Translations under genes and position numbers: made by a program
Notes under the pieces: model-generated
Databases searched by the model: none
What the model was told of the DNA's origin: nothing
The model's input: the letters and a program-made list of their open reading frames with translations, nothing else
In this document: positions 1-64,000 of the stretch, one piece after another
Numbering within the stretch: position 1 is the stretch's first letter
Layout of the letters: each line of letters starts with the position of its first letter
DNA from: Bartonella taylorii
GTDB taxonomy: Bacteria; Pseudomonadota; Alphaproteobacteria; Rhizobiales; Rhizobiaceae
Assembly: GCF_023920105.1 (NCBI RefSeq)
Contig: NZ_CP083693.1
Span: forward strand, 637,001 to 701,000
Length of the DNA stretch: 64,000 nt
Direction: 5' to 3'

Positions 1-149
1 TCTGTCAATGAATGTGTTATTTAGCAAAAAGAATTTTAAAAAAGTTTTTTTTCTGTAAAGAAAAGCAATAAAATTAAAAAAAGTGTGTTTTTCTCTTGCA
101 CTTCTGTTGTGAAAATTTTAGGGAAGGTGCATCAAATAAATGTGAATGA

Positions 150-226
150 CGGAGCGTAGCGCAGCTTGGTAGCGCACCTGATTTGGGATCAGGGGGTCGT
201 AGGTTCGAATCCTATCGCTCCGACCA
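150..226 (+). tRNA. tRNA-Pro (anticodon TGG)
   Basis: A complete 77-nt cloverleaf. The acceptor arms CGGAGCG and CGCTCCG pair over seven bases, the anticodon loop TTTGGGA sits on a CCTGA/TCAGG stem, the T-arm carries GGTTCGAATCC, and CCA is encoded. The TGG anticodon reads proline codons. It is closely similar to the other proline tRNA at 6170-6246. Confidence 0.97.
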
Positions 227-318
227 TATTTGATAGGATGTGGAAGATAGTTCAAGTAGGGGTGTGTGGCGAGAAATTATCATTTAAATGTTTATGTATC
301 GTCTAAAGGAAAGTAACC

Positions 319-624
319 ATGATCGCACGTATTTATAATCCTGCGAAGACAGCGATGCAGTCAGGTAGGAGGAGTACTGGTGTTTGGATTTTGCAATATG
401 AGCCGTTACAGGCAAAAATGCTTGAGCCTCTTATGGGATATACGGCGACATCTGATATGAATAATCAAATAAAAATCCAGTTCAATAGGAAAGAAGAGGC
501 AGTTGCTTTTGCCCGCAAGAATGCTATTCCTTATCGTGTAGAAAAAACACATAGATCGATTCGGCGTGCTGTTTCTTATTCTGATAATTTTCGCAGTGAT
601 AGGCAACAACCTTGGACGCATTGA
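319..624 (+). CDS. ETC complex I subunit, NDUFS4-like (101 aa)
   Basis: This small soluble protein matches the family of the 18-21 kDa accessory subunit of respiratory complex I (NDUFS4), which alphaproteobacteria share with mitochondria. Visible family features are the N-terminal MIARIYNPAKTAMQSG, the conserved W of the GVWILQYEP stretch, the acidic-polar stretch around TSDMNNQIKIQF, the KEEAVAFARKNAIPY segment and the C-terminal QPWTH. The length of about 100 residues is normal for bacterial members. The start follows an AAAGGAAAG ribosome site. It stands alone between two tRNA genes, away from any nuo operon. Its role as a peripheral assembly or stability factor of NADH dehydrogenase is inferred from the family. 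Confidence 0.85.
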   Translation: MIARIYNPAKTAMQSGRRSTGVWILQYEPLQAKMLEPLMGYTATSDMNNQIKIQFNRKEEAVAFARKNAIPYRVEKTHRSIRRAVSYSDNFRSDRQQPWTH

Positions 625-662
625 GTTAAAGACACTTTTTGGAATTGAGAAAATGATCAGTT

Positions 663-739
<77 letters not shown>

Positions 740-1129
740 TGTTTGATTAACATCACTGGGTTATGTAAAAGTTCAAAAATTTTGATTTCTTTTAATTCTA
801 TTGGTTTGTTTTCTTATGTGAGTTTTTATATCAGTCGTTTTGATATAGAGCTACGCTTACTGTTTATCATTTGCTAAAAAATATTCTTTCATTTTTGAAG
901 TATATAGCGTCTGCGTTAGCACTCTGGGCTGTTACTTATTTTCTTAATCCTTTGGCTGTTTTTTTATTTTTACTGCTTTAGTATCTCACGAACTAGGTTG
1001 GCAAAATTTTCTTAATGGGCTTATTTGATTTTACTACAAGTTAACATCCTTATCGTTAATAAAACTCGTTTTAAGGATTGATTCTATTTCAGGAAAAATC
1101 AAGAGGAAGGTTCCTATTTTAATTTTTTT
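740..1129. other. AT-rich gap with a short hydrophobic coding relic
   Basis: No intact gene. Around 888-980 the plus strand reads as a strongly hydrophobic stretch (including SALALWAVTYFLNPLAVF) that ends at a stop and lacks a start. It could be the tail of a lost membrane protein, perhaps a transporter. I cannot assign it further. Confidence 0.4.
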
Positions 1130-1420
1130 TGTTTTGATCATGAATAATATTATCTTTAACGTCTTTCCAGCCAATACGAACCGCATCACTACGACGCAAG
1201 CCCGTATACAGAAGAACATCAATCCATACGCGTTTATGTGTACCGATAGATCGTTTTTGATAATATTTCTCAACGTCTTTTTTCTCCTGCTGTTGGATTG
1301 TTTTCTAAAAGCCCTTGTTCAATTGCCCAATTCAAAAGTCCATTAAGTGTTTTAAGAAAGTTTCTAGCCATTGCTGGCGTTTTTTCCGCCGTTCAACACT
1401 GGCTGGCATAGTGTTTGTAG
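1130..1420 (-). pseudogene. Phage integrase relic (tyrosine recombinase, C-terminal part)
   Basis: On the minus strand, about 1141-1240 translates as HKRVWIDVLLYTGLRRSDAV followed by RIGWKDVKD. This is the catalytic-arginine region of tyrosine recombinases (the TGLR motif). Upstream in another frame lies LKTLNGLLNWAIEQGLLENN, typical of the core-binding to catalytic-domain linker. In-frame stops and frame changes separate the parts, and the H-x-x-R and tyrosine motifs are missing, so the gene is dead. It is closest to tRNA-Arg at 663-739, in the usual place for an integrase beside its attachment site. Confidence 0.75.
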
Positions 1421-1445
1421 CCAAGCGTTTTCGGGAGCAACGCTT

Positions 1446-1632
1446 ATGATTTTTGGGCTCAGGAAATATTCCCTCATGTTTACAGCGGCTTTAGCCGTTT
1501 TTTTATGGCTTTAGCGAAAGCCTTTCACCTTTGCAAGAAAAGTGAACGGCATAAGCAAACAGAGAATGCGTTAAAAATGGTAACAACACGTTTTGAGGTT
1601 GAAAATTGAAGTTAATCGAAAAAGTGATGCTG
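1446..1632 (+). pseudogene. Rz-like (i-spanin) relic
   Basis: The segment is a broken copy of the intact Rz-like gene at 47732-47959. It reads MIFGLRKYSLMFTAALAVFL up to a stop, then in a second frame ALAKAFHLCKKSERHKQTEN and RFEVEN up to another stop, then NRKSDAG in a third frame. The intact copy has the same order of residues in a single frame. At least two frameshifts inactivate it. It overlaps the following lipoprotein ORF, as Rz/Rz1 pairs do. Confidence 0.75.
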
Positions 1633-1863
1633 GTGTGTGCACTGAATTTTCTCGCTGGGTGCGTGGCAAATAGGTCTGTTTCTTGTGGTGGCTGGTTGCT
1701 CATTTATTTGGATATGCAAGATGTTGAGGTTACCCGTTACTACCTTGCAAGAGATATTTTGAAGCGTAACAGCAGAGAGCACATTTATGTGATTGGAAAG
1801 ACGGTCAAGAAACGAAGCAACAAAGATAAAGATCTCACAAAAAGAACAACAGCTGCTTCATGA
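1606..1863 (+). pseudogene. Rz1-like lipoprotein ORF of decayed lysis cassette
   Basis: An 85-codon ORF starting MKLIEKVMLVCALNFLAGC, a lipoprotein signal peptide with lipobox LAGC. It matches the intact prophage lipoprotein at 47593-47799 (MKLIKKVMLMCVLLSLTGC) through GWLLIYLDMQD and LAREIL-like LARDILK, then diverges into a frame that runs over the next relic. The ORF itself is open, but its partner spanin is broken and its 3' end is abnormal, so it is treated as part of a decaying cassette. A small lipoprotein could still be made. Confidence 0.6.
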
Positions 1864-2005
1864 GATGATCAACACCTATCAAGGTTTGAAGATGATGGCA
1901 TGCTTCATGAAGTAGAGTGCGTTTTTTATCTTTATGTTTATTATTGATTTTGCACCTCTCATGGACGCACTAGACAATATCTTTTCACACCTCAAAAATG
2001 GCTAA
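1806..2005 (+). pseudogene. Relic of small phage membrane protein
   Basis: The region reads KKRSNKDKD, then in another frame LHEMINTYQGLKMMACFMK, a stop, and FIFMFIIDFAPLMDALDNIF. The pieces follow the order of the intact 70-residue protein at 47388-47600 (EKEILQEIIMTYKSVKVMSR, then LLLALDFSRIMDAFVSIF). It completes a three-gene lysis remnant with the same gene order as the live prophage. Confidence 0.65.
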
Positions 2006-2118
2006 CCAAGAGTTGAAAAATTTCTTCTTTAAAGAAAAAAATCGATATTAATGATAGGTTAAACTATGTTTAACTAAGTTAAATAATGTATAATCATTAA
2101 AGTTCTTAAAGAGGAAAT

Positions 2119-2369
2119 ATGATGAGTGTAAAAAGTGAACTTATAGCAGCTTAAATTAGATATAAATCTAAAAAGCGCGTTTATGGCTATAGCTAAAAGA
2201 AAATACCGTCCAGCCTCACAAATTTTACGTGATCTTATTCGTGTTTATGTTGAAAATAACAAGATATCTAATAAGGAAATGCTTGAAACTTTTCATAAAA
2301 CCGATAGTAATGAAGAAGTTTTTTTATGCTGAAAATATTGCTGATTTGATTAAGCAACTGGATATCTAA
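2119..2369 (+). pseudogene. Broken DinJ/RHH-type antitoxin gene
   Basis: After GAGG at 2111 and ATG at 2119, the frame MMSVKSELIAA stops early. The next frame carries LKSAFMAIAKRKYRPASQIL and RDLIRVYVENNK, the pattern of a ribbon-helix-helix antitoxin, followed by a further frameshift before YAENIADLIKQLDI. A short palindrome TTTAACTAAGTTAAA at 2069-2083 and a TATAAT at 2089-2094 precede it and look like its former operator-promoter. The gene is inactive in this sequence; pairing with the following YafQ relic supports the DinJ-like reading. Confidence 0.6.
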
Positions 2370-2399
2370 TTATGTGTTCAGTGAGTTATTAGGGAAAGT

Positions 2400-2638
2400 T
2401 TAAAAGGATGCAAAACGGGCAGAAAAGCGTGGAAAAAATACGCAAAAGCTTACAGAAGTTATGATTTCTGATTCATAAGAAGTAATTGCCATCTATTTTA
2501 AATGATCATACATTGCAAAGAAATTGGAAGTCTCGTCGAGATCTTCATATAGAATCCGATTGGTTATTAATTTATATAGTTGATGAAAAGCGCGTCCATT
2601 TTGATAGGACAGATACGTATTCAGATTTATTTAGGTAA
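2400..2638 (+). pseudogene. Broken YafQ-like mRNA interferase
   Basis: One frame has FKKDAKRAEKRGKNTQKLTE, the start of the YafQ fold. After stops, another frame has LPSILNDHTLQRNWKSRRDL and HIESDWLLIYIVDEKRVHF, ending RTDTYSDLF. YafQ toxins carry the same blocks (LxGNWKGxRDCHIxPDWLLIY, ERTGTHSDLF). In the family, histidines in these C-terminal blocks are catalytic. In-frame stops and the frame change mean no functional toxin. Confidence 0.7.
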
Positions 2639-2757
2639 GAAGCTGATTCTAACCTCTTCAAAAAGAAATTTTGATTCGTAATAATTAGAGAGAAAAATCT
2701 AAAAATTGTTGTTAGAATCAGAATTAAATAATTATTTTTTCTAAAGGATTTTTTTAG

Positions 2758-3192
2758 ACGCTAATACCATTTGGTAAAACCTTACGCAAGCTTCTCATTG
2801 ATCATTCAGAGCGCCTTTCAGATATGGCTGAGAAATTAGACATATCTGTACCATTTTTATCTCTTGTAGAAATTGGCAAAAGACCTGGGCCAGTTGGCAT
2901 GGAAGAAAAGATCATAGAACATACGATTTAGATGAAGATACTGCTTCTCGTAAGAAAAGAATCAGATGTTTCTTGCACAAGTTTTACAATAAAGCCTTCT
3001 AAACCGTTGAGTCGTAAAACTGTTGGCATGTTTATTAGAATTTTAAGTGTTTGTTCACAAGAAGATTTAGAAGCACTTAACGAAGCAAAAAGAAAATGCT
3101 ACTGTTATAGAGGCGTGTTAAAAAAATCCTATTCTCGAACTTTTATCTACACATCCAAAATCTTAAAAATATATGGAAAATCAATAACTTAA
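2758..3192 (+). pseudogene. XRE-family regulator relic
   Basis: The frame at 2758-2931 reads IPFGKTLRKLLIDHSERLSD then MAEKLDISVPFLSLVEIGKR, a helix-turn-helix of XRE type, without a start codon. A stop separates it from the ORF at 2932, whose SCTSFTIKPSKPLSRKTVGM and SQEDLEALNEAKR look like the regulator's C-terminal part. Both belong to one former gene that has lost its start and frame. Later codons to 3192 look random. Confidence 0.6.
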
Positions 3193-3210
3193 TAGAGATA
3201 TAAAGCTACA

Positions 3211-3285
<75 letters not shown>

Positions 3286-3383
3286 ATTTAATGACGTTGC
3301 ATACAGCACATAGAATTACAAACGTCAATGTCTAATTTAGTTTTCTGTTTAATCAGTCACGAATAACTTGGAAAAATAGCCTT

Positions 3384-3746
3384 TTAAGCAGCTATAAGTA
3401 TTTTTTCAACCTCATTAACGAGTTCACGCAAGTGAAACGGTTTAGAAAGCACTTTTGCATCAGGAGGGGCATCGCTATTTGAATTGAGTGCAACTGCTGC
3501 AAAGCCTGTAATAAACATCACGCGTAAATCAGGATCAATTTCAGTAGCGCGTCGTGCCAGTTCAATACCATCCATTTCTGGCATTACAATATCAGTAAGT
3601 AGAAGGGAAAATGGTTCTTCTTGTAAACGCTCATATGCGCTAGCACCGTTATCGAAATCTGCGACTTCGTAGCCTGCACGTTCTAAGGCTTTCGCTAGAA
3701 AGCGGCGCATATCGTTATCATCTTCTGCGAGCAGGATTCGTTTCAT
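3384..3746 (-). CDS. cpdR: Response regulator CpdR (120 aa)
   Basis: A single receiver domain with no output domain. The acidic pocket is LLAEDDNDM near residues 4-12, the phosphorylated aspartate lies in LLLTDIVMPEMDG near residue 50, then FITGF and the lysine in LSKPFHL. In alphaproteobacteria CpdR, unphosphorylated, directs the ClpXP protease to the cell pole and so controls cell-cycle protein turnover; it is phosphorylated through the CckA-ChpT relay. A longer frame begins 16 codons upstream, but the start at 3746 has GGA eight bases before it and gives the family's standard N-terminus MKRILLAEDD. No partner gene is adjacent. Confidence 0.88.
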   Translation of the reverse strand: MKRILLAEDDNDMRRFLAKALERAGYEVADFDNGASAYERLQEEPFSLLLTDIVMPEMDGIELARRATEIDPDLRVMFITGFAAVALNSNSDAPPDAKVLSKPFHLRELVNEVEKILIAA

Positions 3747-4241
3747 GATTATATTCCAATGGCTCCATTCGTCAGAGTTTTTTTGCCACATCAATTATAC
3801 AATATAGAGTATTTATAAAAAAGATGATAAAATACTCATAATTGGAATGAATGGCAAAATGGTTAATTCTTACATTCTTGTCAAGGATACAGCATATTCG
3901 TTGTAAGTTAGTTAAATTCGAAATGTATGTGATGTTGAAAGAAGAAAGCCGTATTTGAATATTTTAAGCGCGATTTCTGTTTCTTTTTAATTTTTTCATT
4001 TTGGTAAGCGCTTCGTTGAAGGGGTTATGGGAACATTCATTTCAGAAACTGTGTTTTTATTTTATATTGGAGAAGTCAGAAAACCTATACGACTACGACA
4101 AAGCTGAGTTTTTATAGCTATTTGTTTTCTGTATACTTGTATAAATTATACTATGATATAACATAATAAAATTAATAATAAACAAGAAATGTATTAAAGT
4201 ATCTGTATTTTTAAATTTAAAATATATTTTTATTATAATTA
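3747..4241. other. Intergenic gap, AT-rich
   Basis: About 495 bases between cpdR and the hydrolase, both on the minus strand. The segment nearest 4241 is extremely AT-rich. I see no coding frame with a family signature, no clear hairpin terminator and no tRNA. Promoters of cpdR presumably lie next to 3750-3850, but I could not fix a site. Confidence 0.5.
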
Positions 4242-5162
4242 TTACTTTATAGATAAATTCTCATCGAGAATAAATGCATCAAATGCAGCCCAAAATTGTT
4301 TTTTGTAACTTTCTTCATGCATGATTGTATCAAGTTCCGCACCTGTAATGGTGATGCTGTCTGTCAGACGTGTGTGTTGGCATAATTGCCGCACCTCAAT
4401 GTTATTCGCAATATTGTTTTGATTGGCGAGAATAAACAGTGTTGGGATTCGTAAATGTCCATGAAATATATTTTCCTTCATAGAGGAAATTGCATTTAGT
4501 ACCGATGCCATCCATCGGGATGTTGGCGATTTCATAGAGAGGAAAGGTGTTCTATTAGTATAACCAGGTTGCATTTTGTTTTGTTTTGTTTCTTTGAGTT
4601 TTGTTCCACCTCTAGCTGGCAAGAATCCTAAGCCTATATCAGAAAGAAATTGTGTTAATTTATGTTGGAAGCCATTTGTTTTATTGCTAAACGGTGCAAA
4701 AAGGGGAGAAACGCAGAGCATTTTCTTAAACTGATGATTAAGGAGATCCAGTCCGCTAAGTGCTATCAACCCTCCCATGCCATAGGTTAGCATATAGTAA
4801 GGTGGTGGACAAATAGGATAAACGACATTTATAAGAAATTCATTCAAGTCATTAATATCATTATTAATATCAAAATAATGATATCGACTCTGTTTTTTTA
4901 TATTGAATGGTGATTTTTCTCGATCAAACCAGTCAAATATTGCTGTATGAAAACCACGTTTAGAAATTTCATTTATTGGTAAAAAATATTCTTCTAAAGC
5001 ATTTGCATAGTTTTGGAGAATAACAATTGTTCCCTCGGATTTTTCCATATCAGGACACGTTATAGAAAAACGGATTTCGCGATCCGTGGCTATTTTAAGA
5101 TAGCTATTACGGATATTGGAAGGAGTGGAATCGCAAACTGTGTGATAAAGAGATGTTTCCAA
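4242..5162 (-). CDS. Alpha/beta-hydrolase fold protein, lysophospholipase-like, catalytic residues missing
   Basis: The 306-residue protein has the layout of the COG2267 lysophospholipase family common in Rhizobiales: a strand-rich N-terminus, the GFHTAIFDWFDRE segment, a cap region, and the C-terminal KKQFWAAFDAFI helix. The nucleophile elbow, normally AHSMGG, reads TYGMGG (about residue 127), so glycine replaces the serine. The C-terminal catalytic histidine, expected after ITGA in the pattern GA-x-H-E, is replaced in ITGAELDTIM. Either this is a pseudoenzyme or a gene decaying without frame loss. It stands alone, read toward cpdR. The fold assignment is firm; I infer no hydrolase activity. 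Confidence 0.65.
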   Translation of the reverse strand: METSLYHTVCDSTPSNIRNSYLKIATDREIRFSITCPDMEKSEGTIVILQNYANALEEYFLPINEISKRGFHTAIFDWFDREKSPFNIKKQSRYHYFDINNDINDLNEFLINVVYPICPPPYYMLTYGMGGLIALSGLDLLNHQFKKMLCVSPLFAPFSNKTNGFQHKLTQFLSDIGLGFLPARGGTKLKETKQNKMQPGYTNRTPFLSMKSPTSRWMASVLNAISSMKENIFHGHLRIPTLFILANQNNIANNIEVRQLCQHTRLTDSITITGAELDTIMHEESYKKQFWAAFDAFILDENLSIK

Positions 5163-5329
5163 TTGATATCCTTTACAGTGTATTTTGCAACTTAGTGCAA
5201 AGTGAGATAACGAGAGGACTTACATTTATGTAATGATAAAGAAGGATTAAGAAACAGTTATGTTGTTTTGTATATTTTTATAAATTCAAGCATAAAAGAG
5301 TTGAAATAGGATAAAACAGTTACCAGATA

Positions 5330-5431
5330 AATGATGCGGTCGCTACTCTGGGCCGCTGGTTCACGGATAGTTTGCCATTCGGGAACTTTGTGAGTCAATT
5401 AATTATAGTCGCTCTAAAGGAGGGCAATATT
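5330..5431 (+). promoter_or_regulatory. Candidate ROSE-type RNA thermometer in 5' leader
   Basis: The leader of the small heat-shock gene has a hairpin GCGG/CCGC (5336-5355). Just before the start codon, GCTCT at 5411-5415 can pair with AGGGC at 5421-5425, burying the Shine-Dalgarno AAAGGAGGG. The motif TCGCT at 5409-5413 fits the UYGCU signature that ROSE elements place opposite the ribosome site. ROSE elements are known before small heat-shock genes of Rhizobiales. The assignment rests on position and this short motif; no covariation was tested. Confidence 0.45.
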
Positions 5432-5929
5432 ATGCGTCAAGTAGACTTTTCACCATTTTATCGTTCAACAGTAGGTTTTGATCATCTTTTTAACTGGTTT
5501 GATTCTAGGACACAACCTGATGATGTTTCTTCTTATCCACCCTATAACATCGAGCGTTTAACTGAAGATTCTTATAGAATTTCTATGGCTGTTGCTGGTT
5601 TTTCTAAAGATGAAATCGATATCGAAACGCATTGCAATCAGCTGATCGTTAAGGGTGAGAGAAGGCCTGAAAATGATGATGAAGAACGAGAATTCCTTTA
5701 TCGAGGCATTGCGTCACGTGCTTTTGAGCGGCGTTTCCATTTGGCTGATCATGTTAAGGTTATTGGAGCAGAGCTTGGTGATGGCCTTCTTCATATTCAG
5801 CTTAAAAGAGAAATGCCGGCTGAATTAAAACCAAAGAAGATAGCTGTGCAGACATCAACATCTGCTGTGAAAAATGATAATAATCATACTATGCGTAAAG
5901 CGAATTTAGAAGTTGAGAAAACTAAATGA
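5432..5929 (+). CDS. Small heat-shock protein, Hsp20 family (165 aa)
   Basis: An ATP-independent holding chaperone of the IbpA type. The N-terminus MRQVDFSPFYRSTVGFDHLF is the family's usual start. The alpha-crystallin domain follows: YNIERLTEDSYRISMAVAGF, then LIVKGERR, FERRFHLADHVKV, and GLLHIQLKRE near the end. The basic C-terminal tail is longer than in E. coli IbpA. I chose the start at 5432 rather than 20 codons upstream because of the strong AAAGGAGGG ribosome site and family alignment. That site lies in a hairpin that may act as a thermometer, so translation is probably heat-induced. A terminator follows the gene. Confidence 0.92.
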   Translation: MRQVDFSPFYRSTVGFDHLFNWFDSRTQPDDVSSYPPYNIERLTEDSYRISMAVAGFSKDEIDIETHCNQLIVKGERRPENDDEEREFLYRGIASRAFERRFHLADHVKVIGAELGDGLLHIQLKREMPAELKPKKIAVQTSTSAVKNDNNHTMRKANLEVEKTK

Positions 5930-5955
5930 TTATTATCATTGAGATAGGGAAGTGA

Positions 5956-5979
5956 CGCGAGACAAAGGTCTCGCGTTTT
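5956..5979 (+). terminator. Rho-independent terminator of hsp20 gene
   Basis: Perfect eight-base stem CGCGAGAC/GTCTCGCG with an AAAG loop, followed by TTTT, 26 bases after the stop codon. Confidence 0.88.
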
Positions 5980-6169
5980 ATGTGTTTTATCTTAAAAAGA
6001 ATGCTATTTAAGTAAAATTACCTATTTCTAGTTTATGGCAATTATTCTACCGCGTATCGCTGTATATTGAGAAAATGGAATAGATTTTTAAAACTTCATC
6101 ATGCAAAAAGATAATAGTTTCATTCAAAAAAGCACATTCTGTATTTACTGATATATTCTTCGGGAAAAG

Positions 6170-6246
<77 letters not shown>

Positions 6247-6800
6247 AACTGTGTAAAACGCTTAAATGACTGTTTCTTTAAAGGCAAGAGAAAAAATAAA
6301 TAGATTAAAATCTAAAATGCTGTTGCACTTTTAAAGAGAGCTTTCGAGAGTGAAAATGAAATTTTTTGTTTTGATATTTTTTTGTTCATTAAGATAAATA
6401 CTTAAACTGTTAAGTAATTGATTTTGTTGATATTTTATGGCTATTATATGCACATATTTATTTTATGTAAATTGTGAGGATATAGGATAAGATTTGTATG
6501 CTTTTAAACGCATTCATTTTTTCTGATATTTAAGAGGTCTTATAAAAAAATGATACCTCTTAAATGTTTCTGTTTTTTTTTGTAAAAAAAGCATTTTTCA
6601 TGAGATGCAAGGATAGTAAAATATAATTTTTAGATTGCACAATTGTAAATCTAAATAGTTGGATATGAGGCTTTTATCCCGATAAGAAAAGGTTAAAACA
6701 TTTCAACTTATATCTTGTTGTTTTGTATCAGATATACCAGGTAAATAAAATGTTGTAGATGAAACACTTTCAAAGTTTTTGTTTAGAAAGAAAAGGGTAA
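6247..6800. other. Long AT-rich gap before iscA
   Basis: About 550 bases with no recognisable gene. It contains one strong hairpin with a T-tract (6528-6580, listed separately) that has no coding gene upstream on its strand. The bases just before 6801 should hold the iscA promoter, but no hexamer pair stands out. Confidence 0.5.
6528..6580 (+). terminator. Orphan terminator-like hairpin
   Basis: ATTTAAGAGGT at 6528-6538 and ACCTCTTAAAT at 6555-6565 form a perfect 11-base inverted repeat with a 16-base loop. A run of eight T follows at 6573-6580. The shape is a plus-strand intrinsic terminator, but the nearest upstream gene is a minus-strand tRNA. It may end an unannotated small RNA. Confidence 0.5.
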
Positions 6801-7163
6801 ATGATGAGCCGTTTTTCGGTAATAAATTTAACAGAAGCTGCAGTAGATCGTGTTAAAGCGATTATGGATGCCAAAGATGCGCGTGGTATTCTTATTGGTA
6901 TCAAGAAAGGTGGTTGTGCGGGGATGGAGTATACAATTACTCTTGTAAAGGAAGAGGGGCTGGATGCAGATGTTGTTGAAGTGAATGGCGCTCGTGTTTT
7001 TATAGCACATGATGCAGTATTATTTTTATTAGGAACGCAGGTAGATTATGAAGTGACAACACTTCGTTCCGGTTTTGTATTTAAAAACCCTAATCAAGTT
7101 TCCGCATGTGGGTGTGGCGAATCAGTAGAACTTCGTCCAGCTCTTGCAAAATCAATTAATTGA
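6801..7163 (+). CDS. Iron-sulfur cluster assembly accessory protein, HesB/IscA family (120 aa)
   Basis: An A-type carrier that delivers Fe-S clusters to apoproteins. The three cysteines of the family are present: one in KKGGCAGMEYT (near residue 40) and the pair in SACGCGES near residue 106. The N-terminal LTEAAVDRVK helix and the FKNPN segment before the last cysteines also fit. Two consecutive ATG codons occur after AAAAGGG; the first was taken. It is not next to other suf genes here; its neighbour mazG converges on it. It could be SufA or ErpA-like; the sequence does not settle which. Confidence 0.9.
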   Translation: MMSRFSVINLTEAAVDRVKAIMDAKDARGILIGIKKGGCAGMEYTITLVKEEGLDADVVEVNGARVFIAHDAVLFLLGTQVDYEVTTLRSGFVFKNPNQVSACGCGESVELRPALAKSIN

Positions 7164-7228
7164 AATGTATAAAGTCAATTGAATTTAATGAGTTGAGGGA
7201 TTTTCTCGGATTTTAGGTTGATGAAATC

Positions 7229-8059
7229 TTATATTTTTTGTCTTTCATTTTTAGCTTTATTCCAGAGATCTTCCATTTCATTTAAGGATGCATCGGCCAA
7301 TGTTTTAGATTGAGCAGATAGATTTTCTTCAATATAAGTAAAATGATTTCGAAACTTTGTATTTGTTTTTTTTAATGCTTTTTGTGAATTAATATCCAAG
7401 TGGCGTGCGAGATTAAGTAGGGTAAAGTAAAGATCACCGAACTCTTCTTCTATATCTGATGTTTTCGCATCTTTGATTGCTTCTTTGAGTTCATTGAGTT
7501 CTTCTTCTATTTTTGCAAAAAATTTATGATTTTCACGCCAATCAAAACCTACCTTAGCTGCGGCTTTTTGTAAAGCGAGTGCTTCTTGGTCTGCTGGTTG
7601 AATCTTTTTTACTTTTGTAAGAATGCTTGTTGTAGAACTGTTTAATAAATTTTCTTCTTCGGAGCACTTTTTTTGTTCAGCCTGTTCTCTTTTTTTTATA
7701 TCTTCCCATTCTTCTGCTACAAAACCACGTTTTTTTTGCTCTGCATTTCCAAAAACGTGAGGATGGCGACGAATCATTTTTGCAGTGATTGCGTAAACAA
7801 CATCTTCGAAAGTAAAGTAACTTTCTTCTTGTGCAATTGTAGTATGATAGACGACCTGTAGAAGAAGATCACCAAGTTCTTCGCAAAGATCCATTCGATT
7901 TTTTCGTTCAATGGCATCAATAACCTCATAAACTTCTTCAAGCATATAGGGTATGAGGGATTCAAATGTTTGTTTTATATTCCAGATACATCCGCTATCA
8001 CGGTTTCGTAATGCTGTAACAATTGCGATAAGATCATTGATATCTTTTGACGCTAACAC
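7229..8059 (-). CDS. mazG: Nucleoside triphosphate pyrophosphohydrolase MazG
   Basis: MazG hydrolyses NTPs and dNTPs to monophosphates and pyrophosphate, cleaning the nucleotide pool and lowering ppGpp-type alarm signals. The 276-residue protein has the normal two-domain layout. Each all-alpha domain keeps the metal-binding EExxE...ExxD pattern: EEVYEVIDAIERKNRMDL then CEELGDLLLQVVYH in the first half, and EELNELKEAIKDAKT then EEEFGDLYFTLLNLARHL in the second. RRHPHVFG follows the first domain, as is typical. The linker around residues 120-150 is rich in lysine and glutamate. It converges with iscA and lies 30 bases after lpxXL-side genes in the same direction. Confidence 0.93.
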   Translation of the reverse strand: MLASKDINDLIAIVTALRNRDSGCIWNIKQTFESLIPYMLEEVYEVIDAIERKNRMDLCEELGDLLLQVVYHTTIAQEESYFTFEDVVYAITAKMIRRHPHVFGNAEQKKRGFVAEEWEDIKKREQAEQKKCSEEENLLNSSTTSILTKVKKIQPADQEALALQKAAAKVGFDWRENHKFFAKIEEELNELKEAIKDAKTSDIEEEFGDLYFTLLNLARHLDINSQKALKKTNTKFRNHFTYIEENLSAQSKTLADASLNEMEDLWNKAKNERQKI

Positions 8060-8089
8060 TTATATTTCTCCTATAAATGCTATGATATA

Positions 8090-9022
8090 TTAGCTATCCC
8101 AACGTCTGTGTAACCACGCCCATTGCCCAGGATATTCACGTACCCAACTTTCAATAATATCATTTAATTTTTGTGTAGAAGCGGCTATATCAATCTCATT
8201 TTTTTCGTCAAGTGGAAGCTTTACACGCTCATATAGCTCTAAACGATGGCGTCCTCCGGCTAGACGGATACAACGTGCTGGATAAATATCACAATTATAT
8301 TGTCGTGCAAGTTTTACAATTAAGGGATTTGTTTTAAGAGGTCTGTTAAAAAATATTCCTAAAACACCACGGTGAAATTTTTGGTCGACGAGCATACCAA
8401 CATTTTCACCTTCTGCTAACTTGGCTGCTAATGCCCAAGCCGCACCGGCTTTAGATGGGACGAGATGTCCCATGGAAGTTTTCCGGGCTTTAAGGACTCG
8501 CTTTGCAATATAAGGATTATTAGGGGGCCTAAAGAGTATTGTAACATTTAGGCCAAAACTTTGTGCGCATATAGGAAGAAGTTCGAAATTTCCGGTATGC
8601 GCTGTGAAAAAAATATGCGGTTTCTTTTCATTTTTTAATCGCTTAAATATTTCAGCACCTTTAACCTCAATAAGACCTGGCTTCTCCGCATGAGGATCAA
8701 AATCAAAAATTTTATCAAGAAAAATATATTCCGCTAGAAATTGTCCTATATTTTGCCACATTTCTATCGCAATTACTTGAATCTCTTCTTCTGTTTTTTC
8801 TGGATATGCAGCTCTAAGGTTTGTGAGCGCGATTTGGTGGCGATGTGTGAGGGGACCGAGTTTTTTTGCTAACCAAGAAAAAAAAGAAAATCCAATGTTG
8901 GTAGGAAAATATTTTAAAATAAATAAGGAACCGATGAGCAGATATCCCCACAACAAATAAAATGATTTTTTTGCTATAACTTTAATACGGTATACAAGAT
9001 TTTTAATATAAATCTTCATCAT
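8090..9022 (-). CDS. lpxXL: Very-long-chain acyltransferase of lipid A, LpxXL/HtrB family (310 aa)
   Basis: A membrane-bound acyltransferase of the LpxL/HtrB family. The catalytic HxxxxE motif is in FTAHTGNFELLP (about residue 142), the family segment VDQKFHRGVLGIFFNRP follows, and PGQWAWLHRRW ends the protein as in LpxL enzymes. One N-terminal membrane helix spans about residues 20-40. Position at the end of the acpXL-fabF-fabF-adh operon identifies it as the rhizobial LpxXL, which moves the 26-28 carbon hydroxy fatty acid from AcpXL to lipid A. It lies three bases after adh, so it is probably cotranscribed. Activity is inferred from family and context. Confidence 0.85.
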   Translation of the reverse strand: MMKIYIKNLVYRIKVIAKKSFYLLWGYLLIGSLFILKYFPTNIGFSFFSWLAKKLGPLTHRHQIALTNLRAAYPEKTEEEIQVIAIEMWQNIGQFLAEYIFLDKIFDFDPHAEKPGLIEVKGAEIFKRLKNEKKPHIFFTAHTGNFELLPICAQSFGLNVTILFRPPNNPYIAKRVLKARKTSMGHLVPSKAGAAWALAAKLAEGENVGMLVDQKFHRGVLGIFFNRPLKTNPLIVKLARQYNCDIYPARCIRLAGGRHRLELYERVKLPLDEKNEIDIAASTQKLNDIIESWVREYPGQWAWLHRRWDS

Positions 9023-9025
9023 AAT

Positions 9026-10054
9026 TCAATCAATTTTAAGAATAATTTTACCAAAAACATCTCGACTTTCCATTCGTTTTAAAGCCGTGTCAATTTCATC
9101 AAATCCAACAATTGTATCAATGATAGGGTGTACAACCCCTTGTGCCATTTTCTGCATGGCGTTTTGCATATTTTCTATACGACAGCCAAATGAACCGAAT
9201 ATTTTAAGTTGTTGCTGAAATAACTGCATGAGATTTAGTGGAGCTGTAACTCCAGAAGTAGAACCACAAGTTACTAAGCGTGCTCCTCGTTTCATACACA
9301 ACAAAGAACCGCTCCATGTATCGGCTCCTACATGCTCAAAAACAACATCAACACCTTTTTTTTGAGTTAATTTTCGGACAACGCCTTCAAAACGATCTTT
9401 ACGGTAATTAATAACATGATCTGCTCCAAGAGATTGCGCTTTTGCTATTTTTTCATCTGAACCTACAGTTGTAATAACTGTACATTCCATATGTTTTGCG
9501 AGTTGAATAGCTGCAGAGCCTATACCAGAACCGCCTGCTTGTATCAGAACTGTTTCTCCTGCTTGTAGTTTTGCATTATCGAAAAGCATATGTTCTACAG
9601 TGCCAAAAGTAATTGGAGCGACAGCTGCTTGAAGTTCGTCACATTCTGAAGGGGCTGGGACCAATAGACGTGCCGGCAAATTAACAAATTCACGGGCAAA
9701 TCCATCAAGATGAAAACCGTAGACGCCCTTTACATGATTGCAAAGATTATCACGTCCTTCACGGCAAGCTTGGCATATTCCACAAGTTTGTGCACCATAA
9801 ATTGAGACTATCTGTCCAAGTTGTAAATTTTTAACATTACTCCCTAGTTTGGTAACTACGCCGGAAGCTTCTGCACCAATTACGAGTGGCATTTTTCTTT
9901 TTGCAAAGGCCATACCACGCCAGCCCCATACATCAATATGATTAAGAGCAACAGCTTTTATATGCACTGTTACTTCATCGGGGGTAGGTGGTGGTGGTGT
10001 GGCGATATCGGTGATTTCAAGTCGGCGTTCATTCAATAGTTGCAGTGCACGCAT
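9026..10054 (-). CDS. Zinc-type alcohol dehydrogenase/quinone reductase of the very-long-chain acyl cluster
   Basis: A medium-chain dehydrogenase of about 342 residues. The N-terminal GroES-like domain has GAEASGVVTKLG and a structural-zinc four-cysteine lobe, CGICQACREGRDNLC (about residues 93-107). The Rossmann part shows VLIQAGGSGIGSAAIQLAKH. This gene is the adh2 member of the rhizobial acpXL cluster and probably reduces an intermediate during very-long-chain acyl synthesis; its exact step is not proved. The start at 10054 is preferred over the ATG two codons earlier, which touches the GGGGG ribosome site. It is followed closely by lpxXL. Confidence 0.82.
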   Translation of the reverse strand: MRALQLLNERRLEITDIATPPPPTPDEVTVHIKAVALNHIDVWGWRGMAFAKRKMPLVIGAEASGVVTKLGSNVKNLQLGQIVSIYGAQTCGICQACREGRDNLCNHVKGVYGFHLDGFAREFVNLPARLLVPAPSECDELQAAVAPITFGTVEHMLFDNAKLQAGETVLIQAGGSGIGSAAIQLAKHMECTVITTVGSDEKIAKAQSLGADHVINYRKDRFEGVVRKLTQKKGVDVVFEHVGADTWSGSLLCMKRGARLVTCGSTSGVTAPLNLMQLFQQQLKIFGSFGCRIENMQNAMQKMAQGVVHPIIDTIVGFDEIDTALKRMESRDVFGKIILKID

Positions 10055-10122
10055 TATCATCCCCCTTTAATATATATGGCTGTTAAGTTAAGTGTTACAA
10101 AATTTAATCAATATTAAAAGGA

Positions 10123-11394
10123 TTATTTTTTATATGCAGTGATAACAAGACTTGTATTTTGACCTCCAAATCCGAATGAGTTTGACAAAACCGCATTGAC
10201 ACAGGCTTTACGGCTATGGTTAGGAACAACATCTAAAGGGATAGTAGGATCAGGATCATCATAATTGATTGTAGGGGGAAGTATCCCAGATTGAATAGTT
10301 AAAAGCGAGAAAACAGCTTCTATAGCACCGGCAGCAGTTAATGTGTGGCCAATCATTGATTTATTAGAAGAGACAGGAATATTTTCTAAAATATCACCGA
10401 AGACTGTTGATAATGCGAGATACTCCATCTTTTCATTTTCGGGTGTTGAGGTTCCGTGTGCATTAATATAGTCAATTTCATTGATGGTTATTTTTGCATC
10501 ATCTAAGGCTTTGCGAACTGATTCAATTGCTGGGGATGCATCAGGTTTTGAACGTGTACGGTGAAAATCATCTGCTGTTTCTCCACAGCCAGCTAAAATT
10601 CCTAAAATTGTCGCATTACGCTCTAATGCGCTTTTGAGAGATTCGAGAACAAGAGCGCCTGATCCTTCTGCCATAACAAAACCATCTCGATCACGGCTAA
10701 AGGGTTTTGCAGCTTTTTCTGCAGGATCATTATGGGTGGAAAGAGCAGACAATAATGAAAAACGGACAAGAGATTCTGCTGAAACTGAACCATCTGTAGC
10801 AATCGTGAGTGCACGATTCGTCTCTTCCCGTCGAATAGCTTCGACACCTAATTGAATCGCTGTTGCACCGGATGCGCAAGCGGTTGAAAGTGTAACAGGA
10901 AGTCCTTTTGTCCCAAATTTTTTCTGAAGTTTTTCTGCAATTGCCCCAAATTGTGTGGTTTCAAAGAGTGCTTCATGGAGCTTATGGCGGCAGACTTCAA
11001 GAAGATTTGTATAGGAAGGTTCATTATTAGACCCCTTTTGATCAAGAGTAAAACGCGCTTTCCACTCAAGCTCAACAGGAGGAGCAGCTAAAAAAAGTGG
11101 TCCATCAAAAATTTTCTTATCAAGAGCTGCTTGCTCTATAGCTTCTTCTGCTGCAAGATTCGCAAGTTTTTCAGAAAGAGCTGCAGCACCAAGTGTGCTT
11201 TCTTCAAGGAAATCAACTGTTCCAGCGATACATGTATTTAATCCTTCGACGGGAAAACGTGTTATTTTATGAATACCACTTATACCACTTGTTAATTTTT
11301 GCCAATTTTCGTGTTTTCCTTGTCCTAGTGATGTTACAACTCCTGCTCCAGTTATTGCGACAAGTGGACGTCCAGAATGATCATTATATGCCAC
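10123..11394 (-). CDS. 3-oxoacyl-ACP synthase, catalytic subunit (FabF1XL)
   Basis: A 423-residue KAS II type condensing enzyme that elongates acyl chains on AcpXL. The catalytic triad is intact: cysteine in LSTACASGATAI (about residue 172), histidine in NAHGTSTPENE, and histidine in SMIGHTLTAAGA. The C-terminal GFGGQN loop is present. An insertion of about 30 residues near positions 115-150 sets it apart from housekeeping FabF. It lies 15 bases after a second, degenerate synthase gene. The pair resembles the catalytic and chain-length subunits of type II polyketide synthases. Confidence 0.88.
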   Translation of the reverse strand: MAYNDHSGRPLVAITGAGVVTSLGQGKHENWQKLTSGISGIHKITRFPVEGLNTCIAGTVDFLEESTLGAAALSEKLANLAAEEAIEQAALDKKIFDGPLFLAAPPVELEWKARFTLDQKGSNNEPSYTNLLEVCRHKLHEALFETTQFGAIAEKLQKKFGTKGLPVTLSTACASGATAIQLGVEAIRREETNRALTIATDGSVSAESLVRFSLLSALSTHNDPAEKAAKPFSRDRDGFVMAEGSGALVLESLKSALERNATILGILAGCGETADDFHRTRSKPDASPAIESVRKALDDAKITINEIDYINAHGTSTPENEKMEYLALSTVFGDILENIPVSSNKSMIGHTLTAAGAIEAVFSLLTIQSGILPPTINYDDPDPTIPLDVVPNHSRKACVNAVLSNSFGFGGQNTSLVITAYKK

Positions 11395-11409
11395 TAATAG
11401 AAATCTCCT

Positions 11410-12585
11410 TCAAACAGCAGTTAGGTGGGCTATACCTTCAGCTCTTTTTATACCAATAGTTGTCACAAACGCTTGACGTACTTCTTTAGAAAAAGGCTTT
11501 TCATGAGCACTTAACGCTGGAAAACTGTGTTTTTTTTTGACAGCAAGTGCGGCAAGCGCAACGGCTAAAGGAAATTGCGCTTCCCGCATATAACCAAATA
11601 ATGTTGTAACTCCGCGGTAAGATATATCAGCAGCCTCAAGAGCACTTTTTTCTGCTTCTGTTGCTTCGTGAAATCCTGAAGCAGCTGAAATGGTTAAAGC
11701 AGATTTAGCCTCTATTGTTTTCAACATTGATACAATTGATTTTTCAAGCGGGATTTTTTTTCTGTCTGTTTGATCCGTGATGATCTGGCTAATTTCAGCA
11801 TAAGCATGTGCATTACGTTTTCTTGCGTGTTTTCTACTTTCAAGGACTAGAAAGACACCACCAGAACCAGTTATAACACCACCGCCAGGATAATTTTGAC
11901 GTTCCCATACTGGTGCCCATCCACTGCGTGTTAAGAGTCCTCCAAGTTCATGGGACAACAACATATCATAGCTTTGTGCGTTATAAGAGCTTCCCACCAG
12001 TGCATGTGTACTCTGGCCTGAGCGAATACGAGCTACAGCAATTTGAAGTGCAGAAAGTCCGCTGCCTTCTTCTCCCATAAACGTACGAGAAGATCCTGTT
12101 ACTTTGTGAACAATTGAAATATTTCCAGCTAAAAGATTTGAGAGTTGTGCCAAAAACAAAGTTGGACGAAGTTCAGTCGAAAGAACCGAATTTAACATGA
12201 ATGCATGATCAGGTACTTTACGTGCTTGTGAGAGAATTTGTGTATCAACAACAATATCACGTTCTCCTCCACTTGCTGCAACGATCATATCCATTGTTGA
12301 TGTTAATTGCTCATTATTTTTCATTCCTGCATCATCAAGAGCAAGACCAGCTGCATAGGTACCAAGGCGTTGCCATGTACCCATTTGCCGTTGATCACTT
12401 TTTTTGGGAATTTGTAAACTCCAATCAACTTCGGGCAATTGATGGACAGTGTAAGGTGGAAAAGTTGTACAATCAAGGTTTGGTGTAACTGGGGAATTGT
12501 TCAAGAGATCCCAATGATTATCAATCCCTTCACCCAGAGAGCTTATGATTCCTATCCCAGTAATGAGTACAGCTTGATCATGCAT
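11410..12585 (-). CDS. Degenerate 3-oxoacyl-ACP synthase partner (FabF2XL), chain-length-factor-like
   Basis: The 391-residue protein has the ketosynthase fold (ITGIGIISSLGEG at the start, ALQIAVARIRSGQ after the elbow). The active-site block that reads TACASGA in its neighbour reads SSRTFMGEEGSGLSAL here, without cysteine. The second histidine block, normally MIGHT, reads LFGYMREAQ, and the C-terminal GFGGxN loop is absent. It cannot condense by the usual mechanism. By analogy with KS-beta subunits of polyketide synthases, it may form a heterodimer with the following FabF1 and set chain length. Gene order acpXL-fabF2-fabF1 supports joint action. Confidence 0.8.
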   Translation of the reverse strand: MHDQAVLITGIGIISSLGEGIDNHWDLLNNSPVTPNLDCTTFPPYTVHQLPEVDWSLQIPKKSDQRQMGTWQRLGTYAAGLALDDAGMKNNEQLTSTMDMIVAASGGERDIVVDTQILSQARKVPDHAFMLNSVLSTELRPTLFLAQLSNLLAGNISIVHKVTGSSRTFMGEEGSGLSALQIAVARIRSGQSTHALVGSSYNAQSYDMLLSHELGGLLTRSGWAPVWERQNYPGGGVITGSGGVFLVLESRKHARKRNAHAYAEISQIITDQTDRKKIPLEKSIVSMLKTIEAKSALTISAASGFHEATEAEKSALEAADISYRGVTTLFGYMREAQFPLAVALAALAVKKKHSFPALSAHEKPFSKEVRQAFVTTIGIKRAEGIAHLTAV

Positions 12586-12596
12586 GGTAAAAAAAA

Positions 12597-12881
12597 TTAC
12601 TCCGCCTGTTTTAAGGCAACGAGTTCATCAATTTTTGCACAAAGATTTTTCAGAACAAAATATTCTTCCGTTGCAGCTGCACCTTCGTTGACTTCTTGCG
12701 TCCATTGTTCTAGTGGAATTTTAATTCCGAAAGCTTTATCAATAGCGAAAACAATATCAAGAAAATCAAGGCTATCGATTCCCAAATCGTCAATTGTATG
12801 GCTTTCAGGTGCAATTGTGCTGCGATCAATTTCACTGATTTCTGCTATAATATCAGCGACTTTATCAAACGTAGAGGGCAA
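12597..12881 (-). CDS. acpXL: Acyl carrier protein AcpXL
   Basis: A specialised acyl carrier on which 26-28 carbon hydroxy fatty acids for lipid A are built. The phosphopantetheine serine lies in [19 protein letters not shown], and the C-terminal [16 protein letters not shown] is diagnostic of AcpXL rather than housekeeping AcpP. I chose the TTG at 12881, which has AAGGA eight bases upstream and gives 94 residues beginning [10 protein letters not shown] after the start, matching the family. An ATG 14 codons upstream adds unrelated residues. The next gene, fabF2, begins 11 bases downstream, so the fabZXL gene found between them in Rhizobium is absent here. Confidence 0.9.
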
Positions 12882-13069
12882 TGTCCGGTTCCTTATTATA
12901 GAGTTGATAAATTCAAAATACACATACCTTTCTTCTAGCCTTTTTTCTCTTCAAAAAAAAGACTTAATCAAGAATATAGCTATCTTTTCTATAGGCAAAC
13001 GCATTTGCAGTGCATGAAATGCTACATTTCAAAACTTTGAAATTTTATTGTGAGTTTGCTTATTTTCAT

Positions 13070-15388
13070 TTACTTCGTTTTGGAGTTTTTTCTATTTGCG
13101 GCGAGGACTGCAAGAGCTGTCATATTAACAACTCCTCTTGAAGTTACTGAAGGTGTAAGGATATGGACTGGACGTGAAGCTCCGATCAAAATCGGTCCTA
13201 CATGGAGGGCGTTGGTTAGATTTTTTACGAGATTGAGTGTTATATTAGCTGCATCAAGTGTTGGAAAGACAAGTAAATTAGCTTCGCCTTTGAGACGTGA
13301 ATCAGGAAAAACGCGATCACGAAAAACTTTAGAAAGTGCAGCATCACCGTGCATTTCTCCATCGGCTTCTAAATTTGGATATAATTCAGCAAGAATTTCA
13401 GTTGCGCGGCGCATTTTACGCGCACTTTCTGTATTTTTTGAGCCGAAGTTTGAGTGTGATAATAATGCTGCTTTTGGTGTTATACCAAATGCTTCAATTT
13501 CTTGTGCTGCCAGTACTGTCATTTCTGCCAATTCTTCTGCAGAAGGATCTTCATTGACGTAAGTATCTGTTAGAAAAAGAGTACGACGTGGAGAAATAAG
13601 CAAACTCACAGCAGAAAAATGACGAACATTTGAATCAAGTCCTATAACTTGTTCAATCAATTCAAGATGGCGTTCAAAACGCCCTTCTAAGCCACAAATC
13701 ATTGCATCAGCTTCTTCACGCATTACAGCGAGAGCTGCAATCGCTGTTGTTGATGTTCTGACGATTGTTTTTGCAACTTCGGGTGAAACACCACGTCTTC
13801 CTGTGTAATGAAGAAATAAATTAACATAATCACGAAAACGTGGGTCATTTTCTGGATTTGTAAGTTCAAAATCTATGCCGGGGCGAATTCTTAGACCAAA
13901 ACGTTTTAATCTCGCTTCTATAACATGTGGACGACCAATGAGGAGAGGAATCGCAGTTTGTTCTTCAAGCACAATTTGTGCAGCTCGAAGCACGCGTTCA
14001 TCTTCACCATTGGCATAAATGATGCGTTTACGTTTTGCTGTTTTTGCGGCAGCAAAAACAGGCTTCATTGTTAGTCCAGAACGAAATACAAATCGATTAA
14101 GGGTATCATAATAAGCTTCCATGCTTTCAATTGGTCGAATCGCGACCCCCGTTTTCATTGCTGCTTTAGCAACGGCAGGAGCAATGCGTAGTATTAAGCG
14201 CGGATCGAAGGGAGAGGGAATGAGATAGTCTGGACCAAAACTGGGTGGTTTTTTTGAATATGCACGTGCTGCAACATCTGAAGTTTCTTCACGAGCGAGA
14301 GCAGCAATTGCATGAACTGCAGCCATTTTCATTTCTTCATTGATTGCTGTAGCACCGACATCTAATGCACCGCGGAAGATATAGGGAAAACAAAGAACAT
14401 TATTGACTTGATTGGGATAATCAGAACGCCCTGTACAGATCATTGCATCAGGTCGCACAGAACGCGCTTCTTCTGGCATAATTTCTGGTATTGGATTAGC
14501 GAGTGCTAAAATTAATGGATTTGGAGCCATTTTTTTTAGATATTCAGATTTCAAAACACCTCCTGCTGAAACGCCTAGAAAAATATCCGCATTATCAATA
14601 ATTTCGGATAAAGTTCGCGCATCAGTTTTTTGTGCATAATTGATTTTCCAGCGATCCATAAGTGTTTTGCGACCTTCATAAACAACCCCCTCTAAATCAC
14701 TAATCCAAATATTTTTAACTTTTGCTCCAAGGCGGACTAAAAGGTTAATACAAGCTAGAGCTGCTGCACCTGCGCCCGAAGCAACTATTTTTGCATTTTC
14801 AATTTTTTTTCCTGAAAGATTTAACGCATTTAATACGGCTGCAGAAACAATAATGGCAGTTCCATGTTGGTCATCATGGAAAACTGGAATATTCATTTTA
14901 GCACGGAGTTTTTCTTCGATTTCAAAACATTCAGGAGCTTTTATATCTTCAAGATTAATACCACCAAATGTGGGTTCTAAGGCAGATACCGTTTGTACCA
15001 TTTGTTCAATATTGGGTGCATCAATTTCAATATCAAAAACATCAATATTCGCAAATTTTTTAAATAAAACAGCTTTTCCTTCCATAACCGGTTTTGAGGC
15101 GAGGGGACCAATGTTTCCTAATCCAAGAACAGCAGTTCCATTCGATATGACGGCAACTAAATTAGAACGGGAAGTATATTGAGCAGCAAGATTTGGATCT
15201 CTATGAATTGCAAGACACGGTGCAGCGACACCCGGAGAATAAGCGAGAGCTAGATCACGTTGATTATCAAGAGGTGTTGTCGCTTGTATTTCCAACTTTC
15301 CAGGTTTTGGATGCTGGTGATAAAAAAGTGCGGCACTATCAAGTTCAGCTTTTTGTAAACTGAAATCACTATTTTGTTCTGTAGACAT
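13070..15388 (-). CDS. maeB: NADP-dependent malic enzyme with phosphotransacetylase-like domain (MaeB)
   Basis: Converts malate to pyruvate with NADPH release. Residues 1-430 are the malic enzyme: LAYSPGVAAPC, GTAVLGLGNIGPLASKPVME, the divalent metal site in FDIEIDAPN, the HDDQHGTAIIV motif, and VASGAGAAALACINLLV for nucleotide binding. Residues about 440-765 resemble phosphotransacetylase (RIIYANGEDERVLRAAQIVL, PILIGASRPVHILTPSVTSR). The PTA-like part is a regulatory and oligomerisation domain in known MaeB proteins. The 772-residue length is normal. It is transcribed alone, with short gaps to acpXL and a long upstream gap. Confidence 0.95.
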   Translation of the reverse strand: MSTEQNSDFSLQKAELDSAALFYHQHPKPGKLEIQATTPLDNQRDLALAYSPGVAAPCLAIHRDPNLAAQYTSRSNLVAVISNGTAVLGLGNIGPLASKPVMEGKAVLFKKFANIDVFDIEIDAPNIEQMVQTVSALEPTFGGINLEDIKAPECFEIEEKLRAKMNIPVFHDDQHGTAIIVSAAVLNALNLSGKKIENAKIVASGAGAAALACINLLVRLGAKVKNIWISDLEGVVYEGRKTLMDRWKINYAQKTDARTLSEIIDNADIFLGVSAGGVLKSEYLKKMAPNPLILALANPIPEIMPEEARSVRPDAMICTGRSDYPNQVNNVLCFPYIFRGALDVGATAINEEMKMAAVHAIAALAREETSDVAARAYSKKPPSFGPDYLIPSPFDPRLILRIAPAVAKAAMKTGVAIRPIESMEAYYDTLNRFVFRSGLTMKPVFAAAKTAKRKRIIYANGEDERVLRAAQIVLEEQTAIPLLIGRPHVIEARLKRFGLRIRPGIDFELTNPENDPRFRDYVNLFLHYTGRRGVSPEVAKTIVRTSTTAIAALAVMREEADAMICGLEGRFERHLELIEQVIGLDSNVRHFSAVSLLISPRRTLFLTDTYVNEDPSAEELAEMTVLAAQEIEAFGITPKAALLSHSNFGSKNTESARKMRRATEILAELYPNLEADGEMHGDAALSKVFRDRVFPDSRLKGEANLLVFPTLDAANITLNLVKNLTNALHVGPILIGASRPVHILTPSVTSRGVVNMTALAVLAANRKNSKTK

Positions 15389-16010
15389 TTTTATGATATC
15401 CAGGTTTGTGTATGTTTATGTGAGATGTTCCATCTACTATAAGATTGTTTTCACTGATAGATCCTCATTTCTCTGAATATAAAAATACGTGAGCATAAGA
15501 AAATCTTCCTGGATCTTTAATCAGTTCGATGTTCCTTTGTGTTTGCGCTTATTAAAAAACTTCATCGGTATTAGCGCAATTAATCTTCTCTCCTTAACAA
15601 AATTCGCAGAAGCTCGTCATTTTAAAAAACAAGTAAAATATTACTAGCGGTTACATTACCAAGCAGTTATTTTTTTTGCAATGCTGGTGAGAAAGGAAAG
15701 AAGGGGGCTGTTTATTCATTGAGCCTGATTTTCATCAACATATGCTTTCTTTACATTTCTATAAGTGAGTATAGAACTCGTATACCATATTTGTTTTTAT
15801 AAGAGAAGTGAAGGGGCTAGGGGGGGGAAGTAGAGGGAGCTATGCTTATTCTATTTATATGCTGTCTGCTAATTGATCATGCGTATTTAAAAAATAGAGG
15901 TATTGCTTAAAATATCACAAAAAATTTCATGCCAATCATCACTTTTATACATAACACTACATTTGCACTCAGTACATTACATGATGATGAGGGATAACTA
16001 AACTCAAAAA
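15389..16010. other. Intergenic gap between maeB and the giant coiled-coil gene
   Basis: About 620 bases without a coding signature on either strand. It has a G-rich tract around 15815-15840 and AT-rich surroundings. The maeB promoter should lie at its left side. I see no tRNA or clear hairpin apart from the terminator of the next gene. Confidence 0.5.
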
Positions 16011-16040
16011 GGAAAAAGGGGAAAAAATATTTTTCCCCTT
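16011..16040 (-). terminator. Terminator of the giant coiled-coil gene
   Basis: On the minus strand AAGGGGAAAAA (16040-16030) and TTTTTCCCCTT (16026-16016) form an 11-base stem with a three-base loop, and the distal arm ends in TTTTTCC. It lies 11 bases after the stop codon. Confidence 0.75.
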
Positions 16041-16050
16041 CTATTTGTAT

Positions 16051-19000
16051 CTATTGAATGCGACCACTTGCATGAGCAAGCATAGTGTAGACTTTTCCAG
16101 TATCAGATGTCAAATATTTTCGAACTGAGTTAGAAGAACTAGAACTGCCAGATACATCACGTAATAATTTTTCAAAATCTACAATATACTGATTAACCGA
16201 GCGTTTAAAATCAATATCGCTCATATATTTTTTCTTAATCATCTCAAATATTGTTTTCCCATTCAAAGTATAAAGGCGTTCTGTTACAATATTTTTTTGT
16301 CCACGCTGATAATGATCCCATAGTTCAACGACAGCATTATGGTTAATAGCTCGTACTATACCTGCTGCTAATGCATTAAGAGATTCACTTGCAGGACGCG
16401 GTTTTGTTTGTATTGGTGTAAAAACAGCATTACTAGGCATTTCATCATACCATGATTCTTCACGTGAAGCTCTTTCTAGGAGGTTCGATACCCATTTATT
16501 TTGCCTTTTTTTGCTTTGATTTTGCTGCAAAATAGGTTTAGGCGGCACTATCTTCTTAATGACTTCAGGGGAAATACTATCGCTCCTTTTGGGCGTTGAT
16601 GATGTAGGAATTATCGATATTATTGGCTCATTCGCATTCTGTTTATTGTTTTTTTGTATAACGCTTACCAAGTCCTTTAATGCTGTAATTTGTTCATTTA
16701 GAGCAGTGCGAATTGTTTGTGTTGTTTCTTTCGTCTTTGCAGGCAGCTTTTGAACATTCTCATTAATATCTTTATTAATTTTTGAAAGTTCTAAACGAAC
16801 TTCATCAGCTGAACGACGTATATCTTCTGCTGCTCCTGAAAAACGCGTTGAGGCTTCATTAATAAGCTGATTAAGTGATTGTTGGAGTGAATATGTGGAT
16901 TTACGCGCATTTTCGTCAGTGCGTTCAAGTGCTGAGTTGAGAATATTTTCATAATGCTCAATCAGTTGATTGATTTGATTAGATTTTGAAATAAGAGCAT
17001 TGCTTAATGCAGAAAGTGTGTTGTGTTTTTCTTCAAGTGTTATACTGAGTGAGTTTTCAGATTGCTCGAGAACGCGAATAGTTTCAGAAAGTGTTTTAGC
17101 ATGCTCACCAAAACTGCTTGTTATATGGCTAATTTGCTCAAATGTATTTTGTGATATTCCTTGCAGAACTTCAACGTTATTATTGAGCGCTTGATTTGAG
17201 GCTGATAAATTCTCTGCTACTTGGTTAGTGCTGCGGAAAAAATTACTCGCTGTTTCACTAAATTTACCATCAATATTTTGAACTGCTGATAATAAAACAT
17301 CACTATTTTCATGGAATCTGTAAATTGATTGGTTTAATTGCGCAACGATGGATGAGACATTATTGACGAGATCTTCCTTCATAGCATTTACTGTTTGAAG
17401 TGTTTCAGAGTTGGTTTGTGCCAAGCTATTTACTAAAGATTCATTATGGGCATAAATCCTCTGTTCAGCATCTTGTGTTGAAAGGGAGAGTTGTTCACCG
17501 ATATGCTGTGTTAAATAACCAATTGACTCTGTTGTACTTTGCGCAGCTTGATTTAAGTGGTTTGTCAGTTCTGTGATCTTTCCAACATGTTCTGAAATTT
17601 GAGTGGCTGTTTGATTGTTTGCTTCTTCCAAACGGCTACTCACATCAGAAAGCTGATATCCTAAATTATTTTTAAGATTCTGCATGGAGTGATGCAGAAC
17701 ATTGCAACGTTCGCTAAGGACTTGTTCAATTGCTGTTGTTGAAGTGTGAATTGTCTCATTTAACAATGCTTGCGCATTATGACTGGCCGTGGTGAAGGCT
17801 TCGACAGTATGAGCCGTTTGTTCAGATAACACAGACAGAACTTTTTCACTGGTATCGTAAACTGTTTGTTTAACGTTTGATACAATGCGATTACCAGATG
17901 CTGAGAGAACATTTTCCGCTTTCATAGCAACATCAGCTACAGATGAAAGAATTTGTTCACCTGTAGACGAAAGAATATCAGAGGCTTCTAAAACTTTATC
18001 ACGTAAGCTGCCTGTAACAGTGTTAACCGAATCTTCTAATGTGATTCGTATATTATCAACGCTTGTTTCAAGTGTTTGTTGCATTATCTGGCTTTGTTCA
18101 TTACTAAGCATGATAGATGTTTTTAATGTGTCAGAGCGCTCGTCAAAAGCAGATGTTTGCATCTCTATGGTTTCACATACTTGTCCAAGTTTTTCTGACA
18201 ATGTTTCTTCTAGTGTGCTTGCACGTTCAAAAATTTTGTGTGCACGATTTTCTAAATTTGCGTCAAAAGATTCTATGCGTGTTTCAAGGGTTTCAAAGAA
18301 TGTACCACTAGATTGAGAGAGAGTATTCTTTAGAATTTCAGCTTGGTTTTCGAGGTCTTTGATATGACCTTGTACAGTCTCAGTAATATTCTTATTGTTG
18401 GCAATAATTGCACTTTCAACTAAGTCTATTTGCTGTTTTAATGCGGTATCAACATGTATATCACTTTTGGTGATGAGATTATGGATCGTTTCCATCCGTT
18501 GCTCGAGTGTGCGTGCTTGATCTGCAAGAACTTCATTAAGAGAAAAACTATTAATCGCTAACGAATCACGCAGAGCGTCGGCACGTATATCAATATTTCT
18601 AGCTTGTGCTTCTAAAGCATCTTTTGTTGTATTGCAGCTTTGTACAATGACTTCTTGTAGTTTATCTGTACATTGAACTATATTTGCGAGATGATTTTCA
18701 GCGTGCTGATCAACGATTTGAACATTATCAATCAAAACTTTTTCAAGACTTGAAGTGTTTTGAGCTAAAATATCAATCTGATTTTTTAATGTATCAGCGA
18801 TTTTATTCTTTTCGTTATCGAGCATGTCTGCTATTAGAGCTCTTTGATCAGAAAGTTGTAATTTAAAGTCTTGCGAACGCTCTTGTATGATATCAACAAT
18901 CGCATTATCGACATGTCGAACTTCCTCTCTTAGTATTTCTTTGCTTTTGTCGATTGTGGAAAGAATAGTTTCATGTCCATTTGTAAACGCTTCGGTAATA

Positions 19001-20613
19001 TCAGCCGTTCTTTCTTGGAGATTTGTATTAATTTGCAAGATATGATCTTCCAAGAAATTACTAAGTTTTTCAGCATTGTCTTCTAGAGTTTTGCTGCGAG
19101 CTATGAAGGATTCGATTATAGAATCGCTGTGCTCTTTAAGAGAGAGATCAACAGTTGCTAAACGGTTTTCAAAGGCTCCAATTGCTTCAGAAGTGACATT
19201 GTCAAATTTAGAAGAGAGTTTGTATGCTTTTTCATCGAGTTGTATGATTTTTTCATCAAAACCCTGCAGAAATTGATTATTGCGATCAATAATGGATTCA
19301 TCTAGTGCTTTAAATTTTTCGTCAACATTATGGAGGGTCTGCTCTGTTGCTGTTTGTATATGTGTCGCAATTTTAGCGATGTGCATTTCAGCTTTAGCAG
19401 CTGTTTCATTAAAGGTTTTTTCTATTTGTTTTTCATTATTATCAAAACGTTCTGAGAAACCATCAAAGTTTTTTCCTAATTCATGGAAAAACTCTGTGTT
19501 TTTTTGCTGAATTTGTGTTGTGGTTTCATTAAATTTTTTAACGAGCTGATTTGTTACGCCATCACCGGCATAGGACAGTTTTGCAACAAGATCTTCTCCC
19601 TGTTTTTGTAAAGTCTGGGAAAGAGTCTGCACCAGTTTTTCAACATTGGTTACAATTTTGGAGGTAACTAAACCAAATTCATCACTTAGCTGTTCCTGTG
19701 TGCCTTTAATTGTTGATTGCACGCGATCAGCATGATTCAAAATGGCTATACGTTCATTGCTTAATTCTTTGATTAATGTATGAATACGCGATTCATTTTC
19801 AGCATAGGCTTGTTCCAGATTATGAACTTCACCTTGTATGATAGCTTCAAGTTCAACAGCACGTCCAAGGGTACGTTCAATTCCCTCGTTCATTGCTGCT
19901 ACTTCTTCACGAATGGTTTGCCCTATAGCGATAGCTTGTTTTTCAGATATATGTTGTGGTTCACTGAGGCGCTGTGCAGCATTTGTCATAAGAAGAGCTA
20001 TATTATGCAATTCGTTTGAACGTTTTGTTAATTGAGCGAATCCCCAAGATATAAGGATAGGGATTGCTGTTCCTGCTGCTACAGCTAGACCTGTTGAAGA
20101 TGAAACAAAGGTAGTGATATTCGATAAGGAATTGAGGCTAGTGGGAGCTAACTTATGAGCTATAAAAGCACCTCCTGTTGCCCATAAAGCACTGAGTGCT
20201 GTTGTACACCAATATATTCTGGAGGTAGAACGCTCTTTTAATGATTCAAAATTTAAAGGAGTTGTTATATCATCGTTAGCAGGAAGAAGTTTTGTCGACA
20301 ATAACGTGTTATTAACAGTTCCTCCTGAAAGTTCAGGTGCAGGTTTTGGAGCGAAAAGCTGCTCAACAACGGATTCATCAATAACAGCGTTGTCATGAAT
20401 ATCTGAGACGAGAGTTGAAGTACCATTTTCAGCAAAAATTTCTTCTTCTGCCATTGCAATCTTTTGAATCAAATCATCTACATTAATGACATTTTCAGAA
20501 TTATTGAATGATATCGTTTCAATTGTAGCATTATCAAAATCAAAGTCCATAGCTTTCGTGAGAGCTTCTTCAACTTCAACTTCAAATGTTTGTAATTTGG
20601 TTCTGCGTGCCAT
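16051..20613 (-). CDS. Giant membrane-anchored coiled-coil protein, growth-pole-ring (GPR/RgsE)-like (1520 aa)
   Basis: The N-terminal 120 residues are acidic. Two hydrophobic segments follow, near residues 132-157 (WCTTALSALWATGGAF) and 174-195 (AVAAGTAIPILISWGFAQL). About 1,150 residues of coiled coil come next, with apolipoprotein-like repeats rich in E, N, Q and L. A globular C-terminus (about 1400-1520) carries ALAAGIVRAINHNAVVELWD and YLTSDTGKVYTMLAHASGRI, which I recall as conserved in Rhizobiales. In Agrobacterium the GPR protein has this layout and forms a ring at the growing pole; the homology is my inference. The protein is shorter than the roughly 2,100 residues of Agrobacterium GPR. 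It is transcribed alone with its own terminator. Confidence 0.7.
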   Translation of the reverse strand: MARRTKLQTFEVEVEEALTKAMDFDFDNATIETISFNNSENVINVDDLIQKIAMAEEEIFAENGTSTLVSDIHDNAVIDESVVEQLFAPKPAPELSGGTVNNTLLSTKLLPANDDITTPLNFESLKERSTSRIYWCTTALSALWATGGAFIAHKLAPTSLNSLSNITTFVSSSTGLAVAAGTAIPILISWGFAQLTKRSNELHNIALLMTNAAQRLSEPQHISEKQAIAIGQTIREEVAAMNEGIERTLGRAVELEAIIQGEVHNLEQAYAENESRIHTLIKELSNERIAILNHADRVQSTIKGTQEQLSDEFGLVTSKIVTNVEKLVQTLSQTLQKQGEDLVAKLSYAGDGVTNQLVKKFNETTTQIQQKNTEFFHELGKNFDGFSERFDNNEKQIEKTFNETAAKAEMHIAKIATHIQTATEQTLHNVDEKFKALDESIIDRNNQFLQGFDEKIIQLDEKAYKLSSKFDNVTSEAIGAFENRLATVDLSLKEHSDSIIESFIARSKTLEDNAEKLSNFLEDHILQINTNLQERTADITEAFTNGHETILSTIDKSKEILREEVRHVDNAIVDIIQERSQDFKLQLSDQRALIADMLDNEKNKIADTLKNQIDILAQNTSSLEKVLIDNVQIVDQHAENHLANIVQCTDKLQEVIVQSCNTTKDALEAQARNIDIRADALRDSLAINSFSLNEVLADQARTLEQRMETIHNLITKSDIHVDTALKQQIDLVESAIIANNKNITETVQGHIKDLENQAEILKNTLSQSSGTFFETLETRIESFDANLENRAHKIFERASTLEETLSEKLGQVCETIEMQTSAFDERSDTLKTSIMLSNEQSQIMQQTLETSVDNIRITLEDSVNTVTGSLRDKVLEASDILSSTGEQILSSVADVAMKAENVLSASGNRIVSNVKQTVYDTSEKVLSVLSEQTAHTVEAFTTASHNAQALLNETIHTSTTAIEQVLSERCNVLHHSMQNLKNNLGYQLSDVSSRLEEANNQTATQISEHVGKITELTNHLNQAAQSTTESIGYLTQHIGEQLSLSTQDAEQRIYAHNESLVNSLAQTNSETLQTVNAMKEDLVNNVSSIVAQLNQSIYRFHENSDVLLSAVQNIDGKFSETASNFFRSTNQVAENLSASNQALNNNVEVLQGISQNTFEQISHITSSFGEHAKTLSETIRVLEQSENSLSITLEEKHNTLSALSNALISKSNQINQLIEHYENILNSALERTDENARKSTYSLQQSLNQLINEASTRFSGAAEDIRRSADEVRLELSKINKDINENVQKLPAKTKETTQTIRTALNEQITALKDLVSVIQKNNKQNANEPIISIIPTSSTPKRSDSISPEVIKKIVPPKPILQQNQSKKRQNKWVSNLLERASREESWYDEMPSNAVFTPIQTKPRPASESLNALAAGIVRAINHNAVVELWDHYQRGQKNIVTERLYTLNGKTIFEMIKKKYMSDIDFKRSVNQYIVDFEKLLRDVSGSSSSSNSVRKYLTSDTGKVYTMLAHASGRIQ

Positions 20614-21334
20614 ACTCGCCTCGTACTCTTACAGACGGAAAAGGGATACGTCCTCCTCCAGATACTCCAATATACTAGCTGTTAATTATTTAGAAAGGAA
20701 TATGTTCAGGGAAAAATTTTGAAAACTTATCAAGATAAAGTTAACGCGTTTCCTTTGTCATGTTCAAAAATAGTATAAAATATAATAAAAACAACGTAGT
20801 ACTTGAGCATAATAAAAATAAAAATACTGTTTACAACTTTCGCGTATAGGTTAAAAATTATACGCCTTTTATATCTGAGTGAGAACAATTTGACAGTTAA
20901 GCACGGTGTAAAAAAATCTGTGGTGTGCAGATGCGTTTGTGTATGTGCAGTAGTCTATCTTTTCTTGTGTTGATGGTAAATTAATAAAGCATGCTATTAT
21001 TTATTGCCTCATTTCCATTGATTTTAAATGAGAGAAATCAGCCATTATATCATTTGAAGGTGCGCATGGTGAAATTATAGTATGAGCAACGTTTTGAGAC
21101 ATAAAATAAAAGGTTATATTGACTTTCATTCATAAAAAATCAACGTAGGGAAAATCATATTTTATGATAGATTTTTAGGGTTGTGGTGCTCACTGCTTTA
21201 AAAAGGGTAGTTTTTTCTCGATATTAAGTTTTCTTTTGCTAATTTTTGAAGCTACTACGTTGACAATTGGATATTTTTCAGTCGATATGCGTGCACGAAT
21301 ATTTCATGCAATTCGAGATGAAGGTGTAAGAATA
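20614..21334. other. Intergenic gap upstream of hfq
   Basis: About 720 bases between divergent genes. No coding frame has family features. A possible hfq promoter is TTGACA near 21259 with a GATATG about 18 bases downstream; this is weak. The minus-strand promoter of the coiled-coil gene should lie just above 20620. Confidence 0.4.
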
Positions 21335-21574
21335 ATGGCAGAACGATCACAACACCTGCAAGATGTATTTTTAAATACGGTGCGCAAGCAAAAAATTTCT
21401 CTTACAATTTTTCTTGTAAATGGCGTTAAACTGACGGGTATTGTAACCTCGTTTGATAATTTTTGTGTCCTTTTACGTCGTGATGGACATGCACAATTGG
21501 TCTATAAGCATGCTATTTCTACAATTATGCCGGGACAACCTGTGCAGATGTTTGAAAGTGAAAATTCTGAATAA
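21335..21574 (+). CDS. hfq: RNA chaperone Hfq (79 aa)
   Basis: The hexameric Sm-like RNA chaperone that pairs small RNAs with mRNAs. Sm1 and Sm2 motifs are clear: [20 protein letters not shown] with NGVKLTG, and the [10 protein letters not shown] loop that carries the uridine-binding KH pair. A longer frame runs 33 codons upstream, but [10 protein letters not shown] is the universal Hfq N-terminus, and AAGGTG precedes the ATG at 21335. hflX follows 56 bases downstream, as in most proteobacteria. Its presence is relevant to the antisense RNA in the prophage, although C4 RNAs are not known to need it. Confidence 0.97.
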
Positions 21575-21629
21575 GAAAATTAATTTACTTTAGTCTTCTT
21601 ACTCCATTTTATAAAGTGCTTAGATTGCC

Positions 21630-22973
21630 GTGATAAATGAAAATGAGAGATTTTGGGGATTTTCTTCACAGGTTGCAAAACAGGTGCGCGCACTTGTTGT
21701 GGTACCGATTTTCCAAGAAAATAAAGGTGAAGGTGCTTCCAGTAGATGTTCAGTATCTTCTCGGGTTAAAGAAGCGTTGGGGTTGGCGCGTGCTATAAGG
21801 TTGGAAGTCGTTCATTATGAAGCGGTTAATATTGCTGCGCCTCGTCCTGCAACTTTATTGGGAAAGGGGAAAGTAGATGCGCTTGCCCATTATATAAGTG
21901 AATATTATATTGAGCTTGCGGTTGTAGATTATTTTTTAACACCAGTGCAACAGCGTAATTTAGAAAAATTATGGAATTGCAAAGTTATCGATAGAACGGC
22001 TTTGATTCTTGAAATTTTTGGGGATCGTGCGCAAACAAAAGAAGGGGTTTTGCAAGTCGAATTAGCGCATTTGTCTTATCAAAAAAGCAGGCTTGTGCGC
22101 AGTTGGACACACCTAGAAAGGCAACGTGGTGGTCGTGGTTTTTTAGGTGGCCCTGGTGAAACTCAGATTGAAGCGGATAGGCGTATTTTGCAAGAGAAAA
22201 TTATTCGTATCCGCCGTGAATTGGAAACAGTTATTAAAACACGTGCTCTTCATAGAGCTAAAAGAAAAAAAGCATCCCATCCTGTTGTAGCTTTAGTAGG
22301 ATACACAAATACGGGAAAATCAACTCTTTTTAATCAGTTAAGTGGTGCAGATGTCTTAGCAAAGGATATGTTGTTTGCAACGCTTGATCCAACTTTGCGC
22401 AAAGTTATTCTTCCTCATGGAAAAACTATTCTTTTATTTGATACGGTAGGTTTTATCTCTAACTTACCAACGCATTTGATTGCAGCTTTTAGAGCAACCC
22501 TTGAAGAAGTAGTTGAAGCTGATCTCATTCTTCACGTGAGAGATATGGCAGATGTTGATCATTATGCGCATGCCAAAGATGTTTTAGAAGTGCTTTCAAG
22601 TCTTGGTATCAATGTTGATGATACAGAGCATATCATAGAAGTTTGGAATAAGATTGATCTATTGGATGAGCACGCATTGAATGTTTTGCAAACAAGCGCA
22701 AAAACACGGTTAAATCCTGCAGCAATGGTGTCAGCGCTTATGAGTGATGGTCTAGATCAACTATTAACAGTAATTGAAAAGAAAATTTTTGGAAAAATGC
22801 AAAACGTTGAATGTCTATTAAGACCTCATGAAATGTCGCTTATTGATTGGTTTTATGAAAACTCTTGTGAAATAATGCAGGAAGGACATGATGATGGTTC
22901 TGTTACCATTAGAGCAGTGCTTACCTCTGAAGCAAAAAAACGACTAGATCATATCAAACAGAATATGAATTAA
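21630..22973 (+). CDS. hflX: Ribosome-associated GTPase HflX
   Basis: A translation-factor GTPase that splits stalled or heat-damaged 70S ribosomes. The N-terminal HflX domain shows PATLLGKGKVDAL and DRTALILEIFGDRAQTKEG. The glycine-rich RGGRGFLGGPGETQIE linker follows. The G domain has the P-loop VGYTNTGKSTLFN (about residue 225), the switch segment DPTLR, DTVGFI and the base-recognition NKID. Length 447 fits. The start is GTG at 21630. It forms the usual pair with hfq and is likely cotranscribed. Confidence 0.95.
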   Translation: MINENERFWGFSSQVAKQVRALVVVPIFQENKGEGASSRCSVSSRVKEALGLARAIRLEVVHYEAVNIAAPRPATLLGKGKVDALAHYISEYYIELAVVDYFLTPVQQRNLEKLWNCKVIDRTALILEIFGDRAQTKEGVLQVELAHLSYQKSRLVRSWTHLERQRGGRGFLGGPGETQIEADRRILQEKIIRIRRELETVIKTRALHRAKRKKASHPVVALVGYTNTGKSTLFNQLSGADVLAKDMLFATLDPTLRKVILPHGKTILLFDTVGFISNLPTHLIAAFRATLEEVVEADLILHVRDMADVDHYAHAKDVLEVLSSLGINVDDTEHIIEVWNKIDLLDEHALNVLQTSAKTRLNPAAMVSALMSDGLDQLLTVIEKKIFGKMQNVECLLRPHEMSLIDWFYENSCEIMQEGHDDGSVTIRAVLTSEAKKRLDHIKQNMN

Positions 22974-23115
22974 AGTTTTTTTGAGATATTTCTGTACATT
23001 TTTTCTTCATTTTTAAGCTTTTCTTATCGCAGAATAATATGACTTAAAGTTAAGGGGATAGTTACTACTTTCTCTTAATAAAAAAATATGAAGTATTTTA
23101 CTGGTTTAAATAAAG

Positions 23116-24882
23116 ATGAGTCTTAAGAATAATAAAAGACTGTTTGTATGCATGAAACCGCGAAATGTTTTGGCCATTTTGCTGTTAGTGGTGCTGTGTG
23201 CATTTTTGATTTGGTTGTATTACTTTATTCAACCACGGATATATCGAGCAACCTTGACATTTTCGTTATCTGATTCTGTTGGAAAGCCATTGCCAGTTGA
23301 TAAACAAAACAATGTTCTCGCATTCTTATTTTCACAGTCTATACTTTTAAATGATTCAAATTTACAGAATTTTTCTTTAGATGTTTATCAGAAGAAAGGT
23401 TTGCGTGAAAATATTGGTTTATCTCGTAATGGTGATTTCATTGATCTTACTTTTGAAGCTGGAACTGTTGAAGCTGCTCAACGTGGGTTGGAGACTTGGT
23501 TCTCGGCATTTTCACAAGCAATTGTAAAACAAAAACAAAAATTATTGTTAACGGAACAGCAAGCGGATCAGCAATATGATAAGACTACGGTACAAAATAT
23601 AGTGCAGGCCTTTCGTTCATCTGTTGATTCTTTTATTTACCGCAATGTAAAACAAACAGAGCTTAAAGATCTTTCTGTGCAATTAACGCAAGCAACTTTA
23701 AAGCGTATTCATTTAACGAGTTTGAACTCAACTATCAACATGATGCGTGAAAATGGACAGTCTTTACTGTCTTTATCATTCATTGCAAGTAATTCAATGA
23801 TCTCTGCATTAGAATCTAAACGTGATCTTTTGGAGACGCAAAGAGCGCATATGGTTGCACAATTAGGTTGGACACATCCTCAAATTAAGGCAATGACTGC
23901 GGAATTAGAGGCGGTTTCTCTTCAATTGGAAAATAAAATATTGCAGATTGTTCATCAAGTTCATGCAGATGAGGTTATTGCAACGGAATTTGAGAACCAG
24001 CTCAAAAAAAGGATTGGCTTTTTTGTAAGAGATCAATCCCTATCTTTGAATCAATTATTTAATGAGCTCGAAAATAAAATAAAAGCCGTGGTAGATGCCC
24101 AAAACAAAGAGATGAGCAAGGGTTCTTCTCTATTGCAAAATACAAAGATTCATGTGGTTATGCCAACAACATTAGCGCCAATCTCTTTTATGGCTCTTTA
24201 CGGAAAAAACATTATTGTCGGTGTGTTTGCAAGCTTAATCACTCTTTTTGGAGGCGTGTTGTTGTTTTATCAATGCTTTGGAACAGGAAAAGATAAACTA
24301 GAAGAAAATGGTTCAAAAAACGATGAAAGCGTTTTAGTATCTAAGAGAATAAAAAATCTTGAGTCTTTTATTACAATGGAGGGATTATCCGATTTTTTGA
24401 AATATCGTACTTCAACGGTTGTTTCAATCATTGGGTTAGAGGCTGCACGGACGGCAGCAAAGCTTTCTCTCCATCTTGTAAAAGAGCGCAAAACAATTCT
24501 ATTGGTAGATATTTCTGGTCAACAAATAGAAAAAGTTATTGGTCCACATCGTGGATTGAGCGATATTTTAACAGGGAATGCCCAGTTGCAGGATGTGATT
24601 TATCGTGATTATGACACAGGGGTTGATATTCTTCCTCAGGGGTTAACGAGTGCTGTTTGTGCACAAGATTTTTCAAATGATATCTCTAATCTAATACAAG
24701 AATTTAAAAAAGATTATGATTTTATCATTTTAGAAATGGCAAGCGAGCCCAAATATGGATTTGAGCAATTTGCAGAATTAACAGACCATTACATTTGTAG
24801 TATTTCTCTTAGCGAACAGGATTGGATGATGCAAATGGTGAGTAGATTTCCCAAAACTGTTTACCGTGTGGTTGCATCATAA
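23116..24882 (+). CDS. Wzz/BY-kinase-like polysaccharide export regulator lacking the P-loop (588 aa)
   Basis: Layout of GumC/ExoP proteins: a first membrane helix near residues 18-38, a long periplasmic coiled-coil domain (about 40-360), a second helix near 365-388, then a cytoplasmic ATPase-like domain. Where BY-kinases have a Walker A motif (GEGKS/T), this protein reads VVSIIGLEAARTAAKLSLHL, without GK. A Walker-B-like ILLVDISG and the YDFIILEMAS strand remain. No tyrosine cluster ends the protein. It may regulate polymer length or act as a structural partner without kinase activity. No other polysaccharide genes are adjacent. Confidence 0.65.
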   Translation: MSLKNNKRLFVCMKPRNVLAILLLVVLCAFLIWLYYFIQPRIYRATLTFSLSDSVGKPLPVDKQNNVLAFLFSQSILLNDSNLQNFSLDVYQKKGLRENIGLSRNGDFIDLTFEAGTVEAAQRGLETWFSAFSQAIVKQKQKLLLTEQQADQQYDKTTVQNIVQAFRSSVDSFIYRNVKQTELKDLSVQLTQATLKRIHLTSLNSTINMMRENGQSLLSLSFIASNSMISALESKRDLLETQRAHMVAQLGWTHPQIKAMTAELEAVSLQLENKILQIVHQVHADEVIATEFENQLKKRIGFFVRDQSLSLNQLFNELENKIKAVVDAQNKEMSKGSSLLQNTKIHVVMPTTLAPISFMALYGKNIIVGVFASLITLFGGVLLFYQCFGTGKDKLEENGSKNDESVLVSKRIKNLESFITMEGLSDFLKYRTSTVVSIIGLEAARTAAKLSLHLVKERKTILLVDISGQQIEKVIGPHRGLSDILTGNAQLQDVIYRDYDTGVDILPQGLTSAVCAQDFSNDISNLIQEFKKDYDFIILEMASEPKYGFEQFAELTDHYICSISLSEQDWMMQMVSRFPKTVYRVVAS

Positions 24883-25024
24883 ATGTCGCAGAATGCTAAT
24901 CGCATGTTATAAGTTGTACGCTTGTTTTGCGCTAAGATTGTTATACATATTAAAAAATGGCTAAGACTTAATATTTAGATTTTGAAATAAGTTATGGTTG
25001 GAGAAAGGCGTGGGGCAATTAGAG

Positions 25025-26098
25025 ATGGCTGTAAAAAAATTGAATGATGGTGTTTTGACACCGTTGCAAAAGAAATATCGAAAACAAATTCAAGTGTGGC
25101 TTTATTTTATTTTATTTCTTTGTTTGGCAATTGTTTTAGTGGGGGGAGCTACCCGTCTGACGGGATCAGGGTTATCGATAACCGAATGGAAGCCAATTCA
25201 TGGTGTTATTCCACCGATTGGTGTGGAGCAATGGCAGGAGGAATTTTTAAAATATCAGCAGATAGCGCAATATAAGCTGCTTAATCGTGATATGACGTTA
25301 AGTGCGTTTAAGGTAATTTTCTGGTGGGAATGGGCGCATCGCATTCTCGGGCGCCTTGTTGGTCTTGTGGCCTTATTGGGTTTAATTTGGTTTTGGGCGA
25401 CCAAGCGTATTGAAAAAAATACTTTTCTCCAACTTACTATCGTGCCGATTCTTATTGCATTTCAAGGTTTTATTGGTTGGTGGATGGTGGCTTCGGGTAT
25501 TGGTCAAAGTGATTTAACAAGTGTGAGTCAATATCGTTTAGCATTTCATCTTATAACAGCGTGTTTTGTTATTATTTTTGTTACTTATTTATCTCGAGGC
25601 TTCACAGAATATTCAGAAAAACCAACCAATCAAGGGATTCAATCTTTCGCCGGTTGGCTTGTTATTCTTATTTTGATTGAGATTTATTTCGGTGGTTTAG
25701 TTGCAGGGCTCCATGCTGGAAAAGTTTATAATACGTGGCCACTTATGGATGGGCAGATTATTCCTGATGGATTGTTGCAGCATAATCCTGTTTGGCTCAA
25801 TTTATTTGAAAATTCTTTAACGGTTCAATTTGTTCATCGTTTTTTTGCTTATTTTTTGTTTGTTGTAGCAGTCATTCATGCTTTGTATGTACAAAAAAAC
25901 GTTCCACATTCAACTCATTCTCATCGTGCATTCATTATATGCATTATGATCATTATTCAAGCACTCTTGGGTATTCTTACGTTGTTACATGAAGTTCCCA
26001 TAAGTTTGGGGCTCATTCATCAAACTGTTGCGTTAGCAATCTTATGTTTTTCAGTTGCACATTGGCGAGCAACAAAAGGAGCGTATCCGTGCTGTTGA
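25025..26098 (+). CDS. ctaA: Heme A synthase CtaA (COX15-type)
   Basis: An integral membrane enzyme that oxidises the methyl group of heme O to make heme A for cytochrome c oxidase. Eight hydrophobic helices are visible. Family motifs are VGGATRLTGSGLSITEWKP at the first helix, WEWAHRILGRLVG, FHLITACFVI, FVHRFFAYFLF and LIHQTVALAIL, which carry the paired heme-ligand histidines. The start is uncertain: TTG at 24998, GTG at 25010 with GGAG before it, or ATG at 25025. I took the ATG because MAVKKLN begins the protein in the usual place. It stands alone, converging with argC. Confidence 0.93.
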   Translation: MAVKKLNDGVLTPLQKKYRKQIQVWLYFILFLCLAIVLVGGATRLTGSGLSITEWKPIHGVIPPIGVEQWQEEFLKYQQIAQYKLLNRDMTLSAFKVIFWWEWAHRILGRLVGLVALLGLIWFWATKRIEKNTFLQLTIVPILIAFQGFIGWWMVASGIGQSDLTSVSQYRLAFHLITACFVIIFVTYLSRGFTEYSEKPTNQGIQSFAGWLVILILIEIYFGGLVAGLHAGKVYNTWPLMDGQIIPDGLLQHNPVWLNLFENSLTVQFVHRFFAYFLFVVAVIHALYVQKNVPHSTHSHRAFIICIMIIIQALLGILTLLHEVPISLGLIHQTVALAILCFSVAHWRATKGAYPCC

Positions 26099-26121
26099 GT
26101 AAAATTTGCACTCAGAGAAGT

Positions 26122-27057
26122 TTAGCTCCCTAAAAGCATTAAGTCGAGATTTTGGACAGCAGCTGCGGATGCACCTTTCCCCAAATTATCGAATATGGCG
26201 CAAAGATTGAAAATTCCTTCACGCTCATTGCCGAACACAAATAATTTCATCCCATCTTTATGTGCTAAGTATTCTGGATTGAGTTTTGTGAGTGCATCAG
26301 TTTCTTCTTGTGATGCAACTGATATGAGGTTCTGCCCATCGTAATGGTTCTCAAGAATTTCGCGTAGATTAGAACAATTAGCTGATTTTGTAAATAAGTG
26401 GCGATGTAGTGGAAGATTTACAATTATTCCTTGGGGAAAACGACCAACGCTTGGTACAAAAATGGGTGTTTTGTGGATCTGTCCATAGATTTTGATTTCT
26501 GGGATATGTTTGTGTGCAAGATTGAGACCATAGATAAAATAATTTTCCTGAATATCATTTTGGTGAGATTGGTTTTCCATTTGTGCAATCAATTGTTTTC
26601 CGCCACCAGTATAGCCGGAGATTGCGTTAATTGATATCGGATAATAAGCATCTAGCAGGCCTGCTTCACGGAGTGGACGAATCAAACTAATTGCACCGGT
26701 AGGATAACATCCTGGATTGGTCACGTAGTGTGCTGCTTGGATACGCTTTTTTTGTCCTGCAGTCATTTCAGGAAAACCGTAAACCCAGTCTGAGGCAACG
26801 CGGTGAGCTGTTGAACTATCAATAATTCTAATGTTTTTGTTATTTTTAAGCCAGCTAACTGTTTCGCGTGCAGCATCATCTGGAAGACACAAAATAGCAA
26901 TGTCGGTTTGATTAAGATAGTCCCGTCGAATATCAATGTTATGTCGATCTGTATGAGCAAGAGAGAGTAATTTAAAATCCGAACGTTCTGCTAGTCGTTT
27001 TTGTATCTGTAATCCGGTTGTTCCATGTTCACCATCAATAAAAACCTTCGTTGTCAT
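26122..27057 (-). CDS. argC: N-acetyl-gamma-glutamyl-phosphate reductase, type 2
   Basis: Third step of arginine synthesis: NADPH-dependent reduction of N-acetylglutamyl phosphate. The short type 2 form has 311 residues. FIDGEHGTTGLQIQKRL is the type 2 nucleotide-binding start, VTNPGCYPTGAISL carries the catalytic cysteine (about residue 117), and INAISGYTGGGKQLI and HKHIPEI follow with the active-site histidine. The last residues GASAAAVQNLDLMLLG are typical. It is a lone gene here and converges with ctaA. Confidence 0.95.
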   Translation of the reverse strand: MTTKVFIDGEHGTTGLQIQKRLAERSDFKLLSLAHTDRHNIDIRRDYLNQTDIAILCLPDDAARETVSWLKNNKNIRIIDSSTAHRVASDWVYGFPEMTAGQKKRIQAAHYVTNPGCYPTGAISLIRPLREAGLLDAYYPISINAISGYTGGGKQLIAQMENQSHQNDIQENYFIYGLNLAHKHIPEIKIYGQIHKTPIFVPSVGRFPQGIIVNLPLHRHLFTKSANCSNLREILENHYDGQNLISVASQEETDALTKLNPEYLAHKDGMKLFVFGNEREGIFNLCAIFDNLGKGASAAAVQNLDLMLLGS

Positions 27058-27402
27058 TCTGCCAGCCTTGAACTCATTTTTCTGCCATATTCAGCTTATC
27101 ACATTATCAATTATTTTAAACTATTACCAATTTAAATGATAGTCATTAAATTATTGAATTTCTTGAGATTATATATCTTTTTGCTTTTAAAAAGTGTGAC
27201 AAGTAAGAGTATATGAGAGAAAACTTAATACCCATTTTGCATCATATTTGTGTGGGGAGAAGAGTTTCGTTGTTTATGTTACAAAGGGTAAGATAAATGT
27301 TTATACCATTTTTGAGTGAAAGTGGTTTTAAATATTTGGTTTGCGTGATTTGCTGTGTTATCGTTCAATGACTTTATTTTTTTAATGTTAGGAATGTGTT
27401 TT
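27058..27402. other. Divergent intergenic region argC/glyA
   Basis: About 345 AT-rich bases between divergent argC and glyA. It must hold both promoters, but I see no convincing hexamer pair and no riboswitch-like fold. Confidence 0.4.
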
Positions 27403-28716
27403 ATGACTCAGCAACAAAATGACACACAAAAGCGCTTTTTTAATGATACTTTGCAAACTGTTGATATTGCAATCTTTGATGCAATGAGGAGGGAGTTTGA
27501 GCGTCAACAGCATGAAATTGAGCTGATTGCTTCAGAGAATATTGTTTCAAGAGCTGTTCTTGAAGCACAGGGTTCTGTTTTAACCAATAAATATGCAGAA
27601 GGTTATCCAACAAAGCGCTACTATGGAGGTTGTCAATTTGTTGATGTCGTTGAAGATTTAGCAATTGAAAGGGCAAAACAGCTTTTTGGTGCTGCTTTTG
27701 CGAATGTTCAGTCTCATTCTGGTAGTCAAATGAATCAGGCTGTATTTCTAGCTTTACTTCAGCCTGGTGATACATTTATGGGATTGGACTTAAATGCTGG
27801 TGGTCATCTTACGCACGGTTCATCCGTCAATATGTCAGGAAAATGGTTTGACGTTGTTTCCTATGGTGTACGTCAAGAAGATCAGATTCTTGATATGGAG
27901 GAAGTTGAGCGGCTTGCAAAGGAACGTAAGCCTAAACTTATTATAGCAGGCGGATCATCTTATCCTCGTTTATGGGATTGGAAACGGTTCCGTGAAATTG
28001 CAGATGAGGTCGGTGCTTATTTCCTTGTTGATATGTCTCATATTGCGGGTCTAGTTGCTGGTGGTGTTCATCCTTCACCTGTTCCACATGCACATATTGT
28101 AACAACTACCACGCATAAATCATTGCGAGGTCCTCGTGGTGGCTTGATATTGACTAATGATGAAGCTTTAGCCAAAAAGATTAATTCGGCGATTTTCCCC
28201 GGTCTACAAGGTGGTCCTTTAATGCATGTGATTGCGGCTAAGGCTGTTGCGTTTCAAGAGGCTTTACAACCTTCTTTTAAGAGTTACAGTGCTAATGTTG
28301 TTGCCAATGCGAAAACCTTAGTAAAAACATTACAGAGTAATGGTTTTAATATTGTTTCTGGTGGTACAGACAACCATTTATTGTTGGTTGATTTGCGTTC
28401 CAAAAATTTGACAGGAAAACGTGCTGAATTGGCTTTGGGACGGGCGCATATTACCTGTAATAAGAATGGTATTCCTTTTGATCCTGAAACACCATCTATA
28501 ACATCAGGAATTCGTTTAGGTTCACCTGCTGTGACGACACGTGGTTTTGCAGAAAAAGAGTTTATTCAAATTGGTGAGTTGATTTCAGAAGTTCTTGATG
28601 GCCTTAGGATGGTAAAAAACGATGAGGAGAACCATGCCGTTGAGATGGCTGTTAAGAAAAAGGTGGAGGATATAACGAATAAATTTCCTCTTTACTCTTG
28701 TCTCAGCACTTGTTAA
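27403..28716 (+). CDS. glyA: Serine hydroxymethyltransferase
   Basis: PLP enzyme that interconverts serine and glycine and charges tetrahydrofolate with a one-carbon unit. Signatures: [59 protein letters not shown], and the PLP lysine in [14 protein letters not shown] (about residue 242). The frame opens 16 codons earlier, but MTQQQND at 27403 fits the family. Length 437 is normal. nrdR follows 13 bases downstream, opening a likely operon for nucleotide and riboflavin metabolism. Confidence 0.97.
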
Positions 28717-28729
28717 AGGCATAAAAGAG

Positions 28730-29212
28730 ATGCGCTGTCCTTACTGTCAATATGAGGATACACAGGTAAAAGACTCGCGTCCTGCAGAGGAGGGAGCAGT
28801 CATTCGTCGTCGACGTGTGTGTTCTGTTTGTGGTGGTCGTTTTACAACTTTTGAACGTGTTCAATTACGTGAGCTCTTGGTCTGTAAAAAAAGTGGTCGA
28901 TGTGAGCTATTTGATCGTGATAAGTTGATGCGATCAGTTGATATAGCTGTGCGTAAACGCAATATTGATCCAGACTATATTGAGCGAGCAATCTCTGGCA
29001 TTGTACGTCAACTCGAGAGTTTGGGGGAATCAGAGATTTCTTCGGAAAAAATTGGGCTTCTTGTGATGGAAGCATTGAAAAGTATTGATGATATTGCCTA
29101 TATTCGTTTTGCTTCTGTTTATCGAGATTTTCGTAATGCAAGTGATTTTCACGATGTTATAGACGAGTTGTCAAAGAGTATAACCGATACAGAATCTCGT
29201 TTTGATGAATAA
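28730..29212 (+). CDS. nrdR: Transcriptional repressor NrdR
   Basis: Represses ribonucleotide reductase genes in response to ATP/dATP. The N-terminal zinc ribbon is complete: [18 protein letters not shown] and [17 protein letters not shown] provide four cysteines. An ATP-cone domain follows ([20 protein letters not shown] to about residue 140). Length 160 is standard. It sits between glyA and ribD, and its stop codon overlaps the ribD start by eight bases, suggesting coupled translation. Confidence 0.96.
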
Positions 29213-30332
29213 AAAAGTGCAAGATGAACGGTTTATGGCTGCAGCTATCCGTTTAGCGGAACGTCATGTTGGTCTTACGGGTGAGAATCCTTCCGTTGGC
29301 ACATTGATTGTGCGAAACGATGACGGTGCAGGAACATCCATTGTGGGCTATGGTGTAACAGCTGTTCACGGAAGGCCTCATGCTGAAGTGCAAGCTTTAC
29401 ACATGGCGGGTGCTTTAGCTCAGGGTGCTACTGCTTATGTGACTTTAGAGCCCTGTTCGCATTATGGCAAAACTTCCCCTTGTGTGAATGCACTCATTGA
29501 TTCAGGTATTTCACGAGTTGTTATTGCTCTTACTGATTTAGATAAGCGGGTTGATGGTCGTGGTATTGCTCTTTTACGCGCGGCTGGTATTGAAGTGGTT
29601 GAGGGTGTTCTGGCTGAAGAAGCTTTTGAAGCGTTGTGTACGCATTGGTGTATAAGGAAGTTGCAACGCTGTGCCGTTACTTTAAAAATGGCAATTTCTG
29701 CTGATAATGGTGTAGGAAAAAAAGGGCAGGGTGGAATAAAAATTAGTGGAATTATTTCTCACGCTCATACTCATATTTTACGAGCTCAAAATAATGCTAT
29801 TCTTGTTGGTATTGGTACTATATTAGCGGATGACCCACAATTAAATTGCCGTTTGCCAGGGATGGAGATGCGTTCGCCGATACGTATCATTTTGGATGCT
29901 GATTTATGCATTCCACTTGATGCAAAAGTTGTCCAAACAGCAACAAAAATTCCTACATGGGTTATTTGTGATACAAATCCTTCAAAGAAAAGCAAAAAAA
30001 ATGCGCTGGAGCAGTGTGGTGTGTCTGTGTATTCGGTAGAAATGAGCAATGGTTGCATACAACCCTTTGCCATTTTACAGCTGCTTTATCAACGTGGTGT
30101 CAATAGTATTTTACTTGAGGGAGGCGTAAAGACAGGGGAAAAATTTTTAAATGCTGGTTGTGTGGATCATTTGATATGTTTTTATGCACCCGTTATCTTA
30201 GGAAAAAACCGTATTGAAGCCCCTTATTTTGGAAATTATCTCTCGCAATTTCATGAAGTTGAGTCAAGAATGTTTGGAAATGACCGTTTTTATAAATGGA
30301 GGCGTAAAACGTTATGTTCACAGGGATTATAA
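29205..30332 (+). CDS. ribD: Bifunctional riboflavin deaminase/reductase RibD
   Basis: Second and third steps of riboflavin synthesis. The N-terminal deaminase has the zinc site HAEVQAL (about residue 67) and [12 protein letters not shown]. The reductase domain starts near residue 150 with [13 protein letters not shown] and shows [18 protein letters not shown] and [13 protein letters not shown]. The ATG at 29205 lies inside the end of nrdR; a TTG one codon earlier is less likely. Its 3' end overlaps the ribE start by 19 bases. Confidence 0.95.
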
Positions 30333-30931
30333 CGGATATCGGTTGTGTGGAAGATGTTCAACCTTTAAAGCAAGGAGTGCGTTTAAATATTGCTACGCGC
30401 TATGCTATAGAAAGTTTGGAAATTGGTGCATCAATTGCATGTTCAGGAATTTGTCTGACAATTGTTGAGAGAGGATCAACGCAAGCAGATACCAGTTGGT
30501 TTGCTGTGGAGGCGTGGGAAGAAGCATTGCGTTTGACTAATCTTGCACAATGGACAAAAGGAACTTCTATTAATTTAGAACGTTCCCTTAGACTGGGTGA
30601 TGAAGTAGGTGGACATTTGGTTTTTGGTCATATTGATGGTTTGGCTGAGATTATTGATCAGAAAAATGAAGGTGATGCAGTTCGTTTTTTCCTACAAATT
30701 CCAACACGATTTACGTCCTTTATTGTAAACAAAGGTTCTATTGCACTTAATGGGACATCTTTGACCGTTAATTGTGTTGAAGATTGTATTTTTGATGTTC
30801 TGATTATTCGTCATACACTTGAAATGACGACTTGGGGGCAAGCTCAGATTGGAGATAAGGTCAACTTAGAAATCGATCAGTTTGCTCGTTATGCTGCAAA
30901 ATTTTCAGGCTTAAAAATAAAAGATGAATAA
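30314..30931 (+). CDS. ribE: Riboflavin synthase alpha chain
   Basis: Dismutates two lumazine molecules to riboflavin. The protein has two similar lumazine-binding barrels: [10 protein letters not shown] at the start of the first, SIACSGICLTIVERG, then GGHLVFGHIDGLAEI at the second and IALNGTSLTVN. Length 205 is usual. It overlaps ribD and is followed 83 bases later by ribH, which makes its substrate. Confidence 0.95.
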   Translation: MFTGIITDIGCVEDVQPLKQGVRLNIATRYAIESLEIGASIACSGICLTIVERGSTQADTSWFAVEAWEEALRLTNLAQWTKGTSINLERSLRLGDEVGGHLVFGHIDGLAEIIDQKNEGDAVRFFLQIPTRFTSFIVNKGSIALNGTSLTVNCVEDCIFDVLIIRHTLEMTTWGQAQIGDKVNLEIDQFARYAAKFSGLKIKDE

Positions 30932-31014
30932 GCAAAAATTTTATTATTAGTTTTTAGAATTTTGTGCTCTATGATTTCAGATTCTTTTCCTCTTTTTTCT
31001 TGTGAGATTCCGTT

Positions 31015-31470
31015 ATGATAAAAGAGATACATCAAAAGTTGTATGTACTGATTGTTGAAGCGCGTTTTTATGATGGGATTTCTGATGCACTTCTTACAGG
31101 TGCAGTGAATGTTCTGCAAAAAGCCGAAGCAAGTTATGATATTGTAACAGTTTCTGGTGCATTAGAAATACCAAGTGCAATAGTTTTTGCCGAAAAAAGT
31201 AAGGTACCTTACGATGGTTATGTAGCACTTGGCTGTGTCGTTCGAGGTGAAACCTATCATTTTGAAATTGTTGCGAATAATTCTTGTCGCGCATTAATGG
31301 ATTTAACTGTTCATCAACATTTGGCTATTGGAAATGGTATTTTGACTGTTGAAAATGAAGATCAAGCATGGGCGCGTGCAAAACAGGATGAAAAAAATAA
31401 AGGTGGTTTTGCTGCTAAAGCTGCTTTATGTATGATCGCTCTGAAAAAGAGATTTGGAGATAATCATTAA
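31015..31470 (+). CDS. ribH: 6,7-dimethyl-8-ribityllumazine synthase
   Basis: Makes lumazine for riboflavin synthase. Motifs: [26 protein letters not shown], the catalytic-region [18 protein letters not shown] with its histidine, and [15 protein letters not shown]. Length 151. It is the second-to-last gene of the rib run, and nusB starts two bases after its stop. No FMN riboswitch fold is visible in the 83-base gap before it. Confidence 0.95.
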
Positions 31471-31472
31471 AT

Positions 31473-31943
31473 ATGTCTGATATAAAAGGAAGACATTCTC
31501 CGTGTTCAGCCAATAAACGTGGAGCAGCAAGACTCGCTGCAGTTCAAGCACTCTATCAAATGGATATAGTTGGTTCTGGTGTGATGGAAACGGCGGCTGA
31601 ATATGAAGCTTATCGTTTAGGAAAAAATATTGATGGAGATCAGTATCTTGATGCTGATTTTCAATGGTTTTTGGCTATTATCACAGGTGTTGTAAAGAAT
31701 CAAAAACAGCTTGATCCGATGCTTCATCAACAACTTTCTGCAGAGTGGTCACTCTCACGTCTTGATTCTATACTACGTGCAATTTTGCGTGCAGGTCTAT
31801 GGGAGTTGATCAACCGCCATGATGTCCCTGTTGCTGTTGTTATGAATGAATATGTAGATATAGCAAAGGCATTTTTTGAAGGTGACGAACCAAAGCTCGT
31901 CAATGCAATTCTTGACAGTATGGCAAAAAAAGTTCGCTCCTAA
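31473..31943 (+). CDS. nusB: Transcription antitermination protein NusB
   Basis: Works with NusE in rRNA antitermination. The all-alpha family pattern is clear: [17 protein letters not shown] near residue 20, [18 protein letters not shown] in the middle, and [20 protein letters not shown] with FVNAILD-like [14 protein letters not shown] at the end. Length 156. The ribH-nusB pair is widespread in proteobacteria and is kept here with a two-base gap. Confidence 0.95.
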
Positions 31944-31952
31944 AAGCAATGC

Positions 31953-31994
31953 TACAATCCCAATATTATCAGTTCTGACATTATCAGGATTGTA
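31953..31994. terminator. Hairpin between convergent nusB and bamE
   Basis: TACAATCC and GGATTGTA form an eight-base perfect stem around a 26-base loop, ten bases after the nusB stop and before the bamE stop on the other strand. No T-run follows, so it is only a candidate two-way terminator. Confidence 0.35.
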
Positions 31995-32015
31995 TGCAAA
32001 TCGTCACACCTTAAG

Positions 32016-32504
32016 TTAGTTATAAGTTGGTAAATTCGCAGGACCTTTAATAATCTGGATTAAGAAAGGTTGCTCTCTTGTAGCAGTTGGTGTTGTTTGT
32101 GCGATGAAATCAAATATTTGGCCATTTTGTAGACCATAGTTAGCTATTTTACTGACCTGATTGTTTTTATTGAAGTAGATAGCCAAAACTTTACGATCAA
32201 TAATTTTAGTTTTCATAAACTGCATCGCACGGTAGCGAGTTTGTGAGATATAATAGAAGACCTCATTATCATATTTTGTTTTTAGGGAGGGGGTCCCTAA
32301 AGTTAAAATGACTTGCTCCTGACTTGATCCAACAGAAATAGAACTAAGAGCATTTTTATCAAGGATGTAACCTTCTTGGTAGATTTGGCTTGTACCTGAA
32401 GAATCAAAAATACTACAACCGCCGATTGCTACCATGCTGGCTATTAATAGACCAATCAATAACTTTTGTTTGATTAAGGTCACTATGTGGGGCACCTGAA
32501 ACAA
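32016..32504 (-). CDS. bamE: Outer membrane assembly lipoprotein, BamE/SmpA/OmlA family
   Basis: Small lipoprotein of the Bam complex that inserts outer membrane barrels. A signal peptide ends in the lipobox IGGC (about residue 30). The SmpA/OmlA domain follows: YILDKNALSSISVGSSQEQV, LTLGTPSLKTKYDNEVFYY and NKNNQVSKIANYG. Length 162 fits. Gene order with yceD, plsX, fabH and ihfA downstream on the other strand is the common alphaproteobacterial arrangement. Confidence 0.9.
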   Translation of the reverse strand: MFQVPHIVTLIKQKLLIGLLIASMVAIGGCSIFDSSGTSQIYQEGYILDKNALSSISVGSSQEQVILTLGTPSLKTKYDNEVFYYISQTRYRAMQFMKTKIIDRKVLAIYFNKNNQVSKIANYGLQNGQIFDFIAQTTPTATREQPFLIQIIKGPANLPTYN

Positions 32505-32716
32505 TGATATCTCCCTTATAATTAGATATATGACAAGAAGGCAACCTCAATTTTTTCTCATTTTAACTTAATCTGCCATAGCTTACATTGAGTTTCCCTG
32601 TTATAAAATGGATTATGCCATACAGAATTTCTTTAGAAAAGAGAAAAATGAATGATATGTACTTTGGCTAAATAAAAGTGCAGTGTATTACACCCTTTTG
32701 TATTTGGGAGTTGTCA

Positions 32717-33280
32717 ATGAATGTTCAAAATGTTTCTCAAATAACATTTGCTTTGGCTTATCCAATATCAGTACGCTCCCTTCCTGCCAAAGGTATAAGG
32801 GTTCATATTTGTGCAAACCAGCGAGAATGTGCTCATTTAGCTAAGAATCATGATTTAGTTAAGGTGAAGTCTTGTGAGGGAAAATTCCATATTTTCCCGT
32901 GGAAAAAGCGCGGGGTACGTATAAAAGGTCTATTGCGGGCGCGTATAATGCAGTTATGTGTTGTCACCTTAGAACCACTAGAAAATGTTCTCCGTGAAAA
33001 TATTGAGGTTGTTTTTGTTCCTGAAGATTCAAATTTAATGAAGCCAAAAATGTCGGAAAATACAGGAGAATTGTTTTTAGATGTGGAAGGATTAGATACG
33101 CCAGAAGTGTTTTATGGTGATAAAATTGATATTGGTGCAGTTATGGAAGAATTTTTTGAGTTGTCCATTAATCATTATCCGCGTAAGGAGGGGGTAAAAA
33201 TGTGTGTGCCGGAAAATTTGGAAGAAACTGAGCAAAAATTATCGCCATTTTCTGTTTTGAGAAGTTGGAAGCGGTTGTAA
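32717..33280 (+). CDS. yceD: YceD family protein (DUF177)
   Basis: Matches DUF177: an N-terminal half of low similarity, then RGLLRARIMQLCVVTLEPL-like text (GLLRARIMQLCVVTLEPLEN) with the conserved cysteine, and the acidic DVEGLDTPEVFYGDKIDIGA stretch near residues 125-150. YceD proteins support 23S rRNA accumulation, and in many bacteria the gene precedes rpmF or plsX; here plsX follows by about 150 bases. I chose ATG 32717 with GGGAG before it rather than the frame opening 13 codons earlier. Confidence 0.85.
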   Translation: MNVQNVSQITFALAYPISVRSLPAKGIRVHICANQRECAHLAKNHDLVKVKSCEGKFHIFPWKKRGVRIKGLLRARIMQLCVVTLEPLENVLRENIEVVFVPEDSNLMKPKMSENTGELFLDVEGLDTPEVFYGDKIDIGAVMEEFFELSINHYPRKEGVKMCVPENLEETEQKLSPFSVLRSWKRL

Positions 33281-33426
33281 AAACATAAAAAAATTATCTA
33301 TTGTATAGCATTATAAAAACGGTATTTTCTGCGGAGCTATTTTCGCACGGTGTGCTTTGTAGTTGTTTAATAGTAAAAAATTGTAATATGTATTTAAAAG
33401 CGTAAAAAGATGTGGGATATGCGAAC

Positions 33427-34494
33427 GTGATTAGAATTTCTGTGGATGTAATGGGCGGTGATTATGGTCCGGAAGAAACTATTGCAGGAGCAGCAATTGT
33501 ACAAAAATATTTGTCCAATGTTTATTTTCTATTTTATGGTGTAGAAGAAATTGTTAAGCCAGTTTTAAAAAAATACCCTTGTTTGGCTTCTGTATCGCGC
33601 TTCTATCCCACAGAGAGTTATACACGTATGGATGAGAAGCCAAGCCAAGCACTTCGTAATGGGCGCGGTAAATCATCAATGTGGTATGCAATTGAAGCGG
33701 TAAAAAATGGCGAGGCTGATGCTTGCATTTCTGCGGGCAATACTGGTGCACTTATGGCAATGTCTTATTTTTGTTTAAAAATGATGGCAGAGGCTGAACG
33801 TCCTGGGATTGCTGGTATTTGGCCAACGCTTCGCAGTGAGAGTATTGTTTTGGATATTGGAGCAACGATTGGGGCATCTGCTAGCCAGTTGGTTGATTTG
33901 GCGGTTATGGGGGCAGGTATGTTTCGCGCTTTATATCATACTGAAAGACCAAGTGTTGGGCTTTTAAATGTGGGTGTTGAAGAGGTTAAAGGCCTTCATG
34001 AAATTAAAAAAGCTGGAATGATATTGCGTGAAGTGCAATTAGAAGGATTAGAGTATAAAGGATTTGTTGAAGGTAATGATATTGGAAAGGGAACAGTGGA
34101 TGTTGTTGTAACAGAAGGATTTGCTGGTAATATTGCTTTAAAAACCGCAGAGGGGACCGCGAGGCAGATAGCAGAAATCTTAAACTCCGCATTGCGCAGT
34201 TCTTTTTTAACATCTCTTGGATATTTTTTATCGCGGAGTGCTTTTCGTACGCTAAAACGCAAAATGGATCCTGATAGGGTGAATGGTGGAGTGCTTTTAG
34301 GTTTGAATGGCGTTGTCATAAAAAGTCATGGTAGTGCTAATGCTAACGGCTTTGCTTCTGCTATCCGCGTTGGTTATGAGATGGTTAATAATGGACTTTT
34401 GAAAAAAATAACAGCTGATTTACGACGCTTCCATGAGAATAAAGAAACACTTCTTGATCAAGAAGAAGTGTCGATAAATGGAGAGTCCTTATGA
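33427..34494 (+). CDS. plsX: Phosphate acyltransferase PlsX
   Basis: Makes acyl phosphate from acyl-ACP for phospholipid synthesis. Motifs: [19 protein letters not shown] at the start, [35 protein letters not shown], and [19 protein letters not shown]. The GTG at 33427 has GGGA upstream and gives the usual short N-terminus; a GTG five codons earlier is also possible. fabH follows 49 bases later. Confidence 0.94.
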
Positions 34495-34543
34495 TAAGCT
34501 TTTATAATATAAGTAAGAAATATGAAGAAAAGGTTGGGGACGA

Positions 34544-35518
34544 ATGATTCGATCCGTTATGCGTGGTGTAGGAAGTGCCTTGCCAAAAAAAAGCTTATCG
34601 AATGATGAAATTGCGGAGTTTGTTGAAACATCTGATTCATGGATTGTTCAGCGTACAGGAATACGCCAACGTTATATTGCCAATGAAAATGAAACAACTG
34701 TTTCTTTAGGAGTTGAAGCAGCACAAGCGGCACTTATAAATGCTGGACTTACAATAAAAGATATTGATTGTATTATTTTAGCAACATCAACACCAAATCG
34801 TACTTTTCCTGCTTCTGCGGTTGAAATTCAGCATGCTTTGGGAATGAGCCATGGATTTGCTTTTGATATTCAAGCTGTTTGCTCAGGTTTTATTTTTGCT
34901 TTAACAATAGGAGATAGCTATTTACGCTGCGGAGTAGCAAAAAGAGTTTTAGTTATTGGATCTGATACATTCTCTCGAATTTTGGATTGGCAAGATCGTA
35001 CGACATGTGTTTTATTTGGTGATGGTGCGGGGGCTGCTGTTTTGGAGGCACAGGAAAATGAAGGGAATGTTGCCTTTGATTGTGGCATATTGTCTACGAA
35101 ATTGCGCTCTAATGGTGCGTATATTGATAAGCTGTATGTAGATGGAGGCCCTTCAACAACGCAAACAACGGGCTATTTACGTATGGAAGGACGAGAAGTT
35201 TTCAAATATGCAGTTGGTATGATAACAGATGTGGTTGATGATTGTTTTGCAGCTGCTGGTATAGATTCTTCACAATTAGATTGGTTTGTACCTCATCAGG
35301 CTAATAAACGTATTATTGAAGCATCAGCTAAAAAATTGGGAATTTCTTTAGATAAAGTTGTGATTACCGTTGATCAACACGGTAATACATCTGCAGCTTC
35401 GGTGCCATTGGCTTTAACAACGGCTCTTTGTGATGGAAAAATTAAAAAAGGCGATCTCATTATGCTAGAAGCTATGGGAGGTGGATTTACATGGGGGGCA
35501 ATTCTTATTCGTTGGTAG
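34544..35518 (+). CDS. fabH: 3-oxoacyl-ACP synthase III
   Basis: Starts fatty acid chains by condensing acetyl-CoA with malonyl-ACP. The triad is intact: cysteine in [12 protein letters not shown] (about residue 113), histidine in [10 protein letters not shown], asparagine in [27 protein letters not shown] near residue 33 is the family's CoA-binding segment. Length 324. It is next to plsX in the usual order. Confidence 0.96.
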
Positions 35519-35595
35519 ATTATAGTCGCTTGACCATATTTGAATAAAACGTATAAGTCATTTTGTAATTTTAAATATTTAAATAGGTGGTTATA

Positions 35596-35919
35596 ATGAC
35601 AAGTAAAACAGTAACGCGTGCAGATTTGGCGAGCGTAGTTTGTAAGAGAGTGGGCTTGTCACACACTGAATCAGCAGCTTTGGTTGAGATGATTTTGGAC
35701 GAAATTTGCAATTCACTGGTGAGAGGTGAAGCAGTTAAGTTGTCTTCTTTTGCAACTTTTCAAGTCCGTAATAAAAGTGAGCGCGTTGGACGTAATCCTA
35801 AAACCGGTATTGAAGCACCTATCCCACCGCGACGTGTCGTAACATTTAAGGCTGCAAATTTACTTAAACAAAGAATTTTAGATTCGCATCGTGCAAGACA
35901 AAAGAATAATGTTGTATAA
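35596..35919 (+). CDS. ihfA: Integration host factor alpha subunit
   Basis: DNA-bending nucleoid protein, also used by tyrosine-recombinase phages for integration. [20 protein letters not shown] begins the protein, and the beta-arm has [20 protein letters not shown] then [11 protein letters not shown], with the proline that intercalates in the minor groove. The ATG at 35596 follows AGGTGG. Length 107. The plsX-fabH-ihfA-merR order is a classic alphaproteobacterial arrangement. Confidence 0.95.
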
Positions 35920-36118
35920 ATTAAGTGCTGTTACTGTGTCTAGTATTTGTTAAAGAGATTTAGATAAGATGAGAATTTGGAATCTTGTTTTAAGTAAAAA
36001 GCTTTTTAGTTAAAATGTAATAAAATATGGTCCTATTTTTGACTAATCTTGTTGAGAAATTGAAACTTGATGGATCATTATAGAATCATTTGTAGTGTTT
36101 TAGATAAGGTGTTGCAAA

Positions 36119-36622
36119 ATGGATAAGAGCTCTGATGCTTTTCGCACAATTAGCGAAGTAGCCGAGTTATTGGAGCTTCCACAGCATGTCTTAAGATTTT
36201 GGGAAACGCGTTTTAGGCAGATTAAACCAATGAAGCGTGGTGGTGGGAGGCGCTATTATCGTCCAGTTGATGTTGATTTGCTCAATGGTATTAAACAGTT
36301 ACTATACGAGCAGGGTTATACAATAAAAGGTGTGCAGCGTCTTTTGAAAGAGAATGGTGTTGCTTTTGTTACTGCATTTGGTAATGGTGATCTTGATGCC
36401 ATGAATGTCGTGATAGAAAAGAAATATGCAGAACAAACTTCTGAATCTACTAGCAGTAAGCCTAGAAAGTCTTCTTTTGGGCTTTTGAGTTTCATGAGAA
36501 GTGAAGGGGAAGCATCTATCGGTTCTGTTAATGTTTACAAAGACAAGACTGATAAAGCATTGTTGCAGGAAACACTTTTTGAACTCATTGAATGTAAAAG
36601 AGTGCTTGACAGAGCACGATAA
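36119..36622 (+). CDS. MerR-family transcriptional regulator
   Basis: N-terminal winged helix-turn-helix of MerR type: [20 protein letters not shown] and [20 protein letters not shown], then [20 protein letters not shown] with the VQRLLKENG helix. The remaining half is low-complexity with no metal-binding cysteines. This MerR protein downstream of ihfA is conserved in Rhizobiales; its targets are unknown to me. Length 167. It converges with thrS. Confidence 0.88.
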
Positions 36623-36653
36623 CAATACCTCTCTTCTCTTTTTTTAGTGTATG

Positions 36654-38630
36654 TTAGGCGTTTATTAAACGGCGCAGATCTGGTGCTGTTGCTTCATCTG
36701 TGAGTTGTTTAATTGTTTCTTCTATAGACAAGAAGACTTGATCCGTACTTCCTAAGCGGCGCATGTTTACAGTATTTGTCTCAGCTTCACGTTTGCCACA
36801 TACCAAAATTATGGGAATTTTTTGTAAAGAATGTTCTCGTATTTTATAGTTAATTTTTTCATTACGCAAATCTGATGTTGCAGAAAGCCCAACAGCTTTA
36901 AGTTTTGCCGTTATTTTTTTTGCATATTCATTGGCTTCTGATGTAATTGTTGCTACAACCACTTGTTCAGGCGCAAGCCAAAGCGGCATATGTCCAGAAA
37001 AATTTTCGATTAATATACCAAGAAAACGTTCCATTGATCCCAAAATAGCGCGATGAATCATAACGGGTTGACGTTTTTCTGAATCTTTATCAATATAAAA
37101 TGCACCAAAACGTTCAGGAAGATTAAAGTCTATTTGTGTTGTTCCACATTGCCATTCACGACCGATAGCATCCTTTAATGTGTATTCAAATTTTGGACCA
37201 TAAAATGCACCCTCACCTAGAAGGATACTTGTTTTGATTTGTCCTGAGAATTTTTTTTCAATAGTCTTAAGGACGGTCTTCATAATATCTTCTGCATGGT
37301 TCCATAATGCGTCAGATCCAACTCGTTTTTCTGGGCGTGTTGAAAGTTTAAGACTAATTTCTTTAAATCCAAAATCAGCATAAGTAGATAAGATCAAATC
37401 ATTAATGCTGAGGCATTCATCGGCTAACTGCTCATCTGTACAAAAAATATGTGCATCATCTTGTGTAAAGCCACGTACACGCATCAGACCATGGAGAGAG
37501 CCTGAAGGCTCATAACGATGGACAAGACCAAATTCAGCAAGCCTTATAGGCAAATCGCGGTAAGATTTTAAACCATGTTTAAAAATCTGTACATGACCAG
37601 GGCAATTCATTGGTTTAAGAGCGTAAACATTTTCATTATCCCAATCATCAGCTGCTGGAATTGCTTTGAACATATTTTCCTTATACCACCCCCAATGGCC
37701 AGATATTTCCCAGAGTGATCTGTTGAGAACTTGCGGTGCATTAACTTCAGCATATTGATGATCATCAAGACGTCTACGCATATAGTTGATCAAATTTTGG
37801 AACATTTTCCAGCCTTTTTTATGCCAAAAAACCATTCCTGGTCCTTCTTCTTGAAAATGAAATAAATCCATTTCACGTCCCAAGCGGCGATGATCACGTT
37901 TTTCAGCTTCTTCTAGCATGTGTAGATAGGCTTTTAAGTCATTTTCGTTCGCAAATGCTGTACCATAAATCCTCGTTAACATTGGATTATTGGCATTGCC
38001 ACGCCAATAAGCCCCTGCAACTTTCATTAGCTTGAAAGCATTTCCAATTTGTCCAGTAGATTGCATGTGTGGGCCGCGGCAAAGATCAAACCAATCACCT
38101 TGATAGTAGATTTTTACATCTTGATTTTCGGGGATGCTATCAATAAGCTTAACTTTATAAAGTTCACCTTTTGCAGAAAAAATTTCTCTAGCTTTTTCAC
38201 GGGACCAAATCTCTTTTTTGAACGGTTTATTGCGTTGAATAATTTCATGCATTTTCTTTTCAATGATGGTGAGATCATCCAATGTAAAAGGTTGTTGACG
38301 TGCAAAATCATAATAAAAACCATTTTCAATAACAGGGCCTATTGTTACTTGCGTTTCAGGAAAAAGTTCTTGTACTGCTTCAGCTAGGACATGTGCACAA
38401 TCATGACGTATGAGTTCAAGAGCACGTGGATCTTCTCGTGTAATAATTTCTATTTGTCCAGATTGTTCTAAAGGATCCGAGAGATCTCGAACGCTTCCGT
38501 TAAGGTTATAGGCGATTGCTTTTTTTGCAAGCGATTTAGAAATTGATTCTGCTAATTCTAAACCAGTCATTTTGGTGGGGTAATCACGTTTTGAACCATC
38601 GGGAAATGAAAGAGAAACAGAGCAAGACAT
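36654..38630 (-). CDS. thrS: Threonine-tRNA ligase
   Basis: Charges tRNA-Thr. Domains in order: TGS (residues 1-64), the editing domain with [16 protein letters not shown] near residue 75 and the later [14 protein letters not shown] [13 protein letters not shown] zinc site, the class II catalytic core ([51 protein letters not shown]), and the anticodon-binding C-terminus. Length 658. The start at 38630 follows AGGAG. I found no leader or T-box-like structure in the 119-base gap upstream. Confidence 0.97.
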
Positions 38631-38749
38631 AAAACACTCCTTTAATCCAATTCCGCCAACGATTACGGATGGTTTTGTAAAAACTTAGTAATAATCAGTT
38701 AAGGTCAATAGTCTGATTTTTTATCAATACATATGAAAAAAGAAAAGAA

Positions 38750-39103
38750 CTATTTGTTATGTTTTATAGAAATTTTCCAGTAACGCCAAGGTTTATAAAA
38801 ACAACAAGAGTTTCCAAGAGAGGTGGGGACAGGATCAAATCCATATGTTCCAAATGGACCACAACGCATGATACGAAAAAGCCCCATCCATGCTCCAGCC
38901 CATAGTCCATGGCGTGCGATCGCTTCATAAGTGTACTCTGAACAGGTTGGAGCATGGCGACATTGATTTCCTATAAAACTAGAAAGTGTTATTTGGTAAA
39001 AACGTATCAAGAAAATGCCAAGTAATCGTCCAGGTGTTTTTTGCCAAGGGCCCGTATAATTTCGAGTTTTTTTCTTTTTTCGTTGAGGCTGTGATTTGAG
39101 CAT
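38750..39103 (-). CDS. yidD: Membrane protein insertion efficiency factor YidD
   Basis: Small peripheral membrane protein that helps YidC insert proteins. The family core is complete: LIRFYQITLSSFIGNQCRHA then PTCSEYTYEAIARHGLWAGA, and RIMRCGPFGTYGFDPVP. The basic N-terminal extension of about 25 residues is longer than average. Its start codon directly abuts the stop of the upstream scaffold gene, so the two are cotranslated. Confidence 0.93.
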   Translation of the reverse strand: MLKSQPQRKKKKTRNYTGPWQKTPGRLLGIFLIRFYQITLSSFIGNQCRHAPTCSEYTYEAIARHGLWAGAWMGLFRIMRCGPFGTYGFDPVPTSLGNSCCFYKPWRYWKISIKHNK

Positions 39104-39532
39104 TTATTTTTCTTCAATTTTTTGAATACAATCTAAGATTGCATCAAAGGGAAGCATTGTTGATGGGTGACGTGCTTTATAGTTCTTAATGGGCTGTAAG
39201 CAAGAAAACGCTTCAAATGGAGCTTGAGGAGGAGGACCATCTTTCGTTAGCATATGATAGATAACTTCACGTAACATTTTAAGATTTTGTGTTGTTTGTC
39301 CTATGATATGAGATGCTAAAAGTGAAGCCGCAGCTTGTCCTAATACACATGCATGCACTTCATGGGCGAAGTCTGTAACGATGCAATCTTCTATTTTTAA
39401 ATCTACAGTGACTGTTGAACCGCAGAGGTATGCATGTTTTTTTGAAGTTGCATCCGGATTATTAAGATGTCCGATTCTGCTTATATGCGCGGCATATTCA
39501 AGTATTTTATCACTGTAGATATCGTCAATCAT
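39104..39532 (-). CDS. Iron-sulfur cluster scaffold-like protein, NifU/IscU N-terminal family
   Basis: A 142-residue IscU-like protein. The cluster-ligand cysteines appear in AYLCGSTVTVDLKI (about residue 32) and HACVLGQAAASLLAS (about residue 63), with an aspartate upstream in NPDATSKK. The canonical third cysteine block near residue 105 is replaced by the region around EAFSCLQPIKNYKARHPS, which still has a cysteine. It is paired with yidD in many Rhizobiales. Whether it builds clusters itself or helps another system is not clear. Confidence 0.8.
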   Translation of the reverse strand: MIDDIYSDKILEYAAHISRIGHLNNPDATSKKHAYLCGSTVTVDLKIEDCIVTDFAHEVHACVLGQAAASLLASHIIGQTTQNLKMLREVIYHMLTKDGPPPQAPFEAFSCLQPIKNYKARHPSTMLPFDAILDCIQKIEEK

Positions 39533-39657
39533 GAGCTATTGCCTGAAATTTCGAGAGTCGTGATTGTTTAAGCTTTTAATTCACTTATATAGAGATTATA
39601 CAAAATAAAGTAGATATGTTGCAAATGCTTTGTAAAGGGTAAGCTTGGAGTTTTTAA

Positions 39658-40278
39658 ATGCATAATGTTATTAAAGGAGCTACAATAGATCCGTTTTTAT
39701 CTGGGAAAAGGCGTCCTAGCTCTGAAGAGGTGGAAGCAGCGATTCGTACATTACTTTTATGGGTGGGGGAAAATCCAAATCGAGAAGGGCTTCTAGATAC
39801 TCCGAGACGTGTAACTAAAGCATATCGTGAGCTTTTTATAGGTTATAGCAAATCGGTTGAAGAGATCTTGGGCACAGTTTTTGAAGAGGTTTCAGGATAT
39901 AATGAATCGATAATAGTAAAAGATATCTCTTTTTATTCACATTGTGAGCATCATATGATTCCAATTGTTGGTAGAGCTCATATCGGGTATCTTCCAGATA
40001 AAAAGGTTGTTGGCCTTTCAAAAATTGCGCGCGTGGTAGACGTTTTTTCTCGTCGTTTACAGACACAAGAAGCTATGACAGCTCAAGTGGCCCGTGCTTT
40101 AGAAGAACATCTTGAACCTCGTGGTGTTGCGGTATTGATTGAAGCTGAGCACATGTGTATGGCTATGAGAGGAATCCAAAAGCAAGGTGCTACAACGATT
40201 ACAACGAGTTTTCATGGTTGTTATGCAAAAGATCAAGGTATACAGGCTCATTTTATGACGATGGTTCAAAGGCTATAG
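39658..40278 (+). CDS. folE: GTP cyclohydrolase I
   Basis: First step of tetrahydrofolate synthesis. Motifs: [19 protein letters not shown], the zinc site [20 protein letters not shown] with cysteine and histidine, [20 protein letters not shown], and the last zinc ligand in [12 protein letters not shown]. Length 206. It is divergent from the NifU-like gene and followed by tRNA-Leu. Confidence 0.96.
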
Positions 40279-40413
40279 TAAAACCTTATTTTGAGGTTTA
40301 CATTAAGTTATAGGCCATTCAAGTAAAATAAATCATGGGAAAGCGAAAATAGGCTTGTACCTTGCTTTGTGATTTGTTAAAGCCAGCGAATTATATGTTT
40401 TGCTTCACCACAT

Positions 40414-40498
40414 GCGGTCGTGGCGGAATTGGTAGACGCGCAGCGTTGAGGTCGCTGTGGGGCAACCCGTGGAAGTTCGAGTCTTCTCGACCGCACCA
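40414..40498 (+). tRNA. tRNA-Leu (anticodon GAG)
   Basis: An 85-nt class II tRNA. Acceptor arms GCGGTCG/CGACCGC pair, the anticodon stem-loop is CAGCG-TTGAGGT-CGCTG, there is a long variable arm, and CCA is encoded. It lies 2.5 kb left of the prophage integrase, so it is unlikely to be its attachment site. Confidence 0.96.
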
Positions 40499-40700
40499 TT
40501 TTAAATTCTCTGTAGTGGGTGTAAGTTGTATTATCTGAGAAGAATGCTGTTTTGTGCATTGTAGAGGGGTTTTTCTTTGTGTATTATTTTATGTGTGCAT
40601 TCCTAGTAATGATTTATTTCAGGTTGGTAGAATTTTATTCTTTTACCTTGTAGAGATTTGAAATATTGAATTTTTATCAATAGGGTTGGGTGGAGTTGTA

Positions 40701-41885
40701 GTGAGAATTACAATATTTTTAAAATGTTTAGCATTCTTTATTTGTGTTACTTTATTAACGGCGTGTAGCAAATCGCGTGCTGTGCTTTGGCATGGGGTAC
40801 ATGCAACACCGTCTATGGTTGCAGTGCAAAGGGAAGTTGAAGGGAGACCGATTCTTCCAAAAGCTATCGTACCGGTGTATGTTGCAACAAGTCGTATGAT
40901 GCAAAACAACTATTCTCAACCTTATGGAGCAGAGCGATCAAATAAAGTACATTATAATCGCGTTGACGTAGGAATCCCTCAACAGCACGTGAAAGGTGTT
41001 GTTGAAATAAACGCGTACAAACCTACTCATGATAAGTATTTTGCAGCAGTTGCATTGCAAAAATATGATAACAAAGAGCAGTTTAAGCAGCAATTAAATG
41101 CAGATTTGGCAAAAAAACCAAAAGGAAAAAGAGAAATTTTCCTTTTTATTCATGGTTATAATAATAATTTTGCAGATGGTACATTTCGTACAGCTCAGTT
41201 TACATACGATTATTCTTTAAATGTTGTCGCTGTACACTATTCATGGCCCTCTGCTGGATCAGTACCTCTTTATATTTATGACCGTGACAGTGCCAATTTT
41301 GCGCGTGATGGACTCATAGAGCTTTTGACACTCATCAGCCAAACCGATGCTGATCAAATTTCTGTTATTGCGCATTCTATGGGAAATTTTGTCATAATGG
41401 AGGCATTTAGAACTTTAGCATTACAGGGAAAATATAAACCTATTCGCCGTATTACAAGTTTGTTGATGGCCGCGCCAGATATTGATATTGATGTGTTTGA
41501 GCGTCAACTCAATGATATTAAGAGATTACCTCAGCCAACAGCCATTTTGGTATCTCGAGCGGATAAAGCTCTTGCTTTTTCCGGGCGTCTTACAGGTGGT
41601 CATCATCGTGTTGGTGATGGTTCAGATATTGAAATGTTGCGCAAAAATGGTATCGCTGTTCTTGATTTTTCTCATATTGATGGTGGAGCGCACAATGTTT
41701 TTGCGTCTTCGCCAACATTGATGGCTCTTTCTCGAGAAGGTTCTTTAGCTTCAACAATTATGCAGGGTACAGAATTATCACCTAGTCAGGCACTTCTTGC
41801 TGATAGTAGCAGTGTGTTGGAGAAAACAACGCATCTTATCCTTTATACACCTGTACGTCTATTATCTCCATTAACTCGACGTTAA
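40701..41885 (+). CDS. Alpha/beta-hydrolase lipoprotein (DUF900 esterase)
   Basis: The first 23 residues form a lipoprotein signal with LLTAC. The DUF900 core follows: FLFIHGYNNNFADGTFRTAQ near residue 150, VHYSWPSAG, the nucleophile elbow SVIAHSMGNFVIMEAFR with its serine intact, the acid in VSRADKALAFSG and a histidine in FSHIDGGAHNVF. It is thus an intact exported hydrolase, unlike the protein at 4242-5162. Substrate unknown. I chose GTG 40701 with GGTGGAG before it over a TTG five codons earlier. Length about 394. Confidence 0.85.
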   Translation: MRITIFLKCLAFFICVTLLTACSKSRAVLWHGVHATPSMVAVQREVEGRPILPKAIVPVYVATSRMMQNNYSQPYGAERSNKVHYNRVDVGIPQQHVKGVVEINAYKPTHDKYFAAVALQKYDNKEQFKQQLNADLAKKPKGKREIFLFIHGYNNNFADGTFRTAQFTYDYSLNVVAVHYSWPSAGSVPLYIYDRDSANFARDGLIELLTLISQTDADQISVIAHSMGNFVIMEAFRTLALQGKYKPIRRITSLLMAAPDIDIDVFERQLNDIKRLPQPTAILVSRADKALAFSGRLTGGHHRVGDGSDIEMLRKNGIAVLDFSHIDGGAHNVFASSPTLMALSREGSLASTIMQGTELSPSQALLADSSSVLEKTTHLILYTPVRLLSPLTRR

Positions 41886-42028
41886 GTGTGAAAAGAGTAA
41901 AGTTTTTTCTTCAAATATAAATGAATGAAAAACAGTATTTTTTAGCACTTTCTTTAGAATGGTTTTGTAAAATAAAAGATAAATAGCGGGATGAATGTAA
42001 AAACCAGTCATTAGGTGAGTAGTTTACG

Positions 42029-42523
42029 ATGGTTGCACGAAAGCGCTATGCCTATACGCCTACATTAGTTGATTATTTATCTCATTCCGCAGTTCAGTTA
42101 TTAGATATTCATACTATGCTTTTGAAGGTGAGAGAAGGTAATATGGGGGAAAAACCAAGTTTATTGCGTCAAATTGATTCCACAAAAAAACAGCTGGATG
42201 AGATAAGTTATGCTCTTATTTTAGAATATCGTAAACGTCAAGAAAGTGAGCGCTTTTTAAAACAAATTTTGGTATCAATTTCTGATCAACTTTTTTCACT
42301 GAATAATGGTTTCAAAGAAACTGGGCGCCTCTTTTTTCAAGAGATTAGGATACTTCAATCTCAGATACAGTGTTTTTATGAGGGGAGGGAGAGGCAACAT
42401 TTGTTGGATAGCCAAGAATCCTTTTATTCTCCATCCAAAATTGATGAAGTCATTAAACAGTTACAAAAAGCGCGAGAAAAGCTTATTGTTGAGAGTCCAC
42501 ATCTCTTTGAAAAAGAATATTAA
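42029..42523 (+). CDS. Hypothetical coiled-coil protein (164 aa)
   Basis: I do not recognise this protein. It has no signal peptide or membrane helix. About half is predicted helix with heptad-like leucine spacing, for example SLLRQIDSTKKQLDEISYAL and VIKQLQKAREKLIVE. It starts MVARKRYAYTPTLVDYLSHS after a weak GGTGAG site. Gene-like codon use and a clear start support it as real. It is the last chromosomal gene before the prophage; it could belong to either. Confidence 0.55.
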   Translation: MVARKRYAYTPTLVDYLSHSAVQLLDIHTMLLKVREGNMGEKPSLLRQIDSTKKQLDEISYALILEYRKRQESERFLKQILVSISDQLFSLNNGFKETGRLFFQEIRILQSQIQCFYEGRERQHLLDSQESFYSPSKIDEVIKQLQKAREKLIVESPHLFEKEY

Positions 42524-43058
42524 AGCTAAAAATAAAAAATTTAAACAGAGCGCCTTGGGAAAAAGATTTTTAACTTCATAGAAAATAATATAGTTAAAAG
42601 ATTATAGTTCTTTAATAAAAGATGTTGATGCTTATCGTGAAGTTTTTGTAATAAAGTCTTCTGACTCATTTAGTTATGAAATTATTAGTGTGTTTGTTAG
42701 AACATTGCATAATGTTTCACAATATATCAGAATTCAAAGAATTCTTAGAAAGAGTCGGCAAAAAGGGATGCGCTTTATAAACGCGCGCTTGAAAATTCTG
42801 TTTCCAGATTTTCGTTTACGTGCTTCCACACTTTGAAAAAGATAAATAAAATCAATGAATTATTTATAGCATAAAGTGAATGGTGCCGCATGCCGGCAAG
42901 GCAGGCTTTATTAGCAAGAATCAAATTACGTAAAGATGCGCAAGGATGTATTGATGTCTATAGCTTTTTATGATTCAATAAAAAAATTAAGTATTAAAGA
43001 AAAAATCTCAAATCAGAAATTAAAGGTGGTCTAAAAGGTGGACGAGAGGGGACGTTAA
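42524..43058. other. Gap before the integrase; probable left attachment region
   Basis: No intact gene. The frame from about 42620 to 42835 is open for about 67 codons without a start and is not recognised. A short GC-rich palindromic spot GCCGCATGCCGGC lies at 42885-42897. Two copies of AAAGGTGG (near 43022 and 43035) lie just before the integrase and could be arm-type sites. The exact attachment core cannot be fixed without the right prophage end. Confidence 0.4.
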
Positions 43059-44216
43059 GTGAGGGCGATTCATCGGTTATCAGCATCATTCGTAAAGTCG
43101 TCTCCACAAGGAAAATATTGTGACGGGGCAGGGCTATGGTTGAATGTTCGAAAAGACAATACACGCTCTTGGTTTTTTCGCTATACGCACCACAATAAAC
43201 GCCGTGAAATGGGACTTGGTCCTGTTGCAAAACTCTCTTTAAAAGAGGCGCGCGAACTTGCTAGACATTATAGTGATATTCTCAAAGAAGGCAATGATCC
43301 TATTGTTTTTCGAGAACAGACTATTTTAAAACAGCAAAGCAATATCTTCCAAGAAATTGCAAAAGCGGCTTTTGAAAGCAAAAAAGCAGAGTTGAAAAAT
43401 GAAGGCAAAAACGGCCGCTGGTTTTCTCCACTAGAGTTGCACGTTATTCCACACATAGGTAATTTACCTATAGAAAAATTAACAGCCAATATCATTCGCA
43501 ATGTTCTCTCACCCCTTTGGCATGAAAAAGCAGACACAGCGCGAAAAGCACTTAACCGTATCAACATTTGCTTGAAATATGCTGCGGCTCTTGGTTTAGA
43601 TGTTGATTTACAGGCTTGTATGAAGGCACGCGCGCTTTTAGGAAAACCACATGCGACATCAACAAATATTCCTGCTATGCCATGGCAAGAAGTGCCGGTT
43701 TTTTATCAAAGCTTGGATGATAAGATCCTTTCAAATTTAGCACTGAAGTTACTCATTTTGACGGGAGCACGGTCATATCCATTGCGCTATTTGCGCCTTG
43801 AACAAATTGACAAAAATATATGGACGATACCAAAAGAAAACATGAAAGGTATTGTAGGGAAAGTTTCAGACTTTCGCGTGCCACTAAGTGATGAGGCTTT
43901 GAGAGTTATTGAAAAAACTCTCCCCTTTGAAAAGAATGGTTTTCTCTTTTCTGGTCTTAAAGGCAAACCGATTTCGGATGCTACCATGGCAAAATATATG
44001 ACACTTTGCGGTTTGACTTATCGTCCACATGGTTTTCGTTCAAGCTTACGGGATTGGATAGCAGAGACAACGTCAACACCATTTGAGATTGCCGAAACTG
44101 TTCTTGCACATACAGTTGGGAGTTCAGTGACGAAAGCCTACATGCGAACGGATTTTTTAGAACAGCGACATGTTCTTTTAGAGCAGTGGGCGTCTTTTAT
44201 ATCAGGAGAGGCTTGA
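43059..44216 (+). CDS. int: Prophage integrase, P4-type tyrosine recombinase (385 aa)
   Basis: The N-terminal DUF4102 arm-binding domain has GKYCDGAGLWLNVRKDNTRS and YTHHNKRREMGLGPVAKLSL with EARELA. The catalytic domain keeps the first arginine in LTGARSYPLRYLRLEQI, H-x-x-R in RPHGFRSSLRDW, histidine in VLAHTVG, and the tyrosine in KAYMRTD. All catalytic residues are present, so it is probably active. It starts at GTG 43059 after a GA-rich stretch. No tRNA abuts it, unlike most P4-type integrases. A small ORF follows 14 bases later. Confidence 0.92.
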   Translation: MRAIHRLSASFVKSSPQGKYCDGAGLWLNVRKDNTRSWFFRYTHHNKRREMGLGPVAKLSLKEARELARHYSDILKEGNDPIVFREQTILKQQSNIFQEIAKAAFESKKAELKNEGKNGRWFSPLELHVIPHIGNLPIEKLTANIIRNVLSPLWHEKADTARKALNRINICLKYAAALGLDVDLQACMKARALLGKPHATSTNIPAMPWQEVPVFYQSLDDKILSNLALKLLILTGARSYPLRYLRLEQIDKNIWTIPKENMKGIVGKVSDFRVPLSDEALRVIEKTLPFEKNGFLFSGLKGKPISDATMAKYMTLCGLTYRPHGFRSSLRDWIAETTSTPFEIAETVLAHTVGSSVTKAYMRTDFLEQRHVLLEQWASFISGEA

Positions 44217-44229
44217 CAGGATTATAACA

Positions 44230-44352
44230 ATGTGTCTATTGTCGAATGAGGTGCTTGAAAAACACCTTAAAACAACTAGCGGATTGGTTGCCGAAATAAC
44301 TGATCTTCCGCAATTTAAAAGCTTTGACTCATTGTATGCTAGACGCATATAA
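44230..44352 (+). CDS. Small ORF after the integrase (40 aa), overlapping an antisense target copy
   Basis: ATG at 44230 is preceded by AGGA at a good distance, 14 bases after the integrase stop. The 40-residue product begins MCLLSNEVLEKHLKTTSG and ends FDSLYARRI. I do not recognise it. Its codons 9-17 cover a sequence nearly identical to the leader before the antirepressor, and its last codons overlap the C4 promoter. It may be a real small protein or the end of a lost gene. Confidence 0.35.
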   Translation: MCLLSNEVLEKHLKTTSGLVAEITDLPQFKSFDSLYARRI

Positions 44353-44353
44353 T
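44324..44353 (+). promoter_or_regulatory. Sigma-70 promoter of the C4 antisense RNA
   Basis: TTGACT at 44324-44329 and a perfect TATAAT at 44348-44353 are 18 bases apart. The expected start, six or seven bases downstream, falls at 44360, the first base of the C4 helix P1. Confidence 0.8.
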
Positions 44354-44359
44354 AGCTTT

Positions 44360-44447
44360 GTCGGGTGTGGTTATGCCATATAATACCCTTTACGGGGAAA
44401 GCATAACGACGGGCTAGTTGCCGTGTTTTTCAGCACCCGGCATTTTT
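44360..44447 (+). ncRNA. C4-type antisense RNA upstream of the antirepressor
   Basis: The RNA folds into an enclosing helix of 8 pairs (44360-44367 with 44434-44441), a second of 7 perfect pairs GTTATGC/GCATAAC (44370-44376 with 44401-44407) capped by CCC/GGG, and a hairpin ACGG/CCGT at 44409-44424 whose loop shows CTAGTTG. ATTTTT after the enclosing helix could end it. CTAGTTG (44414-44420) and TGTTTTTCA (44424-44432) are exact complements of CAACTAG (44476-44482) and TGAAAAACA (44462-44470) in the antirepressor leader, at its Shine-Dalgarno. In phages P1 and P7, C4 RNA blocks antirepressor translation this way. Confidence 0.8.
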
Positions 44448-44491
44448 ATAAAAAGTGTCAATGAAAAACATCTAACAACTAGGAGTTCGCT

Positions 44492-45025
44492 ATGAACACT
44501 CTTATAGAAATTACGGAACAAATCATTGATCAGGAAACTGTTCAAACCGTTAACGCGCGTGAGTTACATACGTTTTTAGACGTTAATATACGCTTCAACG
44601 ATTGGATTTCACGACGGATTGAAGAATATTCTTTTCAAGAAAATCAAGACTTTGTGAGTTTTACTCAAAAAAGAGTAAAACCTAAAGGCGGTCGTCCAAG
44701 CATAGAATATCACCTCACCTTAGACATGGCGAAAGAACTTTCCATGGTTGAACGCAATGAGAAAGGACGTCAAGCACGCCGTTACTTTATTGAATGTGAA
44801 AAGAAACTGAGAACCCAAGCTGTTGATTATGACCGTGATACACGCTTTGATTTGCCAAGTTATTGGGAAGGTATGAACGCTGGTGAAAAAGTTTTGTATC
44901 TTCTGGGTCCAATACATGTTCGTCTTATTGATGCCTTCAGAGTAGATGAAGAGAATAGAAAATATAAAGCCATCATTAAAGAAGCTAAGCGCGTTCTAGC
45001 AAGATCTGTTGTGAAAGCGGCTTAG
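44492..45025 (+). CDS. AntA-type phage antirepressor (177 aa)
   Basis: The AntA/AntB domain occupies about residues 15-95: TVNARELHTFLDVNIRFNDW, ISRRIEEYSFQENQDFVSFT, and DMAKELSMVERNEKGRQARR with YFIECEK. The C-terminal 70 residues (DYDRDTRFDLPSYWEGM to VLARSVVKAA) are shared with the regulator at 55605-56054. Antirepressors bind phage repressors and trigger lytic growth. The start has AGGAG six bases upstream, and this site is the target of the C4 RNA. A CTCCCCA/TGGGGAG hairpin follows at 45043-45065. Confidence 0.87.
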   Translation: MNTLIEITEQIIDQETVQTVNARELHTFLDVNIRFNDWISRRIEEYSFQENQDFVSFTQKRVKPKGGRPSIEYHLTLDMAKELSMVERNEKGRQARRYFIECEKKLRTQAVDYDRDTRFDLPSYWEGMNAGEKVLYLLGPIHVRLIDAFRVDEENRKYKAIIKEAKRVLARSVVKAA

Positions 45026-45137
45026 TTTAAAACACGATTCATCTCCCCATTTCAAAAGTGGGGAGGGGATAAAGCTTTTAGTTTTTGGTTAGCTACTGTT
45101 TTAAATGTGCGAAGATATTGTCTATCGCATCTAAAAA

Positions 45138-47180
45138 TTAAACCTTTAATCTAGAAATAAATGCTTCATTCCTTAATTTTGCATCCTGCAATAAATCATT
45201 CCATTCTATTATTTCAACGGATCCTCGAAAATCACCTTGTAGAAGATTAGTTCTCCCTCGCCCATTAGCTGTTTTCTGCCATGTCGACGTTTGCGTTTTA
45301 AGTTCACCTTCTATATCGGCAATAATATAACAATAAAAAACACACTGCTCTGAAATCTTTATTTTCTTATTATCAAATGTCTTTATACTTTTTCCTTTAA
45401 GTTTATTAAGGTATTTGTTTATTTGTTCCATGGGGGTGTAACCCGCTTTATATTTTTTCTGACCTGGTCTTTTAAACTCCACCAACATTAGCCTGTCCAG
45501 ATCTGCATCAAGACGACCTTCAAGTCCTAGGGCATATAATTGATTATAACATAATAAATCAGGACGACTTTTTTCTGTACTATCCTGTATGATTTGATTG
45601 ATAGGCACATCCGAAGCAAAGTATTTTGTAAATGTTAATCGCTCATCAATAATCCATAAATCATGTGTTAAATTTTCCTGAGATTCAGGATCATCCCCCC
45701 GAACACGCATTGGACAAATAAGTTTATGCAATGTTTTCTCTAGATGTGGTACTTCTTGACCATTAACATTTTTCTTAAGTTCTATTATTAATCCTTCTAA
45801 AATTTTAAGTATAACTTTACGACGGATAACATACTCTGCTAACTGTCTTGTTTCTTCATCTTTAACTTCTCTTGCAAGTTCAGAAACTTTTTGAGAAAAG
45901 CTGTCTGTATTGGCATTTCCTTCAGTAATTTCACGGTATATTTCTTCAATTCTCTTATTTTGTTTTTTCTCTCTCCTAAGTTTGTGAATAGCCAGTGTTT
46001 TAACAAACCCCTCTGTATTCTTTGCAGCTTTAGGAAGTGTTTCTAATAATTTTTCATAACTCTCAAAGCGATAGGAGGGATGGGTTTTACAAAACTTTTT
46101 TAATGTATTTAAACGTTTTCTTTCATACTCTTCATTTTCTGGAGCAAGAACACTCTGTGTAATGTTGTTGGCAACGGCACGTAAAATATCTTTTAATATA
46201 CTATTTTTAAAAGAAAAATGCGTTCTTTCTTGATTAACTCTATCATCTAAATATTGGCCACTTATGCAACCATGATATACCAGCTTTTGGGTTCCAAATT
46301 TTCCAAAACCAATAAGGTTATCGATGCTTTCAGTAGTCACAGTACGATCATGTGCGAAAAGATGTAGATAGTGGTTCTTCCCTTTAAAGTTAAGGTTAGC
46401 ATCCGCCATGCAAATAAAATTACGAATTTTTAATAAACCAAAATCTGCGGTTTCAAGTGTAATCTCTCCCCTATTTTCTACTAAATATTTTTTAACTTTC
46501 TGCGCTAAATTGACAGAGATCTGATCATCACGAAAAGTTATTTGAGGAAGTTGTTCTAAAATTAAATCTGAAAAAAAATGTGCTCCAATATGATCGATAA
46601 TTGCTTCAGTTTTGCGTGGAAAATATTTTTGGTACGCTACATCTCTTAAACCGGTAAAAATAATTTCTGTTCCGGTTACTTCTTGATTAATAAGAGGTAT
46701 TTTTGAATGATCAAGAATCTGATTTTCCTCTTCCAAACAAAATGTAAAGCTTCTCTGGTAAAGCTGATCTTCTTCAAGGAATATACTTTTAACTCGTATT
46801 TTCTTAAAGGTATCCAACCATAGCAGCCGCCCAACTCCTTTTCCTCCTTTTTCTAATTTAAAATTAGTATCTACAGTGCGAAAAGCTTGAAAGTGTTCAT
46901 CATCCAATCCTACACCATTGTCTTTAACTATAATTTCAAGTGTTTCATTTTTATCTATATCTTTGATTTCTATATCTATGTTACCCGCGCTTTTGTAATC
47001 TTCTTGCTTAGAATCTTCAAGCGCGTGAATAGCGTTGCTTACCGCTTCAAAAACAGGCTGCAAAGCTTCCATTTCAGTGGACGGTTTAGGAAAACGATAA
47101 ACTCTTCCAGCAAGATTCTCTTTCATAGAAAACTTTTCAGTTTTATTCTTTTCTTGTTTTTGAACTGCGACGTTTTCCAT
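45138..47180 (-). CDS. GHKL (Hsp90-like) ATPase with C-terminal PD-(D/E)xK-like nuclease; candidate defence protein
   Basis: A 680-residue protein. The Bergerat ATP fold has the N-box FEAVSNAIHAL (E45, N49), DNGVG at 87-91 and GGKGVG at 112-117, then a transducer-like middle region. A helical part around residues 400-490 is rich in K and E. Near the C-terminus SRPDLL (D541) and LMLVEFKRPG (E568, K570) give the PD...ExK pattern of restriction-type nucleases. ParaMORC and related ATPase-nuclease proteins occur in restriction and defence loci. The gene is AT-rich, alone, and opposite to the antirepressor, as expected of prophage cargo. ATG 47180 follows AGGTGGG. Confidence 0.7.
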   Translation of the reverse strand: MENVAVQKQEKNKTEKFSMKENLAGRVYRFPKPSTEMEALQPVFEAVSNAIHALEDSKQEDYKSAGNIDIEIKDIDKNETLEIIVKDNGVGLDDEHFQAFRTVDTNFKLEKGGKGVGRLLWLDTFKKIRVKSIFLEEDQLYQRSFTFCLEEENQILDHSKIPLINQEVTGTEIIFTGLRDVAYQKYFPRKTEAIIDHIGAHFFSDLILEQLPQITFRDDQISVNLAQKVKKYLVENRGEITLETADFGLLKIRNFICMADANLNFKGKNHYLHLFAHDRTVTTESIDNLIGFGKFGTQKLVYHGCISGQYLDDRVNQERTHFSFKNSILKDILRAVANNITQSVLAPENEEYERKRLNTLKKFCKTHPSYRFESYEKLLETLPKAAKNTEGFVKTLAIHKLRREKKQNKRIEEIYREITEGNANTDSFSQKVSELAREVKDEETRQLAEYVIRRKVILKILEGLIIELKKNVNGQEVPHLEKTLHKLICPMRVRGDDPESQENLTHDLWIIDERLTFTKYFASDVPINQIIQDSTEKSRPDLLCYNQLYALGLEGRLDADLDRLMLVEFKRPGQKKYKAGYTPMEQINKYLNKLKGKSIKTFDNKKIKISEQCVFYCYIIADIEGELKTQTSTWQKTANGRGRTNLLQGDFRGSVEIIEWNDLLQDAKLRNEAFISRLKV

Positions 47181-47387
47181 AATTATTCCCACCTTTTTAG
47201 CCGATAATATTACGAAATATACCTATTAAACGCACGTATATTAACAATTTGTTATTATTATAGAACAAATTTTTAATTCTTTGAAATCCACTGTTTTAAA
47301 TGGGCGAAGGCATTCTCTATCACCTCCATGAGACGAGCAAATTTAAGAATCCATTTTCTAAAGAACTTCGCGCGTCTCAGAGTATGT

Positions 47388-47600
47388 TTAGAGTCGGATA
47401 TTTGGTTTTTGTGTAAAAATACTTACAAACGCATCCATAATACGTGAAAAATCAAGCGCTAATAAGAGTATAATGAATACAATCCATTTCGTATAACGTG
47501 ACATCACTTTTACACTTTTGTAGGTCATGATGATTTCCTGAAGGATTTCTTTTTCTGCTTCTGTAAGTTCTGTATCGTCTTTTGTTCTTTTTCTAGCCAT
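47388..47600 (-). CDS. Small phage membrane protein of the lysis cassette (70 aa)
   Basis: A basic and acidic N-terminus (MARKRTKDDTELTEAEKEIL) precedes one hydrophobic helix, WIVFIILLLALDF, near residues 44-56. It is the last gene of the endolysin-spanin run and could be a holin-like or accessory lysis protein; one helix does not settle this. ATG 47600 has GGTGGAAAC before it. A decayed homolog lies at 1806-2005. It overlaps the lipoprotein gene by eight bases. Confidence 0.6.
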   Translation of the reverse strand: MARKRTKDDTELTEAEKEILQEIIMTYKSVKVMSRYTKWIVFIILLLALDFSRIMDAFVSIFTQKPNIRL

Positions 47601-47799
47601 GTTTCCACCCACACACGTGTTCACCTTGTTTATTGTGCTTTAAGATCTCTCTTGCTAAGTTTGAACTGATGGTGTTCAGATCTTGCTGTTTTAAATAAAT
47701 TGGCAACCAGCCAACACAAGAAGAAACATATTTATTTGTCGCGCAACCAGTCAGAGAGAGCAGCACGCACATCAGCATCACTTTTTTGATTAATTTCAT
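47593..47799 (-). CDS. Rz1-like outer-membrane spanin lipoprotein (68 aa)
   Basis: The signal peptide MKLIKKVMLMCVLLSLTGC ends in lipobox LTGC. The mature part is about 50 residues. The gene overlaps the end of the Rz-like gene by 68 bases in another frame, the arrangement typical of Rz/Rz1 spanins that fuse the inner and outer membranes at lysis. Mature Rz1 is often proline-rich, which this one is not. A near-complete decayed homolog lies at 1606-1863. Confidence 0.65.
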   Translation of the reverse strand: MKLIKKVMLMCVLLSLTGCATNKYVSSCVGWLPIYLKQQDLNTISSNLAREILKHNKQGEHVCGWKHG

Positions 47800-47959
47800 T
47801 TTCCACCTCCAGTCGTGTTGTTGCTGCTTTTAAAGCCTTTTCTGTTTGCTTTTTCTGTTCAACCTTTTTTCCAAGGGTAAAGGCTCTTGCTAATGCAATA
47901 AAAAAAGCGGCTAAAACCGCACCTGTTAGCATCAGATTTCTTTTTATCCATAAGATCAT
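47732..47959 (-). CDS. Rz-like inner-membrane spanin (75 aa)
   Basis: One N-terminal membrane helix (LMLTGAVLAAFFIALA, about residues 9-24) is followed by a charged coiled-coil tail, KKVEQKKQTEKALKAATTRL. It starts four bases inside the end of the endolysin gene and overlaps the lipoprotein gene, as expected for i-spanins. It is short for the family. A frameshifted relic lies at 1446-1632. Confidence 0.65.
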   Translation of the reverse strand: MILWIKRNLMLTGAVLAAFFIALARAFTLGKKVEQKKQTEKALKAATTRLEVENEINQKSDADVRAALSDWLRDK

Positions 47960-48618
47960 AGACGGTGCTCCTGAAAGCGTTTAGCAACAAAGAAAATACC
48001 AGCACATGCAGCTAAAACCATAATGGTTGCCAAAGCCCATTGGATGGGGCCGTTGCCTGCTAACAAACCGCCAAGACCTGAGAAAGAACCAATAATCGGT
48101 GTAAGAGCTTCTGCTTTGAAAACCCCTGTTGGTGCTTTTGTTTCTACTGTTTGATAATTAGAAGAAACATAAGCCCCTTTCGCCCATAGCCCTGCTTCTG
48201 CTGCACGCCGGTGTGCAAGACCTTCAAGACACTTACCGCCTGCTTTGGTCCATTTTTGTAATTCGAAGGGGACTGCTTCATATTCACCTTGATTGAGCTT
48301 CTTTAACAGTGTCGAGTTACAAAAGGCTGTTGTTCCTACATTATAACAAAAGGACACTAACGCCGCGAATTGTTCATTCGTTAATGAAACTGTAACCGCG
48401 CGTTCAATAGTATTTTCAAATTGTTGCAAATCTTGGCGAAGAAGTTCTTCTGCTTGCTTTTCAGTGATTGTCATGCCTTCGTAAATAAAAGGCTTTCCAG
48501 CACTGTTTGTATGTCCATAACCTATTGTCCACACACCAATAGCATCTTTGTAGGCATTTAAACGCAAGCCTTCCCATTGCTTGATAAGAGCTAGCCCTTC
48601 TGATGATATTTTTCGCAT
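47956..48618 (-). CDS. Phage endolysin, T4-type lysozyme (GH24) with C-terminal membrane helix (220 aa)
   Basis: Cleaves peptidoglycan at lysis. The GH24 core is ALIKQWEGLRLNAYKDAIGV (catalytic glutamate near residue 15), WTIGYGHTNSAG with its aspartate/threonine region, and AALVSFCYNVGTTAFCNST with GLAHRRAAEAGLW. About 45 residues follow and end in ALATIMVLAACAGIFFVAKR, a membrane helix absent from T4 lysozyme. The N-terminus is not a signal peptide. ATG 48618 has GGAG before it; a longer frame of 33 codons upstream is not used. It could be membrane-tethered before lysis. Confidence 0.85.
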   Translation of the reverse strand: MRKISSEGLALIKQWEGLRLNAYKDAIGVWTIGYGHTNSAGKPFIYEGMTITEKQAEELLRQDLQQFENTIERAVTVSLTNEQFAALVSFCYNVGTTAFCNSTLLKKLNQGEYEAVPFELQKWTKAGGKCLEGLAHRRAAEAGLWAKGAYVSSNYQTVETKAPTGVFKAEALTPIIGSFSGLGGLLAGNGPIQWALATIMVLAACAGIFFVAKRFQEHRL

Positions 48619-48748
48619 ATGCTTCTCCATAAAAAAATCCCCACACAAGGCGGGGATGACTGACAGACTAAAAATTAACTCCTTTTCCATTCGAAAGGAT
48701 GGCTTGTTAAAACTCATGTAGCTTTTTCATTGGAACACAATAATGTCT

Positions 48749-48783
48749 TTGACATTATCAATTTTGTAGCATATAAGCTACAA
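48749..48783 (+). promoter_or_regulatory. Promoter with palindromic operator of the first HigBA-like module
   Basis: TTGACA at 48749-48754 and TATAAG at 48772-48777 are 17 bases apart. The perfect inverted repeat TTGTAGC/GCTACAA (48764-48770 and 48777-48783) spans the -10 box and ends at the base before the toxin ATG. It is a likely site for autorepression by the toxin-antitoxin complex. No Shine-Dalgarno fits between it and the start codon. Confidence 0.7.
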
Positions 48784-49086
48784 ATGTTTATTGTCAAAAA
48801 AACACTATATTTTACAGAGTGGTTAGACTCATTAAAAGATAAACAAGTGCAAAAGAAAATTGCTGCACGTATTTTCCGCCTTGAATATGGACTTCTAGGG
48901 GACGTGAAATATTTCCGTGGTATCGGTGAGTTAAAAATAAATCATGGACCAGGCTATAGGATTTATTTTGTAAAACAAGGAAAACAAATCATTTTACTGT
49001 TAAATGCTGGTGATAAATCCACACAACAGAAAGATATCGAAAAAGCCCTTCAATTAGTAAAGGAAATAAAAGATGGAAATTACTAA
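48784..49086 (+). CDS. RelE/HigB-superfamily toxin of addiction module (Gp49-like, 100 aa)
   Basis: A small basic toxin of the type 'addiction module killer protein'. Motifs: TLYFTEWLDSLKDKQVQKKI then AARIFRLEYGLLGDVKYFRG, IGELKINHGPGYRIYFVKQG and LLLNAGDKSTQQKDIEKA. The family acts as a ribosome-dependent mRNA nuclease. The antitoxin follows with a 14-base overlap. The ATG at 48784 has no ribosome site, and the promoter places the transcription start at or next to this A, so the mRNA may be leaderless. The pair stands on the strand opposite the tail and lysis genes. Confidence 0.85.
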   Translation: MFIVKKTLYFTEWLDSLKDKQVQKKIAARIFRLEYGLLGDVKYFRGIGELKINHGPGYRIYFVKQGKQIILLLNAGDKSTQQKDIEKALQLVKEIKDGNY

Positions 49087-49393
49087 ATTTGATGTAAGTG
49101 AATATTTTAAAACGCCTGAAGACTTTAAGATCTTATTGCAAGATGCTTTAGAAACTAAAAATAGTGGCTATATTGCACATGTATTAGGCATTATTGCGCG
49201 TAAACAAGGAATGACAGCTGTTTCTCAAGAAACAGGTTTAAATCGCGAGTCTCTCTATCGTTCTTTAAGTGATAAAGGCGATCCACGGCTTTCTACTTTT
49301 CTCAGCGTTTTGAGTGCTTTAAATTTACAGATTAGCTTAGCGCCTATCCAAAATAATTGTAAGGAACAGGCAGCTTTAGAAGAAGCATCTTGA
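49073..49393 (+). CDS. HTH antitoxin of addiction module (COG3636-like, 106 aa)
   Basis: The antidote to the preceding toxin. The N-terminal part is DVSEYFKTPEDFKILLQDAL, and the DNA-binding part is ALGIIARKQGMTAVSQETGL-like (VLGIIARKQGMTAVSQETGL) with NRESLYRSLSDKGDPRLSTF and SVLSALNLQ. It presumably binds the palindrome at 48764-48783 together with the toxin. A terminator follows five bases after the stop. Confidence 0.88.
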   Translation: MEITKFDVSEYFKTPEDFKILLQDALETKNSGYIAHVLGIIARKQGMTAVSQETGLNRESLYRSLSDKGDPRLSTFLSVLSALNLQISLAPIQNNCKEQAALEEAS

Positions 49394-49397
49394 CCTG

Positions 49398-49432
49398 CTT
49401 CCCACTTTTAAAGACGGGGAAGGGGGCTTTTT
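49398..49432 (+). terminator. Terminator of the HigBA-like module
   Basis: CTTCCC at 49398-49403 and GGGAAG at 49417-49422 form the stem, and TTTTT ends at 49432. Similar CTCCCC-type hairpins follow the two antirepressor-type genes at 45043-45065 and 56073-56095. Confidence 0.7.
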
Positions 49433-49480
49433 ACTTAAGCAACCTTTTTAATGGGAGCTCTAAATCTGGTTTATAACCTA

Positions 49481-50791
49481 TCATGTATCCTCCTCGTCCA
49501 TATGAATAACGTCATCGCCTTCATTGTATAATGCATCGGGTGGAGCGTTTGGATCAAGGGTATCATCTTTGTCTGGTGTTGTGTTTGCAACGTTTCCAGC
49601 TGCATCTTCTTGCGCTTTATCAAAAAGTTCGCACTCTATTTTTGTGGTGTAACCGCTCGTTTTATCAAGTTTGTGCTTGACGCTTTTGATGCGCCATTCT
49701 GCTGGAATATAAGGTCGGAAAGGTGGTTCCTGAACAAGCTTTGCTTCTGCTTGCACAAAGGGATCACCACCAATATCACATGAGAAAGAAGATTTACCGC
49801 GTGATGACTTATTGCGATAAGCGGCAATGGCCGCAACAGCTTCTGCCTGATTGTGATAAGTGTATTTGAGTTCATGAAACGGCGGTTTACCAACTTTAAC
49901 TTCTTTTTTTTCACTACTGCGTACATCATAATAGGTTGCAAGAACACCACCTTTTTTCTCTTTGTCTTCTTCTTTCTCAGGTGTTGTTTCTGCTTTTTCC
50001 GTTTCAGATGATGATGGTGCTCTGTCACTGTCATCCATATGGATAAAGTTTTCATCATCATCCATTTCTTCTGGTGCTCGTGCATTAGCTGCGGCTTTTT
50101 GGTCGTCCCCCACATCCGTTTCTAAGCCATTTGCCGCACCTGCTTCATCCCGTGCGCTGTATTTAAAATCCCAAGAGGTACAATGTTTTTCATGGATTAC
50201 AACAATGGGGAGTGTTTCGCCGGTAATGGCTTTGCCTTCCCCCCGTTTGGCAAGTACAAGGTTGCCATCAACAGGCTTTGCCACCGCATCATATTCTCCT
50301 GCAAGACGTGTGGCAAAAGCCATATCGCTTTCAGCAGTTTGATCAATGTGACGCACAACAATTTTTGCAAGAGCAGGATCAACTTTGGGGGTATAGCCAT
50401 TACGCTCTGCTATCTCTTGAACAATACTGCCAAGGGTTTGCTGGTGATAGGATTGGCTTTTAGGTGTTCGGTAGGATGTATTCATTGACGCGGCGCGCCC
50501 TGTAACGTTTAAGCTTTGTGGTGGGCTGCTCACAGAGATTTCATCAATCAAATAGGCTCCCATATCGCGGTTTTTGCCGCCTTCATAGCCAAGTGTTATG
50601 GAAATGACTGTTCCGATAAGAGGAATGTCTAAAAAGCCATTATCACTGTCACGTGCACGGTCATCAAGTTCTATGGTGATACGGTCGCTTTTGTCTTCTG
50701 CCTCATCAGTAATTTCAATCGATAAAACATAGTCCATGAGCGTTTTGGTGATGTCTTTTCCATTTGCCAGAATCGTGCAAAAAGGTTTCAT
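49481..50791 (-). CDS. D: Phage late control protein D (gpD)
   Basis: Baseplate hub protein of P2-type phages, at the end of the tail operon. MKPFCTILANGKDITKTLMD begins the protein, ITIELDDRARDSDNGFLDIP and VISITLGYEGG follow, and HIDQTAESDMAFATRLAGEY matches the gpD hub domain. The C-terminal third has an acidic low-complexity insertion near residues 240-290. It starts at ATG 50791, overlapping the gpX stop by ATGA. The length of about 436 residues is longer than P2 gpD. Confidence 0.9.
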   Translation of the reverse strand: MKPFCTILANGKDITKTLMDYVLSIEITDEAEDKSDRITIELDDRARDSDNGFLDIPLIGTVISITLGYEGGKNRDMGAYLIDEISVSSPPQSLNVTGRAASMNTSYRTPKSQSYHQQTLGSIVQEIAERNGYTPKVDPALAKIVVRHIDQTAESDMAFATRLAGEYDAVAKPVDGNLVLAKRGEGKAITGETLPIVVIHEKHCTSWDFKYSARDEAGAANGLETDVGDDQKAAANARAPEEMDDDENFIHMDDSDRAPSSSETEKAETTPEKEEDKEKKGGVLATYYDVRSSEKKEVKVGKPPFHELKYTYHNQAEAVAAIAAYRNKSSRGKSSFSCDIGGDPFVQAEAKLVQEPPFRPYIPAEWRIKSVKHKLDKTSGYTTKIECELFDKAQEDAAGNVANTTPDKDDTLDPNAPPDALYNEGDDVIHMDEEDT

Positions 50792-51012
50792 TTCTTGCTG
50801 CCCCAAAGTCTGATTACTGGTGTAGCTTTAGGATAAGGCAAAGAAGGCAAAACAATTGTGATACCTGCTTTTAAAATGGGTCCATAGTCTGCAAGCCCCA
50901 AATTCGCTGCATAGACGCGTTCAACAGCAAGTGCTTGTTGACCTTTGGCATAATATCTCCAGCAAATGGCATCCACCATATCGCCCTCTTTGGTTCTGTA
51001 AAGATCACTCAT
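50788..51012 (-). CDS. X: Tail protein X (gpX, LysM-like)
   Basis: A 74-residue LysM-type protein: RTKEGDMVDAICWRYYAKGQ near the start and ADYGPILKAGITIVLPSLPY, ending in a positively charged tail. gpX is a small baseplate-hub component of P2-like phages. It lies between U and D in the usual order, and both junctions are short overlaps. Confidence 0.88.
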   Translation of the reverse strand: MSDLYRTKEGDMVDAICWRYYAKGQQALAVERVYAANLGLADYGPILKAGITIVLPSLPYPKATPVIRLWGSKK

Positions 51013-51389
51013 TGGTCTTCCCCATATTCTCTCAATTTTATCGTAAATTCTTGTTTTTTAGGGGTGCCATTATATTGAAAAACACTTTGCTTTTCCTCCA
51101 CGGAAAGAATGACAAATTTGCCTAAAATCCTGCCTTGACCCGTTACAAGGATGTGAGGTCCCTCATGTGCCATTTGCCGCAAATATTCGATCTGCCTGTG
51201 ACCGCCTTTAAAATCTGGATAAATCACGCCCGCTAAAGAAAATTCCGCATTTGCAACAGCTGGCAATTGAAGAGCCGCCTTTCGCCCCAATCGCCCTTGC
51301 TCTACCCATGGAACACCATAAGACATATCGAGTGTTTGATAAGCTGCTGTTTCAATGGAAAAAATAAAACCGCCTAAAGCTAGCATCAT
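51009..51389 (-). CDS. U: Tail completion protein U (gpU)
   Basis: A 126-residue gpU: MLALGGFIFSIETAAYQTLD at the start, then ADYKGGHRQIEYLR-like YPDFKGGHRQIEYLRQMAHE and LGKFVILSVEEKQSVFQYNG. gpU closes the end of the tail tube. It overlaps X by four bases and follows the tape measure gene by five bases. Confidence 0.87.
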   Translation of the reverse strand: MMLALGGFIFSIETAAYQTLDMSYGVPWVEQGRLGRKAALQLPAVANAEFSLAGVIYPDFKGGHRQIEYLRQMAHEGPHILVTGQGRILGKFVILSVEEKQSVFQYNGTPKKQEFTIKLREYGEDQ

Positions 51390-51394
51390 GATGT

Positions 51395-53272
51395 TTAATC
51401 CGAAAGGCTAGAGGCTATGGCTAAACGTTGCTGTTTTGCATAGCGTTCAAGTGCTTGATTGACAGCGTCTCTGATTTCGTCCTTGAGACCATTTGGTACG
51501 GAAATATTGAGATTTGTAATGGTGACACGGGCGTCTACTTCAACGGGTTTATGAACCGTAATGGGCTTTGGAGCTTTAAAGGCAGCCACTTTTGCATTTG
51601 GAGCCTCCATATATCTTGTTTCGACTGCTCCTGTATTGAAACCGCTCTTGCCTTTTCCAGAGGGGGGATTGGATACAACGGCTGTATCAACCATTCTTTT
51701 TGCGCGTGCATTGGTTTCCTCGGTAAAGGTTTTAATCGTTTGGGTTGAAGTTTTGTTGATCGAGACATTAAAGCCTAACTTTTCTTTCACCCAATTGGGC
51801 ATCCAACTGGTTAATGTGCTTATCATGCCGCTAAACCATTCGGACAGGGCTTGCCACTGGCTTTTGATCCCCTCCCAAAGCCCGTTAATCAGATTGGCTC
51901 CTGCTTCCATGAGATTGACCCCAAACAGCCAATCAATTAATGCATTGATTTTTTTTGCAATCCAAGAGAGCGGTGAAAAGTTTTTAAAGAGTGTAAAGAG
52001 GTTACTGAAAATGTTACTGCATAAGTTGGCAAAAGAATTCCACAAGTTGCTTATGAAGCTTACTACCGTATCCCAATTTTTGTAGAGCAGATATCCAGCT
52101 CCAACAAGTGCTGCAATACCGCCAATGAGCCACCCAATAGGTGTGGTCATGATAGTATAGCCCAGTGTGACAAACGCTGCTCCAGCAGCAGTTAATGCGG
52201 CAATGAGTGGACCAAAAATAAACGAACCAAGTGCTACAATCCCCACCTTAAAGAGGGTTATTTCCCCAATCAATGGCTCCATCCAGCGAAACCAGCTTTT
52301 AATTCTCTCCGTGAGGTCGCTAATGCCTCTTCTTAAATCAGAGGTAGGATTAAACAAATCCTTCAGGACTTTTTTTAAGGTTTTAGCCCATCCAGCAACG
52401 GTTGTTTGAATGAGATCACGGTTTTCATCAATCAATTTTGAAAAAGCGTCAATCATATCATTGATGACGGGCATGAAACGTGCACCAATAAAACTGGTAA
52501 TGCCCCCTATTTTTTTCTTAAAGGCACCAAGCTTATCACTTAAATCTGCTGCATAACGTGCAACATCAGCACCTATCAGCCATTTTCCTTTCCTAGCCTT
52601 TGCAAAGAGTTCTTTGATGGGCGCCATGCCTTGCGCAAGCATGGCTGCCATTTCCTTGCCATCTCCACCAAAAAGCAGAGCAGCAATGTGTTGTCTTTGC
52701 GCTTGATTTTTCATCTTACTCATCTTGTCGGTAATTTCTTCCAACAAGACAGAGTTTGATTTGAGTTTTCCCGAGGCGTTTTTGACAGAAATACCAAGCG
52801 CTTCAAAGCCCATAATGCCTCTTTTTTGCCCAGCAAAAGCTTGCGCAGACCGTCTATTTAAAGTTGCTAAGGATTGTTGAAAGAGTTCGGCAGAATATCC
52901 TGAATTATCCGCTGCATCCCCCCATAATTGAAGCGCTGCGACACTCATGCCTAAATGTCGAGAGGCATGGTGAAGACTATCTCCTAAATGCATGGTTTTC
53001 ATGGTGACGGCGGTCAAACTTGCTACAAGACCACCACCAGCAAGCCCTAAAGCACCAGTAAAGACTGAAGCACGGCTTGCTGCCGTGCCAAGAGCACTTT
53101 GAACACCATGAAGGCTTGCCGTCATATTTTTTACCGCAGCAGAAAAGCGCGGAATACTCAAGCTATGCGACAATTTCTGAAAACGCTCTTGTACACGTTT
53201 GAGAGGTGCGGTGAGTTTATCTTCAAGAGACAATTTTACCTTTGCATCGGCAACTTTGGTTGTTTTACTCAT
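51395..53272 (-). CDS. T: Tail tape measure protein (gpT, 625 aa)
   Basis: Sets tail length and passes DNA into the cell. The N-terminal coiled coil begins LEDKLTAPLKRVQERFQKLS. Hydrophobic parts near residues 65-90 and about 345-400 (IGWLIGGIAALVGAGYLLYK) are normal for tape measures. The short length, compared with about 815 in P2, suggests a shorter tail. Its ATG overlaps the E' stop as ATGA, linking expression of the two. Confidence 0.88.
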   Translation of the reverse strand: MSKTTKVADAKVKLSLEDKLTAPLKRVQERFQKLSHSLSIPRFSAAVKNMTASLHGVQSALGTAASRASVFTGALGLAGGGLVASLTAVTMKTMHLGDSLHHASRHLGMSVAALQLWGDAADNSGYSAELFQQSLATLNRRSAQAFAGQKRGIMGFEALGISVKNASGKLKSNSVLLEEITDKMSKMKNQAQRQHIAALLFGGDGKEMAAMLAQGMAPIKELFAKARKGKWLIGADVARYAADLSDKLGAFKKKIGGITSFIGARFMPVINDMIDAFSKLIDENRDLIQTTVAGWAKTLKKVLKDLFNPTSDLRRGISDLTERIKSWFRWMEPLIGEITLFKVGIVALGSFIFGPLIAALTAAGAAFVTLGYTIMTTPIGWLIGGIAALVGAGYLLYKNWDTVVSFISNLWNSFANLCSNIFSNLFTLFKNFSPLSWIAKKINALIDWLFGVNLMEAGANLINGLWEGIKSQWQALSEWFSGMISTLTSWMPNWVKEKLGFNVSINKTSTQTIKTFTEETNARAKRMVDTAVVSNPPSGKGKSGFNTGAVETRYMEAPNAKVAAFKAPKPITVHKPVEVDARVTITNLNISVPNGLKDEIRDAVNQALERYAKQQRLAIASSLSD

Positions 53273-53430
53273 TTTGTCTTATATCTTTCTGCGGCTTGTT
53301 TTCGCCAGAATATTAACTCTTGCGGTTCCATTTCCATCATCTCTGAAAGGGACCAATGAAAAACAATGGCAATATCGGCTATGAGTTTTGCGGCGGTTTC
53401 CCAGTCGAGGTGTCCCGCCGCTTGATAAAA
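53269..53430 (-). CDS. Tail assembly protein E' extension, reached by -1 frameshift
   Basis: The frame carries ETAAKLIADIAIVFHWSLSE and MEPQELIFWRKQAAERYKTK, the GpE' C-terminal domain of P2-like phages. No ATG, GTG or TTG lies in this frame upstream of the conserved part, back to two TGA codons, so it must be read by a -1 shift from gene E. A T-run TCTTTTA at about 53427-53432 is the best slip site I see; it is not a perfect heptamer. It ends overlapping the tape measure start. Confidence 0.65.
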   Translation of the reverse strand, partial: FYQAAGHLDWETAAKLIADIAIVFHWSLSEMMEMEPQELIFWRKQAAERYKTK

Positions 53431-53666
53431 GACTCCAAAATCTCCCCAATGCTTGATAAGTCATCAATATCGAGTTCACCAACAGCCTCATGGGGCCATT
53501 CCGAAAGGCGCGAAACCATAGCAATTGTTTGTTCAACGCCTTCCTTCTTATCGATTGCTTGCACATCTTTTGTTTTGGGGCGCCGTAAGGTGATTGTCGT
53601 GTGTTCTTTTCCTTCAAATGTAACAGGTATAAGTAATTTATGTGTAATTCTTGTTTGTACTGTCAT
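53379..53666 (-). CDS. E: Tail assembly chaperone gpE (95 aa)
   Basis: A 95-residue gpE-family chaperone: MTVQTRITHKLLIPVTFEGK, then TITLRRPKTKDVQAIDKKEG and MVSRLSEWPHEAVGELDIDD. In P2, E and its frameshift product E+E' wrap the tape measure during tail assembly. The gene lies between the tube and tape measure genes, as expected, and overlaps the E' frame at its 3' end. Confidence 0.87.
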   Translation of the reverse strand: MTVQTRITHKLLIPVTFEGKEHTTITLRRPKTKDVQAIDKKEGVEQTIAMVSRLSEWPHEAVGELDIDDLSSIGEILESFIKRRDTSTGKPPQNS

Positions 53667-53668
53667 TC

Positions 53669-54175
53669 TTACATTCCTAAAAAGTTTTTATGTTCTGCTA
53701 ATTGATTAACGCCATTGAATTTTCTCACCAAGTTAAGGACATCTATCTCAACAATTTCCATATCTTTCTGGACATATTTGAAATACTGCAATGTGAAGGT
53801 CGCTGTTGATGTTGCTTTGCTGCCCGGTTGCCATTCTGCCATTTCAAAGCCTTTGCATAACCCTCTCATAGTAATGACCACACCTTCTGCCGGTGTGCCT
53901 TGGGCTTGCATTGAACTTCTCAATGAGATGTCAACATCAGAGCGTCCCAACAGGGACATCAACTCTGGAGAGCAATCAGAAATGGTCATGGTAAGGATGA
54001 GGGTTTCAAGACCAAGATCAACCTCAATGGAGCTATCCATGCCTCCGCCACGATAACTTTCAACGACCAAACTCAAATTTGGTAGTGTTACGCTTTCACA
54101 TTTTGCTTGATAGGGAATGCCGTCGACAAAAATGTTAAAATATTTTAGAACCCTTGGTAAAACTGGTACAGTCAT
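53669..54175 (-). CDS. FII: Major tail tube protein (gpFII, 168 aa)
   Basis: Forms the inner tail tube. VPVLPRVLKYFNIFVDGIPY, then VTLPNLSLVVESYRGGGMDS and MRGLCKGFEMAEWQPGSKAT with TFTLQYFKYVQ match the P2 FII family. Length 168 is close to P2 FII. The start overlaps the sheath stop by one base. Confidence 0.92.
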   Translation of the reverse strand: MTVPVLPRVLKYFNIFVDGIPYQAKCESVTLPNLSLVVESYRGGGMDSSIEVDLGLETLILTMTISDCSPELMSLLGRSDVDISLRSSMQAQGTPAEGVVITMRGLCKGFEMAEWQPGSKATSTATFTLQYFKYVQKDMEIVEIDVLNLVRKFNGVNQLAEHKNFLGM

Positions 54176-55566
54176 TAAAAGATCTCCTCTAAGTAATCAT
54201 TCACAATGCGTGAACGGAAAGTGATGTGTTCTGCTGGTGTTGTTGGTGTGAATTCGACATTGAAATAGACTTTGCCGCTTTCAATAGCGCTTGCTGTATT
54301 CAATTCTGGATCAGGAGTACAATGCCCCCCAAGAATGGCGCCTTGCGCTTTTAGATCACGCAAATAGGCATTAACGCTTTCACTCACGTCACTCATGTAG
54401 GTTTTTTTGATATTGCGGTCGACAGCCCATAGATGCCCGCGCAAAATGGCGTCATTGATCATATCTGCGGTTCTCACCACCGATAAGAAAGCAAACTTTG
54501 TATCGCTTGAAAGGGTGCGATTACCCCAAAGACGATAACCATTTTCACGAATAATGCTTGTGATGTTTTGTTCATTAAGAAGGTTGGCGCGGCTTGATCT
54601 ATCACCAATGGAAAAATCAATGGGGCGCGCAATTCCAACAATGCCATTGATCACTTTGTTTGAAGGAGAATGCCAAAAACCGTGTGTAAAATCAGTTTTA
54701 GCAATGACACCTGCAACTGCTGCACTTGCTGGCTGTTCTACAATTTTTCCATCATGATTTACCTTTACAAAAGGGTCAACTATGATGGCGCGCTTTGAAT
54801 CAAAATCCTTTGCTGTGCTGAGTGCTGCTTCGTCTGTTGTGTTTGGTGCATCAAGCACCACAATAGCGCGTAGGCGTTCAGCAATGCCAATGAGTTCTGC
54901 CGCTACAGGATTAGAGGTTGTACTGATCTCGGCTTTAGCTGTCGCACCAGTGCCATCTCCTTCAATCGTCACATTTGGGGCGGTTTGATAATCAAAGCCA
55001 CTGTCCTTAATGACAACAGAAGTCACTTTTCCATCGCTAAGAATTGCTTCTGCTTGTGCACCGCCTTCGATTTTAACGCTTGCTTGTGTGTAACCACTGC
55101 CTTGGTTCGTTACATCAATCTTGCTAAGACTTATAGGGCGTTTGTGTGTAAAACCTGGGGCAATAAGAATGCGTGGTGTTTGTCCAAGAATTGATTGTGC
55201 GCCAATTAAAGCATGGACACCTTCATAAGCGCCATTTGCGTTCACACCGCCTAGAATATTGGTAAGTGTCGCGCTTTCATTATCACCTTCGTTCACACGT
55301 ACGACGACAACAATAGCACCCACTTGTTTGAAAATCAGGTCAAGTGCATTGGGTAGGGTGCCTTGACGCTTGCCTGTTTTATCCAGTTTAGCGGCTTGTG
55401 AAAGAGAACCGGTAACCAAAACCGGTGTGTTAAGAGGAAAGGCTTGTTCATCAGCATCGGGCGCCGTGCCAACAATCCCGATAACTGCGGATTGAACCGC
55501 GCGAAGGGGGCGTGTACCGTCGTCGACCTCAACGACTTCAACACCGTGTAGAAAACCTGTTGCCAT
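54175..55566 (-). CDS. FI: Contractile tail sheath protein (gpFI, 463 aa)
   Basis: The sheath of a myovirus tail. FLHGVEVVEVDDGTRPLRAV begins it, GIVGTAPDADEQAFPLNTPV follows, and GYRLWGNRTLSSDTKFAFLS with DMINDAILRGHLWAVDRNIK are strong sheath motifs. Between residues about 145 and 220 there is an extra domain with two repeats of the type GSGYTQASVKIEGGA / DFDYQTAPNVTIEGDGTG-like SGFDYQTAPNVTIEGDGTGA. P2 sheath is about 70 residues shorter, so this is probably a surface decoration inserted in the sheath. Confidence 0.93.
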   Translation of the reverse strand: MATGFLHGVEVVEVDDGTRPLRAVQSAVIGIVGTAPDADEQAFPLNTPVLVTGSLSQAAKLDKTGKRQGTLPNALDLIFKQVGAIVVVVRVNEGDNESATLTNILGGVNANGAYEGVHALIGAQSILGQTPRILIAPGFTHKRPISLSKIDVTNQGSGYTQASVKIEGGAQAEAILSDGKVTSVVIKDSGFDYQTAPNVTIEGDGTGATAKAEISTTSNPVAAELIGIAERLRAIVVLDAPNTTDEAALSTAKDFDSKRAIIVDPFVKVNHDGKIVEQPASAAVAGVIAKTDFTHGFWHSPSNKVINGIVGIARPIDFSIGDRSSRANLLNEQNITSIIRENGYRLWGNRTLSSDTKFAFLSVVRTADMINDAILRGHLWAVDRNIKKTYMSDVSESVNAYLRDLKAQGAILGGHCTPDPELNTASAIESGKVYFNVEFTPTTPAEHITFRSRIVNDYLEEIF

Positions 55567-55604
55567 ACTTTATGCTCCTTTAAATGAGGGGTGAATGAAA
55601 ATGA

Positions 55605-56054
55605 ATGGGAAAAATGAGGGTTGGATTTGAAATCGCACCCTTTAAAACAGCAAAACATAAGGATTTTGGTTCACTCGCATTTGAAATGCGAGTGAGTAAA
55701 AGAGACGGTAAAGGCGGTCAAAAGAGAGAAGTTGCTATCCTCAATGAACCACAAGCCACTCTACTCATGACCTATATGCGTAACAATGATACGGTGCGTG
55801 CATTCAAAAAAGCACTCGTTAAAGCTTTCTATGATTTAAAAAACCAGTTAATTGATAATGACCGTGATACACGCTTTGATTTTCCAAGCAACTGGGATGA
55901 AATGGGACCTACTGAAAAAGCTGTTTATATTTATGGACCGCTTCACATGCATCTTGTTAAAGCCTTTACATTAGCAGAAGAGAGCAAACACTATAAAACG
56001 CTTGTTGAAGAAGCCAAACGAGTTTTAGTAAGCCCTGTTGCAAAAGTAGCTTAA
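55605..56054 (+). CDS. Truncated Rha-type phage regulator with antirepressor C-terminal domain (149 aa)
   Basis: Residues 10-80 (KHKDFGSLAFEMRVSKRDG, VAILNEPQATLLMTYMRNND, AFKKALVKAFYDLK) match the Rha family of phage regulators. The last 70 residues (DNDRDTRFDFPSNWDEMGPT to VLVSPVAKVA) match the C-terminus of the AntA antirepressor at 44492-45025. The usual Rha N-terminal HTH part is missing, and the start lies only 38 bases from the divergent sheath start with no room for a normal promoter, so the gene is likely 5'-truncated. A CTCCTCG/CGGGGAG hairpin follows. Confidence 0.6.
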   Translation: MGKMRVGFEIAPFKTAKHKDFGSLAFEMRVSKRDGKGGQKREVAILNEPQATLLMTYMRNNDTVRAFKKALVKAFYDLKNQLIDNDRDTRFDFPSNWDEMGPTEKAVYIYGPLHMHLVKAFTLAEESKHYKTLVEEAKRVLVSPVAKVA

Positions 56055-56117
56055 TTTAAAAACACGATTTATCTCCTCGTCTTTTAGGCGGGGAGGTGGT
56101 TAATGCCGTAAAATATC

Positions 56118-56154
56118 TTTACATAATACACATTATACGTATAATATGTATTAT
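56118..56154 (+). promoter_or_regulatory. Promoter with 32-base palindromic operator of Phd-type antitoxin
   Basis: TTTACA at 56118-56123 and TATAAT at 56140-56145 are 16 bases apart. A palindrome of 32 bases at 56123-56154, centred on ACGT and broken by one mismatched pair, spans the spacer and -10. Its two halves contain ATAATACA/TGTATTAT and ATTATACGTATAAT. It is a likely site for autoregulation by the Phd-family protein. Confidence 0.75.
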
Positions 56155-56176
56155 GCATTAAAGATAGGATGTGCCT

Positions 56177-56428
56177 ATGAAAAAATATAGTTTTACAGAT
56201 GTAAACCGCGGGGCAGGCGATATTTTAGACGAGGCTATGTCTACACCTGTAGCTTTAACAAAGCGAGGGCGTGAAAAAATCATTATGCTTCCTGTTGATT
56301 TATATCATGAATTAATAAAAGCGCGTTCTCGTGTACAATCTTTTGTTTATGCAGATGCATCGCAAAATATATTAGACGATTTAGATCGTGGTTTAGATGA
56401 CATTTTGAATAGTGACGAACATGCTTAA
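56177..56428 (+). CDS. Phd/YefM-family antitoxin (83 aa)
   Basis: The N-terminal Phd DNA-binding fold is visible: MKKYSFTDVNRGAGDILDEA, then STPVALTKRGREKIIMLPVD and LYHELIKARS. The acidic C-terminal tail (LDDLDRGLDDILNSDE) is the toxin-binding part. ATG 56177 follows AGGA. Its stop codon overlaps a second ATG by eight bases, the usual coupling to a toxin gene, but the toxin frame is cut short. It may now be an orphan antitoxin. Confidence 0.88.
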   Translation: MKKYSFTDVNRGAGDILDEAMSTPVALTKRGREKIIMLPVDLYHELIKARSRVQSFVYADASQNILDDLDRGLDDILNSDEHA

Positions 56429-56507
56429 AGCAGGGGATGTCATTATTTATCTAGTATTTCATAAAACATCGTCTCTAGAGATTGAGTCACAAAGTCAAAC
56501 AGCGTGA
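56421..56507 (+). pseudogene. Truncated toxin gene remnant
   Basis: The frame starts MLKAGDVIIYLVFHKTSSLE and stops after 28 codons, inside the end of the next convergent antitoxin gene. MLKAGDVI at this position after a Phd antitoxin fits the start of MazF/PemK-type toxins (MLKxGDVxxV), but too little remains to be certain. The body of the toxin is absent. Confidence 0.5.
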
Positions 56508-56803
56508 AGTGTTGGAACTTTGCTAACATTTGTTTCACGTTCCGCATGCCAAGCATCATAATTGGCTTGCATACGTAACCATATAGCAGCTCCATCACCA
56601 AACATTTTGCCAAGACAAGCCGAAACAGCAGGAGAAACAGGCTTTTTTGCGTTCAGAATATCGTAGAGATGTTGGCGTGATATACCAAGCATCTGCGCAA
56701 TTTCTGATTTTGTTTTGCCTGTTTCAGGAATAATCTCTGCTAAAACTTCTCCCGGATGAGTAGGACAACGGTTTTTATCTCTTTGTGCAGGAATGTCATT
56801 CAT
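56495..56803 (-). CDS. higA: HigA-type antitoxin (XRE, 102 aa)
   Basis: An XRE antitoxin of the VapI/HigA type: NRCPTHPGEVLAEIIPETGK, then TKSEIAQMLGISRQHLYDIL and NAKKPVSPAVSACLGKMFGD. The protein ends WLRMQANYDAWHAERE. I took ATG 56803, giving the standard N-terminus, rather than the frame opening 40 codons earlier, which lies in the toxin gene. It follows the toxin by 10 bases, in the HigB-first order. Confidence 0.9.
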   Translation of the reverse strand: MNDIPAQRDKNRCPTHPGEVLAEIIPETGKTKSEIAQMLGISRQHLYDILNAKKPVSPAVSACLGKMFGDGAAIWLRMQANYDAWHAERETNVSKVPTLHAV

Positions 56804-56813
56804 AACTGTATCC

Positions 56814-57092
56814 TTAGTGATATTGTTCAAGATCAACACGGTAAGCATTACATGCGTCAAATTCAAAGGTAATACACCATGGTCCGTTAACGTGGACGGT
56901 GTAACGAGTGGGTGAATATCCAATCAAAGAATGAAAGTTGAATCCTGGAAGATTCATATCTTCTGGTCTTTCAGAAATATCTAAACGATCAAGACGAACC
57001 ATGATACGTTTTACAAGTTTCTTATCAATCTTGGATGAATTTCCCGTTTTGAATAATTCCGCCAATGTTTTGCTTTTAAACGTTTTAATCAT
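56814..57092 (-). CDS. higB: HigB-type toxin (plasmid maintenance killer, 92 aa)
   Basis: A RelE-fold mRNA interferase of the HigB type: MIKTFKSKTLAELFKTGNSS, then KLVKRIMVRLDRLDISERPE and YTVHVNGPWCITFEFDACNA with YRVDLEQYH. A strong promoter lies just upstream: TTGACA at 57126-57121 and TATATA at 57103-57098, spaced 17. The ATG begins six bases after the -10 box, so the mRNA is probably leaderless. A palindrome CTTACATTGTAAG at 57134-57146 precedes the -35 box. Confidence 0.9.
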   Translation of the reverse strand: MIKTFKSKTLAELFKTGNSSKIDKKLVKRIMVRLDRLDISERPEDMNLPGFNFHSLIGYSPTRYTVHVNGPWCITFEFDACNAYRVDLEQYH

Positions 57093-57097
57093 TCTTT

Positions 57098-57146
57098 TAT
57101 ATAGCGTAGAATACTGTTAATGTCAACAAACAGCTTACATTGTAAG
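57098..57146 (-). promoter_or_regulatory. Promoter and upstream palindrome of higB
   Basis: On the minus strand TTGACA (57126-57121), a 17-base spacer and TATATA (57103-57098) match sigma-70. The 13-base palindrome CTTACATTGTAAG at 57134-57146 lies eight bases upstream of the -35 box and could be an operator. Confidence 0.7.
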
Positions 57147-57193
57147 TGCTAAAATGGAAAAAACATTAATATCCCATTGGAAAGCCTAATAGC

Positions 57194-57382
57194 TTAGACT
57201 TGTTTTTCTTTTCTCCACCCCATGCGTAAAGAGAAGAATAGGTGCATGGAGGGGATAAATTTGCACGTTAACATCAAGGATTTTACAACCATACCAACGG
57301 CTGTCTGATCAAATATTGCTAAAAACTTAGATCCCTTGCCATTCTTAATAAAGTGAATACGAAGTTTAAATTCTATTGTCAT
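57194..57382 (-). CDS. Unknown small protein in the cargo hotspot (62 aa)
   Basis: MTIEFKLRIHFIKNGKGSKF starts after a good GGAG site at six bases. The product continues AIFDQTAVGMVVKSLMLTCK and ends basic. I do not recognise it. From about residue 35 a second frame reads ILDVNVQIYPLHAPILLFTH, which looks more protein-like, so the gene may be frameshifted. It lies between the fibre and the HigBA module. Confidence 0.35.
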   Translation of the reverse strand: MTIEFKLRIHFIKNGKGSKFLAIFDQTAVGMVVKSLMLTCKFIPSMHLFFSLRMGWRKEKQV

Positions 57383-57537
57383 CTTGCTCTCCAAATTAAT
57401 GAAGAGACCATAAAATCATCTACACTCTCTCATAAGCCTGACACTGTCAGTCAAAAATGGTTTTAAAGAAAGAAAATCATACAAGCTCGCTTATAGAATA
57501 GCTATCCATTTGACTTGCGCTATTTTTGGTTTTGTAT

Positions 57538-58908
57538 TTAATCTTTCCATAATCTTATAAGGACAGCTCCATCAGCTCCTGCACCGCTGGGAGAATAATC
57601 AGAGTGAGCACCGGCACCGCCACCACCAAAACCACGACCTGCCTTTCCTGAACTATAGGAACCTTGTCCTATTCCTCCAGAGCCACCTCTTGATGTATCG
57701 CCCCCAGCATCACCTCCATTACCACTTGTTTTACTCGTAATTCCACTTGTTCCAGCATAACCATTTCCGCCTTTGGCAAGTCCTAGGAGATCATCTGTTG
57801 CTAAGCCAAATTTTCCACCTGTACCTCCAGCGCCACCAGAGCCTGAACAGTAGTAAGCAGTACCACCAACAAATCTTTCGCGAGAGTTATCGTAATAAGC
57901 ACACCCACCACCATGTCCTCCTGTGGCGGTAATAAAATTCTTTCCAACAGTTGTGGTTCCTCCAGAATTACCTGTTGCGTAGCGCTTTGCAACACAAGCG
58001 CCTCCTTTACCAATCACGATATCCTCATGTCCATTTAAACTCGCTTTGTAGCCATACCACACGCTACAACCGCCACCGCCGCCACCGCCGCCTAATCCTG
58101 GTGTATCCGCACCACCCCCACTACCGCCACCCCCCCATACTTGGATTTCTACTTTGGTTTTATCCGTTACCCAATCGGGCCATTGAATTTTTCCATCCTG
58201 TGTATAGAGCAATTCAGCATCGGCAATAATGAGTTTATTAATCAAATCTTTTTTGATTTTTTTAATTTCCTGCTTGAGAATATCTATTTCTGATTTCGTA
58301 TAAACAAGATCTCCATCGACTTTTAAAGGTCCTTTAAGCAAGCTTCCATTTGTGCTTAAACTGGTAACCACTTCACCATTATGGGTAAGGTTCAATAATG
58401 CGTTGCCCAAAAGCTCTAAGCCACCACTCATGGTGACTTTGCTGTTAAACTTGTTGTAATTTTGCCATTCATTGGCTTGTTTGAGACGCCCATAGGCTGT
58501 GAGATCTTCATTGATCTTGGCCCTAAAATCATCAAGCCCCACGATATCTTCGGTTTTATGTTGATGCGTTCCTAACAGGGAGACAGCACTGCCAAAGGTG
58601 AAGTTATTATTGCTTGATTTATAGAGAACATAATTATTTGCTGCATCTTTTGCCCCCTCGATATCGCTTAAATCAGCAAAGGTGAATGTTTTATCTGCTG
58701 CCATCTTGGCCTTAAGAGCTGCTTCAAGATCTGTGACATCACTTATTGTGTGCGTGTGTTTTGAAGGGGCTTTTTCGTCTAGCTTTTCCTCAACATCAGA
58801 AATTGCTTGATCAATTTTCGTCAAGTTTTCGCGCAAGATTGGGAATTCAGAACTGATAAAACGTCCTTCTTTAGGCAACTCCATGTCGAGTTTTTTGGTT
58901 TTTGTCAT
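57538..58908 (-). CDS. Tail fibre protein with glycine-rich receptor-binding tip (456 aa)
   Basis: The N-terminal 230 residues carry fibre-like repeats (SKHTHTISDVTDLEAALKAK, GTHQHKTEDIVGLDDFRAKI) and a short coiled coil (SEIDILKQEIKKIKKDL). Residues about 255-456 are glycine-rich: VWGGGGSGGGADTPGLGGGG, GGTGGKFGLATDD, and AGRGFGGGGAGAHSDYSPSG, ending ADGAVLIRLWKD. Such glycine-rich tips form polyglycine sandwiches with variable loops in some phage adhesins. ATG 58908 has GAGGGG nine bases before it. It lies at the gene G/H position of P2. Confidence 0.82.
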   Translation of the reverse strand: MTKTKKLDMELPKEGRFISSEFPILRENLTKIDQAISDVEEKLDEKAPSKHTHTISDVTDLEAALKAKMAADKTFTFADLSDIEGAKDAANNYVLYKSSNNNFTFGSAVSLLGTHQHKTEDIVGLDDFRAKINEDLTAYGRLKQANEWQNYNKFNSKVTMSGGLELLGNALLNLTHNGEVVTSLSTNGSLLKGPLKVDGDLVYTKSEIDILKQEIKKIKKDLINKLIIADAELLYTQDGKIQWPDWVTDKTKVEIQVWGGGGSGGGADTPGLGGGGGGGGCSVWYGYKASLNGHEDIVIGKGGACVAKRYATGNSGGTTTVGKNFITATGGHGGGCAYYDNSRERFVGGTAYYCSGSGGAGGTGGKFGLATDDLLGLAKGGNGYAGTSGITSKTSGNGGDAGGDTSRGGSGGIGQGSYSSGKAGRGFGGGGAGAHSDYSPSGAGADGAVLIRLWKD

Positions 58909-58921
58909 GTCTTTCATCCCC

Positions 58922-61900
58922 TCATAATATGCCGGCGCCAAAATCGCTCACCATTGAGCGCGCTGCTGGTCCACCGGTAAGCGTGAGTTTCAAGCGTGCT
59001 TGTTTGGCTGTTTTGTCGCTGCTCACAAATTTGCGCTCTGTCCAAAGTGGTTCAGTGAGTTGTTCTGTTTCGTCTAATGTGAGAGGAACAAAAGCACCAT
59101 CATCCAGCTGCATCTCGAGTGTGAAGGTTGCACCGCCCGGTAAAAAAGTTTTGATATAGCTCGTTAACCTTGCCTTTTCCCCAAAGGCAAAAGCACGGGT
59201 GACATAAGTGGCTGTTTTATGGATCTTTCCCGCAATCAATTGAACAGGAGCAAATAACACGGGTGAAAGCTTTTCCGTGCCTTTGAGAATGGCACGGAGT
59301 TTGACTTTTTCACTGATATATTCGGTAAGGCTCAGCAATTGAAAGGGCAGGAGTTGATAAACCGTGCCATTGTTTCTTTCAATTTCAAAGATGACAGAAC
59401 ACTCGCTTGAAGGCAATTCAATGGCTGCGCGTATTTGTAAATCAGAGCAGTCAACAAGATCAAATGTGCCAAGATCAAGAGTCTTTTCTGTTTGTGTGTA
59501 GCGGGCCGCCAACACACGAAAGGCTAAAGCCTCATCTTGATGGGCGGTCCAGCTTTGCGCGTTAACTGAAGAAAAACGTGGTCCCGTTACATAAGGGTGG
59601 CTTGAGACGTATCTCTGGTGTTCTGCATCAAAATCTCCAAGCTTTGCCAAGGAGACGGAATGATCAGCATCATCGGTTTTAATGACAAAGGCGGTGAGAC
59701 GATCATCGGGGACAAGGAGTGGTACATCGTAGTGTGTTCCAGCCCAACCTGTTTTTGCGCCCTTCATAGAATAAAAGCTTTGTGCTTGAATATCGGCGGT
59801 CGGATAACCGTTTTCAGTGGTGACCAAATCAATCACCAGATCATGGTTTTGATCACCGATTTTGCAAAGATGAAAGTCAATTCCTGTGATTTGCCGTGTT
59901 TCATCAGGAGTAAAGACCTGCGCTTGTGGGTCAAATTGTGTCCAGATACGCACCGTGGTGGTGCGCCGCATCACTTTCACATCAATCACGCCTTGCCCAG
60001 TAAAAAGACCCGTAGCAATGGTTCCACCTTTTCCCCGTGCCACAACATTTTTTGTGCCAGCAGGAATGTTTTCAGGAATCTTAAAAGTACCTTCAAGGGT
60101 GCCTTTGGTGTTAGCAACAAGCTTTGTTTTTGGCAAAACATTCACACCATCAAAGGTAAGACTTTCTAATTGTTCTAACTTGCCAAAACCTTCAATTTTA
60201 AAGTGAAGGGTAATTTGTCTTAAGAAATCGATTTGTTTTTGAGTTTCATTGATGAGATCATCATGCACTTCTGTGTTACGGATAGTTCTGCCACGGTTCC
60301 ATCCCATATTCAGTTGATTGGTAACACTCGAGAGCCAATCGGTGCGCTGTTCGTGCCAAAAATCTGTTGCGGGGTCAACGGTTACTGTACCAGGCAGGGG
60401 TGCAAAATTTTGATAGGGGTTGATTTTTTCGCAAGCCGTTGTCAATTCTTGTGCAATGATCACTTCATTTGTCCAGTCAAGCGTAACAGGCGCTTTTAAA
60501 GGAGCAGTGTAAAATGTTGGATCAATGGCGAGCTGTAAAATGCCACTGCCTACAGCCCCCGTTTGTTGAAAGCCTTCATCTCTGTAACTATCATCAAGAA
60601 AAGGGTCAGCAAACATGCCCTTTTTAGCGACAGGCTCTTTAGAGTCCACATTGCTTTTAATGCGCTCTAATTGCATCAACCGGTCAAGAGAGAGCACCCG
60701 TTGAAAATAGCGCCACATCTCATCATAGGGGGCAACCCGTGTGCCATCGTTAATCACAAGAGGAGTATCAAGCCAATTGTTGGTGATGGTTGCAAGGGAC
60801 AACACATCATCGGGAACACTTGGTGCCATGGGTTGGTCTGATGAAACCCCTTTGATGTAAACGACATTGCCTTGTGTGTTGAGACCTATACGGTCAATGC
60901 GCGGTAATTTGTAAGTATAACTGATAATAATATCCCCACCATCAGCACCACCTGATACTGTAATTTCCTGTGCTGTTACCTTATCGGCAGTGATTTTTGC
61001 ACGGTAACGATATGTCACCTGATAGGTGCTTCCCACTAAAGGTTCGTCTCCCACGGGTGCCCAATCAATGGTGTCTCCTGTTTTTTTAAAATCTGTGCCT
61101 TCTTTAAATTCCTTGCTTCCTTGAACGACTTTGATAAAAGAGGTGATGCTTTTATCAGGAACACCATCACGCCCTGAAGCAACTGCACCACGGGTGATTG
61201 TCACGGTTTTTTCTTTTGTAAGCAAAAGAGAATGAATATCAGCAATAGGAAAATAATAGGGTTTAAAGGTAAAACTTGTCTTGCCCTTTTGAGGCGCAAA
61301 GATATGGGTTTCGCTTGGCACAACGCTTGTCGAAAAATCTTCCACCTCTTCATGGCGCAAGGCGGCTAAGCGTTTGCGTTTAAAGCCATTGATATTGGCT
61401 TCTCCCTCTTGAATGCTAAAGACTTGGCAGCCGTTATTGGCTCCCAATGCACTCACACGGCAGCCACTCACGATATAATGCCCATGCGCACGGTCATACG
61501 TCGCAATAGCTTGCATGGCTGGTTCAAGCAATGATGGGGATTTTTGGTCAATCAGAACACCATCTTGCAAAATATAAACCGGAAAGAAAGTGCCGTCTTG
61601 CGCATCATCTTTCAGTGCCCAAACAAGTTTTGCTGTTTCGCGTGCGGCACCAGGTTCTCCTTCTGCCAAGGTGCCTGGAACTTGTCCCAACAGCTCTGGA
61701 TCATCCTCATGTGTACTCCACTGTTTCTGGAGCTTTACACCAATTTCCAACCGTCCAATCATGGAAACATTTTTGAGTACAGCGGGTGCAACGGGGAAAA
61801 TATCACCGGCAATATAAATCTTGCCATCCGTTAAGGTGACGGTTTGTGTTTCTTTGTTGACAAAGGCATCGGCGCGTTCAACGCGGTCACCTTCTTTGGC

Positions 61901-62065
61901 CACAAGGCGCCCCAAGCGGTTATGGCGTCCCCTTATGATGGTTTGAACCTCGTTGAGTTCACCAGCTTGAATAAAGGGACGTTGTCCATAAAAGACAACG
62001 CTTTGTTGTTCGTCTTTGCCGCGAGATCTGTCAATTGCAAAGGGCAAACCACTTTCATGCTTCAT
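58922..62065 (-). CDS. DUF4815 tail-fibre/baseplate protein (1047 aa)
   Basis: A large structural protein starting with the DUF4815 pattern: GQRPFIQAGELNEVQTIIRG, RVERADAFVNKETQTVTLTD and PALLEPAMQAIATYDRAHGH-like LLEPAMQAIATYDRAHGHYI. The middle and C-terminal parts are beta-rich without further family recognition. In P2 a fibre (gene H) lies here; DUF4815 proteins take that place in many myophages. It starts right after gene I and ends 13 bases before the glycine-rich fibre, in one operon. Confidence 0.83.
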   Translation of the reverse strand: MKHESGLPFAIDRSRGKDEQQSVVFYGQRPFIQAGELNEVQTIIRGRHNRLGRLVAKEGDRVERADAFVNKETQTVTLTDGKIYIAGDIFPVAPAVLKNVSMIGRLEIGVKLQKQWSTHEDDPELLGQVPGTLAEGEPGAARETAKLVWALKDDAQDGTFFPVYILQDGVLIDQKSPSLLEPAMQAIATYDRAHGHYIVSGCRVSALGANNGCQVFSIQEGEANINGFKRKRLAALRHEEVEDFSTSVVPSETHIFAPQKGKTSFTFKPYYFPIADIHSLLLTKEKTVTITRGAVASGRDGVPDKSITSFIKVVQGSKEFKEGTDFKKTGDTIDWAPVGDEPLVGSTYQVTYRYRAKITADKVTAQEITVSGGADGGDIIISYTYKLPRIDRIGLNTQGNVVYIKGVSSDQPMAPSVPDDVLSLATITNNWLDTPLVINDGTRVAPYDEMWRYFQRVLSLDRLMQLERIKSNVDSKEPVAKKGMFADPFLDDSYRDEGFQQTGAVGSGILQLAIDPTFYTAPLKAPVTLDWTNEVIIAQELTTACEKINPYQNFAPLPGTVTVDPATDFWHEQRTDWLSSVTNQLNMGWNRGRTIRNTEVHDDLINETQKQIDFLRQITLHFKIEGFGKLEQLESLTFDGVNVLPKTKLVANTKGTLEGTFKIPENIPAGTKNVVARGKGGTIATGLFTGQGVIDVKVMRRTTTVRIWTQFDPQAQVFTPDETRQITGIDFHLCKIGDQNHDLVIDLVTTENGYPTADIQAQSFYSMKGAKTGWAGTHYDVPLLVPDDRLTAFVIKTDDADHSVSLAKLGDFDAEHQRYVSSHPYVTGPRFSSVNAQSWTAHQDEALAFRVLAARYTQTEKTLDLGTFDLVDCSDLQIRAAIELPSSECSVIFEIERNNGTVYQLLPFQLLSLTEYISEKVKLRAILKGTEKLSPVLFAPVQLIAGKIHKTATYVTRAFAFGEKARLTSYIKTFLPGGATFTLEMQLDDGAFVPLTLDETEQLTEPLWTERKFVSSDKTAKQARLKLTLTGGPAARSMVSDFGAGIL

Positions 62066-62066
62066 A

Positions 62067-63173
62067 TTAAAACCTCAATAAAATCTTGAATTGTTCGCGA
62101 ACATCGGCGCGCAAAGGAATAGTGATAGGCGTTTTGAGTATCTCCACACCGCCACTTAGTTCATCAGGCTCACACCAAAGCTTGCCAAAGGGGATATCTT
62201 GTTTGGGAATGCCGTGAACGAGAATGGAAATAAATGCTGCTTGTTTATCGTTAACATCGTGAAAATCTGTACGGGCAGCAAGAAACAACAGAGTGCCTGT
62301 TGTGGAAGGATTAAATTTGTTACCACAATGGCTATAAACACCATCCAAAGCCTGTTCGACAGGCGCTACAGCATAGCATCTTCGATACCCAATCACGCCA
62401 TCTTGGCTGTCTCTTAACACGAGATAAAGCGTGCGGTTGCTAAACCATTCTGCCATGAGTATATCGCGTTCATGTTTTTTGACCGAACACCACGGAAAAT
62501 TTGCCATGTCCCATGGATAATCGATTTGATCCCAGCTTAATTCCTCATCCCCATCATCTATCCAATTGCCAATAAGCTTGCCTTCTTCTCTTGTGAGAAC
62601 GCGCTCTATCTCTGTCGTGCGTCCAAAGGAAAACAAAGCATTCCCAGCTGTTAAGCTTACACCGCTCTCATACTCCAACATGCTGTCATCAAGCCGTGAC
62701 ATATTGCCTTGCGATGCCTCAACGTCATAGCCATAAACACCACGGCGAAAATCAGAGCGCAGACTTTTGGAAAGGTCGGTGATTGCTTCAATGGCTTCAA
62801 GGCTTTTGCGTTCAGGCAACTGATCAAAGTAGAGTTGAAAGGAGTTCCACCATGCACGCCCTGTCCATGCGGGCACAAAACGTGCTGTAATCTGAAGCCA
62901 TTCAAGCCCCAACTCTATTGCCGCAAGGGAGCCGCGCAAGCGCTGCCATTGAAGACCAGAATCAATCAAATCATAGAGATTTGGAACATAAGGCGTAAGC
63001 TCTCCAAGTCCATATTCTTCAATCAACCATGGTAAGAAGCGGGGAGGGCGTGTGATCAGTTTAGAGCGTGAAATCCCCAAAACAGAACCGTCAACATCTT
63101 TATGAAAATCGCAAGCATCGGCAAGGCGCTTTTCAAATTCCGTTGCGTTTGTGGGGAGTAGGGAGCCAACCAT
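62067..63173 (-). CDS. I: Tail protein I (gpI, 368 aa)
   Basis: Baseplate protein at the junction with the fibre. The first half matches P2 gpI: LLPTNATEFEKRLADACDFH, then RFLPWLIEEYGLGELTPYVP and LRGSLAAIELGLEWLQITAR with WTGRAWWNSFQLYFDQLPER. The second half (residues about 190-368) is an added domain that P2 gpI lacks, since P2 gpI is near 176 residues. The start overlaps the J stop by one base. Confidence 0.85.
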   Translation of the reverse strand: MVGSLLPTNATEFEKRLADACDFHKDVDGSVLGISRSKLITRPPRFLPWLIEEYGLGELTPYVPNLYDLIDSGLQWQRLRGSLAAIELGLEWLQITARFVPAWTGRAWWNSFQLYFDQLPERKSLEAIEAITDLSKSLRSDFRRGVYGYDVEASQGNMSRLDDSMLEYESGVSLTAGNALFSFGRTTEIERVLTREEGKLIGNWIDDGDEELSWDQIDYPWDMANFPWCSVKKHERDILMAEWFSNRTLYLVLRDSQDGVIGYRRCYAVAPVEQALDGVYSHCGNKFNPSTTGTLLFLAARTDFHDVNDKQAAFISILVHGIPKQDIPFGKLWCEPDELSGGVEILKTPITIPLRADVREQFKILLRF

Positions 63174-64000
63174 TAGCGTACACGCCCTTTGAAGTTTAAG
63201 GTGATTTTTCCAATCGCTAAAACTTCTTCATCACAAACCGCACTGTCTTGTGTTGGTGCAACGGCAATCACTTTCTGAACACCAGGGATCATCAGTTTCG
63301 AAATCCACCACGATAAGCTTAATTCACGACCAATGGCTTGTTCTTGTCTCCATGCTGCTCTTAAATTTGCTTCCATTGTCGTGAGAATTTTCAACGATGT
63401 TTCCGGTAACAGCCAAACATCTGCTTCTAAATCTATTACTTTTTTTACAGCAGCGTGAACAATGATTGTATCATTTGTCATGATGATATTCTTTTTGTTA
63501 AGAGCTTGTGAGACTGTTTGTAAGAGATCTTCGGATGCTGTTCCTTCTTCATTGTTGCCAAAAAGAGCAACATAGATGGTTGGGTCTTTGCCTTTCCGAT
63601 AAACAATCGCATCCTTAACACGACTATCTGCTGTTAAGGCTATAAGCTTGTAATAGGGCTCTGTCCCGCTCCCATTGCCACCACGGGTATGAAGCTTTAT
63701 GCGTTCACGATACCTCTCGTCACTTTCACCCTCCATGCGGGCAAGACCATGCCAATTTCCTAAAGCGTCAAGAGATTCACCAGTTGCAAAATCAAGAATG
63801 TTATTGCGTGCCGCTTCGTTAATACGCTGCCTTAAAAGCAGCTCTCGATAGCTAAAAGCTTCAATGACTTTTACGGCCGGATCACTTTCGAGAATGGTAT
63901 ATTCAGGCAAAAGTTCTTTTAAATGGGCAAGAGCAGCAGCACGTATTTCCTCAAAAGAAAGTTCTGTGATGATTTCTGGTTTTGCAAGCACGTCATTCAT
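63173..64000 (-). CDS. J: Baseplate assembly protein J (gpJ, 275 aa)
   Basis: Baseplate wedge of the Mu gp47/P2 J family. ITELSFEEIRAAALAHLKEL begins it, VIEAFSYRELLLRQRINEAA and DFATGESLDALGNWHGLARM follow, and ESDERYRERIKLHTRGGNGS is a strong family motif. The ATG is formed by the last three bases of the window, so the gene is complete as seen, but its ribosome site lies outside. P2 gpJ has about 302 residues. Confidence 0.88.
   Translation of the reverse strand: MNDVLAKPEIITELSFEEIRAAALAHLKELLPEYTILESDPAVKVIEAFSYRELLLRQRINEAARNNILDFATGESLDALGNWHGLARMEGESDERYRERIKLHTRGGNGSGTEPYYKLIALTADSRVKDAIVYRKGKDPTIYVALFGNNEEGTASEDLLQTVSQALNKKNIIMTNDTIIVHAAVKKVIDLEADVWLLPETSLKILTTMEANLRAAWRQEQAIGRELSLSWWISKLMIPGVQKVIAVAPTQDSAVCDEEVLAIGKITLNFKGRVR

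Follow-up and report, generated by a model that had tools for sequence, protein, structure and literature searches.

With a probability that we put at about 80%, the antirepressor gene antA in this stretch of Bartonella DNA is controlled by a C4-type antisense switch whose RNA is of the sRNA-Xcc1 type and has an upstream element, a1b1, as its antagonist. The upstream element, the antisense RNA and the antA leader are all present, their pairing blocks are exactly complementary, and the three change together among relatives. In a lysogen, the second of two promoter-like sites would yield a folded RNA of about 88 bases, whose loop block b' and junction block a' would pair with b2 and a2, cover the Shine-Dalgarno sequence and keep the antirepressor off. 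The a1b1 element carries copies of both target blocks, set in another structural frame and preceded by a promoter-like site of its own. Once transcribed, it would pair with the RNA, unfold its closing stem and draw it off the leader; with the leader freed, AntA would be made and induction would proceed. We infer transcription from both promoters, translational repression, which way a1b1 works and what AntA acts on.

Layout of the antA locus

The features are collected in Table 1, with positions counted in the window, i.e. the whole stretch of 64,000 nucleotides that was analysed. The blocks are named after those of phage P1: b' is the loop and a' the junction block of the RNA, a1 and b1 are the upstream copies of the target, and a2 and b2 are the leader copies.

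Table 1. Elements of the antA locus, with their positions in the window
Feature	Position	Strand	Remarks
Tyrosine integrase gene	43059..44216	+	Directly 5' of the element; Pfam Arm-DNA-bind_3, Phage_int_M, Phage_integrase; PHROG integrase
Promoter-like site 1, TTGACA-18-TATTGT	44213..44242	+	10/12 matches; overlaps the integrase stop codon; would drive a1b1
Hairpin 1, loop presents block a1	44250..44266	+	4-pair stem in 35-36/36 genus loci; GC/AU exchange at first pair
Block a1 (TGAAAAACA)	44256..44264	+	Exact complement of a'
Block b1 (CAACTAG)	44273..44279	+	Exact complement of b'
Hairpin 2 after b1, possible attenuator	44279..44311	+	Predicted fold; two-sided pair-preserving changes in the genus alignment
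Promoter-like site 2, TTGACT-18-TATAAT	44324..44353 (TTGACT 44324-44329, TATAAT 44348-44353)	+	11/12 matches; for the antisense RNA
Antisense RNA resembling sRNA-Xcc1 (RF02221)	44359 to about 44447; model match to 44450	+	Covariance model, fold, compensatory changes
Block b' (CTAGTTG), third-helix loop	44414..44420	+	
Block a' (TGTTTTTCA), mostly in 3' junction	44424..44432	+	
Block a2 (TGAAAAACA), antA leader	44462..44470	+	Exact complement of a'
Block b2 (CAACTAG), antA leader	44476..44482	+	Exact complement of b'; overlaps Shine-Dalgarno AGGAG 44481-44485
antA, antirepressor, 177 aa	44492..45025	+	Pfam AntA 1.7e-28; PHROG anti-repressor Ant 8.4e-49

An earlier note, made from the letters alone, had described a promoter-like site, a folded RNA, two blocks in the leader and a second copy of them upstream, and we found all of these where it had placed them. 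The exact complementarity of CTAGTTG and TGTTTTTCA to two blocks of the antA leader, one of which reaches into the Shine-Dalgarno sequence, was confirmed as well. Neither block is rare by itself (CTAGTTG occurs 4 times in the window and 5.79 times in shuffles, TGTTTTTCA 10 times and 3.20 times). The ordered pair of target blocks, by contrast, occurs twice in the 64-kb window and in none of 100 shuffles. The product of antA belongs to the AntA domain family (PF08346), with 99.4 bits against a curated cut-off of 27 bits.

The RNA of about 88 bases with four helices was reproduced by folding. The predicted structure of 44359-44448 has four helices in a Y shape and an energy of -31.9 kcal/mol (z -2.83), which was equalled by 2 of 200 shuffles. 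The consensus fold shows compensatory changes in the stems, most clearly in the third helix.

Since a scan of 44150-44520 gave 2 promoter-like sites where shuffles gave 1.0, the promoter evidence alone is weak. A simple scan of the same interval found no intrinsic terminator for either RNA. A site of the promoter 1 type is present in 35 of 37 genus loci, which is a weak count given 54% in shuffles; inspection by eye shows a TTGACA-like box before a1b1 in most of these loci. Promoter 2 reaches a score of at least 9 in 23 of the 37, compared with 16% in shuffles, and the other 14 have no strong site. Outside the genus, this score is reached in 1 of 42 loci (shuffles 3%) and in 2 of 113 (shuffles 2%). 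The ends of the RNA differ too: an ATG lies at the 5' junction in 27 of 42 loci outside the genus compared with 5 of 37 inside, and an ACC lies near the 3' end in 17 of 42 compared with 4 of 37. With a promoter-like site immediately 5' of it, the RNA is more likely to be a primary transcript, and the genus form with promoter 2 probably makes one. The forms outside the genus may carry a processed RNA, as reported for C4. In having its own promoter-like site, the window RNA is unlike the C4 RNA of P1, which RNase P reportedly releases from a longer precursor (PMC5320573).

In the 36 genus loci aligned for the upstream element, the loop of one hairpin presents a1; next comes b1, which is unpaired, and then another conserved hairpin. 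Judged by this conserved frame of its own, a1b1 is not a simple repeat of the leader. The earlier note had seen the upstream copy as lying inside a 40-codon reading frame linked to the integrase. That frame is present in the window (44230-44352), but an ATG frame across the a1b1 site is kept in just 4 of 36 genus loci, and we therefore rejected a conserved upstream peptide; rather than belonging to a frame linked to the integrase, a1b1 is better taken as an RNA element that has a promoter-like site to itself. Nor can a second copy of the target be called unusual, as had been claimed. The P1 record shows a1 and b1 upstream of c4, together with two promoters and a C1 operator, and Rfam holds a c4-a1b1 family, so that the second copy belongs to a known plan. 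Titration of the antisense RNA by the upstream copy is possible.

Eight loci (L004, L010, L013, L014, L018, L027, L030, L034) share a 12-base palindrome, AAATACGTATTT, which comes right behind the -35 box of the promoter-like site for a1b1 and looks like an operator; several of these loci have a YdcK-like downstream gene. Around antA itself, the next gene, on the opposite strand (45138-47192, -), encodes a HATPase-domain protein of 684 residues that had no PHROG match at 0.001 and is possibly a defence or accessory gene. The prophage also holds, by PHROG match, a small toxin/repressor pair (48730-49393, +), and a short pRha-like regulator frame (55605-56054, +) adjoins tail genes of the opposite orientation. 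Besides the copy at antA, there was no sRNA-Xcc1 match in the window, including the surroundings of the pRha-like frame.

Family of the RNA and covariation with its targets

The earlier note had proposed a match to the Rfam model of C4 (RF01695, gathering score 45 bits) as the check on its C4 assignment, and the lack of one as grounds for refuting it. Membership in that family fell away: the model had no match on 44200-44520 (321 bases) at E<=10, nor did it match anywhere in the genome at E<=1. The models RF03163 (c4-a1b1) and RF01394 gave no match at 44200-44520 either. Phage P1, used as a positive control, scored 68.8 bits with C4 and 51 bits with c4-a1b1. What matches instead is sRNA-Xcc1 (RF02221), over the full model with 42.2 bits and an E-value of 2.4e-6, although this is below the gathering score of 53. 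The RF02221 model did not match P1 C4 at E<=10. C4 and c4-a1b1 both belong to clan CL00128, while RF02221 is shown without an Rfam clan.

The C4 mechanism as such held up, in that a C4-type antisense switch on the AntA leader is supported by the covariation described below. The locus shares with C4 the Y-shaped fold and the loop and junction blocks complementary to the leader at the ribosome site; it also has the upstream a1/b1 element, yet without a match to RF03163 or RF01394. An antisense switch that is C4-type in plan and sRNA-Xcc1-like in family is thus well supported. Identity with the Bartonella Brt RNAs was considered and rejected. These are described as 194-203 bases long and as lying before an XRE helix-turn-helix gene (PMC5387305), and an RNA of about 88 bases before AntA is set apart from that description by length and neighbour gene.

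Eight copies of sRNA-Xcc1 were found in this genome, 2 of them above the gathering score, and 32 of 61 genus genomes have a copy above it. At E<=0.01, 41 of the 61 carry copies, up to 44 in one genome; at E<=1e-4 the RNA is found in 55 of 398 genomes of the phylum and 12 of 249 of the order. A further 40 genus loci were taken from among the matches listed in the genus search. Control searches gave a match in 2 of 14 genomes at E<=1, none reaching the cut-off, and in 0 of 14 in the genus, phylum and order searches. Phage records held no DNA match to 44200-44560; among plasmid records, the RNA is present in 5 Bartonella plasmids at 80-84% identity. Just past the window, at G000:C1 704314-723364, lie six more sRNA-Xcc1 matches within about 19 kb. 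They include two tandem pairs about 270 bases apart, and three of the copies stand, by clustering, before AntA-like genes.

Strong evidence for pairing comes from the way in which the blocks change. Among 75 distinct genus contexts (only RNAs that fit one expression and have full flanks, with blocks from loci that have another block as background), there are 31 different b' heptamers and nine a' blocks. Block b2 is exactly complementary to b' in 65 of the 75 and block b1 in 69; the mismatched-locus background is 0/5376 and 40/5376, respectively. For a', the exact complement is found as a2 in 64 contexts (background 697/4766) and as a1 in 71 (783/4766). All four target blocks are exact in 58 of the 75.

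A longest-run test of the loop block outside the genus had given little (upstream 6.00 against 5.85, z 1.0; downstream 5.48 against 5.14, z 2.4), and we think that constant bases beside the loop inflate its background. It was replaced by a score for two blocks in order. In a set of 71 loci that came out of the searches at genus, order and phylum level, loci scored 15.87 with their own upstream sequence and 9.0 with swapped ones (z 19.1); downstream, the values were 12.58 and 6.45 (z 12.4). These 71 were drawn from 79, with L016, L020, L024, L026, L029, L036, L075 and L076 omitted and the window standing for L006. The 113 named loci, left from at least 121 matches once short flanks and repeats had been dropped, gave 14.64 against 8.90 upstream (z 18.8) and 9.43 against 6.08 downstream (z 8.6). 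The background of this score is high, with values of at least 11 in 3060 of 12656 swapped pairs upstream (24%) and 1468 of 12656 downstream (12%). Against this 24%, the upstream a1b1 matches in 106 of the 113 named loci. The covariation of the antisense blocks with both targets in related prophages, which the earlier note had suggested as a check, is therefore strong. The code changes even among close relatives, which argues for selection on the pairing, although shuffles ignore relatedness. In this genome the block pairs are distinct in all 8 copies, so one genome in the genus can carry several modules with different pairing codes.

Role of the upstream element

The mechanism with the best support is that the RNA blocks the antA ribosome site and that a1b1 antagonises it. 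The second step draws on the reach of the a1b1 pairing and on Salmonella, where short IsrK is reported to switch on an antirepressor operon (PMC4825925). In the window, two-strand folding gave -6.2 kcal/mol for the RNA with a1b1, with pairing that extends into the closing stem, and -1.8 for the RNA with the leader; the expected a/b pairing was absent from the predicted leader complex, and the method cannot represent kissing loops. Over the 37 genus loci, the values are -6.1 and -5.5, with a1b1 the stronger partner in 21, and these near-equal energies make the energy argument for antagonism weak.

The Xanthomonadales are an exception to the two-target plan. Among their 46 named loci (grouped by hand from record titles), 44 have a1b1 and 5 have a2b2, the latter being background level (swapped controls 24% and 12%), compared with 62 and 60 of the 67 named loci from other groups. 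One cluster of seven Xanthomonas loci whose downstream genes are alike (L100, L116, L127, L158, L178, L193, L200) has 6 different loops; a1b1 follows the loop in 6 of the 7 and a2b2 in none. For the 48 loci without a2b2, a target search of each locus listed at most 3 matches. Most of those listed were the minus strand of the RNA gene itself; L161 gave another copy, and there were scattered stretches of 13-15 matching bases. Since a1b1 covaries with no leader target close by, its pairing with the RNA appears to be selected in these loci on its own, and they can serve as natural experiments on the role of a1b1.

A pure cis decoy role for a1b1 does not explain loci in which it covaries though a2b2 is gone. 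They are fitted better by a reading to which we give a lesser but real chance, in which a1b1 is the first target of the RNA on a nascent read-through transcript and pairing there would stop transcription, with a2b2 pairing as an added block of translation. The same Xanthomonas cluster of seven fits this reading, and so does a run of five T residues between a1b1 and the RNA, at a distance of 20-80 bases from the latter: outside the genus it is present in 31 of 42 loci and in 99 of 113, often, by eye, after the hairpin that follows b1, and inside the genus in 10 of 37. There is also a reported precedent in the CI RNA of phage P4 at seqA (PMC4825925). The window itself speaks against it, because hairpin 2 has no T run behind it, and transcription from promoter 2, which is further downstream, would escape a block there; in Salmonella, moreover, the short IsrK is reported to activate rather than repress (PMC4825925). 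Antagonism and attenuation could both operate, and our preference for a1b1 as antagonist is an inference. Some copies keep a1b1 and the RNA and have no leader target. At 3 of the 8 copies in this genome a2b2 is absent, and two of these, L005 and L008, keep an exact a1b1, a pattern that fits either immunity RNAs or decay. That such orphans act in trans as immunity RNAs against phages with a matching leader strikes us as unlikely. Exact targets of L005 and L008, together with the GAG of the Shine-Dalgarno sequence, occur in 5 and 4 of the 61 genus genomes and not in their own, with 0 for reversed patterns, and none of 158 co-resident pairs of copies share both blocks once identical contexts are merged. 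This co-residence result is not significant, however: 23 of 2617 between-genome pairs share both, so that 1.4 would be expected, and the merging favours a low count within genomes. The third orphan, L007, matches neither target, and decay after loss of the antirepressor would give the same pattern.

Least probable by far, and rejected by us, is a functionless, passive duplication of the leader. Rearrangements are common beside integrases, and the two blocks are indeed repeated exactly beside one. The upstream copy nevertheless has conserved hairpins and a conserved spacing of its own, is unlike the leader beyond the two blocks, and tracks the changes of the RNA both in the genus (69-71 of 75 contexts) and elsewhere in the Pseudomonadota; P1 has such a copy too. 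The covariation and the conserved a1b1 frame decide the matter.

The orphans L005 and L036, from different genomes, have nearly identical downstream sequence and different loops. Another orphan, which has a1b1 but no target in a leader, is found at L052 24-1584 (genome G456), with the end of a CRISPR array (DR4 repeats) about 300 bases away.

Known systems and the sRNA-Xcc1 family

Among the nearest known systems is C4 of P1 and P7 (RF01695, RF03163). In P1, which we examined, the order is likewise a1 b1, antisense RNA, a2 b2 and antirepressor operon; the RNA takes a Y shape, its two blocks lying in the loop of the third helix and in the 3' junction, and b2 lies near the ribosome site. The antA locus differs in that 44200-44520 has no match to RF01695, RF03163 or RF01394 and that AntA stands in place of Icd/Ant1. 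The c4-a1b1 element is listed as a separate motif (PMC2864571). The Gifsy-1 operon of Salmonella, with IsrK, STnc1160 and anrP, resembles this plan in having an upstream RNA element, a second stable RNA complementary to it and an antirepressor in one operon, and short IsrK is reported to activate that operon in trans (PMC4825925). It differs in that its second RNA apparently arises by processing and that the effect runs through translational coupling from orf45 (PMC4825925), and isrK has no match at 44200-44520. The CI RNA of phage P4 is comparable by its description as an antisense RNA with complementary sites upstream and downstream (seqA, seqC), although it acts through transcription termination on replication genes (PMC4825925).

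The likeness to sRNA-Xcc1 is one of sequence and structure over the full model, the window copy being below the gathering score. In Xanthomonas campestris, sRNA-Xcc1 is reported as an 88-base transcript, established by Northern blot and end mapping, with many predicted targets (PMC2996969). The published descriptions, so far as they are accessible, treat it as an sRNA with predicted targets and tie it to virulence regulators; their accessible parts mention neither a1b1 nor a link to antirepressors (PMC2996969, PMC12189769, PMC12444791). A literature search, mostly of openly accessible papers, found nothing that joins sRNA-Xcc1 with an antirepressor, C4 or a1b1, and nothing relevant on c4-2. 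The exception was a Xylella annotation table that lists matches to sRNA-Xcc1, C4 and isrK.

The genes downstream of the RNA agree with a wider pattern. Out of 122 downstream protein clusters, 83 were chosen by hand and scanned (for 8 of 192 loci no reading frame was selected). Pfam matches were Bro-N in 16, pRha in 10, AntA in 9, P22_AR_N in 4, ORF6N in 3 and KilA-N in 1, so that antirepressor families account for about half of the scanned proteins (at most 43, as domains may co-occur). SymE and the YdcK-like solenoid were found in 4 each, and the NCBIfam entry XAC0095 in 14.

SymE was then present in 13 of 200 genomes in the order of genome G272, and 20 SymE loci were scanned out of 30 taken from 50 matches listed. 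In 14 of the 20, sRNA-Xcc1 is above the cut-off, and in 12 it lies on the SymE strand. At 4 of these 12, the domain starts 71-77 bases after the RNA and b2 is at the Shine-Dalgarno sequence (exact in 3, with one difference in the fourth); at the other 8, the domain is 224-324 bases away and no leader b2 was seen by eye. One Xanthomonadales SymE locus has a C4 match of 74.1 bits and a sub-threshold isrK match, where other loci have sRNA-Xcc1 with a1b1. At a further SymE locus, L261 1316-1389 (genome G779), a SymR match below threshold (45.8 bits, against a cut-off of 61) stands in place of sRNA-Xcc1.

The wider point worth following is sRNA-Xcc1 as a C4-type family. We regard it as close to an open bet, though tilted slightly against, that the whole family is a second, unrecognised C4-type branch that silences antirepressors and SymE. 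Most of its Xanthomonadales members would then have lost the leader target and would act only through a1b1 attenuation of their own operon or as immunity RNAs in trans, and a virulence role would be secondary. This would suggest a reason for the place of sRNA-Xcc1 ahead of symE in integron cassettes of Xanthomonas, as described in 2025 with no mechanism given in the accessible text (PMC12444791), although the more distant Xanthomonadales SymE loci show no leader block by eye. More generally, the switch offers a concrete function for a widespread RNA family that has so far been read through its predicted virulence targets.
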